DNA of 64,000 bases. Source: Rhodamnia argentea (lineage: Eukaryota > Streptophyta > Magnoliopsida > Myrtales > Myrtaceae). Made by a program: the position numbers and the translations under genes. Each line of letters starts with the position of its first letter. The stretch's first letter is position 1. Positions 1 to 64,000 of the stretch are shown one piece after another. The stretch is from positions 30,311,294 to 30,375,293 of the forward strand of contig NC_063155.1 in NCBI RefSeq assembly GCF_020921035.1. Direction: 5' to 3'. The notes below the pieces were generated by a model. It had not been told where the DNA came from, made no database searches, and saw only the letters and a program-made list of their open reading frames with translations.

Positions 1-673
1 ACTAGCTAAGCTCCCTCTCGTCACTTTCGGCACGACAGTGGAGTGGCCCTTCAAAATTTTCTCCAACCACTATGCTTGAAATTTCCTTTTTAAACATCCT
101 GCGAATGGAAAGCCATTTTTCAATCTCCACTGTCAAAGTGAGGGGAAAAGAAAAAAACCGAAAAAGAAAAGCTATTTCGCATACTGTGCCCGCTAATTTG
201 TGACCTGATTTCAATGTTCATCAGTCTACTTTGAAAATACTTAAATTGGCCTTGTTGAATATTTTTTATTAGTGAATAATCACCCCTCTTGTATGTTCAT
301 GATATTCTTGTCTGTCTTAATATATCACTACTTATGCTTTTCTTCTCTCTTATTAGAGTATTTATTTATTGAACACCGTTTTTGTCTGGCAATTTAATTT
401 TTTAAAATAGTCATTGATAATCCCATAAAATTTGCACGAAATCAAAACATGAAGTCCTGAATTTATATCTTTTCGTACCCCAATGGGCCTATTTGCCGTT
501 GGCATATATAAACATTTAAAGCTTCTTGTTGTATCGAACTTTTTATGTAGTAGAATAATTCATCGGTAACGATCTTATAAACCTTCAATAGATCGAAATG
601 TACGAGAAAAATCCCTACAGCATGATTTGTCGTGCAGCGAAATTTCTCAGCGTACAAAGGCAGATTCCCCCTC
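1..673. other. intergenic, nothing recognised
   Basis: This AT-rich stretch lies left of the ICR leader. Short open frames on both strands show no domain, codon bias or splice pattern that I recognise. It may hold the distal promoter of the ICR gene. Confidence 0.4.
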
Positions 674-698
674 CCTCTCTCTCTCTCTCTCTCTCTCT
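674..698 (+). repeat. (CT)n microsatellite in the probable ICR 5' leader
   Basis: An uninterrupted CT run is followed by a purine-rich stretch at about 760-905 that contains GAA repeats. Pyrimidine-rich (CT)n tracts are common near transcription starts and in 5' UTRs of plant genes. A good donor (CAG then GTAAGC) sits at about 1135/1136, so a 5' UTR exon ending there is plausible. The only ATG in that exon that would be used (about 1105) cannot be spliced in frame to the later coding exons. Confidence 0.5.
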
Positions 699-2215
699 GT
701 ATCTCGCCAGTCACCAGTCACCAGTCCACCTCCCACGCTCACCCACTACGCTCCATAAAAACAAGAAAAAAAAGGAAAACGGAAAATTCAAAACAGCTGA
801 AAACCAAAACGCCTCGGGAACTGCACGAGGAAGTAGAAAGAAGAAGAAGAAGAAGCAGAAGCAGCAGCAAGAAAGAAGAGCCAAGAGAAGCAGAAGCAGA
901 GAAGCTCGCTTTCCTTTCCATGGCCGGTTTCCCCCTCCTTCGAACAGTGTAGTCCGCTTCCTCTCACTCCGGTAACCATTTACTGTTCGCTAAAGTGCGA
1001 TGCTTTCGACTCTACACTACTTGCTTCACCGGCTCTTTTCTCTCTTTTTCCCCCATGGGTTAAAAAAAAAAAAACTTGTTTACATTTTCTTCAGAAGTAG
1101 TATAATGGCTTCGACATTGTCTTCTTTTGTTTCAGGTAAGCAAAGGGTCGAGAGTTTCAGTTTGTACGTGGATTTCAGGTTCACTTTTGTCCCCTGTTGC
1201 TCATGATGTTCCCTTTTGAGCTCCCTTTTCACTGTGCAAGCTTCATTTTTTTCGGTTGCAGAGGGTGAACTTGAACAACGCTAGCCAAATATCGAAAGCA
1301 TTTGCCAACATTGCGTGCTTTTCGCCTTTTGTGTCTTTTGTCTTCGGTTAAAAAAGCCATCGAGTAGAGTACTACTGATAAAAATTATCTACATTTTCTT
1401 GCCTGTTCTGGTTGGTTTCATTTCTGCCTTTTTTCGTCGCTTTTCCTTTCAGATCCGTCTGTGGGAAAATTGTATGCCCTCTGATTTTTCCCGGAAAGTA
1501 TTTTCTATTTCCCTCGGACATAATCAGTTATTATTAGCGGCATGTTTGAAAAGTTGAGTTCTTTTTGACTCAATTCAAGATTTCGAGCGAACCCCACATC
1601 GCATTACCCTGCTTTCACGGCAGATATGGAGGTGAAAACTGAACCTTTTCTCCGTCGTTGCACACTATACCAAACTGCCCCTTTCCACTGACGTGCACTG
1701 ATGCATAAAAAATTGAAGGATCGAGGGTCTTTGTGTAATTGAGTCGCCGTTTGACTCTGTGCTGTAGGTCCCCTGTGGTTACTTACAGTAATAATGGGTG
1801 TTTGTCTCTGGTCTCTCCATGCTTGGATCGGGAAGCTATGAAGGGGCAGAGACGACATTACACAGCATTGCTTGGTCAATTTGTGGATTGTTTCTTGGAC
1901 TGTCTGTGCGAGATATTAATTATGGCATGCCTTTGAGGCATTGAGTTGTTCCTCGGTTGGCACCTCCCTTGGCTTTATGGCTTCATGGATGGGTGAAGAG
2001 CACATGCACATGCCCCTCATGAACCTATTAACTGCTGAGCATGTTACCATCCATGGCATCACATTGGATTCTCTTGTGATCTTTTTCATTTATTTATTCT
2101 GTGGTTGAAATGGTAAAATCTCTTTCGTGGGTCAGGCCAGCATTGAATCTGTGAAGACATTACATCCTCTGTTTTTGCCACTTTAGCCTTTGAGACTTGT
2201 GGGTGTGGTCAAACC

Positions 2216-5200
2216 ATGCAGACCCCAAAAGCGAGGTAACTTTGGACCCTCCTTTAATTTCTGATCTTTTCTCACATTTGCTGGTTGGATAAACTCGAAA
2301 TGCCTGTTTGGTGACTGACGTATCCATGCTGATCTTTCTTACCATTTCTGAAACTTTGTGCTGCATGTGAGCTGTGCTTCATATATGTTTCTGCATTCTG
2401 GCAATTTGGAGAATCAGCTTTGTCTTTCTTATGTCTTTAAAGATTAAACATCCATTTCGCTGATTACTTGCTCCTAGAAAACCCTTTCAAGCTGGTGAAA
2501 ATTCTTTGTCTTTGAGCCTATTCAGCATCAAGAAAAGGTTTGTCTCATATCTTGCCTTCAGTTGATGTTGTGCGAGGCCATGTGGAGTCCACAGGTGCTG
2601 TTGTCGATCCATATTGAGCTCATGCTGCGATAAGTAGAGCATTGGAATTTTCCTTAAGCAATGGCGGTGGATGGATACATGCTTTCTCATTGCTTTTCTT
2701 AATTGTTTGTTCCATCAAAAGTTGACGGCAAGCTAAGAAATTTGCTCAGTTCCTTTCTTGAACTGTTATGACTTTATTGGTATGCTTATATGAAGAGAAA
2801 TTCTAATATGCTTATTCAGTATTTCAGTTTTTTTTTCTTTCATTCTGGAGAAAGAGGAAAGGTTGGGGGTTGATATGATGATTATACACCAGTATAACGC
2901 CATGTTTCTGACCCTTCTACAATGAACTTGTGTTGAGAGTACCTACAAGCAACCTGCTTTCCCCTGTATCCGTTTTTCACATGCTGTTATGAATGTGCAT
3001 GTTGCCTGCTTGAAGAGATTGTTTCTTCCTTTGCTCATGTCCACGACTGTTGACATGCTTCTCTTGGGTGTCCTCCTTTATATCTTCTGATGGCAGAACT
3101 AGTTTAGAAGTCCCTCAGAGAGTCTCTCCCTGTGCTGTACGTCAACTGAAGACAACCCCATCGGATGCTGATTCTGCGTCTTCGTCAAATCAAGCCACTA
3201 GAACACCGAAAGAGAAAAGTCCCAAGGTGGTTGAGCGCAGGTCGCCTAGAAGCCCGCTATCTGAGGTATTTTCTCAGATTGATTCGGCCCAATTTCCCTC
3301 TCCTTTTCTATGTAGCAAGTTCCTGTGAATCTAGATAAACTAATGCTGCTTGCCAGTGCTTCACTTTCTGTTTACAATCGATCTTCATTGATCTTTACTT
3401 AGCTAGTGCAAGCCTCGATGACGATGGAGGCTTTCAGGTTTTCTCTTCTGTCTTAGTGTCACGTCGTAAACACTGAAAGAAGCATAATAGATGCTGCTGC
3501 TTAGCATATTTAGATGAAGGTTTTGAACTGATCATCTGCGTACTTTCTCCTTGTTTTGACCCAGAAGAAACGTCCATCTCGAATATCGGAGTTGGAATCT
3601 CGGGTTTCACAACTTCAGGAGGAGCTGAAGAAAACCAAGGACCAGCTAAATTTTCATGAATCTTGCAAGAATAAAGCCTTGCAAGATGCAGAGGAATCCA
3701 AGAAGCAGCTGTGTGACATATCTTCAAAGCTTGATGACGCAGAGAAGCGTATTCTGGAGCTGTCTGCGTCTGAGGAATCTCATGTAACCGATTTTCAAAG
3801 AACCTCAGAAGAAAGGGAACAAGCATTGCTGTCTGAGCTTGAGGGTATCCAGAAGCAGCAATCAGTTGACTCAGCTGCACTAGCATCAGCTGTGGATGAG
3901 ATTCAGAGGCTTAAAACTGAGCTGGAAATGGTTGCACAATCTGAGGCTGCGCAAACAAAGCACGCAGAATCGGCAAATATGGAGCTCCAAAGCTTGAAAG
4001 GGAATCTGGCCGAGACTCTGTCACTGGTAGAGAACATGAAAACCCAGCTTGAAGATTGCAAGGAATCAGAAGCACAGGCCCAAGCACTCGTTAATGAAAC
4101 CCTGTCGCAGCTGGGTACCGCCAAAGCAACTGTAGAAGCACTCAGGTTGGACGGGATGAAAGCCACGGAAGCTTACAATTCAATTACTTCTGAGCTGGAT
4201 CAGTCAAAGGAACGCGTGAACTTGCTGGAAGGGTTAGTTAACAAACTTGAAACAGACCTCGCACATGCTGGTGGGAGCAAGATTCCGAATCCTTCAGATG
4301 ATAAGGATCTAGAGCTGGAAACTGGACAGCATCAGCAGACCAAAGAAGCCAACCAGTTGGAAGAAGAGCTTTCTACTCTTAGATATGAGATTGGACATCT
4401 GAGGTCTGCACTTGAAGCTGCTGAAAGCAAACACCGTGAAGACCATGCTGAGAGCACTGTGCAAATAAAGAGTGCTTATGAACTGATGGAGCAGATGAAA
4501 TCCGCATCAGGTGCCAGAGAAGCCGCATTGGAGGCAGAGTTGAACAAAGCAAGAGCTCATATTGAAGATTTGAAGGCTCACCTGATGGATAAAGAAACCG
4601 AACTGCAAGGCGTTCTAGAAGAGAATGAGGAGCTAAGTTCAAAGCTCGAGAACACCCTGTCCCTCCAGAAAGAATCTGCACTGGAAAGGGAGCTGAAGAA
4701 ACTTCAGGAAGAGTTATCTGAAGTGAAAGCAAATCTGATGGATAAGGAGACGGAACTGCAGAATATATCAGAGGAGAACGAAACGATGAAGCTGGAGCTC
4801 AAGAAGAGGGAAAATGACAAGGCTAAGATGAGCGATGTGGTGGTTGCCCAAGTAGAAGCAGCGAGAGCTGCAGAAAGAGAGGCTCTCTCGAAGCTCAGCT
4901 TCATGGTGGAGGAGGCAGAAAAGAGCAACCGGAGAGCAGCAAGAGTGACGGAGCAGCTCGAGGCAGCACAGGCGACAAGTACCGAAATGGAGGGTGAGTT
5001 AAGAAGGTTAAAGGTGCAGTCTGATCAGTGGAGGAAAGCTGCAGAGGCAGCTGCGGCGATGCTTTCGACTGGGAATAACGGGAAGTTTATGGATAGGACT
5101 GGTTCTCTGGACAGCAGTTACAATCCTATATCGGGCAGGATAAGCTCACCTTATGCCGAAGACATGGATGACGATATGCTGAAAAAGAAGAATGGGAACA

Positions 5201-5244
5201 TGCTGAAGAAGATTGGAGTACTCTGGAAAAAACCACAAAAATAG
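2216..5244 (+). CDS. ICR: Interactor of constitutive active ROPs (ICR/RIP) coiled-coil protein
   Basis: The model is coding exons 2216-2235, 3097-3265 and 3565-5244, 622 aa. The 20-nt first coding exon encodes MQTPKA plus two bases of an Arg codon and ends at a GT donor. Exon 2 supplies the third base and continues [11 protein letters not shown], then a basic Ser/Pro segment ending [17 protein letters not shown]. Exon 3 opens [18 protein letters not shown] and is a long acidic heptad-rich coiled coil, with the QWRK motif at residues 551-554 and a basic tail [10 protein letters not shown]. The MQTPKAR start, the [11 protein letters not shown] block, the QWRK motif and the lysine-rich end are hallmarks of the plant ICR/RIP family. 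These are scaffolds that bind GTP-bound ROP GTPases and connect them with exocyst or microtubule machinery at the plasma membrane and cortex. An upstream acceptor at 2185-2186 would give a 49-nt exon 2187-2235. Which family member it is cannot be settled here. Confidence 0.93.
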
Positions 5245-8200
5245 GAGAGAGTGAGTCAGGTGATGCTTGCTTGCTAGTTTTTGCTGCAGTAAACACCTGT
5301 GTGCATGTGCATATTTACTTGCTGAACATTTTTTCCTTTTCCCAGCAAGTCAAAGAGAGGCGATTGTTTTGGCTTCAGAGTCATCGCTCGGATCTTCTCC
5401 GAAGTTCGTAGCACATATGCAATAGCAGAAGTACTGCAGGTTACTTAGCACACGGCCCCCTGTTGAGTACATATGTCTTGGAGGTGGCCAGAGATGCAAA
5501 GTTGCAGACAATTATGACTTTATTTACTTAGGTTAGAAGGGTATCGGTTAGGGAGAGGAACTTTATCGTTCTACTTAACTAGTTTCTCTGCATAAACTAT
5601 GGATTTGAGATGTTCGATTATTCCGGTTCCATCGGTGACCTGGGTGTTTGGATTTCTTTTGGCTACTTGAACCCCTTTCCTCCCATGCTGTGGGAGTGCT
5701 GTCTCTATATGCTGTTTCTCTCTGCCTATACCATGTTTGTCCTAGAATTAGAAGAAGCTGCAAGTGCAGGCTCTTCTTGTTGTCTGCCTTTCGAGGAAAA
5801 CTGAGATACCCTATGATTTTTCTTCACTATGTGAAATGGCTTCTGATTTTTCTCTAGTTGTTTTACGCGATTTATGACTTTGAAGCTCGTCATTTTCCAG
5901 GGATATCGACTAAAGAAAGAAATCAATGCCTATACGATCATCTGATGAAGTATCTGAAAACGCCATACTTGGGTGCTGACTAGCATAACTCTGTACTGTA
6001 TATAGTTAAAGAAATCAGTTTTAGTGCAATTAAATTCACGTTCATCCTTGTATCGTTCATTGTGAGATGCTGTCACTGTTCTTTTTTGTTGATTTTTTTT
6101 CCCTCATCAATAAGAGCGAAAGGAAGGACTCTCGACATAAGTGAATGTGTGGCTACCTAGGGAAACTCCAGGCATCTACCTGAGCCCGATCACAATAAAC
6201 ATTCTTCGTTGCCTCATGGTGAAGCACCTACATTGCAATCTTTACTAGCTGGAATTTCAGGATTTCATCTCACGGCGAAATCAAAGGATGTGAAGACTTG
6301 CTGTTGTAAATGAGGAACATTTGAACTATCATAGTCCACGAGCTTCCCTAGATTTGTGTCAATTCAGTTCTAGAATATGTTCTTCTCGGACCAACAGCAA
6401 ATCCAATAAATGGCTATCTTGTTCATTCTTGGTCTAGGAGATTCTTCCGATCATGCCACTCCAACTTTTAGACCGAAAACTCGATTTTGCTTGCTCGCTG
6501 AATTACCAAGATAGGACTTGCAAATGTCCTCTTCTAACTTCTTCAAAGATCTCTTGTAGGATCATTTGGTCCACAAACACAATGACACAATCGAGGAATG
6601 CCGTCTTAGCAGTCAGTATAACGGTGTCTGAATAATTCACTAGTCGGTCTTCTCCCGGTGAACAACTCAAGCAAGAGGGATTCCTTAGCTGCACACATGT
6701 CCGAGACTCAACAACTCAGCTCCCATGCCAGACTCGCCGTTTGTATGGTCAATACCATATAGTATTACCAGAAGCAAAACCACGAGGAATAGCACCTGAA
6801 GCTGCAATATCCTTTGGTTCGTTCGACACCAAGTCAGCTAAATTGATTCTCGAGATCTTTACCCAACCTCGACACCAGCCTTGCTGAACCAAAATCGCTA
6901 AAATGAGTTGGTCATTTCATTACAAAAGGAGAACATTGCTTGGCTCCAGAATGTAACGGATTATTAGTCGCACATTAGAGAATTTGTTTACCCCCACGTC
7001 GAAAACAATGCAGATCAGTGCAGATTAATGTAGAGATATTTCCACTGCCTTAATCACAATCGTTTAACTAGCTTATCATAATCGTACATCGAGGTTTAAA
7101 CCCGTTATCATGTGAAAGATGATCACAATCACTCATCTGGCTCATCATATGTCGCCGGCTAGCTTGCCGTGGAGAGGTCTAAACAAAAGCGCGCGGCCAT
7201 ATGCATAATGCTCCTAGCTATGGTGAAGTGCGAACAGGAAGAAACTACAGCGCGAGCGCCCGTCATTCCATCTGGCCGCGACCATTTTTTTCCTCTGCCT
7301 GTCTCTAAGAATCCTGCTCATTGGGCTCCTAAAGTCTAGGCAGGTGAACCTAAAATTCAAGCCAAATGGAAATAATGGAAGTGAGGATTGGCATCGCGGC
7401 GGCGGCGACACCTGTCTCGACCGGAGAGGCTGAGGCATCCAATCTCTCCATTCAACCGGGCGAAGGGAGTCGCATTCCGTGCGATTAAATGCGTGCAGAG
7501 TGCTTGTTGCCGACATCTTGGACTTGCGATGCCAGTGTTTACGGGGGGGGCAATTCTCCAGGTTCTTTGAATCAAAACCAAGATGCTACGCCCATCGTTT
7601 TCTCTCGCACCTATACTTCGATGCCATTGCTGGTCCGGTGGTCCGGGTCGACTCCGTGGGGTACATTTGAAAACGACGAAGCAGCAAGAAAAAGATCACG
7701 TGGAAATTGAAGGTGACAGGAAAAAAAAAACGGACGAGGAGTCCAAACGTTTGTTCCATCTGCACATATATCTTAAGGTACGGCCCTGACATGCTTGAAA
7801 CTAGACCGACAAGATTGTTCCTCTCGAGAAATGTCAAATCTCTTCTTACCTATTGCCTAGTGCATTTAATGAGAAATATCCACTCTGAAAAATTCAGCCG
7901 GACCATGTGCGCTATCAGATCGATATATAGAAGATTGCCTTGAAAAACGTCAAAGGACAAGCCCATTGAAAAAAAAAAAAGTGTCGCATGACTTTTAGAC
8001 TAATTAATTTATCCGATATAGTTGGTAAATAATAGAATTATATCATATTTGAGCACCCTCTCTCTTCTAAAGTGGTCAAATGAACTTTAAAATGACGAAA
8101 TAATCTAGAACTATCCAAAATAACGTTGGAGAAAATCATTGACGATTGTTTCATGTGTATTTCAGATAATATCTGGTATCAGAAGTGAAATCCACCTTGG

Positions 8201-8428
8201 TATTTGTGCTAGCTCAAGCTTCAAAAATCACCACCACATAATAAAATGACTGATATATCCAAAGAACCCATTGAAAGAGACTCTCAACCCCTCGAGGATT
8301 GTCCGATAAGAAAAAGAAGAGAGAATTGCGAATTAATGAAAGTAGTGACAAGCTGATGTAATTCGGGAATCCGTTCTTCCGTGGACGATAGAATTTCTTG
8401 ATGGTGCTAATAACTAATCAAATACACA

Positions 8429-8429
<1 letters not shown>
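5245..8429. other. ICR 3' UTR followed by intergenic DNA
   Basis: The first several hundred bases are probably the ICR 3' UTR; the poly(A) site is unclear. From about 6.1 to 8.4 kb I find no gene. Short frames around 7.2-7.9 kb have no recognisable domain and no splice support. Confidence 0.4.
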
Positions 8430-8516
<87 letters not shown>

Positions 8517-8534
8517 ACACACACACACACACAC
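8430..8534. repeat. compound microsatellite (AT)n(AG)n(AC)n
   Basis: Three adjacent dinucleotide tracts: AT to about 8470, AG to about 8512, then AC to 8534. It lies about 380 bp beyond the Dof stop codon. Such compound SSRs are highly length-polymorphic and would make a useful marker. Confidence 0.95.
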
Positions 8535-8913
8535 GTTAGACCGGTTCAATATTCTGAAACCTGCAACAATCATGTAAAAGAAGTGCTCAAAGCTCTGCTA
8601 ATCAACTGAAGTGTTAGAGAACTCAGACTGCACAACAGACCATGTAAAATCATTCTCAAAACTCTACTGTTGCTAATCTTCACTGAAGAATGACAGTACA
8701 TGCTCCTTCCTGATCGATTTCAGACAAATTCAACATTTCGGTAGCACATTTTAGATTTTAAGGAGAGATCAAAAAATTTAAGAAGGGAAAACAAATGAAG
8801 AAGAATTCCCGAGATGATTCAGTTGGGCCTGATCATGCACTGCAAGGACAGAACATTCTAATCTACTGCCCTTGTTTTCAAGGTTTAAACATTTGAAACT
8901 GTAGGACACGACA

Positions 8914-10380
8914 CTACATGAGAGGGCTATTGAGAAGCCCATACCAAGATGAACCAAGACCATTCCAACTTCCCCTCCCTGAGTTAACATCACCCATCAC
9001 ACCATTCCCGTGGTGTTGATCTCCATTAACCTGCCACGGACACCCCCACAAAACCCTATTTTCGCCTTCTCTGTCGGAACACAACAGCTCTTGCTTCATC
9101 GACGTCGCTCCAAGAGCTTCATTTGCCGAACCAGCAGGGCTCATCATTTCATGATCACATGATGATGGAGCACCACCACTGTCCACTGGGTCTCCCATGT
9201 TGTTGTTCATCCCATCTGATCCATACCCATAATACAGATCCTGACGGTGATGACAGTCATTGCCATTATTCTGGGTGTTCTCAAGGAAGCCAAACCCGTG
9301 CTTCAGTGAATCGAGAAAACCTCCATTCATGTGGGCGTGGCCGTTCTTCGATCTGTTGGCATAGGGAAGGATATCGTGGCTCAGTTCATGATGCCCGAGC
9401 TGGTCACCGAATGGGAACTTGTGGAGCCCAATGAATGGAAGGGACATGTGATCATTGGACTGATGATAAGTTAGAGAGTGCAAGGTAGTAAATGGGTTTG
9501 TGGTGTTGTCATCGTTGTTGTTGATCAACGTGGAGATCGGTCCTCCTTGGTCGTGGGCTCTTCTGGCTGATGATGAGGACGAAGAGGACGAGGACCTACG
9601 GTTCTTCCTGCACCCTCCACCCACAGGTACATTCCTCAGGGTCCCTCCTTTGGTCCAGTACCTTCGACAGGACTTGCAAAAGTACCTGGGCTGCAAGAGA
9701 CTGTAGTTGTTGTAGTAACAGAACTTGGTGTTGGTGGACTCGCACCTCGGGCACTTGAGAGCCTCTTCTGGCTGAGGCCTTGGCTTCCTCTGATCTTGCT
9801 GTGGTTTAGGGCATATCAACATGCTTTCCAATGGATGAGCTCCCATTTCCTGCATGACCAAAAGACACAGCCAATCAGATGGATGAAGTCGAAGGTAGGT
9901 TTTCTCACTCGTGCGTGAAAACGATAAAAGCACCCATCTAAATTTTTCTAGTCCAATATTGGATGAATGTGAATATGTAGAACTCTTCGATTTCCTATTG
10001 CACATGGAGTCTTATCATTGCCTTTTGCTTCATCACTTCTCATCCAAATGAAGCATCTTGATCGCCATAAGATTCAAAGGAGGTGTCTTTTTTGGTACAC
10101 GACTCTTTCATTTTAAGGTGACAAAAAACTGTCTCGAGACTAAAAAAAACATGGAGGGGTGACTGAGCCATGTGGAGGCAGATAAATTAAAGCACTTTAA
10201 CCTATCCAGTTTCTCTTGATCGCACTGCTCTCTCTTTATATAAAAAGCATAGAAGATATAGGGATTTCGAAAAGAGAAAAGAAGAAGAAAGAAACAAAGA
10301 GAGATTGACTTGAGATGAGCTGAGAGCAAGAGCAGCTCAGAAATGTCTCATGCTGCCTAGAATACCTGGTTTGTTCCCAT
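8914..10380 (-). CDS. Dof zinc-finger transcription factor
   Basis: Two coding exons on the minus strand: 10380-10366 (15 nt, MGTNQ) and 9849-8914, 316 aa. The reading continues [17 protein letters not shown] into the Dof domain. The zinc finger has cysteines 38, 41, 63 and 66 in the C-x2-C-x21-C-x2-C spacing, with the typical [18 protein letters not shown] core and [19 protein letters not shown] serine run and an Asn/His/Gly-rich C-terminal region follow, as expected for an activation or interaction region. Dof proteins are nuclear and bind AAAG-core sites. The short first exon is inferred: it has a consensus donor, joins in phase 0, and the exon-2 acceptor GCAG is good. An ATG 16 nt upstream is out of frame and could act as a uORF start. 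An alternative is initiation at Met7 inside exon 2. The single intron before the Dof domain is common in the family. Confidence 0.9.
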
Positions 10381-10436
10381 TGAAAGATCCGTGCATGCAC
10401 TGAACAAAGCAAATTCCAGCACAAGGGAGAAGCTTT

Positions 10437-10532
10437 AGAGAGAGAGAGAGAGAGCGCCCTTTGATTGAGTGGAGAAATCAAATGTTTGTGTGGGAAACCC
10501 GTAAGCAGACTGGTCTCGATATATAAAGCAAC

Positions 10533-10568
<36 letters not shown>

Positions 10569-10715
10569 CTACAGTTGTCAGCAAGAGAGAAGATGGGAGG
10601 TGTTGGAATTTTCTAATGCTTTCTCCGAGAGCAAGCTTAAACACAACAGGAATCATCTGTGAACTCCCACTGTAAATGTAATGATTACTCCTCTCTCTCT
10701 CTCTCTCTCTCTCTC
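10437..10715. repeat. three GA/CT microsatellites upstream of the Dof start
   Basis: GA runs at 10437-10454 and 10535-10566 and a CT run at 10689-10715 lie within 340 bp upstream of the Dof start codon. Read on the Dof strand, the first two are pyrimidine-rich leader tracts. A TATATA-like motif at about 10517-10527 lies between them and could be the Dof TATA box. The regulatory role is inferred. Confidence 0.7.
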
Positions 10716-13366
10716 GGTCGCGTGGATTCAACCATTTGTGGACCCCATTGACCCCTCCTACGCACCAGGGACATTCCCTGGTCGATCGCCAAGTGCTCCA
10801 GGACCCGTCACGAACCTCCCGTTCAAGAAAACTTAGAATAAACGCCAAAAAAAAAAAGCAAGGGGATGAGACCACTACTGAGATAATGGAATCAAAGAAA
10901 CTTGCGCATGAAGATTCGGGTCTTAATGGAAGAAAGCGGTAGGTGTGTCTGTCAGTTCCTGTCCTTGTTGGCAACAAGTGTTGCTACATCTTGTTACAGA
11001 TGGCTGTATTCCAATAATATTCAATATCATATCATTTTTATTTTAGCTAAGTGTATTTCTGAAAAATAAAGCAACGAGCAAAAGTATAAATTTTTCTTTT
11101 TGCCCCTTCTTTGGTGGGTCCAGAATAAAGGGCTCGATCATTTCATTGGTGGGAGGCTTCTGGTGATGTTGACTAGTGATGATGCGAGGGGACAGTGGTG
11201 ACAGACAGAGGTAAAAGGATCTTGAACTTCTCTCTCCATTTCGTGATCTGCATCATCCCCCCACCCCATTACTTCAAGCCCACCATGGAATTTTGCTTCG
11301 CTTCGGTGCTCTTGTGGTCCCTTTTGACGGCTCCAGGCGTAACTTAGGTATGTCTAGGGTCATGCAGCTGCTACGATATGGAACTCAAAGATGAGAAGTC
11401 GTTTTTGTTCTACCAAACTACGATGGAAAATTGTCGACATTGAATGAATGCAAGGACATGGACGGATGAGATCAGCACGGTACAAGTACATGTAGCATCG
11501 CGCGTTTTTGGATTTCGATTGATGGATCAAAGAATTTTATACATCGAATAGATTTTAAATGTGTGGAATTAGCGTCAACTGTTTTAAGAATTTCGAAAAA
11601 TTTAATTCATATTCATGTGAATCATATGAAATAACACAATTGAACTAATTAATTCTATAATAATGTAGGGATCATATTCTCAGCATCGGACTATTGACGA
11701 AGTGCGATATCGTCTATTGGAATCGCAAGAAAAAGAAGAAGAGTCGTCGGAGGTTGCGAACTCCATATCCAAAGGAGGACGCATGAAAAGCAGTTCCTCA
11801 GCAGTCACTAGTCGGCAGTGTCCCCTCGCCATGATGACCGACCAAATCAATCAAGATCGGTCGGCCAAGATTTAGCCACTTTTTACTCATCTAATTAATT
11901 GCCAGTATCTCACCGTTTCGAGGCCAAAGATTCTTGGATTGCGGGGAAATGCAACGACACGAACGAGAATGTAAACCTGTCGCCGTCCGTCTGGAGCGGG
12001 AACAATAAGGTGGCAATGATTGATCCCACTCCCCCCATGTAAACGAAGATCTCTCGGATCCCCTGGATCTGGCCCACCTCGTAAAAAATATTAAAATTCA
12101 AAAAAATAAAACACGAATTCCTCGATAACATAATATTCATAGTGGGGAGTTTAATAAATTATAGTATTAAGGAAAGCAACAGTAATAATCCCACATAGTG
12201 CAGAATTGACGACGGAGGGTCCCACCCCGTTAATCCGCGGGGCCCAGTGTGTTGACTGGTCAAAGTTTCCCAGTCAAAGGAAACACAGGGAGGCCAAAGC
12301 AAAGTGGGATAGGGAACCGTGCCCGACACGTGATTTGATTGCATCGTCTGTTAAGAAAAGAATCTCACATCCCCTCCCCCACCCCACCCGCGACTAGCTA
12401 AATTGGATGCAGGTCTGGTCTTGGTCGAATGATTACTAAAGGAGATTTCATCATGTTACGATCGATGTAAGGCTGCGTTCACAATATGAACTTGGACTAT
12501 CAGGCTGTCGGTTCACATTATCGATTTTGGAACGTTGAGCCTGTTCGATTTATCCATTCCTCCTTATTATCGTTTGCAAGACCTGTTAAAATAAATCATA
12601 AACATATTTTTTAGTACATATATGATAGGCTGAAGTATTATATATATTAATTATATTTGTTAAATGAGTCATGAATGTATTTAAACACGATACGAGTATT
12701 AAATAGATTGTAAATAGATTTACAACTTATTTAGTCTCAACCTACCTTCATGACTATCTTTTCATTATCTCTTGCGATCACTCGCTCCTCTCACCTCTGG
12801 AGGTGTTCTGCAAATATGGGTTCGATCTAATATATGTATGGATCGCTATATTTGTATTGCAAGAAAAATGAATAAAAATGACTTGAATCGGTCTACTTAG
12901 ATCGGACCATTTTCCGGCCCCGACCAATCTAATCGTTTGACGGATCCATCGTTTGCTATTGTTGGTCGATAGTGAACAAGCAAGTTCAATGTAGAGATGC
13001 ATTGTAGGATGAAGGTGGTGTAATTGGTGACTAATTGTGATGACGGTTAATTTTTTAGTATACACGATTGTAATATTCTTCGATAACTGGTACTGGTATT
13101 CATGCACACATTATGCGCGTGCAGCGATTCAATTTCGTTCCTCAATCAACACTATAAGCCCACCTTGATTGCATGGAAAATTAAATAAGAAAAAAACCTC
13201 AACATTATTTTTCTTTCATTAATGTTATAGAAGTTCTTTTTTCACGTACATCTTGTTAAGTTTCAATAATTTTAAATAAACATTTCCTTTAAAGATATAA
13301 AAGAAAACGAGAGAAGTATTATAATCTTCTCTCATGGAGTTCGAGGATCAAGATGATTGCACTATA
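10716..13366. other. intergenic, Dof upstream region
   Basis: No coding gene is recognised. There is a cluster of TTGAC/GTCAA cores around 12250-12280, which could be W-box-like but is not enough to claim a regulatory element. Base composition becomes very AT-rich after 12.5 kb. Confidence 0.35.
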
Positions 13367-13741
13367 AGGGCATGCACGATAACGACTCTGATTCTCCGAT
13401 TTCGTTCTCCATAACAAAAAATAATGAGAAACATGTTTGATAACGTAAATGATTCTGATTTCGATTTTGTTTTCGAAAACAATTTTGAAGCAAAAACAAG
13501 AATAAAAAAAAGTTAATTCTGGAAAAAAAATCATTTTCAAAAACATAAAAAGTATGAAATCCCACATATCTTAATTTTCTCTTTTAATTCTCTCATCACT
13601 TTCCCTTAACCTAAAGTATAAATTTTGTACGGTTATCAAATATGTTTCGATTTTTCAAAACTCATCTAGGGAACAGAATCAGAAAAAATAATTCTAATCA
13701 GAATCATTTTTTTTTATTAAAACCATTGCCATGCAAGTCCT
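13367..13741. mobile_element. hAT-like MITE (non-autonomous DNA transposon)
   Basis: The left end reads AGGGCATGCACGATAAC and the right end, reverse complemented, reads AGGACTTGCATGGCAATGG. They form imperfect terminal inverted repeats around about 375 bp of AT-rich non-coding DNA. The termini match those of the element at 50701-51162 (shared AGG..GCATG..AAC pattern), so both belong to one family. I did not find an intact 8-bp target-site duplication, so the hAT assignment rests on terminal sequence only. Confidence 0.55.
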
Positions 13742-14255
13742 AAGAATAATTAAGAAATTTCATCATAGCGTTTTCTTAATATAAAGTGGGTTTGTTTATT
13801 TCTCTGCTCTACCTTTTTGTCCTTTTTCTTGGTTAATTTTACCTTTTTTTGCTCTTTGATTTGCCTTAGGAAAAGTAAGTTTGCGCGGGTTTTAATGAAA
13901 AATGCAAAAGCGAGACAAAAATTCCAATGGATGCGATTTTGGACGTCATGTGGACAAAATTCACTAGATGACCAAAATGTCCTGGTCGTAATGTATATGT
14001 GCTTCCTTGACAGGTAATGTACATATCGATTTCTGATCTTTTCAGGTTTAATGCCAATATTGATCCATTGTTATGTCCCTTAGTTGAGATATTTACATTA
14101 AATTAATGCAAAACATAATAGGGCCGACCCATCCATCGACATTTTAAACATGGAAATCATTCAAATGAATTTCTAAAACAGAAAAAGTATAGTCAACATT
14201 TCTTGAAAATTGATCATACCACTCTATCATATCATCTAGTGAATTTCCTTTCAAA

Positions 14256-14640
14256 TGCGAAGGGCGGGACGACATGATAAGATTAGGTCGGCGGAGGCGG
14301 GGGCCGCAGAAAAGATGCGGGGGCGGGTGTGTGGCGACACGTGGCTCCGCGAAATGGATGCCCGGGAGGCGAATCTCGGCGAGTTTTTGGGGTGGAAGGG
14401 AACGGAGGATAAAGAGAATTGGATAACTCGAGAGAGCCGCTGCTGCCATCAGCGTCACGGAGGCCGGCGGTTGGCCCTTTTTGAAGTTGCCCCAATTCCA
14501 CGGGGGTGGGGCCCCCCGCCCGCTTCTCTTCTCTCTCCGTCCCCCACCCCGGGGAAGGAAAGCACAAATCCTCCCGCCCCCCGTCGCTGTCCTTGGTCCC
14601 CCCGTCCGTCTTTTCTCGCACCAACCGCGGTCGGGCCGAT
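14256..14640. other. GC-rich island with a G-box
   Basis: A conspicuously GC-rich stretch in AT-rich surroundings. It contains ACACGTGGC, an ACGT-core G-box, at about 14338 and long C and G runs. It looks like a promoter or 5' end, but no coding exons of a recognised gene follow on either strand. The open frames across it (for example minus strand 14283-14867) are low-complexity Pro/Ser/Phe sequence. It may be a captured or abandoned promoter fragment. Confidence 0.35.
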
Positions 14641-14899
14641 TCGTACGAGATCGAAAAGGAAGAGACGAACGCTAATGTTTGGAGGAGGGAAAAAAACAGA
14701 ATCCTAAGCGAAGAAATGCGAAGTGCGGAACTTGAATCCCGGAAGGAAATAATTGTCCTCGGGAGTTGTTTGGAAGAGGGAAAAAAAATAGAGAAGAGAA
14801 AAATGTAGGGATTTAAGAATTGTTCTGTTTGGAAAGAGAGAGAAAACAGGGGGAAAAAAAAAAGCAATAGTCTTTTTAATAAATTTGTCCTTCGACCTT

Positions 14900-17482
14900 G
14901 AATTGACTCATTGCCTCAATTTTGAGTAGCGGTGATAGGTTCGGGCGGTTCGATTCCCACCCCAGAATCTTGAATTTACCGAACCTATTGGTTCGGTCCG
15001 ATTTCAAGAAAGACGATTCGGTTCGCGGTTTCGATTTTCGATTCCGGGAAGGAACCACCCACCCAGGAACCAGACCGAAACTGCAGTTGAATTTGAAGCC
15101 GAATGATCCCACTTTCTCTTTGCTGATTAAAGCTCGTGCTTTAAATCGCCGTCCCTCCACTCATGTTTCAGTGAACCAGAGATGAATCAGGTTCGAATTT
15201 CTTGGTACGATCACTTCGTGTACTTGAGCACTGCTCTTCTTGACCTGCACATGAAATTGGGATGCGACTTTTTATGCGGGCAAGATGTTTTGAGCATGTA
15301 TGCCCAAGAGAGAAGTCGTTTCGTGGAAAGCGTTAATCGGTGGGTATTCACCAAAGGGGATGGATGTCGAAGCACCGAAGCTCTTTATACGAATGCTTGT
15401 GGAGGTTTTAGTCCTCACGCCACCGCACTGGTGACTTTGGTTCCTTCCTGGGATCATTGTGGTTTAGTGTTTCAAGGGAGATGCATTGATAGTTTGGGAA
15501 TTAAGTCCGGGCTTGAATTGGATTGTTTTGCCACCGATTTCATTGGACCGCTCAATCAGGCACCGACGACCCAGTCTCCGATTTCGAAAATTGAGAGCCT
15601 ATCCCTATGGTCTGGTTTCGGATTCCATAATAGAAACCGGATCGCCCGAGGACTGATTACCCCCTAATGCCACTGCATTTGCATTAAATGAGGTGGGACT
15701 CTTTCCAAGGGTTGGACTTGCGAAGTACTTGTGGTAGACCCTTTTGGCCTTGCATTTACTTGTAGAACTTTGATGCTTTGTTCTTCGTGTGGGTAAACTT
15801 GGCAAGGGTGAAAAATGTTCAGCTATGTGTTTTGCAAAAAGAGCATAAGCAATTTTGCGAAGTTACACTAACATGCAGGAATATCCCCCAACCCTCTCAT
15901 GCCGATAAGCCTTGTGGGCTGGGGACAACCCTTTTGGCACGAACATGTATGAAAATACTCAACGATTTTGCAATTGTCATCAAACTTGTTCGATATTTTC
16001 AAAACATTCTTTGAATCGTCGTCTTGTAATTGCCTGTCTCCTGCCATCTCTTTATGTTAAATTTTCGTTGCTTAGATGAGAGATTTGCTTATATAAACTA
16101 GTTGAACAATTACATGGAGACATGAAACAGAAAATACAAAGGTCGGACGATTCCCCAAGCGGCCCTGAAATAGGCCAATTCGGTTCTAGGGTCAATCGAT
16201 CCAGTTCCTACTTTCGAAAATTGAGAACCAACTCTGATATGGCAGATTTCAAGTTCTTGGTTCGAAATTCACCCGCGCTTAGTTATCCCAGTAAGTATGA
16301 GCTATTTTCGTCTTTTCTTCTCCCTCTTATTCGTCCACTCTTTTCCAGAGTGAAAAGGATAGAAGGGGGAAGGGGAAAAAAAAAACTCCTAGGCACCGGA
16401 CAATGTTGATAATCGAGAGAACCGTTCAAGTATGAAGTTATCCTCGAATCTTGACCTTAGACCTGAAAAAAAAAAAAAAAAACAGCCGAATCCATGACCT
16501 CGGAGTTTCGACGACTACAATTTGCCGTTGTCTTGTGTCCATGCGCAGACCGATGCATTGAGCTTGAGCCTGTAATACGCACCACACGACCAAATGGCTT
16601 TTGAATATTGTATGGGTGTGGAAGAAGAATTCAAGTTCCAATGCCTCACCAATCCACGCGATACCCGCACAACCCGGCAGTTCACGTTTTTTTTTTCTTT
16701 TCTCGAACCTAGTTTGAACTGTTTTTTGGCTATGGGAAATCTGATACAATTGTTTGACAAGAAATAATTACTCAATTAGTTATAACCATATTGTACGGAT
16801 GACAATTCAGTCATAAATTTTTCAATTTTGTTAATTTAGTTATAAACCCTTATGTGAAAATTTTAATGTAGTCCTTTCCGTCAATTTTTGCCGAAACAAT
16901 CGCTGAGTACAACAGGTTTGAGAGCGGTTTGACAACTTCCCCTCTTTGGATGTGTTGTTTTCCATTTTCCATCTTTTTCTTCTTTTGGTCGCTATATCAA
17001 CACATACAGAAGGGCTTTTGGAAAATGTGAAGCCGGCAGAAGTTGCGAAACTTCTTAGATATCCCAACCTCGCTCTCCGGTGTAATTAGGCCGGACGGCC
17101 CAGATTAGCCCATCTGGTCCGAGTTATCCACAAATACTCTTTTCGGTGTCGGCCCATAATGAACAAATTACGATCTTTGGAACATGGATTTGGCCGTCGC
17201 TGTTCACTAGATCAGCTCAAGCCTCGTTTCCTGGGAAGTTGCAAATTTTTTTTATTGTTTTGTATTTAGCAATCTAGTCCTCTAATTTATGCGGCCTTTG
17301 CAATGGGGTCCTCAAACTTCCTTTGGTGTAGATGGAGTCCTCTGCTTGACTTTTTCAGTTGTCATCCCTCATTTTCAGTCATCGCACTTAATTATGTTGA
17401 CGTGGTTGTTTGACTTTGATGTGCTCATCTTCGATACTTTAAAGCACGATGGAGGAAAAACATACTTAAACTTTCTAAAATG
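14900..17482. other. repeat-derived intergenic DNA
   Basis: Blocks at about 14930-15090, 15575-15655 and 16130-16290 share a GGTTCGG/GATTTCGAAAATTGAGAACC vocabulary. A block at 49495-49640 resembles them. They look like dispersed repeat copies. The 161-codon frame starting at 15182 has no domain I recognise. Confidence 0.35.
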
Positions 17483-17499
17483 TAGTGTAAAGGAAAGTT

Positions 17500-17614
17500 A
17501 ATGTCACCAGTTAAATCCTCCAAGACGCGATCGGGGAGATTCGAAATCGAGACCTCATCGGTTTAATTGTCTAAGGCCCAGGGAACTTACCAACTCAGCC
17601 AACGCCTCATTGGC
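17500..17614 (-). mobile_element. tRNA-derived SINE with 17-bp target-site duplication
   Basis: Read on the minus strand, the element begins with a tRNA-like head: GGCTGAGTTGGTAAG resembles an RNA polymerase III A box, and GATTTCGAATC about 35-40 nt later resembles a B box. The body is only 115 bp. It is flanked by a perfect 17-bp direct repeat, TAGTGTAAAGGAAAGTT, at 17483-17499 and 17615-17631. A long TSD and internal pol III promoter boxes are what is expected of a SINE inserted by LINE-encoded target-primed reverse transcription. The perfect TSD suggests a fairly recent insertion. Confidence 0.85.
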
Positions 17615-18613
17615 TAGTGTAAAGGAAAGTTTGACATATTATAAGTCTAGATTTATTTAAGAACAAAATAGATGCACCATAAAAAAAAAAGTTTCTTTCC
17701 CCTTTTTCCCTTGATAGACTAAATTTTTGGAACTATAAGAGCATTATCCACAAATATACACATCAAAAGGTCGCATTCACACTTTACCAATAAAAAAAAA
17801 AGGTCGCATTCGCATATGACAATTACAAAAGGATTTGATTAGAAAAGCCAAATGAGTTAGAGGACTTGGTTTGCGAGAAAAAATCGATAATTCGATTGCA
17901 GATATTATTCACGCTATACGATTAAGGTTGCGTTTGGTTCAGCATTTTTTAGGAAAGTTATTGAGAAAATGCAAAGACTTTACGTTAAAAGGATTTTTTT
18001 TTTCTGAATGCAAATAGTATTTAATAAAATGTAATTGAAAAACACCTTGAGAGTCAATTTTGGTTTAAATGATGTTTGAAAAAAATAGACTTGTAAAGAA
18101 GTTTACTATGTATTTTAAATAATAAAAGAGTGAGATGGCCAAATATCGATGATGGCCGCCTGGAGTCGTGCGAGCCGGGGACCCAATGCCACAATCGTGC
18201 AACCCCATGCAATGCCTAGCCAAGGTCGTGCGACCTAAGGCGAGGGTCACCGGTACCTAGAGCCGGCAATATGGGTCATATGCCCATTTTCTGACTCATT
18301 TTGAGAAGACCCCACTCTATATGGGTAACTCACTTTTTTTAAAAATGGGATAAAATGGGTTGAAAAAACTAAAGTCCAAAAAACAGGTTAAAATATGGGT
18401 TATCTTTTTGACCCATATTTTAACCCATTTTTCAACTCTACGTCACTCAGAAAAAGGCGAACCCCACGCTTTGGAAGCCATTGGAGTCTTCATCTCTGTT
18501 TCCTTCTTCTTCACCGAGTCCGAGAGTAACGAACATAGAGGAAGATCACTCGACGGAGACTACTTCCGCCGCGACGGCCGCCTGCGAGCATCTAGCTCGT
18601 CCGGAATTCGTTG

Positions 18614-18862
18614 TTCAATCTTTACGCGTCCGGAGGCGGTGACATGACACTTTGCCGCCGGATGTTTGACGAAATGCCCCAAAGAGACGTCGTGTCGTAG
18701 ACTGTCCTCATCACTGCATACACGAAGGTTAGGAGGTTCGATGATGTCATGATGGCGTTCGAGCGGATGTTGCTGTCCGAGTTAAACCCGAATCGGGTGG
18801 TCACGATGGTGAATGTGTTGGCCGCTTGTTCGAGTGTGAGGTCGTCGGCCTCGGACGGAGGA
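18614..18862 (+). pseudogene. PPR (pentatricopeptide repeat) gene fragment
   Basis: Frame 18614 translates to NLYASGGDM, then RRMFDEMPQRDVVS, a TAG stop at 18698-18700 where PPR proteins have Trp, then TVLITAYTKVRRFDDVMMAF and a segment ending VLAACSSV. This is the P/L/S-type PPR pattern (FDEMPxRDVVSW, ITAYTK, VNVLAAC). The fragment is about 80 codons, with the nonsense codon and one apparent extra Val codon (NRVVTMVNV). It lies inside repeat DNA: ATGGGTCA-rich blocks at about 18255-18420 and 18970-19100 flank it, so it is probably a gene piece captured by a transposon and not a decayed resident gene. Confidence 0.8.
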
Positions 18863-19106
18863 GGGAGGAGGAGTCGTAGAGGGGGAGGAGGGAGGAGAAA
18901 GGAGGAAAAAAAAAAAAAAATAAAAAAGGAAAACGAAAAAAAAAAAAAAAAGGAAACGCTTAAGAAATACGGGGTCGGGTATGGGTCGGGTCGGGTATGG
19001 TTCATAAAATTTGTATTGTATAGAAATGGGTCAAAACGAGTTATATGGGTCAATATGGGTCGGACCATATTCGACCCGATCCAAACCCGACTCGACCCAC
19101 CCATTT

Positions 19107-19480
19107 GACACCTCATGCCTGGCTCATTGGAGATGGCTGGGTCAAACAAAAACGTGGTGGAGGAGAGAGAGATTGATAGTGTAACAGCAAGAACTAGAAC
19201 TTATAAAACTTAAAGAGGACAAGATGGGAATAATTTTTTTTTTTAAGTAAAATGACACGAATGGTCCATAAACTCAATATGCAATGTGATCACCGATACC
19301 ATACCCGGCTCGTTAGAGATGGCAAGGTAAAACAAAAACATGGTGGAGGAGAGAGAGATTGATAGTGTAACGGCAAGAACCAGAACTTATAAAACTTAAA
19401 GAGGACAAGATGGGAATAATTTTTTTTTTTTTTAAGTAAAATGACACCAATGGTCCATAAACTCAATATGCAATGTGATC
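19107..19480. repeat. two-copy direct tandem duplication, period 186 bp
   Basis: The segment from about 19107 to 19292 is repeated at about 19293-19480. Both copies contain GGTGGAGGAGAGAGAGATTG, then AGAGGACAAGATGGGAATAA, a T-run of different length, and AATGGTCCATAAACTC. Only a few substitutions separate the copies. There is no coding potential. Confidence 0.85.
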
Positions 19481-19775
19481 ATTGAAATTTTAATTTGATC
19501 AATATGGGCTCTGAACTTTTACCCAATGTGCAATCTAGCCCACGAACTTTCAATTTGTTCAACGTGGTCCCCGAACTTTCGGAATATGTTTAACTAAGTC
19601 CTTGAACTATAAAAAAATTCAACGTTATCATTTAACCCAAATTAATGGAAGGACTATATTGAAAATCTTCATATAATTCAGAAATTAAGTTAAACATGTT
19701 CTAAAAGTTCAGGGATTATCTTGGTCAAATTAAAGTTTAGGGATCGCATTGCACATTGGGTCAAGATGTATAGAC
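19446..19775. mobile_element. foldback element of a dispersed family
   Basis: The left part (CTCAATATGCAATGTGATCA, then TTTTAATTTGATCAATATGG) is an imperfect inverted copy of the right part (TGGTCAAATTAAAGTTTAGG, then CGCATTGCACATTGGGTC). A diverged copy of the left arm occurs at about 46920-47100. Ends and TSD are not resolved. Its left end is shared with the 186-bp tandem duplication. Confidence 0.5.
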
Positions 19776-21181
19776 ACATTGTCTTTTTTTTTTTTTTTAA
19801 ATTAAACTCTAGTGGCTTTCTGAAAATGTTGAAAGGTCGAGGCAGGTTCACCTAAGTTAAGGAACTTTGGTAAAACTTTTGAAACGGTAGCATTTTCCAA
19901 ATAAGCTCTCAAAAATAGTTGCCAAATTATTAAGCATTTACTCGGTGATCTTTAAAGCCTCAAAACTCATTCTCAAAATTGAATCAAACCTTCTGAAATT
20001 ATGATTTGCGCGTTCTCAACTTCATTACAACTCCGACCCAAAAAAAAAAAAAAAAACCTTCATTACAAAGTGCTTTCATTAAACAGTACATTTATTTTTG
20101 CCGGATAGCCTTTTTTTTTTGCCAATTTATTACCGAGTTCCTCGACGAAGAGATATTCCCCTAAAAGAAACCACTGTTCCCCTTTTTTTGTTCGACGGAG
20201 TCGCTTCTTTTCCATTTACAGATGTTTCATGGATGACAATAAATGGTGCATTTGTTCCACTAAAAATGTTACTAAAAATATTTTTCGACGTTTGAATTTC
20301 ATTTGGAAAATGATTTCAATTTCATAACTTCATCAGTGGCAAATTTTTTTTTTTTAATTTTTTTTCTTTTCCTTTTCTTCTTCTTTCTTTCTCCATTGCC
20401 AACAGTTGCGGCACCCACCAGCAAGCTTGGTAGATGGCCTCGAGCTCACCAGTGGCCATCGCCGGCCAGTCGCAATGAGGAAGGCAGAAAAAGAAAAAGA
20501 AACAAATAATGTTAAAATATTGAAACGAATTAAAGATGAGCAATTTTGGAACGTGTTTTCACCTCTTCATATGGGGGATTTTTTTTTATTTATTGAAGAA
20601 GGGGGAATTCACTTTTCTGTTGTTGTACATAAACTTTTCGTCGATCAAAAAGTATTTTCTATTAACTAGATCATTTTCCGATAAACTAAACCGGTAAAAA
20701 TCAGCAAAACTAATTCCGAGAAAACACTTTTCCCCAAACAAATACACCCTACGTCTATAAAGCCATGTTAACAAATAAAAGCCATTGTAAATCTTTACCG
20801 ACTCATCCCGTTTGTTATGCACGTCCTTTACATAATCATTTAACAAGAATCAAAATGTATCCCGTAACTGAGTCGTAATGATTTCCGCCAAAATTTGTCA
20901 AATGTAAGTAAATGAACGTGAAATTAAGCGAAGTAAAATGAATGGTTGTCTCGTAGAAAAGAATAAACAAATCAATTAGCCCACCAAAACGCGGGCTACG
21001 AAGCTGCAGTCCACGTCGGAGCGCATTCGTATTCTTCATTCTAATGCCGCGACGATGGCGGTTTCATTCCACCAGATCTGAAACTTAGCGGAGCTTCGAC
21101 ACCTATCGCCGTTTGGGCGACGTTCACTCCCTTGTGCCGAAGCCAAGCTGTTGCTTCCCGTTCGGTGGGGGCGAGCGGAAA
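19776..21181. other. intergenic, VHA-a upstream region
   Basis: AT-rich DNA with a GC-rich core at about 20400-20470 between T-rich and A-rich arms, similar in layout to the elements at 40.7 and 42.1 kb. The last 150 bp before the VHA-a ATG are GC-rich and probably the 5' leader. No other gene is seen. Confidence 0.35.
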
Positions 21182-24100
21182 ATGGAGTTCTTCGACAACT
21201 TGCCCGCCATGGATCTGATGCGCTCCGAGAAGATGACCTTCGTTCAGCTCATCATCCCCTTCGAGTCCGCTCACCGAGCCATCACTTACCTCGGCGAGCT
21301 CGGCCTCCTCCAATTCCGCGATGTAAGCATCCGACTCCTTCGTTCCTTGATCTCGAGTTCTGGATCGAATTGGCCGTTTAGTTGGTCGCTGGAGGGAAGG
21401 GGTAATGGTGGACGATTCGATGAATCTACCTTTAAGTGGATAAGGTGTCACTGATCGATGATCCAGTCGGGGTGGAATGATCGTGTTCTTCGTTTCAAGT
21501 TACAAAGCGATGTGGTAGGATTTGCTTTTAGGGACGGTTATGTTGCCATTGGATCGCGTAGTTATTGATTTTGCTTTTCGGGCCATAGTATGGTGCAAAA
21601 CGGGAAATTCAGTGAAGTGGAGGCGAGTAAGAGCTGTTCAGATAAATTACAGAGGTCAATAACCTGGAAGGGATCGGGATAATGCATAAAGAATCTCATT
21701 GGCAGGATTCTGAGATATTCTGAATGAGAGATGCCTTGTTTTAATACAATGCATTGGGAGGTCTCACCAACTACAAGCTAGTGATTAGGATGAGAGAGTT
21801 AACGACTCTCAAGCGGCGTCGAACTTCTTATGTAATTTATTGGCAATGCAGTCACTCACTCTTGGCCATGTAGGCGCATGGAAAATTGGAAGAAACTGTG
21901 AACTTACATTAAATTGAAAAGAAACAGACGACCATGACATCACTAGCATTTTAGGCACTAGCTTCCGAGGGAAAGAAAATGAGAAACTAAGAGGGAAATG
22001 ATAGAATGGGGTCTTGTAGCTTGAGAAAACTTTTGCTTGGTCAAATTCTAGGGCGAATGCGAAGTCACTGATTGAACCTTATTAATTGTCCTTCCTAGCT
22101 AATTTCTATGGAGGTTGTGTTCTTTGATGTCAAATTAATGTTTATTGCCCAGATATAGAATGTTTTCATGTAAGAAGCAGATTGATGCAAGGAAGCACCA
22201 TGATATATCTTTGTACCAGAGATTATTGTCAGAACATTATCCATCTAATTGTACCTTTTCTTCCCTTTTTTTGTGATCTGTTATAAGTACCATAAACCGA
22301 CTGATGAAGAAAAAGAAACGGAAATCAAAGTTTCGTGGTTGTATAGGAATAAAGATACTTATACTGGTAAGCAATATGTAACTGCTTCTGCTCAACGATG
22401 TTTCCCTTTTGCAGCTTAATGCAGATAGAAGTCCTTTCCAGAGAACGTTTGTTAATCAGGTATCTTTGCAGCTGTAGTTGACATACTTTTCTAATGCACA
22501 AGGGGCTTCGGATTTTGCCAAGATATTTCATTGCCATCCAGAGAACATGTCTCTGATACTTCTTCCCTTTGGAATGCCATTGGCAGGTGAAACGGTGTGG
22601 AGAGATGTCAAGAAAATTGCGCTTTTTCAAAGATCAGATCAGCAAGGCTAGTCTAGTATCTTCCCTGCATTCAGAAACACAATCAGCTGTCGAGTTGGAG
22701 GAATTAGAGGTTCATTTCTTGTACCATTGCTTTTCCTGCTCGCAAGGCTTTGCCTCGAGATATTGCATACGAATTGGATGGTTCGATTGATATTCTATAT
22801 GTAATGTTTGACCGTAGATCCAACTGGCTGAACATGAACATGAGCTAAATGAGATGAATGCAAATAGCGAGAAACTTCGACAGGCCTATAATGAGCTCCT
22901 GGAGTTTAAAATGGTTTTGCAAAAGGTATTCTTCTTTCTCATTCCTCACTCTGGCTTTGTTTCATGAACAGCTAGGTACAATGTATCGACTTTCTTCCTT
23001 ATGTATTGTAGAATTGACTAAAAGTCTAAGTTAGAATATCTTGTATTCTAGCTTCTTTGGTTAATTGTGGGCTTGAGATGATAAATGGTTTAAGATACTA
23101 AAGATGACATAGGCATGTCGTCCTTGGTACATTATTTGCTTGCCAAGTTATTTAGGCTGGAGTTAAGTGGAGGTAGATTGGTGTATCGTTTCTTTTCATG
23201 GACAGGCTACAGGCTGTTCCAGTTGGATGGCGAGCTATTTTTGCCTCATACAATTGTTGCTCTACTGGCTAATTTAATGAGTAGGTTAGAGTATTAATGT
23301 GGCTATTATTTGTCATACACGAACTAAATGTATAGTGTGTGCTAATCTGAAGTCTGAAGATTGGATGAAATATGTTTTGTTGGTATCTTTGGATGAAAGG
23401 TTAAAACCTCTCTCTGGTTAGACTATGTTGGATTTTTCAGAGTCTGCTGGTCATTCTTGTAAAGGCATTGAAAAATTTTGCCCTGTAATATCATTTTGCA
23501 AATGAAGGGACAAAGAAAGGCTTTATAGGACAGAAGTTCAGCCCCAATGGATGTTGGGCTTAAGAATCTTCCTCAATTAATACAGTACAATGCTGGAATG
23601 ATTCTAGCTTTACAAAATTGTAGGAAAAAAGGCTTAGATGTGGTTGGCCCTGCTTTAATCTCCTTGAAGGGATATTCATTGTTTCATTTTGTCCCTTGGG
23701 GCCACCACCAGGCAGGTGGTTTTCTTGTCTCAGGAAAGAGTCCTGTGGTTGTGGAGGATAGAGAATTGGACGAAAATATTCACTCAAATGGTGACTATGT
23801 TGACACGGCATCCTTACTTGAGAAGGTATTTTATGCATTTCCATGTTGAAAAACGTGCGCTTAACTGACACTATGTTGTCTCTTTGTGAATAAAACTTGT
23901 GTTTTTCCGGAACTTAATTTTTCTTATGTGGATTGCTGTTGGCTTTCAGGAAATGAGACCTGAAGTAATGGAGCAATCATGTGTAAGATTTATCAGTGGC
24001 ATTATATGTAAGTCAAAAGTTCAAATATTTGAGAGGATGCTTTTCCGTGCCACAAGAGGAAATATGCTTTTTAATCAGGCACCAGCTGATGAAGATATAG

Positions 24101-27100
24101 TAGACCCTGTTACATCTGAAATGGTACCTACTTTTTTCAGCAAAATCAAATTTACTGCCTAAACTCTTTTTATTCTGATAAAAGTTTTCATCGATAATTT
24201 GTCGTCTACTTTCATCTATTGTTGTGTAGCTTTGTGGAAGCTTGTTCTCGAACAGTCTCTGACTGCTTTTTTTTTTTCATTTGCTATTGTAGGTTGAGAA
24301 GATAGTGTTTGTGGTTTTTTTCTCTGGAGAGCAGGCTAGAATGAAAATTTTAAAGATCTGTGAGGCATTTGGTGCTAACTGCTATCCTGTTCCTGAAGAT
24401 ATAACCAAGCAAAGACAAATCAGTCAAGAAGTAGGTGGATTTTTGGAAACTTGGTGAACTTATATCCTCGTTCAATTGAAGAGAGTACTTGGATGCAAGT
24501 GTTTTTTTCTTGCTTTCAGGTTCTGTCTCGGCTTTCTGAAATAGAAACAACCTTGGATGCTGGTTACAATCACCGAAACAAAGCTCTTAGTTCCATTGAG
24601 TTGCACTTAAACAAATGGATGAGCATGGTAAGTTGCAGTTTAATTTCACTTAGAAAAAACGTGGGTATAATGTCCATATATTTGCCAGTGAAACAGACTC
24701 GAAAGCTTAGTCACGAAGAATTTTTGTTTCATTAAAAATTTCTAGTGAAGAAACTGACTATCTTTCCCATGCTTTTCAGGTAAGGAGGGAGAAAGCTATA
24801 TATGACACATTGAATATGCTGAACTTTGATGTCACAAAAAAATGTGTTGTTGGAGAGGGTTGGTGTCCAATATTTGCCAAGGCTAAGGTCAATTGCTTTG
24901 TAGTTCTTTTTAGCATCTTCATTGTGGTCTTATCTGGTGACCTAGTTCGTCATTCATCTTAATGTATTTCAATTGTAGTCATATTCTGCTTTCTTATATC
25001 AATTTTTTTCTCTCTCTCTTTTACAGATTCAGGAGGCTCTGCAACGTGCAACTTATGATAGCAACTCCCAAGTTGGAATAATATTTCATGAGATGGATGC
25101 TCCAGAATCCCCTCCCACATTTTTCAGAACAAATCGCTTTACAAATGCATTTCAGGAAATTGTCGATGCTTACGGGTGAGCTAAAATTGCTGCTATAAAG
25201 TTTCTTCTTCCACGGGAAGCCGATTCTGCAGAAGTGTTAGCATGCTGCGTATGGTGTTGGTTACAATAGCCTCTTATTGACAGTCATTTGAGTGCTATGG
25301 GAATGAGTTTGTCTATTTGTGGTCTGGATGTACATAACATAATGCTTCCTTCCAAGATGCAAAATGAAAATGAAAAGTTTGGCTTTAATTACTTTGAAAC
25401 AATCCTATATTGTCTTCATTCTGTAACAACTCATAAGATAGATTTTAGAAATGGGCACAGCATGAAGAGAGCTACTTCTTTAAATTTATAACTTGATCTG
25501 CTTAATGTAGTCGCAGTAACTCTAAGATCAAAAATAGTTCTGATGGACCTGCAATTCAATGATATTGCCAGCAAAGACTTTAGGACTTTTATCGATTGGA
25601 TTAAATCATTTTGCTCCTTGAACTATATGATCAGTTAATAGGCATAATTTTTTGCACAGTTCCACTATGGGATTTTGTTTTAATCTAAGAGTGAACGTGT
25701 TTGGATTTTTTGAGTCTGAAACATCATCGACAAAAATATGTAGATGTTTTTGATACTTCTGTTGAACTTCATATTCTGATATGATAATGCATTTGGCCAG
25801 TGTTGCTGGGTATCAAGAAGTAAATCCTGCAGTCTACACTGTCGTTACGTTTCCTTTCCTTTTTGCTGTTATGTTTGGAGATTGGGGCCATGGAATATGC
25901 TTATTGCTTGGAGCTTTGGTCCTTATCGCTCAGGAAAGGAAGCTCACTGGTCAGGTATGTTATTCATTGTGAGGTTGATATACATGAAGCACTAGCGTGA
26001 CTGATTGAGGCAACATAGTCAAGAGTATTTCTTTCAAAGTTTTCCTTTAAGTTGATGCTATATGCTTTGACATACGCTTCTATATGTAATTGGTGTATTT
26101 ACTGGTGCCAGAAACTTGGGAGCTTTATGGAGATGCTCTTTGGCGGGCGTTATGTACTCCTTTTGATGTCTCTTTTTTCAATTTACTGTGGACTGATATA
26201 CAATGAATTCTTCTCTGTTCCATTCCATATATTCGGTGGGTCCGCTTACAAATGCCGAGATACTTCTTGCAGGTTTGTCTTTTTTGTTTCCTTTTTGTGC
26301 GAGCATCAAAAGCTTCCTGCTGATGAGTATATCGATGTTTAACTCTTAGTTTCAAGATATTCCTCCCTGAACATGGTGTTTTGTATTTTCTGGAGAGAAG
26401 CGTTGGGTAGGGAAGCATGGCTCTGGTACCAATATGTTGGGTCGAGAAAGCTCTGATGCCATTTGTCTATTGAAAGACTCATGGGCACTTAAGCAAACAA
26501 CATAATTTTATTTTTCAATGAAAGAAAGTACACGTAAAAAACATAACACTTCTCACATCACCCACAAATACATGAAATGATGCTCATACATTTCTTGCAC
26601 ACACAGCCCACTTAACTCATGCCTCACACAGCTCACAAAGATCACCAGACTCCCCAGGTTTCTTTCTCCTTATGTTCTGAACCAAAACAAAGAGTAAACT
26701 AGTTGCTATATGGCAATACATGATAATAAGAGTCCCCCAGAACTGGCAAATTTGGCCACAAATCATCTTAAGAAGCTAGAGTTAAAATGAACGGCTGAAA
26801 ATGAATGGCCATATTTTTTTCATGAAAGGCCAACTTCATCGAGAGATTAACTTCTTGGGAGTCTAAAAGGAAAATTCTATACTTCCTAGCTTCTTTGAGA
26901 AGCAAAATAATACGAAGCCATATTCTAGAATAGTCTTTTGCGTAGACAGACTTCTTCAAGAAGCTAATTGGCGTTTTAATTTGAGTTAGAAATCCTGGTG
27001 AATATTCATAACCCTATAACTTTTTCAACAAGTCTACTAACACATGCTTTTCTGTTTTCCTCCCCATCATCGCTTTTACTTGAGAAAAGAATTTAACCAA

Positions 27101-30100
27101 AAATACCAAATGAAAATAATTTGTATTTTTTTTCCAGAATGAAAGAAGGAAGCTTTAGTGAAAGGAAGCACTACCTGAGAACATCATCTCCTTTCGCTTA
27201 TAGTGAAACTAATCGCTAGGTAGTATAAGTTTCTAAAATCCATTGATGGGATCACTTAAAAGTCACTTGTGCATGTGTGATGTTACTCTCATCATCAAGA
27301 TAATCTCGGTGTTCACATATACTGCAAAATATAACTGAAGTGATTACGAAAGTGAGAAATCCAACGAAATTCGTAATACTTAAAGTAACTGGCATCAAGG
27401 TTACGTAAAACGTTTCTCTTTAACTTCTTGTGATGTTAATATAACTTCCACATCTTCAATCTCTCCATCTCATGAAAATCAATGGCTAGATTTAATATCA
27501 GCATAGAAGCCCAAAGTCCATTTTGGATTATCCTGCGAGTGCCTCCAGCAAATATTTGCACATGATATGTAGTTAGGATTATCATTGTCTTAGTTAGCTT
27601 TGCTACCAGAGATTGGCTGTTGTTTAATATTAGCTAGTTTCCACTTTCAAGTTTGCATTTTTTTGGCCTAATGTCCGGTTGCATTTATAGGTATCTGTTA
27701 TGGTCTCATGGAAACTTGATGGTTTTAGTTTCTATTTTTCTCTACTTTTCTGTTCAGGTTGAACTTGAAAATTAACTATTCACTGTAGTTTAGCCCTTTT
27801 GCGCTTAATTTGCAATGATTTTACTTAAATCCCATTATTTATGTTTCATTGAGTAATTCCATCCTACCATCAATTGTGCCTTTATTGTGCTTGAAATCCT
27901 TTACTCATGCAAATTATTAATCTGATTTGGTTTGTTTGGTCAGTGATGCCCATTCAGTCGGTCTCATCAAATACCAAGATCCTTACCCATTTGGGGTAGA
28001 TCCTAGTTGGCGAGGAAGTCGTTCAGAGCTTCCTTTCTTGAATTCTCTCAAAATGAAGATGTCGATTCTGTTGGGTGTGGTGCAGATGAATCTGGGTATC
28101 ATACTAAGTTACTTCAATGCACGCTTTTTCAAGAGCACTTTGGATATCAGGTTTTCTCTCTCACAATGCATACAGGGACTGCTATTCTATATTTATTTGG
28201 TAAGATGTGAGAGAAGTTTTAACTAGAACCTTTTTGACATGTTAGGTTCCAGTTTGTGCCACAAATGATCTTTCTTAACAGCCTGTTTGGGTATCTTTCA
28301 CTTCTCATTGTCATCAAATGGTGCACTGGTTCTCAAGCTGACCTTTACCATGTGATGATTTACATGTTTTTGAGTCCCACCGATGATCTTGGCGAAAACC
28401 AACTTTTCTGGGGCCAGAAACCACTTCAGGTGATTGTTTTGACTGTTGTCAATTGAGAAGTGGTATACATTGGTTTTACGTCTCACTTTCAGAGCAACTG
28501 ATTATCATTGCAGATCATTTTACTGTTTTTGGCATTAATTGCTGTTCCATGGATGCTATTCCCAAAACCTTTTATTTTGAGGAAGCTTCACTTGGAGGTA
28601 TGTTCAAACCTGGAAATTCTAACCCACCCAAGACGCATAAAATATGTTGGATGCTTCTCATTATGGTTTTCCTGTTTCTTTTGTTAATTTCTAGGTTGAG
28701 GTTCTTTCAATTTGCAACATCTATTATTGAGTTCATCTAACTTGTGCTATCACTTGTAAGATATGAAACATTAATGTCTTTTTTTCTTGTGGCGGTCTGG
28801 TGGTATCCTGACTGACATCGGAGGCCCAGACTGGAGTAAGTCCTCCTTGGTGGGTTGTGTCAAAGGCAGACCATCCATGGATGCATAAGGAATGAGATCC
28901 TTGTGACCTGGCCCTCTTCGTGAGGCACAGGGTCTTAGTTGTTTTATCTATTTGGCCAACCCCTTGAGTGAAATCAAATCAGTACATGACATTTATCTAG
29001 AACAGGAGGCAGCTGAAACAATTTGAAGGATTTAGATTAAGTGGAACAAGATAAAATGGATCCAAATTTAGTCTGACAACAAGAAAAGGGCCTTGTAGAA
29101 AGTGCTGAATAGGAGGTAGATACCTGAATCTCTCAAGTAGCTAACTTAGGTCAATTGTGCGGAGAGTAAATTATTGAATCATCTGTTCTGCATAAAGTAA
29201 ATGTTGACGTTGGATTTAAAATGTTGAGGGATGATGCAGCAACAGACAACCATATTCTCATGAATCAATTAGTCACATTGCTGGCTCAAATGTTGAGCAG
29301 CTTGGAAGCACCAATTTTGAAGTCATGCTTGGGCGATCAGGATATTGAAAGACCCTGTATCGATGCATAGAAAGCTTATAAAGACAATTATCAGCCAAAA
29401 TGATAAGAATGTTTTTAGCTATTTGCTAAGATAATCAGGAAATGCGTTGATGGGATGATTGATGTAGTAGTTATCTAATGAAAATATAGAGAAATCAAAG
29501 GCAGATGGAAGTTGTGACGTAGACAACATATGAAGTGGCATCAGATTCCCTGAACTGTGTCAAAGAGTAACGCCATCTAAACCATGTGATGATGATATGA
29601 GTGTAAACTATAAAACACAGTTGAGTGGTACATTTTGCTCCCATCCCCACCCCACTCAAAGAACAACACATACTTTTAATTTTTTTTTTCGTAAATTCAG
29701 CATCTTAATTCTTTATACGCAGTAAACATGAAGATTGTAGACATTCTGTATCATTCACTGTCTTCTGATTCATTGTAGAGATTTCAAGGCCGTTCCTATC
29801 AGATGCTTGGCACCACTGAGATGGATATTGATGCAGACAAAGAACCTGATTCTGCGCGGCAGCATCACGAGGAATTTAATTTTAGTGAGGTCTTTGTGCA
29901 CCAAATGATACATTCCATAGAGTTTGTCCTTGGTGCAGTTTCAAATACAGCTTCATATCTTCGTCTTTGGGCGTTAAGGTACAGCCTTGACCTTTATCAT
30001 TCAGCATTATTCGTTATTGCCACCATTCATAGTGATGAAATATGCTGCTTTTACAGCTTGGCGCATTCGGAGTTGTCAACTGTTTTTTATGAGAAGGTTC

Positions 30101-30733
30101 TATTACTTGCCTGGGGGTAAGTTCTTATTCATTTGTGTGGCAAGTTCTAATTTTCCGCCTCCTCTTTCACCAGCACCACATCTGCATGCGTCCATTTTTA
30201 TATTCTAGTGTGCTCGGACATGATCTTTTGTTTCTTCATCAATCACTCTGCTTGTCTTACCTAAGTCTGATATCTTGTAGCTACTCATGCTGGCTCATAT
30301 ACGCTACTACATTGTTCGAGTCAATCGCATTCTTTGTCTCTGCAATATGTCTATCCTCCTAGTAAACCTATTCACCTGAATAGACTTGTGATAATTACAT
30401 CAACTCGAATTAAATTGACCATCAATGTTGCAACCCCTGTATGAGATGCTCAGGCTACTTCTCTGGCTATCTTTTGTGATCGCATTTCCTCAATGCCATG
30501 CTTTTTTTTCTAATACTGTCTGTTACAGGTACGACAACCTTATCATCCGTTTAGTGGGACTAGCAGTTTTTGCTTTTGCCACTGCATTCATATTGCTAAT
30601 GATGGAGACCCTCAGTGCTTTTCTTCACGCCTTGCGTCTTCACTGGGTAGAATTCCAAAACAAATTCTACCATGGTGATGGCTACAAATTCAGACCATTT
30701 TCTTTTTCCTTGTTAACGGAGGAGGAAGACTAG
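21182..30733 (+). CDS. VHA-a1: V-type proton ATPase 100-kDa subunit a (VHA-a1 type)
   Basis: 18 exons: 21182-21322, 22415-22459, 22587-22709, 22818-22925, 23712-23825, 23950-24123, 24293-24430, 24520-24627, 24780-24887, 25027-25175, 25801-25954, 26112-26272, 27944-28150, 28246-28429, 28514-28597, 29779-29978, 30057-30116 and 30529-30733. All are GT-AG and in phase, giving 820 aa. The N-terminal half is cytosolic ([29 protein letters not shown], coiled-coil segments). The C-terminal half is polytopic and includes [23 protein letters not shown]-like sequence, and [15 protein letters not shown] with Arg728, the equivalent of the essential proton-path arginine. Subunit a forms the half-channels of the Vo sector that pass protons to the c-ring. 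[18 protein letters not shown] and the length resemble Arabidopsis VHA-a1 (trans-Golgi network/early endosome) more than the tonoplast isoforms a2/a3; isoform localisation is inferred. Intron 12 (1.67 kb) and intron 15 (1.18 kb) are the longest apart from intron 1. Confidence 0.96.
26395..26480 (-). other. possible retroelement primer-binding-like motif in VHA-a intron 12
   Basis: Two motifs, GCTCTGGTACCA and GCTCTGATGCCA, lie 30-40 bp apart. Each is close to the reverse complement of TGGTATCAGAGC, the initiator-Met tRNA primer-binding site used by many plant LTR elements. No LTRs or coding remains were found nearby, so this may be a small decayed remnant or chance. Confidence 0.25.
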
Positions 30734-31882
30734 TTATATAGTTCATCAATCTGAGAGTTTTGTAATTTATCAATCCGAGAGTTTGGTTCAAAATATACAT
30801 TGTACAAAGAAAGGCCCGACATCTCTAACCATCGAAGCAAGGTTGAACACCGACACACTCCCACTTCTGCAGGCGGATGATATGTTTTCCCTCCGGTGAT
30901 CCACATGTGATAGGAGGCTCTCTCTCAGATTCTTAGAACTTGTTGGCAGTTGCCCTTGCGGTGATTATTCTCATTTTCTCCCATGAAGTTGAGATTTTTT
31001 GTAAAGCTAAAAGGGGGAAAAAAAATTGAGGTAGGTAATCTTTATACATCTATCTTTTTTGGGGTTATCGAAGTTGTAAAATAATACGACATCCAGAGAG
31101 GGATTTTGCAGAATTTCAGGCCACCCTGTCTGTATGTTCGATTTTTTATTTTTTGGGTTAAGGGTGGAGTGTATAGATTCTTTTTGTCGGAATAAATTGT
31201 AATACTCGATAGAGAACCTTTGTCTACATCTCCAAACAAGTATTCCTTTTGAACCCATGCGCGGTTTAGTTGTGGTGGTCTCGGTATTCTTGGGGATCTT
31301 GAATTTCATAATTCTATGGTTGGGCGGGTTGAGGTTCATTTCGATACCTGTGTTCGCATGGAAATGAATTCTCTTGCTTCACCAAGATGGGAAGAGAGAT
31401 GGGAAAGCTTCTTGGATGAAGTTGGAGAGGAAAATCGAGCTGTTCTATGGTTTAACCGAATGAAGCAAAGCTTTATGAAGACACAGCTTCTCTAGGTTGA
31501 GCAAGACAAGGTGCTCAATTCACTAAAAATAAAAAATAAAATGAAATAGAGAATAGTGAAAGGATAAATTTAAAAATAATGAAATGAAGCTAGATGAGAG
31601 GGAAAAAGGAGAATTTTTTTTTTCCATGTGAAAAACTGGCTTTGTTCTCTCACACTGCTACGAAATAGTGGGCCGGTGGCCCACGGCCCATTTGAACTCG
31701 GTTCTGCGTAGACTCCGAAAATAGAATACAAGCCAGGCCACGTGACCACCATCTTTGACCCTTCCCGCTTGTGCACTTTTCAAAATTGAGCCCAGGGACA
31801 GAACAGCGACAGGATACACGATCGCGTAACGGTAACAAGCCATCATCTTACGAAGCTGAGACTGAGAGCGAGAGATTGAAAA
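30734..31882. other. VHA-a 3' UTR and promoter of the next gene
   Basis: The stretch between the VHA-a stop and the next ATG. No additional gene is seen. Small minus-strand frames at 31.0-31.8 kb lack recognisable domains. Confidence 0.4.
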
Positions 31883-34800
31883 ATGGCATCCGATCCCTCT
31901 TTGATCGAGATCTCCGGAGAGGACGATTCGTTGCTACAGCAGATTCCTACGGACGACGTCGCCAGGAACTTCTTCTCTTGCTCGCCTCTTCAAATCCATG
32001 GATCCAAGCCCCGTGTCCCTCCTGTTGGTCAGGGCTTTTTCCTCCGCTTCCACCGATTCTTTCATTAATTTTCACTTGCATGTCAGGGGGATTTATTGGC
32101 TAGGCGTTCCTGACTCGGGGCTGTGGCGTCCGCTTTTGAGTTTGGTGTTGATTGGCCTTGTTTCGCTCTCTGATGCGACACATTTGTTCTTCAACTTCTT
32201 CTTTGGGTTGTTTGAGTTGCTGCATTCGTCGCCTTTCATTCCTCAGTCGGCTCTTGAGCAGCCGCCAATTTAATCTTCTTTTCCCGTGCATAGTGTTATT
32301 TAGACCGTATGCCATGTTCAATTGAAATCGGTTTCATGCGCAACAAGGATTCTGATTTCTAAGACTAGCTTTTTTCCGTCATTAACAGATAGTGTCAACA
32401 AAGAGAATGTAAATTTGAACAAGTACGATAGACTGAAACTCAGTCTAGAGCCACAGCATATGAAGAGGAAGAAGAAAGGTGGAGGCTACAATTTGCGGAA
32501 AAGCTTAGCATGGGACAGAGCCTTCTTTACTGAAGAAGGTGCGCTTGTTTATATTTACTAATGTAATGCCGAGCAGATATTTTAAAGATGATGTATTGGG
32601 ATGACTCCTTTTGAACTGTTCTTCAGGTTTCTTGGATCCCGTAGAATTATCTATGATAAGCGCAAACAGTGGCAGTTCCACAGGGGAGAAGTTGCCCGCA
32701 ATCCACGAAGAAGGGGGTGAATCATTGTCTGAGTTTCCAAACTCCCAAAGCGATTCAGGAGATGTGCTTGCACTCAAGGAGAAATTATTCAAAGAATTAC
32801 CAGTAAACACTACAAATGAGAGCAGAACAAAACCTAGTAGTTCACCACATCAGCGAGATGCATTAACTAAATGTGGCAGGGCCCTGGTTTCTTCGGTGAG
32901 TTTCTGCAATAAGCAAATTGATTTCCTTTTTCTCCTGGAAACAATTAACATTATCAATTGGGGCAATCCTAGAAACAGTGAAAATGAAAGTAATTTTAGG
33001 TGTTTCTTTCCCAGTTTATGTACTGCTAAATTATACGTGCCAGGTCAGTCCAAGATGGGTCATCTTCATTAATCCGTTCGAAACTTTTTTGACAGACCAA
33101 GCGGAAGGTGCTGTCAAACTATGATGTCAATGGCAGCAGGTCCAAGCGCAATGGCAGCTCACAATCCACTGCCCTATCTTCATATCCTTTTGATTAAGCT
33201 TTTAACATATCAAACAACTTATGAAATCTTGTTATTCTGCTTTTACCTCCATGATACAAATGGAAAGTTTAGTTTAGCTTAACTTCCCCGAACGCTGATA
33301 AAGCCTGTGAATGTGAACTCAACAAAGGTGGCCAGCAAAGAAGTTAATGCCTCTAAAAAGCCAGCTACCAAGCCAGGTTCCAGTTTGCGCACTCCGACAG
33401 CTAAGATTGCTCTGCGAGTTGGTCAACCTAAGCATAGTCAGCTTGCTCAATCAGGTAACATCTGTAAACGTTAGGGCACTGTGGAGATTTTCATATTATT
33501 GAACATTTGCACTTTGATAAACTGTTGCCTAAAAGCTTAATTTGCATATGACTAAAACTTAAGTGGGTTTATTCAGAGTTTACTGTTTGTTCAAAATTCT
33601 CTCTCTTCTTCAGGGACTGCTGACAAAAAGAATGCCGGACTGAAAATCTCTTCAAGCAATAAAATCCATTCTAAACCTAGTACTCCAGCTGGTCCTTCTA
33701 GCAAGCCTCCAACAACTAAATCCATTGTTCCCCAATCTAAAAGAAATTTGGTAAGAACCTCATGTTGCCTGTGGTGTATCTTTCATAGGTCAACCTAGTA
33801 AAGAACTGGTGGCAAATTTCATAAGTACTGCTTTTGTGAATGTTATGTCTTTCGTTTTTGTGGATAAGGTCCCTTATCAGCTAGACCAAGAGAACTTATT
33901 AATCTGATTAATTTTCTTTGAAATATGAGCAGGGAAAATCAGCTTCCAGGCTGACTTCATTAACTCGAGGGAATGATAGTTCACAGGAGATAGAAGGTCG
34001 AAAAAACCCTTCAGCACTAGATAATGACGCTAGATCTATCAAGGTAGAAGCCGCTCATCCTGAAAAAGCTCGTCTTACTGGAGGGTCCATTCAACATGTG
34101 CAACTGAAGGCAGCAAAACCATCTGGTTTGCGTATGCCTTCACCATCTCTGGGATTCTTTGGTCAGGTATAATGCCTTCAGATAGTTTTCAGAGGTTAAT
34201 TGCATCCTCCTAAAGGAAAGCATTTCAAAATGTCTGACATGATCATCTTCTCTTTTAATTCCTAATGATAATGTTCAGCAGCGAAAAGCTTCTACCAAGG
34301 GACTATTGAACAGTTATACTCAACCAAGCTATGACCCTCAGTCTGCTACAGGTAGTTCAAAGAGCCATAGAGCAGTAAACCCTCTGAGTGAGCTGAAGCC
34401 CCCACACGTGCATGAAAAAGTACAAAAGATGAGAATTGATGACACAAACCCAAACATGGGGTTGAGCACGGAAGTCTCTGCTAAATCTCTCAACCTGGAA
34501 TATCAAAAGCAAAATGCAGATCCAGAATCTCAAAATATATCGAAGATGAAAGTGAAAATACAACTTGACACTTTGGAAAACCATCAAAAGATTCATGGAT
34601 TTCTCGAGGATGGTAGTGAAGGACTTCATAGGCATATGGAAATGCACAAGATTGATATAAAACCTCAAGCGGAAGACAGAAATATGTCAGTTGGTTATGA
34701 TACACCATTTTCACATGTGGGACCTTGTGGGAAAGAGAAGGAGAGCAATTATAAGAAGAATCATATGATTGGTAGCCAATGTGTCGAAGGACCATCAAAA

Positions 34801-37800
34801 GTTTTAGCTGGGAATGCCATTGTTTTCTCCAATTCCCCTTCTGCTGATTCTAGTGTTGGCAGAATCCAGAGTAGTTTTGGACTGCCAGATCATCGGCTAC
34901 ACTGTGCTGAAGGTGTCTCTGAATTTTCAGAAAAAGTTAAACTAGTGGAATCTCATATCTATGATAATGATCGAACTTCCATCGTGAACCAAGAGAATCA
35001 AGCTAGGCTTATGGGGGTTAGATCATCTGAAGAATTACAGCAAAATTGTGAAGAGTGCACTGACAATTCGAATGATCAAGATGATAACGGGAACAAAGAA
35101 GAAAGATCTAGTGTGCTTCCCTTGAAACTTGCAGAGCAAGCAGACAATGGCTTTTGCGGGCTGCATGACAGCAGCACAAAATCATACATTGAAAATTCGG
35201 AGAACTTGGTTTTTTATGGCAGTCTCACAGCTAGTCATGGGGGTACTTCTCCGGCAGGCGACCATGCTGCAGAGCAAGTTACTTGCGAAAACAAAGGAGC
35301 AAAGGAAAATGATGAGTTATTGGTGGGTGCTAAATGCACGATGACTATCGATGAACAGCCGGAAGTTCATGCTGTAGAGCAAGTTGCTTATGCAAAGGAA
35401 CGAGCAACTGAAAATGATGACATATTGCTAATTGATTTTCGCATCAGAGGCGAACACCAGGATAATGCTCTGATGATTGAGTATTCTCCCCCCAATTGCC
35501 AGCATGCTTGTGAAGTGCTATTGAACAGCTCCACTGCTCTTAGCCCTGTACCTCCATCAGAGAATGTGGACAAAGCTAAAAGAGTCATTCTATATGCGGA
35601 GGAAAATCAATCACCACAGCAAGAGAGTGAGCCCATGGTTGAGAATTCTGCCTCCTTTAGTGACCGACAGTCAACTGACAACATGTACCTCCCTGGTCAA
35701 GTTGATGCTTTTAATCTTGGATCTTCTTTGATGGTGAACAGAGATCCGAAAACAGTTGCAGCAACTGATGATACTTCTGCTTCCTTTGTTGGTCTTGGAA
35801 TTGATCGTTGCAGCAGGGTCAAAGAGGAAGATAGATATGTCTCAACCCCACTGGCATCCGTGGTTGAAGATGGAGATGACAATATGCTAATGGAGTTGGA
35901 GTGTGATGATGAGGAAGTCCTATTGAACAGTTCCACTGCTCTTTGCCCTGAACCTCCATCAGAGAATGTTCACCAATCTGACAAAGCTAAAAGAGTAGTT
36001 CTATATGCGGAGGAAAACAAATCGGCGCAGCAAGAGAGCGAGCCATTGGTTGAAAATTCTGCCTCCTTTAGTGACCGACAGTCAACTGACAACATGTACC
36101 TCCCTGGTCAAGTTGATGCTTTAAATACGGGATCTTCTTTGATGGTGAACAGAGATCCAAAAACAGTTGCAGCAACTGATGATACTTCTGCTTCCTTTGT
36201 TGGTCTTGGAATTGATCGTTGCAGCGGGGTCAAAGAGGAAGATAGATATGTCTCAACCCCACTGGTATCCGTGGTTGAAGATGGAGATGACAATATGCTA
36301 ATGGAGTTGGAGTGTGATGATGAGGAAGTCCTATTGAACAGCTCCACTGCTCTTTGCCCTGAACCTCCATCAGAGAATGTTCACCAATCTGACAAAGCTA
36401 AAAGAGTAGTTCTATATGCGGAGGAAAACAAATCGGCGCAGCAAGAGAGCGAGCCATTGGTTGAAAATTCTGCCTCCTTTAGTGACCGACAGTCAACTGA
36501 CAACATGTACCTCCCTGGTCAAGTTGATGCTTTAAATACGGGATCTTCTTTGGTGGTGAACAGAGATCCAAAAACAGTTGCAGCAACTGATGATACTCCT
36601 GCTTCCTTTGTTGGTCTAGGAAGTGATCGTTGCAGCGGGGTCAAAGAGGAAGATAGATATGTCTCAACCCCATTGGTATCCGTGGTTGAAGATGGAGATG
36701 ACAATATGCTAATGGAGTTGGAGTGTGATGATGTGGAAGTCCTATTGAACAACTCCACTGCTCTTAGCCCTGAACCTCCATCAGAGAATGTTCACCAATC
36801 TGACAAAGCTAAAAAAGTGGTTCTATATGCGGAGGAAAATCAATCAGCACAGCAAGAGAGTGAACCAATGGTTGAAAATTCTGCCTCCTTTAGTGACCGA
36901 CGTTCAACTGACAACATGTACCTCCCTGGTCAAGTTGATGCTTTTAATCCGGGATCTTCTTTGATGGTGAACAGAGATCCAAAAACGGTTGCTGCAACTG
37001 ATGATACTTCTGCTTCTTTTGTTGGTCTAGGAAGTGATCGTTACAGCGGGGTCAAAGAGGAATATAGATATGTCTCAACCGCACTAGTATCAGTGGTTCA
37101 AGATGGAGATGACAATATGCTAATGGAGTTGAAGGAGTGCGGTGATGTGGAAGAAAGACAAATACTTCAGTCAGAGAAGAATGCTTCTGTCAGTTTAGTG
37201 ACAGGTAGGCTACTTCCTGATTCACTGACAGGAACAGAGCTATTGTCAAGGGAAGTGGACAACTCATCTCATGAGGATAGACATAGTGGGTCCTTTGGAC
37301 AGCACCAGAAATTAAAGGACTGTTACCTGCCTAATGTCTCAGTACATGTTGAAGATCCATCTTGGCAAGATGACGTAGATCAAACAAATGAAGAATTGCG
37401 CAGTTTTGATAATGCTATGAAGAATTCTTCTGCTGTGGTTGGACAACAGCAGCTGTTGGATGGCAGTTCATTTATCGACTGCTCGCTAAAGATGAACGGG
37501 TTGGCTGGGGACGACAACTTCTCCATGGCTTCTCATCGAAATGAGCAATCTTGTTATCAGCCTGAGCTTCACGATCCCTGCTTCACAGCGGAATTTGATT
37601 CACACACTCATCGAGGATTGTCTTCAAATGATGAGATATCCACTGTGGACAACTATCTTAAAGAACCAAAGAGCTATTTTGCCAGTAGTTGTAGTCTGTG
37701 TCAAGATGATGTCTGTGGCAGCAAACATCCAAAGGCTGATATTTGTTCCCAAGTAGAACCTGTTCTGCAAGATAATTCTGGCAATATAGGAACAATTTAC

Positions 37801-39748
37801 GAAGACCCTAATGCAGAGGATGTGTTGTCAGTTTCTGTGCAAAAATATCAGTCAAATATTTACAATGCATCGCTGGAAGATAATGCTGCTGTGGATATGA
37901 ACATAGAGGAATTTCCTGAGGCTGGAGTTAATGTCATGGTTTCATCTTGCCGGTCAAGTGACAAAGTGGTTTTGGATGTCAAAAATGATGAAGCAGAACT
38001 GCCTATAAACAACCAATGCACTGAAGAAGCTAGTCAGTTGAAAAGTAGCATTTTGCCTGAAAAGGTTGACTCTAGTGTTCCCGGGGAAAGTTTTAGTTAT
38101 GACGTCCAGAGGCTGCATGAATTTGGTAGTACCTTGAATTCCTGCAAGGATACGACCACATTAGTCCAAGGGTTAGAATCACAAATTTTGTTTGATATAT
38201 GTGCTCTTTTTGCACTTTTTAACTTTCCTATGTTGGATTCCAGTTTTAGAAGCCTCCTCATTCACATTCAGAATCTTTATTCAGGAAGTAATTTGCTGCA
38301 GGGAAATTTGCAAGAATGATGGGAAACAAGAATCTGCCATGGTGAAACCTCCACCAGATGCTCCTCCATTCTCTGAGGAATGGTTAGCGGCATTTGAAGC
38401 TGCCGGGGAGGTAATTGAAAATAGACGACTCGATGTAATGAATCCGTATCTGTAATCTGAACATCTAAACCCCTTAAAGTCTTGTGTTATGATGACTCCA
38501 ATCATATACTTGCCTGAAGACCAGTTGTGGATGTTATAGAGGCAATTATTTTAGATCAGAAAGAATCTCACCCAGCGTCTTCCATTCACTCAACGTTAAT
38601 GCTCATCGATGATTTTGTGGTTCAATAGTCATGGCTTGATGGTTTGTTACAGTATCTGTTATTGGTAAACTGATACTTTGAGCTTTAAAGTTTGATATTT
38701 GGTTCATCACGACTTCAGGAAATTCTTACAATGAAATGCGGTGCCGTCCAAAATTCCCCTCCTGACAAGACTCTGCCTGAACCCAGTCCATGGTCGCCGG
38801 TATGACCTTTCCTACTCAAGCAAAAGTTCGTTCTTTTTCTATTTTGCTATGGCTTGTGTGAAGGTTGCACCTAATTTGAGAGGACTATAGAATTAGTTGG
38901 TGATTACTTTGACATTTAAAATATTAACCCTCAGATGACCGTGAAAAATAAAGAAGGATAAGATAGTTATCCTATATCCATGCCTAATCGGTTTTTAGTT
39001 GTCCTTTATATAGATGTGACTAAGTCTGATTTTGATGGGAAATTATCCTTGTGTTGTCTAATCATAGAAGTGAATGAAGTCCATTGGGAATTTCATAGCT
39101 GATTAACATCAAGTTGTGTTAATGCGAGAGAGAGTATTAGTTAGTGACTGAAAATATTATGACACTTAAATTTAGTAACCATGAAAGAATAAAGAAGGGA
39201 AAGACAGTTATCAAATATCCAAGGCTAATCGGTTTTCAATTGTCATTTATATAGATAGGGACAGTACTAGAATGGCAAATGAATGTCGTTGTCTAAGCAT
39301 AGAAGTGATTGAAGTACCTTTGGAATTTCATAGTTGATAAACATCAAGCAGTCAATTAAGCAAGTAATTAATATTCAGTGTCTCGACCGTTTTTGTTTAC
39401 CCTCAAGTACCTCCATTAACTGTAAGTTTAAGGGTGCCGGGGCAACTTGGGAAAAACATTTGAGGCGCTTATTCAGACTTCCACTTAGTTTACTTCGTGT
39501 TCGGTGAAATCTCAGTGGCTTACTTCCTCTAGCAATGACGTTTCTCTGTGTGGTTTTTCATGCCTTTAGGATTGTATTATAAAAAGTACTTTCTTTTTAC
39601 CGTTATTAAAGTTCATGAAATTTGTTCACATTACAAGTTTTTCTTGTTTGTGCAGGTGAAGCGAAAAAATAATCAGGCAATTGGACCATATGACTGTACA
39701 AAGTTCACTAATGTCTGCAACAACATTCCTGAATGCAGCTCCGAATAG
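31883..39748 (+). CDS. large plant protein of unknown function with internal 137-aa repeats
   Basis: Model: exons 31883-32027, 32389-32538, 32627-32895, 33096-33181, 33294-33454, 33614-33750, 33933-34166, 34279-38171, 38302-38410, 38719-38799 and 39656-39748, about 1785 aa. I do not recognise a characterised family. The N-terminal part has a basic conserved-looking block, GGGYNLRKSLAWDRAFFTEE. A Lys/Ser/Pro-rich basic region follows, then a very acidic, Ser/Asn/Glu-rich, probably disordered centre in exon 8. The C-terminus is ordered-looking: PFSEEWLAAFEAAGEEILTM, then SPWSPVKRKNNQAIGPYDCT. Both blocks feel familiar from unannotated plant proteins, but I assign no function. The intron between 33181 and 33294 is AT-AC. 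Exon 8 can also start at 34282 (CAGCAG tandem acceptor). The exon 8/exon 9 junction is the weakest: 38171 to 38302 keeps frame, but a donor after 38125 with an acceptor before 38244 also does. Confidence 0.85.
33182..33293 (+). other. U12-type (AT-AC) intron
   Basis: No GT-AG pair joins the flanking exons in frame here. An AT-AC intron does. The intron starts ATATCCTTTT, a perfect match to the U12 5' splice-site consensus. It has a CTTAAC branch-like element at 33278-33283, and ends CCCCGAAC, about 11 nt after the presumed branch adenosine, the usual short U12 spacing. Splicing joins TCT TC to G CTG ATA AAG, keeping the long open frame (ALSS|LIKPVNVNSTK). Length is 112 nt. AT-AC introns of the minor spliceosome are rare in plant genes. 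Confidence 0.85.
35512..37149 (+). repeat. four in-frame tandem repeats inside the coding exon (about 411 bp each)
   Basis: Units begin at the EVLLN codons: 35512 (402 bp), 35914 (411 bp), 36325 (411 bp) and 36736 (414 bp). Every length is a multiple of three. Each unit encodes EVLLNSSTAL, PPSENV, KRVVLYAEEN, ENSASFSDRQSTDNMYLPGQ, MVNRDPKTVAATDDT, SFVGLG and VSVVEDGDDNMLMEL. Units 2 and 3 differ at only about eight bases by eye (roughly 98% identical); units 1 and 4 are more diverged. The first unit lacks three codons (HQS). This is a recent unequal-crossover expansion of a disordered acidic segment. Confidence 0.97.
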
Positions 39749-40669
39749 CCGACCCATGAGTCATCTAATCATTCTTTTGTCTCTAACCATTGCCATCCCC
39801 TACCACGTGAGGGAAGGAAAATAGCCCATTCATCTACTGATTAGTGCATTTTCTGTCTTCTTGTTCATCTCTACCTGTAATGAGGAACAATCTGCTTGGA
39901 GTTCATGTACTCGTGTTCTGAATCAGAAATGGCTCTGCTTCTTGCCGCCAGGAGGAAAATACTAGGCTATGTCGTTTCAGTTTTCATTTGACCAAATCAC
40001 AACCTATGAAACATTCTCTCCACTGAAATTGATAGGAGTGGCATGAATCTCGCAGTTATTTGCTGAACTGAGTGAGAAATGCATGCATATAGTTTCAGTC
40101 TGTCAGAGATAACTCGAAAACGTCACACAACTATGTACAGGAGAGAAAAAATATGAGTTGAGGTTATCCGGGTTGTATCTTAGATGATTGTCAATAGTCT
40201 TTTTATCTATGTTTCACCCTTTCTAAAGATATATCAAATTTCTTATCTCATTAGATAATTCATATCTTATATACGTCAGAAACATGTGAATCCATTTGCT
40301 TTCATTAGTAAATAAATAGTGTGGGATCCATGTGGGTCCCACATGATTTAATAGTTAAGATAAAGTGTACTCACATGCTCCTATGCATTCAAATCTCTCT
40401 CGTCCATAAGTTATGCACACGATAGCCAAGGCCGCTTTCGACCAAAAAAAAAAAAACAAAAATAACCAGGGCCCCTTCTATTGTCAGAAAGATTGTAGTT
40501 AGCAATGGAAGGAATGCTTTTAGCAATATTCAGGGTGGAAATACGCTCGTCCTTCAATTCATTGCTTTCCACTCGTTCACAAACTCCTTCATTACGCATC
40601 GAATTCCAAACTTCTTTTTCATGTCTTTTAAGACACCAAGACCTCCAGACAAATAATAACTCGTGGACC
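39749..40669. other. 3' UTR and intergenic DNA
   Basis: Probably includes the 3' UTR of the upstream gene. No further gene is recognised. Confidence 0.35.
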
Positions 40670-40678
40670 TAAAAGTTA

Positions 40679-41913
40679 GGAAAATTTCCAAATAAGGATC
40701 CAAAGTACTTTCATTTTCTCAAATAAGGGTCTGAAGTGGATCTCGTTTCAAATAAGGGCCTGAAGTGCACAAATCGTTTCAAAAAAGGGCCTGGCCAAAG
40801 GGCATTTTGGTCTTTTAATTTTTTGTATTTTTTCCTTTATTTTTGTTTTTCCCTTTACCTTTTCTTTTCGATTTTTTTTTCCTTCTTCTGTTCCTCTCCC
40901 TCTCCAGTAGGTCCTTTCCCCTCCCCCCTCCGGCCATCGCCGGCCTCAGGCTCAGGCGGCCGTTGCCTTGACCAACATCGGGCGACGCCTGGTCGCCCTC
41001 GCCCGACCAGGCGAGAGCAACCCTCGCCCAACGCTTGGCCTGGCGTTCCTCACCAGCGTCTGTTCCTTATTGTGTTTCTTCATGATTCACGATCTGCAAG
41101 ACGCTAAGCGGAGGAAATTTTCTGTTTCTTTCTCGTAATTTTATTCCTTGAAGTTTTTAATATTTGTCACTCGAATCTTCATCTCATTAGCCAAGACCCG
41201 CGAGTTATCACCGGAGGTGAAGTTGCCGAGACCCTCCTCTCTTCCTCGGCATTAATTTCTCCCGAAGCTGAAGAACCGATTCAGAGCAGATTTTGCAGAC
41301 TTCAGAAAAACGTGTAGATCAAAAAGGATTATTTTAATTAACCGATCCATCATTGTCTCCAGCATCGTTTAATGACACAAAATCCACGCAGACGGGGCTG
41401 CGAAGTTTCCCGTTCCCACGCAACCACCTATCTTCTCTGTCAAACTTGCGATTAGCCCGAGATTCGTCCTCTCAGTCGCGCCACTTTTTTTTCTACTTCT
41501 GTTCTGTGAGATTTCCATCAAGAAATCTTTGGAAAGATCAGATAAAGTAAAGATAAAAAGGAGATGGAGACGAAGTTGGATTTGAGAAGTTAGTGCAAGG
41601 GTCGCCTGACACCGGTCAAGGCGAAGGCCGCCCGTGCCTGAGGCCAGTGATGGCCGGAGAGGGAGGAAGAGGGGAAAAGACCTGTTGGAGGGGGAGGGGA
41701 ACAGAAGAAAGAAAAAAAAACGAAAAAGAAACGTAGACGGAAAAACAGAAATAAAGGAAAAATGCAAAAAAAATTAAAAGACTAAAATGCCCTTCCACCA
41801 GGCCCTTTTTTGAAACGGTTTAGGCACTTCAGGCCCTTATTTGAAACAAAACTCATTTCAGACCCTTATTTGAGAAAATAAGAGCATTTCGGACCCTTAT
41901 TTGAAATTTTCCC
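40679..41913. mobile_element. long-TIR Mutator-like element (non-autonomous, possibly Pack-MULE)
   Basis: The element is bounded by a perfect 9-bp direct repeat, TAAAAGTTA, at 40670-40678 and 41914-41922, the target-site size of Mutator-like elements. The left end GGAAAATTTCCAAATAAGG and the reverse complement of the right end GGGAAAATTTCAAATAAGG start imperfect terminal inverted repeats of roughly 300 bp. These run through AAATAAGGGYCTGAAGTG-type repeats, a T-rich stretch and a GC-rich block. The centre (about 41020-41600) is single-copy-looking sequence without TIR symmetry and with gene-like base composition, which could be a captured host fragment. No transposase frame is present. Confidence 0.85.
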
Positions 41914-42119
41914 TAAAAGTTATAACACATATTGCGAAAATTGAGTGACAAACTGCCTGAGAGTAAGATCTCATTCAAACCTGTTCCTAGTCCCATACAC
42001 TGATCTCGCTCATTGTCATTGGCTTCACCATTTCCTATTTGCTACGTGAACATTTAAAGTGTGATACTAAATACAGTTGGAATAATCACATTAATAGTTG
42101 CACTCTTGGTTCCAGAATG

Positions 42120-42895
42120 GGAAAAAGTACAAAAAAAAATCCTAAACCTATATTGCCTTAGGATCCGACATCATGATAAAATACTACCCTCATGACTAGA
42201 CCATGCCTTCATTTAGGGCCCGGTCGAGATCAGATGATGCAAGGGTTGGTACCAATTCAATCCAATTTTCTTTTGCATTGGTACCAATTTTGATAGGAAA
42301 TTGCTGATGTAGACATCGGCCATCATACATGGTAAGGCCAAGACCGACGTAAACATTTCAAATATATTATGTAGTTTTTTTTGGTTCTTTCTTCGTTTTT
42401 TTTCTATGCTTTTTTTCTTCTTCATTTTGTGAGCTAGAAAGGGCCGCCGGCCAACCCTCACCTCCAATTTGGCGGTCACAGCCTTGCCCGGACCGGGCGA
42501 GGGCCACGACGCCCTCACCCGGGGCCGCACCCTCGCCCCAACGGCCGACAAGGGCGTTGCGGCCCTCCCCCAAGGCCGGCGAGGGTTGGCCGACGACCCT
42601 TGCCAACCAACAACCAAAAAAGAAAGAAGTAAAGCACAAAAAAATTTGACAAAAAAAAAAAGGACAGAAAAGGGAACAAAATTAAAAAAGAACCAAAAAA
42701 TTTTATAAAAACATTTAAAATATTCACATCAACCCAATCGTGCCACATAATGCAATTGACATCTATATTAGCGATTTTCAATCAAAATTGACCGAATAAA
42801 CCCAATTAATACCAATACAAAAAGTTTTACAATTGAATTAATTTCAATACAATAGGTTCAAAACCCTTTTCGTTTCTTTTCCCTTTGGAATCTGT
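42120..42895. mobile_element. decayed foldback DNA transposon with GC-rich core
   Basis: The arms are imperfect inverted copies: left GCATTGGTACCAATTTTGAT and TGTAGACATC, with matches in the reverse complement of the right arm (TTGGTATTAATT, ATATAGATGTC). Closer in, TTTTTTGGTTCTTTC pairs with AAAAGAACCAAAAAA. The GC-rich centre at 42440-42600 is flanked by T-rich and A-rich arms. Ends are approximate and no TSD was identified. Confidence 0.55.
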
Positions 42896-43647
42896 ATTAA
42901 ACGACCCATTTATATGATATGATAATTCCGGTAAGGATAACATCTGCAATTACAATTGCGGTGAAAGTAGAAATGGTATTGCAAGGTAGAACTTTTAGTA
43001 CAAGAACCACCAGGAATGATATTGACTTGGCAGACAAAATTTACCGACATTGATTGCGATAAAAGGAAAGGACACATCGAAAGGCGTTGTTGAACGAGGA
43101 AGAAAAGGAGGAACGATGCATGTATAGGGTAATGTTCCGCCGCCCGAAATAGGATATGGCTTTTTCGTACTTCAGCCCTTCGCTTGAAACCACTCGTAGC
43201 TACAGGGAATGGGCCCCAAAATACGCGTGCTAGGAGCAGGACTATTTGACCAATTGCTTTTCCATGCTCTCTCCTTATACCGACAGGTTCATTTGGCCAA
43301 TGCCCTTTGACCTCAAATCGAGCTACATTTCACCAAACACAACGTGCATGTTTTCGGTTCTCCATAATAGCATGGGATGAAAGACACGGACTACAGAACA
43401 TCCAGAAAAAGAGGGAACAAGCAAAAGATCCAGATTTAGAAAGCTTTGAGTTTTTCAAATCAAAGGCACGCTCACATCATACCACCTAAGTTTTTCCATT
43501 AATGTAACATGTCCATAGCAAAGATCACACCAAGGAACGTATCCATCGAATTTTAGCCGCATCGCAGTGAATGTTTGCGTCTGACAAATCAGAACAAGGA
43601 TGGATCAAGCACCATCAACCTAAACATGGAATCCCAATACCAGCTGC

Positions 43648-45905
43648 TTAGGCATCCGCAAATCTGCAAGAAAGTTCCAGAGGACCGGAACTCAGTAAAT
43701 GATTTTGCTCCATCTTACTTCAACATGTAGCAATGTTCTCAAAAGCATGGTTTTCATTTCATGTTGTAAAGGACCGAAGGGAGATATAATAATTACCCAA
43801 GTTCAGAGAGTTTTAGGTGAGCTTCCGCGTAGTCAGCGAAGAAGGCATCTTCATCCTGGAAGAGCAAAACAATGTTCAAACAAAATACATATGTTGATGC
43901 AGTTGCTGATTGAAAGGATAACATGTGACCAGGATGATTCGTTTATATTATGTCTAAGCAACCAAAGAAAGAAAAAGTACGCACTGCAGCATATTTTTCA
44001 ACGAGTGGACGGAAAACAGGATCGGTGAGAAGAGCCTTGTCAGATGGCAGCTGAAGGAGACCTTCCTTATCACCAGTCAATAGCTCCCTAAGAGAACAAA
44101 TAAAATACTTCCACATTAAGCATATAAATTCATTGAACACAAATAAATCCAGGAAACTCACTTGAAATAGGAGTTATCAAAAATGAGAGGATTGGTAGTC
44201 CAAGGTCCCTCAAATCCAGATCTTTCTCTGTGGCATCTTCCCTGAATGGAAGCGAAAGGAAGAATGAGTATATGAAGTCAGCATTCAATACGCTGCTTTA
44301 CTTTGTGCAAAGCAACGATGTCTCAGAAGTCCAAGTTCCAGATAATGAAATACAAACCAGGGTATGGCCACCAGAGAGAGCAACAATATCCTGATCGCTC
44401 AAACCCATGTGACCAAACACATCTCTCAAATGATCAGAGCCTGCCGAGATCTGGCATTTGTTATGCAAAAATGCAACACTCACAAGGAGATTTGCTCTTA
44501 AAGCAGGGAAGACAAACTAACCCTTAGTGGCATCAGGAAGACGACCCTCAGGAGGTGGTTCTGGTTTATCCTGTTGTTTAAGATGAAAACACTGTTATCA
44601 TGACATGAACCTGGATTCGAGCATCAAACATTGCAAAAATATTTTGCAGTGAAAACTGGCAGGATTAAAAGGTACCAAGGAGGCATGTGGCATCGGGAAA
44701 AAGATAATCTGTCAGAACATTGCCTAGCATCACAGCAAAAGTGCAAGACATTCAAACTAAACTCCAAAGCTCATATTAACCTATCTTTGATACATCAGTT
44801 CACATAGACAATTTGTTGTCTGTAACCAAGTAAGCCCTCGAAAAAAAGACTAATTGTAGACTTCTAAAACCCAAGTAAGCCTCCAAGGCGCTAATATTTA
44901 ATCGTTGAAATGACAGTCAACAGGGATCTAGAACTTCATTGGGTTTGGCTGCTCAGTCAAAAATTTACGGTACCTTCTCTACACAAGAACTGAGCACTGT
45001 TCACTTTGTTGGTTAGGGGGGAAATTTAGAGAGATAATGAAACCTATGTCCAGTTTAAGACGGGTACACATCCTACAGAATTATTAGCATTGAGCTCTTA
45101 CTGTCCTGCATATATGACATGTAAATGCTACGTCACTGCTAGGTACATTAAAAGGGTGGACCAAACATGCCAACAAGCGACTAAATTACACAATGCGTTG
45201 CTAAAGAACTTCTATCTAAGCCACCCATTCCACTTTAATTTCCACCTTTTCCACATCAAATGGCGTGGATAATTAACCAAATCTGAGAATTTGCACCATT
45301 GCTCTTCACATTTCCTACTGAAATTATCGTCCACAAATAAACGATACAGTGTCAGCATCCCCAGAATATCAAGCTAATCAAAACAAAAATTCCACTGACC
45401 TCTCTTCCTGGGTGGAACGGAATTTCAGGTCCGCCAGTGACTTCCACGGCAACAACACCAGCCAACTGCAACGTATCAGCATGTAATTAGTCTAACTAAT
45501 GTGCATGATTCCCAGTTGGCACAGCATCCCGACTTTGAAAAACCAAGTTGGAAGCAGCATATCCAGATCTAGGTAGCATCTTCAGTTACAGGCCGCAAAT
45601 AATCTACCTGATAAAAGTCAGCGTAAGAGAGAATAGGAAACTGCTCCTTGATGGGCTCCAACAACCTAACGGCTATGTCAAGACCATTATTGGCCTCATG
45701 AGCGAGCTCAGCTGCATGCTTCATGGTTCCAAACGGACCGCCTGTTTTCGTCTTCACATCGTAAGTACCCGCAGAGTGCCATCTGCACCAACAAATACAA
45801 CAAGGTTGATTCATACGACCAGAGCTTCAGTCGATCGCTGCACCATGTTTAAGCTGGTGTCCGTCGTAACAGTGTCAGATTCGCAACACGTGTGCTCGCA
45901 AGTAC

Positions 45906-45940
<35 letters not shown>

Positions 45941-46060
45941 CGCGAGACGAAGCATGAGCGGAGCACAGTTTTTCTCGGCGATGAGACCTCGGAGCTTCTT
46001 CTTGCACTTCCCAACGGCCTTCTCGTACTCCTCGCTCACGGTCGGATAACACTTCCCCAT
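43648..46060 (-). CDS. APX1: cytosolic L-ascorbate peroxidase
   Basis: Nine coding exons on the minus strand: 46060-45942, 45782-45608, 45465-45400, 44570-44522, 44440-44358, 44241-44162, 44087-43985, 43855-43797 and 43663-43648; 249 aa, the usual length for cytosolic APX. It reduces H2O2 to water using ascorbate in the ascorbate-glutathione cycle. Visible catalytic residues are distal Arg38, Trp41 and His42 (LMLRLAWHSAGT), the proximal haem ligand His162 ([12 protein letters not shown]), the ascorbate-contact Arg171 and Trp178. The protein ends LSELGFADA with no transmembrane or peroxisomal extension, so it should be cytosolic. The last exon is only 16 nt (one base, Phe-Ala-Asp-Ala and stop). 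Without it, translation would end one codon into intron 8, at Leu-Gly-stop. Intron 1 begins GTAT and then runs straight into a (CT)n tract. A donor at 46369 suggests an additional 5' UTR intron. The numbering APX1 versus other cytosolic copies is not resolvable. Confidence 0.96.
45908..45938. repeat. (GA)n microsatellite abutting the APX intron-1 donor
   Basis: On the APX strand, intron 1 starts GTATCTCTCTCT: the repeat begins within 4 nt of the exon 1 splice donor. It reads as (CT)n in the pre-mRNA. Length changes here would sit next to the U1/U6 contact region. Confidence 0.9.
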
Positions 46061-46464
46061 TAGACCAGCCGTTCCCGCGACTACCTCAAACAAATCCGCA
46101 CATCGAGACATAGACTCGTCAATCAAACGATCCATCGGAAAATCCCACAATACAGACAAGATTCGAACGCACAATCCAAGAACGCCGGAGACCGCACACG
46201 TCGAGCTACTCCTAACTTACAATCGCGATCATGCTCGCACACAGAAAGCACAGTGAAACAACGCGAACACGCGCGCGAATCGACAACTTCAGAGCTCGAC
46301 AACGATCAGACTTCGAAATAGAGCGCAAGAAAGTTCGAACGAGCTTCGACCATCTCGCGTTGGACGTACCAGAAGAAGCAGAGAGAGTGCGCAAGAGAGG
46401 AGAAGCACAGTGAAGCGACACGAGGCGAGCACAAGCTTCGGGCTCGGCACTCCTCGTCGACAGG

Positions 46465-46473
46465 ATATATAAT
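46465..46473 (-). promoter_or_regulatory. candidate TATA box of the APX gene
   Basis: On the minus strand the sequence reads ATTATATATCC. It lies about 400 bp upstream of the ATG and about 95 bp beyond the putative 5' UTR donor, consistent with a leader exon followed by an intron. Assignment is by motif and position only. Confidence 0.55.
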
Positions 46474-46498
46474 GGACCTGCGAGGCTGCGAGGGAACG

Positions 46499-46511
46499 GA
46501 AGATTCTAGAG
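46499..46511 (-). promoter_or_regulatory. heat-shock element upstream of the APX TATA box
   Basis: The sequence GAAGATTCTAGAG gives three alternating 5-bp units, GAAnn-TTCnn-GAg, with the third unit one base off consensus. It starts about 26 bp upstream of the candidate TATA box. Heat-shock factor control of cytosolic APX through a promoter HSE is established for Arabidopsis APX1, so position and pattern agree with that regulation. Activity here is inferred. Confidence 0.65.
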
Positions 46512-47639
46512 ACTATTCCCGGTCGTCTGATGGGCGTGGTGACGTTGATTTTGCCAGATGTACGGTCCAGATTTGGGGGTTTATGCGGGCGGGGTTGGTG
46601 CGGGAAATAAATGGAAGAGCGAAAAAATGACAAATAGAAAATAGGGAAAAATGGAGTGAGTGCGTGTCTACTTCTGGATTGGAGAAAACTACTTTGAAAT
46701 TGTTGTTTGCGCTTTGTATTGTCCCGATGTCCAAAAACAAAAAAAGGATGCCCGCCACGCCCCAAAGTACTTTATAGCCGATTGACCGAATTGCCCTTAT
46801 TTTGTCTTATCTGGAAGTTGCAGGAGAGACGTGCGATGATTATAGTCGTAGAAATAAATGGGATTAAAATTGAAAGTCACGGCCGTCGTTGGCTAATCAT
46901 ATGTCTTTAAACGATTGGAAAAATGACACGAATAAATCGATCATTTTAATTAAATATATAATGTGATCGTTAAATTTTTAATTTATTCAATGTGATTCTT
47001 AAATTTTAGTCTAATAAGTAATATGATCTTTTAAATTTTAATTTATTTAATTTAATATTTGCATTTTAATGCGTGTTTAATATAGTCTTCAAACTTTATG
47101 AGTGCGGGCTGACGACTAATAAGTAGTACTACTGGATTTTTGGCGGGTTTATTTTTGGTAGATTTTTTTTAGTAAAATTCTGGAAAATGGAAGGTTCGGA
47201 GCCTTACGAGGGCATTTGCGTCATTTTAGGGGGCTGCAAAAGCGTCTGCACAATTTGGCTTTGCGCGGGACGAGACTCGTGGAGTCTCTGGACAGGCCAC
47301 GCGTAGTATGAACACCTTCTGCTTCCGGAGATTCCCTTCTCTCTATAAATCCACGTTCCGGCTTAAAATGATATTAGATCTCCTTTATTTCACGAAAAAT
47401 TAATTTAAAATTAATTTTCTAAAAAATATCGTTGATATTACTTATAAATATGAATACATTAACATTAACATCAAGATCACCTTTATTCCAAACTAGTTAG
47501 AGTCGGCGGTCGATGAACCCGGAAAATAAATAAAATAAAAACAAGACCGATTGAGGGAAAAAAATAATTATATAAAAATATATAATATATAAATATGTAT
47601 AGGGAAAAAAAACTAAAAAAGACGATCCGGAACATAAGA
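46512..47639. other. intergenic DNA with a dispersed repeat copy
   Basis: About 46920-47100 is a diverged copy of the left arm of the foldback family at 19.45 kb (AAATGACACGAATAAAT, AATGTGATC, AATTTATTCAATGTGAT). The remainder is AT-rich with no gene recognised. Confidence 0.45.
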
Positions 47640-47845
47640 ATTTTACTCTTCCACTATGCTAATAGCTTTCCTCTACTTCGTTCTAAGACAAACTATATAC
47701 CAATCTATTTCCCGCTTAATTAAATCTTATTTTACTACTTTTTTCCATGTAAGTTTCGGTCGACCTTTTCCTTTCGTAATATCATACTCTCGGTGACAAG
47801 CTTCTATTTTTATCGGAGCATCCAAGGATCTTCGAAGAATATGCC

Positions 47846-48777
47846 TGTTGCGCGTCAAAATCCTTCGACGGGGCTTTCTTGGTTACGGGTTACGGGCCCA
47901 AAATGACTATAGCCCAAAAAGGATTGCTAACGCGAGAACTTTTTATCGAATTTAACCCGTTCGTTTTCCGAAAAAGGAGTTCGGGTCGATTTTGGACGAG
48001 AGAGTGTCAAATGCGGTAGATTGACACAAGAGGCGCGTTACAAACTTTCAACAACTTCGATGACCCAATATGTGCAATAGTAGAAGTATGTAGCAAATTT
48101 TGACACAATTCTGGAATTAAATCGATAGGATTGAGACAATGATGTAGGACACGATCTTGGAATTCAATCAACAGCATTGGACGGGGGATTATATGACACA
48201 ATACCGGAATTGAATCGACGGTCTTGGACAAAATGGATGAAGGGTGCAACACCGGAATTGAATCGACGATACTGAACCTAGTGAGCAAACGTCGGAATTT
48301 AATTGACGACACCTAACTCTGGATATGAAACTCGCCGGAATTGAATCGACGACGGGAATCTGAAAAAACTATAGCTAGGCTAGGCTAAAGGCTAAGAGCT
48401 AGTTGAAAATGCAAGTGTTTTGGGTTTGTTGTTTGTGCTTCGCCTCTGCAGGTATTTATAGGCGAGACTCTTTGGTAACCGTCGGGCGGTTTCTTCCTTT
48501 GGCCTCACGCTTCATCTCTTTCCATAAGCTACGTGGATGACGGATTCCCAGTTTTCGCGCCTTTTCTTTTTACCTCGTGGGGATTACCGCCAATCTTTTA
48601 GCAACCGCTTCGATCGTGGCCCTCCTTCTCGCGCCCTTTTTGCTCGGGAAGGAAATGGCGCCGGAGCTTACCCTTTTATTTGGTACGTACCTTGCCTCGT
48701 TGTTCTTTCTTGTAGCCGATCGTCGCCTCCCTCACGTGCTTATCACGAGCCTTCTTGGATTGTTTTAGGTATCAACA
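47846..48777 (+). mobile_element. solo LTR of an LTR retrotransposon, 932 bp
   Basis: It starts TGTTGCGCG and ends GGTATCAACA, the canonical TG...CA with a 5-bp TGTTG/CAACA inverted terminus. It is flanked by a perfect 5-bp direct repeat, ATGCC, at 47841-47845 and 48778-48782. It interrupts a LINE fragment whose two halves resume exactly across it, an independent proof of insertion. A TATA-like TATTTATAG lies at about 48453 on the + strand, downstream of tandem sub-repeats, suggesting U3 is on the left and the element points right. No internal domain or second LTR is present, so it arose by LTR-LTR recombination. Confidence 0.92.
48111..48352 (+). repeat. six spaced sub-repeats inside the solo LTR
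   Basis: Copies of CCGGAATTGAATCGACG or close variants start at 48111, 48157, 48204, 48252, 48292 and 48335, spaced 40-48 bp apart. The three best copies (48204, 48252, 48335) are identical over 17 bp. They lie about 100-350 bp upstream of the LTR's TATA-like box, where U3 enhancer repeats would be. Confidence 0.85.
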
Positions 48778-49205
48778 ATGCCCAAACCATCTCAATCTAT
48801 ATTCTCTCTTCCTTTTCGCCACCGGTACTACTCCAACTTTTCATCGAATATTATCATTTCTTATGTTATCTATCCTTGTATGACCGCACACCTACCTTAA
48901 CATCCTCATTTTCGGTACTCCCATTTTATGCTCATGTTGCCTCTATACTAGCCAACATTCAGCTCCGTATAGCATTGTAGGCCTTACATTTGTTCTATTA
49001 AATTTTTCTTTTAGCCTAAGAGGGATTTTGCAATCACACAAAAACCCCGATGCACCGCGCCATTTCATCTAACCCGCTCCGATTCTATGGCTTACATCCT
49101 CATCAATCTCTCCCCCCTTTTGCAATATTGATCCCGGATATATAAAAACATCTTTCTTGGGTACCTCCCGTCCGAGTATATTCACATGTTCTTAATCTCC
49201 TTCTC

Positions 49206-50700
49206 TTGCTGTGTCGAACTCACAACTTCACTAATTCAGATTAAAAAAAAACCGAACTTTGAAAGGTGAAACACAAGACACGAATGGATAACTTATGTGA
49301 TCCGCATTTGCCACACCTCTTGGATTGTACTAATTCCTATTGGCATCTTCATCATCAGCATAACATGACACGGCAGAATTTTGCCGATCAACATGGAGAG
49401 CACCTTTTCTTGTTGTGATCACATAATGTCCTTTCATGGCAAATATATATTTATATAAACATATACGTATATTTGATAAGTCCTGTCCTATTGGTCCGAG
49501 TAGGTGCTTTTCACCTTAAACCGGAAATCGGACCGATACTCGCCGATTCAAACAAATTAGAATAGGGAACTACCCGAAATAGATCGATTCGATCTAGTTC
49601 GGGTGGATTTCGATTCTTTTGCACACCCTTAGAAAAGAGAGCCAAGAACAGGTACACATGTGGCGCATGGCTATTGTCACCTAGTGTTATAAGGTGTTGG
49701 GTTAAGTCATGCAACGAGTTCAGCCTTTGTGTCTAATTGTCATGGTTGAGTTTGGAACCTTGACCGGTTTGCCGGTGATAAGCCCAAAGAAGATGAAGAT
49801 GATGTAAAGTCGTCGTGCCCCTTGCGCCATTAATGTTTGAGAATGATTATGGATTATTATATCATAGTGATTAGACATTAATATGAAAGTACTTTCATTT
49901 TACCCATTTCATTTTCTAATTTAACGAGTGATAGAAGTTTGATGATGACAAGTCACTAAACAAATGCTAATCAATATGATATGATCCGATAGCGCCAAGT
50001 GACTTGTCATGTGGTAATCACAGTGGTAGTGTTAGGTGACGTCAAATGAGCGAATATACTTTCATTTTTTATTTTAACTCTCTCTATATATAAGAAAAAA
50101 TTAAAATAAATCCTGCTTGAGGAAAAAAATCCACACAGGACGAAGAGGAACAACATTCGACAGCTCGAGAATCGGTTTATGTAGCACCGACACTCTCCAA
50201 CACTCTTGGACACATTTTGACATGCAACCAACACGTGGCCAGCACTCTAAATACGCCGGCGACACTTGAGTCCCGCATCTCGACACACAATTTCGGCACA
50301 CACGAGTCAATTTTGAACATTTTCAATAAATTATAGGTCAAAATATAAATTTATAAAAAATATACATACTTAAGCCATATATCTAGTCATTCCAAAATTA
50401 ATATACCCAGCCAATCCAATAAAAACTAACATGAATTTCTAATAAAAGAAAAATAAATTCACCATTAATATTTTTATACATACAATAAATATATATTTAA
50501 TATACAACGCATTTCAATGAGTCCGAATTTTTTATTTTTTTAGGAATCGATCTATCGTGTAGTGTCATGTCGGGTCATGTCGGTGTTACATAGGCATCAG
50601 ACGGAGCGGAGCGGGCCGGTGGAATGGTGGCCAACCAATCGAGCCGTTTTTTTTTTTTTTTGGGTTAGAATCAAGCCGTAGTTAAATTAATCGGAAAATT
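49206..50700. other. intergenic, AT-rich
   Basis: No gene is recognised. About 49495-49640 resembles the GGTTCGG/GATTTCG repeat blocks near 15-16 kb. Confidence 0.35.
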
Positions 50701-51162
50701 AGGGCGCGCATGATAACACTTCAGAAGCATAATTTCTGCTTCAGAAGTGCTTCTGAAACCGAAATCCGTTTGGTAAAGACACTTCAAAAGTGCTTCTGAA
50801 ACCGAAAATCGTTTGGTAAAAATATTGACTTATGGTAGGAATTTCTACTTCTGATTGGATTTTTGGCCAACTTTGAGAAGTAAAAAATTTTTACTTCTCA
50901 ACTTCGTAAATCACTTCTTCGACTCCATTGACCAATGCCTACCTGCCGGCCGCCGCCGTTGCTCGCCGGCCGTCGGCGCAGCAGCTCGTCGGCCACTCGC
51001 CGCTCGCTGCCGCCGGTATTTGATTAAAAGTAGAATTTTCAGAAGTAGAAATTTTATCAAACGTCTTTTTTTATCAGAAATCAACTTTTGAAACAGAAAT
51101 AGAAAAATCAACTTGTGCTTCTGATGGTATTTCAGAAGTAGAAGTGTTGCCATGCGCGTCCT
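50701..51162. mobile_element. hAT-like MITE
   Basis: The left end AGGGCGCGCATGATAACACT and the reverse complement of the right end AGGACGCGCATGGCAACACT form a terminal inverted repeat of about 22 bp. Internal segments (CTTCAGAAG, CTTCTGAAA, AGAAGTAGAA) are also inverted. A GC-rich core (about 50940-51018) sits in the centre. The ends match the element at 13367-13741. It lies about 70-100 bp upstream of the NOT4 leader, so it may contribute promoter sequence. No clear TSD was found. Confidence 0.65.
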
Positions 51163-51511
51163 TCTCTTCTAGAAAAAATAAATTAGAAAAATAAACGAAA
51201 TGGAGGGCACAATATGGAAGTCCACCCCAATTATTTTATTGACAGCGACGCGCAGAGAAGGAAACCAGCAGCCAAATTCGCCACCGTCACACACCCACAC
51301 AGAGTCTTCTCTCTCTCTCTCTGGAAAAGGCCTCGCTTTGTGGTTTCTCTCTCTCTCGCGCGCTCCTCTCTCTCGTTCTCGCCGGGTGGCGCGTCGTCTC
51401 TACATTCTCATCCTCGCCGAAACCTCCGCCGCTCTCTCTTTCCCGAATCCGTAAGTTTCCTTAAGCCCTCATCTCAAACCCTAGCTGCTTCTCTCTCCTT
51501 AAGATCCTGTG

Positions 51512-51513
51512 CT

Positions 51514-51536
<23 letters not shown>
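51512..51536 (+). repeat. (CT)n microsatellite followed by (GC)n at NOT4 5' end
   Basis: A CT run followed directly by GCGCGCGCG. It sits just downstream of the donor at 51450/51451 that ends the probable 5' UTR exon, so it is in the leader intron (51451-52343). A shorter CT tract lies at about 51305-51322 in the leader. Confidence 0.85.
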
Positions 51537-51545
<9 letters not shown>

Positions 51546-52350
51546 TCATCTCATCGTTTTTTCGTCGGCGTTGTCGCGATTTTGCATTTCCGCGGCATGC
51601 CAGCTCAGATGCAGGTCGATTCATGCATTCCGTGCGATTGCGCCCGATTGAGTTGGGAGACGTGCAGTCCGTCCGTTGTTTGTGTTCTGTCGAGGTTGTG
51701 GCGATATCGTCTCTCGTGATTCATCTGATCTGCGAGGTCATGGTCAGGCGACGTTGTTTTTTATTCTGCGGGCGGCTTGAGATTGATTGATGTTTTGCAT
51801 TGTGTGCTTGTGAAGCGTTGATTGAGTTGGGATTGAGGGTTTGAGTAGCGATAGTTGGAGCAAGGCTGGATTGTGCATTTGATAATATGGACTTAATTGT
51901 GATTTTTTGGGTTTATTTCTCACTGTGAATGATCGTTTATCGAAATCTGGATTATCGAGTGATGGCAGTGCAAAATTATGGACGTAGGACATGTAAAGTA
52001 AGGGCGATACTGGAATTGATGCATGATTTGACTGAATGTACTCCTGCCTGGTGGTTAACATGTTTTTCCTTCTGACCGTGAGCTTGAGCCATTCTTTTTT
52101 TTTTTTCATCTTGAATTGGTCCAGTCGAGGCAAAAGATGAAGAAATCTGAAATTGTGAAATTGTTTCGCAAGTGGCCGTTTTCCAATTATTATGCTCAGT
52201 TTGATGTGTTAACACCTTGTTTGTCTTCCTTTCTATTCCTCTTGTGCGACCTTGACGAGTTAATAACAGTGAAATTGGACTCAATTGTTCCCTCTGAAAT
52301 TTCTGCCGGCTCATTGTGCTTCATGAATTCCCTTTGAATTCAGGGAAACG

Positions 52351-55300
52351 ATGTGCGATGAGGGAGAAAAGACCTGTCCTCTTTGCGCTGAGGAGATGGA
52401 TTTGACGGATCAGCAATTGAAACCTTGCAAATGTGGATACGAGGTCTGAAAGTTAAATATTAACTTCTCTTAGCTCCTCACTTTCATTATGTGTTTGTTG
52501 TGCTGTTGGGAAGTCTCAGTTTCTCATTTCATTCCTTGCCCTTTTTTTTCTTTCCTGTTGTGTGTTGTGTGCAAAGTAGTTGATTTAGATATACAAAGCT
52601 CATGGTATCCTTTGAAATTACCATTCTAAAGCCCATGTTTAGCGAGAGTCTTTAAACTAGTTACAAATCGAGGATCTTGGTCCTCGAAATATTAAGCCAG
52701 CGCTTGATATTTGCCTCATTCTTGCCAACTATTGCCTATTATGTATGCCTCTGTCTCTCATTAATTTCTGTGTCTATTTTAGATATGTGTTTGGTGTTGG
52801 CATCACATAATGGACATGGCAGAGAAGGATGAAACAGAGGGGCGTTGTCCGGCATGTCGAGCCCCTTATGACAAGGAGAAGATTGTAGGGATGGCTACAA
52901 ACTGCGAGAGGTGATTTTCTGATGTGTGCGATGCTGATTTGGCTTCCACATCATTATCTTTAGGTGATAGTTTCTTTTCTGTCAGATTGGTGGCCGAAAT
53001 TAATACAGAGAGAAAAACAAGGTCTCAAAAGGCAAAGATAAAATCTTCAGAGGGGAGAAAGCAATTGGGTAGCGTTCGGGTGATACAGCGGAACCTCGTG
53101 TACATAGTCGGCTTGCCTCTTAACTTAGCAGATGAAGATGTGTGTATCTCTCTGTTTTCCTTCCCTCTCTTGTGCAACATGGAAACTATTTCCTACTCAT
53201 GCATACCCCCTAAGTAAAATCAGGCATTTGTTCACTCACATATACCAACTTATGGGTGGAGTCATTGATTTTTACTGATTCAGACTAGTAATATATATCA
53301 TATATATGCAGATTCTTCAACGAAGAGAGTACTTCGGTCAATATGGGAAGGTTCTTAAAGTGTCTATGTCTCGGACGGCTACTGGTGCCATTCAGCAGTT
53401 TCCAAACAATACCTGTAGTGTGTGAGTTGACAAGTTTCCAAGAGTCTGGTCTGAAGAAATGTCATCATTCTTAATCTGTTTTTAACTGGACAGAGCGTTG
53501 TTCTTGGAACCGTTTGGTTTCCTGATTGTTCTTTTTTAATTTGCATGAGTTTTAAGTGGAGAGCCCTTTTTTCTTCTCTAGATAGCTGTTTGGTCAAGCA
53601 CCTTCAGTTTTTTGGTTATGTGGTTGTTTGGCCTCTTCTGTCTTCCAATCTTTATGCCTATTGCCTGGATTATATTCCAGGTCTTTGATTTCTTTTGCAC
53701 TTTATATTTCTCGCAAAAACGTATGGTCTTATGTAGATAATTGCTTACAGATGCACTGTGTGCTTTCCCTTAGATATATTACTTTCTCAAAAGAGGAGGA
53801 AGCAGTCTGCTGTATACAGTCTGTTCATGGGTATGTGTTGGATGGTAGACCATTAAGGTATTTCTCATTTTTGGATATCCGTTATTTTTCTCCAAGTGTT
53901 TGCTGCATAAGGCAGATCAATTTGATGATTTTGGATGCCCCATTTCAGGGCATGCTTTGGAACCACTAAGTACTGTCATGCATGGCTTAGAAATGCGGTA
54001 TGAACAACAAATAAGATATCGTTGGTCTGTTCCATTTTATGCTATGGGATAGATAGATTTATTTAGGTTCTTTAAACTTAATTAAGCTAATGAGTTTTTC
54101 CTTTCCAGCCCTGCACCAACCCAGATTGTCTGTATCTGCATGAGACTGGGTCTCAGGAGGATAGCTTCACCAAGGATGAAATAATTTCAGCATACACAAG
54201 GTTGGGTTATTTTTTAGAGCTGGCATTGTCTCATCCTTTTTATTTGTTCCTCTTTTGAGGGGAATAACACAAAGATGCTGTCCATTTCCATGAAATCAAG
54301 TTTCTTTTGTGGAGCTGGCCTCTTCTTATGTCAGAAGAAGATGTTATCTTGTTTTGCACTACCTCCTTTCTTTTTAGTGACTAGGATCAGTTCTATGATC
54401 ATGTAAAACAGGCAATAGGAATTGTCATACATGCATGAACTCATGTTTTTACTGGCCTACAAATTATGGAGTTTATCATCATTTGCTGAACTAGGTCAAA
54501 ACACCCCAAGTTGTTGATTTGCCGTCCTGCATCTTTTAGATAGATTGTGGTACTATCTCTATCTTGTCTATATACTTGTAAACATTTGTCTTGGGTATGT
54601 AGGGAAGCATAGTTGTGGTTTACTTGTGGCAATGCACTGGATGTATACGAGCATATTTATGAGCTAAAGTACACTATAAGTGCCAAAACTTGTGTATGGC
54701 GCTTACTTTAGGGCTAAAACTTTCAAAACGATCACTTAAGTGCCAAATTTTTTGAAAAATGAGCATTTCGGTGCCAAAACTTTCAAAACGATTCTTGAAG
54801 TGCCAAATTTTTTGGAAAACGCTCACTTCGGTGTCAATTCCGTCGAGCCACGTCGGTTCAAATATTAATAAAAACTAGGGCACATCGGATTTCTGGCGAG
54901 CCACGTCGGTTCAAATCAGAGTTGGCACTGAAGTGAGCGTTTTCCAAAAAATTTGGCACTTAAGTGATCGTTTGAAAATTTTGGCACCAAAGTGGGTTCC
55001 GTACACAAGTTTTGGCACTTCTAGTGTGCTTTAACCTATATTTATGTGTATCTATAGGATTTAACATTTTGTGAGAGATACAGTTCAGAAATTGGTGCAT
55101 TTTGGTCCCTTGCTGCTAGCTTTTAGCTGCTTGAATAGAATGTGATCACATATTATTGTCCTAAACTATCTTGCTGCTTTAAAGGACTAGAGTCCAGCAA
55201 ATGACAGGCAACGGCCGCTGTATGCAAAGGCGCATTGGAAGTGTATTGCCACCTCCATTTGATGATAATTGTAACATCAGCTTGCCTTCTGCCACAAAAC

Positions 55301-58300
55301 CAAATATCAATAATGCTTCAAATGTAAGATTTTAGTATGCCAGTTGTATGTCGAGCTTCTCACTGTCGAGGAATAGTTACGGCTTCCTTTTGCTTCTATT
55401 ATACTGTGGTAAACATTCCAGAGGCATTTCTTTAAATGGGGGTTTTGTTATTTGTGTTTAACTGATTAATTTGCGGGTGTGTTTTAAACTAGCTTAATCA
55501 CTGTCTTTATGTGGATGTCGTTCAGATGCTTGACTTTTATAGATGTTTATTGATTTCCCTTATTGACCTTTTTTTTTTATGTAGGATTTGACAAACGTGG
55601 TCAAAGTTTCTCTTCCAAATGGAACCACCGCTAGGTTGGCTACTCTTCCTGCTGCAGCTTCATGGTAATGTGGTCATTATAAGTTTAAAAATACAGAAAT
55701 TTTGTTGTCTGTTTCTCAATGAACTTATCTTGACTGGATAATCATAGAATATGTCATTTCCTATCAGCCTTTTCATTTTGAGATAGTTAAAACAAACAGC
55801 TCCATTAGTTCTTTTAAATGCTTGGTACAGGGGCTGAAGGGAGGGTTATGTGATAACTATTTACTGTCATTTAGTTGTGCTACCTTTTATTTGTAACCTT
55901 CTTTGATATGTAAATTAGGGGACAGTGTGCTCAAGCTGCAATTCCAGAATGCTCTGATAGACCTTACAAAGAGAAGTCTGAGATGGCAAGTGGTGTACCC
56001 ACAACTGTAGTAGGTGCAGATGCAGCTCCACATTCTAAATTGCATGTTGATGGGGTGAAAAAGCCACCCTTGAATGATCAAAATCGTATGGCAACTGACA
56101 TTATATTGGCTTCGTCAAGTTGTTCAAAGCATCACGATTGTACAGAATCCAACTTCTCTTCGTCAGTTAAACATGATGGGGCAGATGGGACTCCGGCTAC
56201 TAATATTACAGGTGGCAGGTTATCCAATTTAATAAGTAGCAAGGAAGGTAGAAAAATCATTAGCATGCCCCAGAACAGTGTAAAATCTGCTGGCAGCACT
56301 TGGGAATCAGCTAGTACTCATGCAGAAAAGGAAGAACATGCTCAAATTAATGGCAAGATTCAGAAATTGTGCTCTGGTGTATCGTCATTGAGTGTGCATG
56401 GAACACTCCAGGGCAAGTCATCGGGTGCTCCAGTGTCTACTTTTTGCATCTCTGATCCAGGATGGATGGGATCAACGGGGTGTCAGGATTTACTGGAACG
56501 ATCATGTGTGGGGAACTATAAAGAGTCTTCGCCTTCGACAGTGGTCAGCAATGTTGTATCCAATAGGGACAGGGAGGTCTTTGTACAGACTGATCAATTG
56601 CCAACTTTGCATTCTCAAGTTGAAGAAGATGTATTGTGCTTCAATAATCAAAATAATCAAAGACTTGAAGATCCAGAAGTCTTTGATTACTCAACTTCTT
56701 TCTCTAGTTCTGGAAATCTGTCTCATGTGTCAAATTGTGCCACATCTCATTCTTCACAGCATGGTGAGGTGTTTGACATCAATAATTTAAGTGCCGGTCA
56801 AATACCTATAGATAGTAATATAAAAGGAAGAGGTTCAGCAATATCTACTCGATACCTTGAAAAGATGGTAAATGATTGTGCTGATTTGGATAGAATATCT
56901 GGAGTTAGAGAGAGGCAAATTGAAATGTTGCAAGGCGATGGATCTAAAGTTGAGATGCATGATTCTTTAAAAGCAGGTGAAGGCAGTATAATCTCCAATA
57001 TCTTGTCTCTCGATTTTGATTCGTGGAGTGACTCGTTGACCTCACCTCAGCATTTGGCTAATCTATTGGGTGAATCGGACAAGCATGAAGGTTCTGTTAG
57101 ATCTTCGAGTTACCGAAAAGTTCAAAACAGCAACCAGTCCAGGTTCTCTTTTGCTGGACAAGAGGAGTCAATTACTCATGCATTCGATGTTGACCTCCCT
57201 TTTACTATCACTGAGCAGATTCCTGAAAACAGATCTCTTGATGAAGATTTTGGCAAAAATTGTCGGTCATACTTGCATAATCCTGTGGTTGGTAGTGGGT
57301 CTCTTTTGAGATTTGAGGAGCTAGGCAATCGTGCTACCTCTCAATCAGTTCTTTCACCTGGTAAGACTCCTGGTGAGTTCTGATTGCTCCTGTTCCATTT
57401 GAAAGTGTTTTTTTTTAATTTATATATATAAATATATAAATTTCATTTCTGTATTATGAATTTTGCCATATTAGTTTGCTATACGAACTTACTGATGTCC
57501 CTGCGCAATACTTGTGATCTTTCCTGAAGCTTAGGAGGTTATTGTCTGCCTTGATGAGTCCATGGTCACTCTATTTGGATGCATATTGTGCTGTGACATG
57601 CCAATAGAACCTAAATCCATGTGAGGAGACGATGAGGAAAGATGTGGAGTATTTAGAGCTTATGAGAACAGTGGTTTAATGGATTCAGATTGCCAACCCC
57701 ATTTAGTGAGATTGCGTATGTTATTATTGTCGTTGTATGCCGATAGGATAGGCCATTAATTAATCATGAAAATTTTCTTAGAGCTTGCTTGCGCTTCTTA
57801 TATCTTGTACTTATGATTTTCCCACTTCAAATAGTAAGCCCAACTGGAAAAACCTATTGTGATACATGAAACTACTATTTCATTTCAAGATTGTTCCTGC
57901 AGTGTCAATGTTCACATTCTAGAGATGCAGATAGTGATTATGATCTCAAGAATGTCCTAGGGAGCATATAGCTGGAAATATTGCATGAATTTGGAGAAAT
58001 GAAATGTAGGATGCTAAATTCTGGGATTGTTTATGAGTTAGATCAATTTGGTGCTTTTTCCAGTGAGGCTTTGTTGGGTTCCTTTTTATGGGTGTACTTA
58101 ATTGGTTCTCCTTTGCATTAAAAGGTTCTTTTGTAAGTTTTATTTGTTAGAAACATTTCTTTATTCATAAAAAGTGGTCAGATTCTGTTTTTCCTGTTCG
58201 GTTTGGTCCGTTCATGTCACTGCTTAGGTTGGTCCTCCATTTTCTCCTTTCAGACAGGTCCTCTTTTTATCTAGTTTCTTTGTATATGCTCGCTTAGTTT

Positions 58301-59836
58301 CTCCTTATATTATGTTTGGCTCTCTGTGGTCATGAAGGCAATAGCTTTACAGCATTGTGAAGGCAAAATCAATAGTTGTTGTCCAAGATTCAAGTTTAAT
58401 TGCTTAAAGCACGCATTTATCATTGCTTCCACTTATTCCATGGCTTTGCTTCACGTTGTTCTTTAATCTGTTTGTGTTCCCTTGCATGTTCATGGCTTCA
58501 AAAATTTCAAGTTGTCTGTTACTGGTTATTAGGTTTTCATATAGCTAGTGAAGCTTTTTTTTTTTTAATGATTAACCAATCATGCCCATTCTCACTTCCT
58601 GAATTTCATGCTTTTGACTTTAAGTTCATCATGTGGAAGACATTTTCCATACTGCATGTGATATGGTCTTAGCTCTCTAATTAACTCAACTGCTGTCATT
58701 ATCCTAGACAAATTTTTGCTATTGCAAGCTGAGGTTCATGGTTGTGCAAAAACCTTTTTGTAGAACTTTTTGAAGATGGCTTAAATTGTACAATTACTTT
58801 CTGTCAACGACTAAAGAGTTACGGCCAGTTTCCCTGGTGTTGGTTTACTTGAATTATATGAGTTCTTGTGATTTCTGCTGGTGTCTGGTTGATGATGCTT
58901 AAGAAAGATAAATTTGGTTGTATGTGCTACACTATGCATAGGATGCCTCTACAAACATAATTTTATGTTGACTGTTTATTTCCTGAATTCAAAAGGTTCC
59001 ACTTGTTTATATCTTCTGCTATAAATATGTTTTGTTGCTGTAGTGCTTTTTGGGTGCTTAGTAGCTTCCTGACTTTCTCGTTTTACTACTAGTAGGTTCA
59101 AGATCTCAGATTTCAGCTCCGCCTGGTTTCACAGTTCCCAATAAAGCACCTCCTCCAGGGTTTTCTTCTCACGAGAGAACTGATAGAAATTTCAACCCTT
59201 TTTTGGGTGAGTTATTATGTGATTCAGCGAGTTCCTTTTAGCACTTTTGTGCTTGAAATAACTGCCATATATTTTTCTTTCTCAGTGAACCATTCGCCTG
59301 ACATCAACTTGTTGAGAAATTCATGTCAGTCACAACCAAACGCAAGTGTCAGCAGTACAGGCGACATTGAGTTCATGGATCCTGCTATTTTAGCTGTTGG
59401 CAGAGGGATGATTCAAGGTGGTTTCAGCAGCCCAGCATTCGATCTCGGGTCATTATCTCAACAACCGAATACTTTTGACGGTGATTCTGGACATAATTTA
59501 TTGATGAAAAGATCTTTTCCTGCACACTCGAATTTACGATATGAGATGAGCGCTGGTTATACTTCCCTTAATGATTCCTTTGACATTGCTTCGAGGTTTT
59601 TTGATCAGTCGCAAATGGGAAATGTATCATCTTACACACAGCTTTCTCTGGAAAGGGGTATGTCTAATGGCCACTGGAGTGGTTGGAACACCATTCCTGG
59701 TGGAGATGGTCTGGTTGTGGCTGAGCTGCTTAGAAATGAGAGGCTTGGAATCAATAAGATCTACGACAATCTTGAGAATCAGAAGTATTGCATGCCTAGT
59801 TCAGGGGATCTGTATAACAGATCATTTGGGATGTGA
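52351..59836 (+). CDS. NOT4: CCR4-NOT subunit 4 (NOT4)-type RING E3 ubiquitin ligase
   Basis: Twelve coding exons: 52351-52443, 52783-52910, 52986-53139, 53312-53421, 53774-53857, 53949-53997, 54109-54200, 55185-55323, 55585-55664, 55919-57360, 59096-59206 and 59286-59836; 1010 aa. A 5' UTR exon ends at 51450, and the coding exon begins at the acceptor 52343, seven bases before the ATG. The N-terminal NOT4 RING uses Cys 9, 12, 26, 28, 33, 36, 53 and 56 (all-cysteine C4C4), including EICVWCWHHIMD. An RRM follows (LVYIVGLPL at 111, VYITFSKEEEAVCCIQ at 162), then a C3H1 zinc finger with Cys 199, 208, 213 and His 217 (TKYCHAWLRNAPCTNPDCLYLH). The remaining ~790 aa are Ser/Asn-rich and probably disordered, as in plant NOT4 homologues. 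NOT4 ligases act in mRNA turnover and co-translational quality control. The intron-7 acceptor reads AAAG, weaker than the others. Confidence 0.95.
54662..55037. mobile_element. Mutator-type MITE in a NOT4 intron
   Basis: A 376-bp foldback element with a perfect 9-bp target-site duplication, ATATTTATG, at 54653-54661 and 55038-55046. Left end AGCTAAAGTACACTATAAGT and reverse-complemented right end AGGTTAAAGCACACTAGAAG pair closely. Most of the element is inverted: blocks of AAGTGCCAAATTTTTTGGAAA and AAGTGAGCG recur in both arms, and GAGCCACGTCGGTTCAAAT occurs twice as a direct repeat near the centre. No coding capacity. The 9-bp TSD indicates Mutator-like transposition. Confidence 0.9.
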
Positions 59837-61854
59837 TTTCCATCAGGCGCAATGTTTGCTGATTGTTTGTGAGGGCTGTTATTTATCCATTTTGTGCAAG
59901 ATAGTACCTTACTTGAGATGGGACCGAATCTCGACTGCTCTCGCTGGGCTTATCGAGGGATTGAACTTTAGATGTTTGGTGGTCTTCATTCTCTGGAGGT
60001 AAATAAATGTACAGCATTTGAACAAGAATTATTCTTTGGACCCAATACTGTTGGAGTGTTGGACTTTATGTGCGCATGCTTCTGAGGAGTGAGGACTCAT
60101 AAGTTGCAAAAAATGTTTTTCCTTGCATCCAAATGTATATTTTCTTAGCATATATGTAATCTTTTCTTCCTTGTTATGAGGCACATATGCATATATCTTC
60201 TTCCTGGAATCCAAATGCATTTTCTATTGGTATGTTGTCTTTTCCACCCCCAATAACCTGTTTCTTTCCCCCCCTTTTTTTTTGGTTGGGTGATTGCAGG
60301 TGATTTCTGTTGTGGAATATGTGCCAAACACAGATTAAGCAGTGCAGTGCGCTGTGTGATCAACCTGGCAGGTTAGTTCACGAGTGCCCTGCTGCTCATC
60401 ACTCTGTCAATAGACGCAGATATTGATCTCAATCTTGTCTCGGGTAACATTTTATTTGGAGCAATAATGCAACAGGAAATATCGAGTAGGAAATGGACTG
60501 AGAATGAGTGTTCTCGTTGGTGTTCGATTTTTACTTCGATTGGCCGGCTTGAGCACTTCCTCTTGGCCTTCTTATCACCGTCATCAGTTAATCTGGATTT
60601 CTGATGGTAGTTCATGCCCAAGCTACTTCTTGGTTCTGCAGTCTTAGGGAGTGATGCGCTGCAGTTCAGTTTTTGCTATTAGCTCCTTGTTATACCAGTG
60701 GAACGGATGGAAATTCTTGTCAGTTTGTTCACGTTTATGTTAAATTCATTAACCTCATTGTAAAGACCGATTCAGTACCAGTTGAGTTCACTTTGTTGTA
60801 TTGCTGACATCAATATGTTGCGGAATCAGTCTTTAAAACATTTTCTTCGCTTCGATATATCAGGAATCATCTTTCGACCATCCTTTTACGTGGCAATTGG
60901 AAATTCGTATTTTAGCAAAAGCAAAAATGTCGAGTGATGACAGTACCTAGTAAGTACGAGGTTTCTGTGAGAGTTCAGCAACAAACGAGGTTCCGGAGGC
61001 CCTGAGTTCGTGATCTTAAACAATAATGGCCTAGGACCTGATCTCGTTTTAGTTATAAAATGAACTTTCGTGCTTGAGTCGTACATCTGGACCAGAGATG
61101 TCAAACAAGCCGGCCGCGGCCCATTTTTGTTAATGGGCCCTGTTGGGCTGAGCCATTTCATGTCCTGGCCGTTTTCTACAATTCTCTTGGGCCCATAAAC
61201 GGTGGCCCACCTTTACATTTCAGTCATCGGCCACTAATACAACAATAGCGTGTGGAATGTTCAGTTCAACTGGGAGTGAGTGACCACGCTAATGTGTGTG
61301 CATATATATTCGTGACTCCTTCGTTAGACCCAGTTATCAAGTCAAATCCGGCCTATAATCGCTCTTTCTGGCGAACGATAGCTTTAAAACTCTTCGAGAG
61401 GGTAGGTACGAGTATGCGCTGTTCTTTCTCTCCCGCCTAATAAGTACCTCCAGGAAATGAGGACCGAAAATATTCCCGCCTAATAGCTTTAAAAAATTGC
61501 ACTCTGGTTTTTGTAGGCGTCCACTCCTGTAGTAAGTTGATTAAATCGTAACGTGGCACACTGCTTGCAACTAAAGTGGAACAGTAATTATCTGACTCTC
61601 CAGATAGAGACCAGCGGGGCGACATCAACTTGGTCCAACATGGGGAGCAAATAGTACGTCTAAGCATGAATGATATTACGAGGGGAATCAAAATGATTTT
61701 TGCCTTTCGTGTCACTATATCTTCGCAAAACAATTGCGTGTTAAGGAGTCAGAATACAAATCCCATGAGTGCGAAGTCAACCCAAACGATAGAGGAAACT
61801 ATGAAGACCGGGATATTAGTTGTTTTTGCCCTAGGTTCATCATAGAGAAGAAAC
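59837..61854. other. convergent intergenic region between NOT4 and the AP2 gene
   Basis: Holds the NOT4 3' UTR and the 3' UTR of the AP2 gene, which face each other. I see no further gene. Confidence 0.4.
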
Positions 61855-63958
61855 TTATGTCGGTGGCCATGGAGACGTCAGCTGATAGTTGCATCGAGAG
61901 GAATTGGAGGCGACTGTATCGGAAGCAGGGAGACGAGACAGTGGTGATGCAAGCATGGCAGCGGAGCAAGGAGGGACTGAATATGGGAATCCTGATGATG
62001 CTGCAGTCGAGCACGGTGGCATTGGAGCGGCACTGGTACTGACTTGGTCACGCATTGGCCAGACCCAGTGCAATCCTTGTGAGGAAGGGACTTCATTTCT
62101 CTGCTCAATATCTCTATCCTGCATGACCAGTGCAAATTCCATCATGATTAGGACTAGACAGAAATTTCGAGAAGCCTTTTCATCACCATTGGTCCTTGAC
62201 TCTGCAATTTGTTATCTCATGGCATCATTCCAAGTACTCAGATATCCAGGTTTACCACCAGAAGATCTGAGCTCATGAATGGACAAAAATTGGGAATAGT
62301 CTCTTGTATACTGAATGCACTGTCGAGCAGTTCAATTAGATCAATGGCCAAACATTAAAAAAACCTGAAATTTGCAACCTGACAAGTAGCACAAGGTCCT
62401 ATTGCTATCTGCACAACTTTGGTCACAACAAATGTGATGGTATTTCGGAGAACGAAACACGCAGTAGATCTTTTCAGAGAGTCAATCCTTAGATATTTTC
62501 TAGAGAAGTCAAACAGAATCTTTACCTCATTTGAGAAGAAACGAGGGTATACAAAGTTCCGTGAAGAAGGATGGTGGGATGTCATTGCTAACCCTTTGAG
62601 TGGCGGGTCACCAAGTTTTGTTGAAGCAAAATTAGGGATCTGCCAAAAAGTATATTACGAATATGAGCAACTCTTGATACTGGCAACCATGAAATTTCCA
62701 TCGTCCAGCAGAAGTATGGCAAACAAGTTAGCATGCTACATAAAAGCTGTCACACCACAAGATAATCCCTCTTTGTCAACATCCAACAAGGTTTGCAGAG
62801 CCGAGGGATTAATTTCAATGGGAGCACCTACTAACAAGAGGATCAATTATGGTTAAGTGAAAAAAGGGAAAAAAATCATGTTGCTCATAAGATTACCCCT
62901 GAAAATGTATCAGCATGGAATGGTAGGTGCTCATCAGTATCCTTCAGTGAACTTCCAAAAGAAGGGGCTGATATTCCCAAGTTCAGTTCCAGATTGTGGT
63001 CACTGTCTGCGTTAGATGTTTTAAGATTTAACAGTCCATCACTTGGAAAGACGGCACTTTCTATTCAAATCAAGCTAAAAAGGAAATGATAGTATCAGAT
63101 AATACCTTCATTCATGGCCACAGGAATCATCTGCCCTTCATAAGAACTTGTTTCAAAGTTGGTGACAGCTTCTGTTCCATTACATCTGATTGCTGCCTTG
63201 TCATAAGCCCTGATGTCCAGAATATCAGACCACAGACATGTTGGATAGAATTAGGAATTGTAATGAGGTTGAGATTTTTCTATTAACAAATTTCGGATCA
63301 GGTAATTCATGATCTTTAAGACCTTGCAGCTTCTACTTCGCTGTCGAATAGCCCAAGGTATATATACCTGCATGCAAGCATTGCAATCTCCAAAATGAAA
63401 ATGCCATGTCTTTCTCTAGATAAGCATAAAAAGAACCCCATCCAATCATTTTTATTTGACATAGGATTTTCAACTATTTCTCAAGGACAGGATCAAGCAT
63501 GTCCACTGAGAAATAGCAGTTAGAAGATAAAAGTCGAAGCAGACGCTTATCTGATAAAAGTAAAGGCAAGGTAAAACAGCATAAGCCAGCATCTTACTTC
63601 TTGCCAAGAAATTGTCCCATCCTCGCCTCCCACCGACCACACTTGTGCAATGTAACGCCTCGATATTTGGAACTCCCTCTTGAAAAGCCAGTGCTCTGTC
63701 TACGAAGAATGTGGACAAATTCTTCCTTGGATAGAGTCTTCATCTGTGCCGATACAACAATCAAGGAAAGACCCTAAGCAAATACATAATATCTTTGAAG
63801 AAAGGAAAAAGGCAAACAAAGAACACGAATAAACAGATTTGTCAAATGAAACGGATAAAACTGTGAATACCTGCTTCAGATCCTCCTCATAGTCACTCAT
63901 ATGGAAGTTGATGTCTGCCTCAACTCCTCTGAATTTAATGGCAGCCCGATCATAGGCT
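61855..63958 (-). CDS. euAP2-type (AP2/TOE) transcription factor, 3' part, cut by window edge
   Basis: Minus-strand exons, 5' to 3': 63958-63871, 63743-63598, 63367-63323, 63209-63106, 63006-62897 and a final exon 62118-61855. The first gives the end of AP2 domain 1 ([20 protein letters not shown]). Then comes the linker ([20 protein letters not shown]) and AP2 domain 2 ([40 protein letters not shown]). Next is an EAR-like repression motif, LELNLGIS, and the C-terminal miR172 segment [11 protein letters not shown]. These are defining marks of the euAP2 lineage, which controls floral organ identity and phase change as repressors. The 5' exons lie beyond position 64000. The path between 62897 and 62118 is unresolved: an exon may be missing or the start of the last exon misplaced. 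Domain 2 reads [12 protein letters not shown] where the family usually has IKCNGREAVTNF. Confidence 0.92.
61986..62006 (-). promoter_or_regulatory. miR172 target site in the AP2 transcript
   Basis: The 21 bases on the plus strand read like miR172 itself: they match its known sequence at 19 internal positions and differ only at the two ends. The transcript (minus strand) is therefore almost perfectly complementary, including the central GCATCATCAGG. It encodes AASSGF in the AP2 frame, exactly the conserved coding context of miR172 sites in euAP2 genes. Regulation by cleavage and translational inhibition is established for the family. Confidence 0.95.
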
Positions 63959-64000
63959 CTGAATGCATGAAAATGAGATAATGTTAAATTAACAAACTGA

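Follow-up and report, generated by a model that had tools for sequence, protein, structure and literature searches.

The window analysed here, a 64,000-nucleotide stretch of Rhodamnia argentea DNA (C6:30311294-30375293 of a 346.66-Mb, 74-contig genome), carries on its plus strand a gene whose model spans 31883-38799 and ends before the stop-bearing last exon. The ten coding exons of the model (31883-32027, 32389-32538, 32627-32895, 33096-33181, 33294-33454, 33614-33750, 33933-34166, 34279-38171, 38302-38410, and 38719-38799) make up 1755 open codons, and eight of its nine introns have GT-AG ends. The exception is intron 4 (33182-33293), a 112-nt AT-AC intron in phase 2 that is assigned to the U12 type from its sequence, its reading frame and the position of stop codons, and that separates coding exon 4 (33096-33181, 86 nt) from coding exon 5 (33294-33454, 161 nt). 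The first 394 amino acids of the host protein have no Pfam match at E values up to 10, and exon 8 has two matches, both below the curated cut-offs (the best, to TNF, scores 21.7 bits against a cut-off of 23). Nor was the gene found in the passages of the literature that were consulted. Exon 8 also contains a 411-bp unit repeated four times in tandem (35512-37131, 94% matches); because the unit corresponds to 137 codons the reading frame of the exon is kept, and the array is probably a recent internal expansion of the host protein.

Splice signals of intron 4

Intron 4 opens with ATATCCTTTTGATT and closes with TTAGTTTAGCTTAACTTCCCCGAAC, also given as TTTAGCTTAACTTCCCCGAAC, and is flanked by ...CTATCTTC on the 5' side and GCTGATAAAG... 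on the 3' side. The 5' splice site (33182-33191, ATATCCTTTT) agrees with the U12-type donor (A/G)TATCCTT. The branch site (33275-33283, TAGCTTAAC) matches the published consensus TTCCTTRAY (PMC5932401) at seven of nine positions, with the core CTTAAC exact and the branch adenosine at 33282, and the intron ends in CCCCGAAC (33286-33293), the 3' splice site AAC occupying 33291-33293 and its final base lying 11 nt past the branch adenosine. The coordinates of the original prediction are exact, and its letters hold from the donor to the AC end. The GC content falls from 0.52 in exon 4 to 0.30 in the intron and rises again to 0.48 in exon 5.

Terminal dinucleotides of this kind do not by themselves identify the spliceosome, as AT-AC introns of the U2 type exist, one example described in PMC2831892 being intron 21 of SCN4A, and it could be argued that the major (U2) spliceosome removes intron 4 as well. 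The sodium-channel introns, however, carry G at +5 according to the same source, which uses this base to recognise a U2-like donor, whereas the +5 base of intron 4 is C, its donor is a complete U12 one, and its branch site is U12-like. Removal by the U2 machinery is accordingly very improbable, and the U12-type identity of intron 4 draws support from its donor, including the C at +5, from the branch core and its 11-nt spacing, and from the AC end, the phase and the low GC content.

In its donor and branch-site consensus, low GC content and non-0 phase, intron 4 resembles plant U12-type introns generally, and it differs in being AT-AC, which PMC5932401 describes as the minority subtype of Arabidopsis U12 introns. 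Minor introns are reported to avoid phase 0 in most species (PMC7367187; PMC10639083), although the bias is not significant in four species of PMC7367187, soybean, rice, and maize among them; the same paper describes the U12-intron databases IAOD, U12DB, and ERISdb. The original prediction had called AT-AC introns rare and had warned that annotation pipelines restricted to GT-AG would mishandle this boundary. Both remarks agree with what PMC5716242 reports for Arabidopsis Nd-1, where AT-AC pairs number 66 (0.05%) in the improved gene set and the earlier ab initio set had zero non-canonical introns.

The motifs taken by themselves prove little. Counting both strands, the window contains RTATCCTT at six sites, and at three of these (33182, 6807, and 38153, the last on the minus strand) it is followed by a CTTRAY and a suitable AC or AG terminus; in 60 simulated strands of 64 kb each, this combination averaged 0.3 occurrences per strand. 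A motif-only scan was dropped as proof for this reason, and the motifs count only in combination with the coding frame. By our own arithmetic, and before any requirement of frame, the chance of meeting the combination within the interval of about 100 bases available for the end of exon 4 lies between about 5e-4, by the simulated rate, and about 2e-3, by the rate of the other two real sites (128 kb of sequence). One of those sites is a look-alike of a U12 intron at 6807-7068 (ATATCCTTTGG...TGCCTTAAT...AAC) whose branch site, at eight of nine positions, is nearer the consensus than that of intron 4. No stop-to-stop ORF of at least 150 amino acids is listed for its region, where short exons are possible, and it is useful as a false positive. 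Elsewhere in the window a zf-RING_4 exon is preceded, at 52605, by GTATCCTTT, which by our own reading sits within an intron of the zf-RING_4 gene.

Reading frame and alternative junctions

Joining 33181 to 33294 gives TKRKVLSNYDVNGSRSKRNGSSQSTALSSLIKPVNVNSTKVASKE... in phase 2, and with intron 4 taken out the model reads through 1755 codons with no stops; when the intron is retained, an in-frame TAA appears at codon 222. The original prediction held that the AT-AC junction restores the frame exactly where no GT-AG choice works, and the first part of that statement is correct. The second part is not, as enumeration of frame-keeping junctions with GT, GC, or AT donors within 33096-33299 returned 133 (18 GT-AG, 45 GC-AG, and 70 with an AT donor), and six further acceptors are compatible with skipping of exon 4. 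All 18 GT-AG junctions lose coding sequence. Because frame-keeping GT-AG and GC-AG junctions exist, the frame alone fails to single out 33181/33294.

These junctions leave room for an arrangement in which the major spliceosome skips or shortens exon 4, either by joining the donor of exon 3 (32896) to an AG in exon 5, for instance at 33303, or by using the GT at 33108 (AAG|GTGCTG). The frame would be kept by the six skip acceptors and by the 18 GT-AG pairs, and the exon 3 donor, TCG|GTGAGT, scores 1.4. The acceptors, however, sit in coding-like sequence and lack an evident pyrimidine tract (for example CGAACGCTGATAAAG), and an open stretch of 29 codons would be lost in whole or in part. GT and GC donors inside exon 4 score at most 0.4, compared to 1.4 to 4.1 for five of the six GT introns of the gene that were scored with the same approximate plant matrix; the GT donor of intron 1 scores only -1.1, so that donor scoring is not decisive against the donors in exon 4. 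Skipping or shortening would moreover require the U12-like donor, the branch site, and the AC end to have come together by chance, with the odds of about 5e-4 to 2e-3 estimated above. We regard this arrangement as improbable in comparison with removal of 33182-33293 as an intron.

Minor-spliceosome genes and a control intron

Searches with covariance models for three of the four minor snRNAs found genes for all three in the genome: U12 at C8:20329619-20329783 (87.3 bits), U11 at C6:24534080-24534206 (76.3 bits), and U6atac at three loci (94.9, 86.6, and 57.2 bits), every one of them above its Rfam cut-off. The same U12, U6atac, and U11 searches gave no match in any of 14 control genomes. AAAGGAGAG is present in two of the U6atac loci (L012 and L014), whose pairing with the donor region of intron 4 is worth -7.9 and -8.1 kcal/mol.

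The U12 gene includes GAGTAAGGAAAA, and the final 24 bases of intron 4 pair with this region at -7.0 kcal/mol, compared to -14.3 for a consensus site; the branch 12-mer pairs with U12 at -5.7, a value equalled or bettered by 7% of the 2385 12-mers of the gene, and a segment further upstream in the intron (33227-33242, 51-55 nt from its end) pairs slightly better than the branch 12-mer (down to -6.5). The signals of this intron had been called textbook, a term that suits the donor and does not suit the branch site, given its seven of nine matches to TTCCTTRAY and its U12 pairing of about half the consensus value.

How much weight this should be given can be judged from a positive control, which consists of one intron. 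In the CBP20 genes of ten plant species, an AT-AC U12 intron is reported to follow exon 4 at a conserved position, with exon 4 measuring 34 nt in Arabidopsis and rice (PMC5932401). The CBP20 gene of the present genome likewise has a 34-nt exon 4 followed, at the expected place, by a 372-nt AT-AC intron that starts ATATCCTTTTGAAA and ends TTCCCTAACATGTTCAC, and removal of this intron yields a 31-letter protein stretch at the junction. Like intron 4, the CBP20 intron has AT-AC ends, the same first 12 bases (ATATCCTTTTGA), and an imperfect TTCCTTRAY branch site near the AC end (8/9, at 9 nt rather than 11 nt); the two differ in host gene, in phase (1 versus 2), and in length (372 versus 112 nt). 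The 3' end of the CBP20 intron pairs with U12 at -5.4 kcal/mol, compared to -7.0 for intron 4, and because the control pairs more weakly by this simple measure, a seven-of-nine branch site is no strong objection. The presence in one genome of the U12, U6atac, and U11 genes and of a matching AT-AC intron in CBP20 further supports the U12-type identity of intron 4.

Predicted splicing and relatives of the gene

The splice signals, the frame logic, the three snRNA genes, and the matching control intron lead us to interpret 33182-33293 as a genuine U12-dependent AT-AC intron, the fourth intron of a plant gene with no assigned function, with a probability of roughly 0.9. Its splicing, and any regulation that depends on it, are predictions from genomic sequence. 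In the general course of minor splicing, the U11 snRNP would bind the donor ATATCCTTT and U12 snRNA would pair around GCTTAAC, leaving the branch adenosine at 33282 bulged. U6atac would then displace U11, its AAAGGA pairing with TCCTTT, and two transesterifications would complete the phase 2 junction of 33181 with 33294. Should removal be slow, as is reported for plant U12 introns (PMC5932401), transcripts that keep the intron would run into the TAA of codon 222, the probable outcome being degradation or a shortened protein. A gene model broken by GT-AG-only prediction would be put right by this intron, which would also add one more AT-AC example to a well-known kind, accompanied by a control from its own genome. 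The understanding of minor splicing is unchanged by such a feature, which is in all likelihood real but ordinary, and of a sort often mishandled by gene-finding software.

A 510-amino-acid query against the same genome, at E values up to 1, returned nine matches, eight to exons of the gene itself and one, on C10, that is distant (E 0.197), so that no other close copy of the gene was found at this threshold. The distant paralogue (L010; C10:23874000-23883990, minus strand) has in common with the host gene the motifs YNLR.SLAWD.AFFT..GFL.P and KPSGLRMPSP..GFF. For a gene with no other close copy found, and whose first 394 amino acids match no Pfam family, one might suspect a mis-assembled or decaying copy in which the frame is broken by a mutation and not by an intron. 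Such a history is barely credible for ten exons with workable splice sites that stay open for 1755 codons, and for a protein that has motifs in common with a distant paralogue.

The paralogue does not confirm the position of the AT-AC intron. At a comparable place, by our own reading, it has a GT-AG intron in phase 0 (CAG|GTAATG...TTGCAG|TCG), and because the phases differ (0 versus 2) homology of the two intron positions is not claimed. A one-to-one match of exons between the two genes was weakened by differences in intron phase, read by eye, at several introns. It is conceivable, though unlikely, that plant orthologues share the AT-AC intron and that it serves as a point of control, its slow excision by the minor spliceosome capping the output of full-length protein from a gene with no assigned function; the paralogue, with its GT-AG intron, would then have escaped that control. 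A 111-amino-acid query from exons 2 and 3 gave no confirmed relative among 254 pattern matches in genome_contigs and 21 in viral_contigs. These are prokaryotic or viral collections, so that the outcome is the one expected for a plant gene and carries no inference on plant orthologues.

Two further features were noted. A Dof zinc finger was detected, a family that is not known outside green plants, and together with the plant-type CBP20 gene it marks the genome as that of a plant. At 49660-49820 of the window, 161 bases match the bacterial-type small-subunit rRNA (model positions 1038-1200, 66.6 bits), and this fragment is perhaps organelle DNA that has moved into the nucleus.
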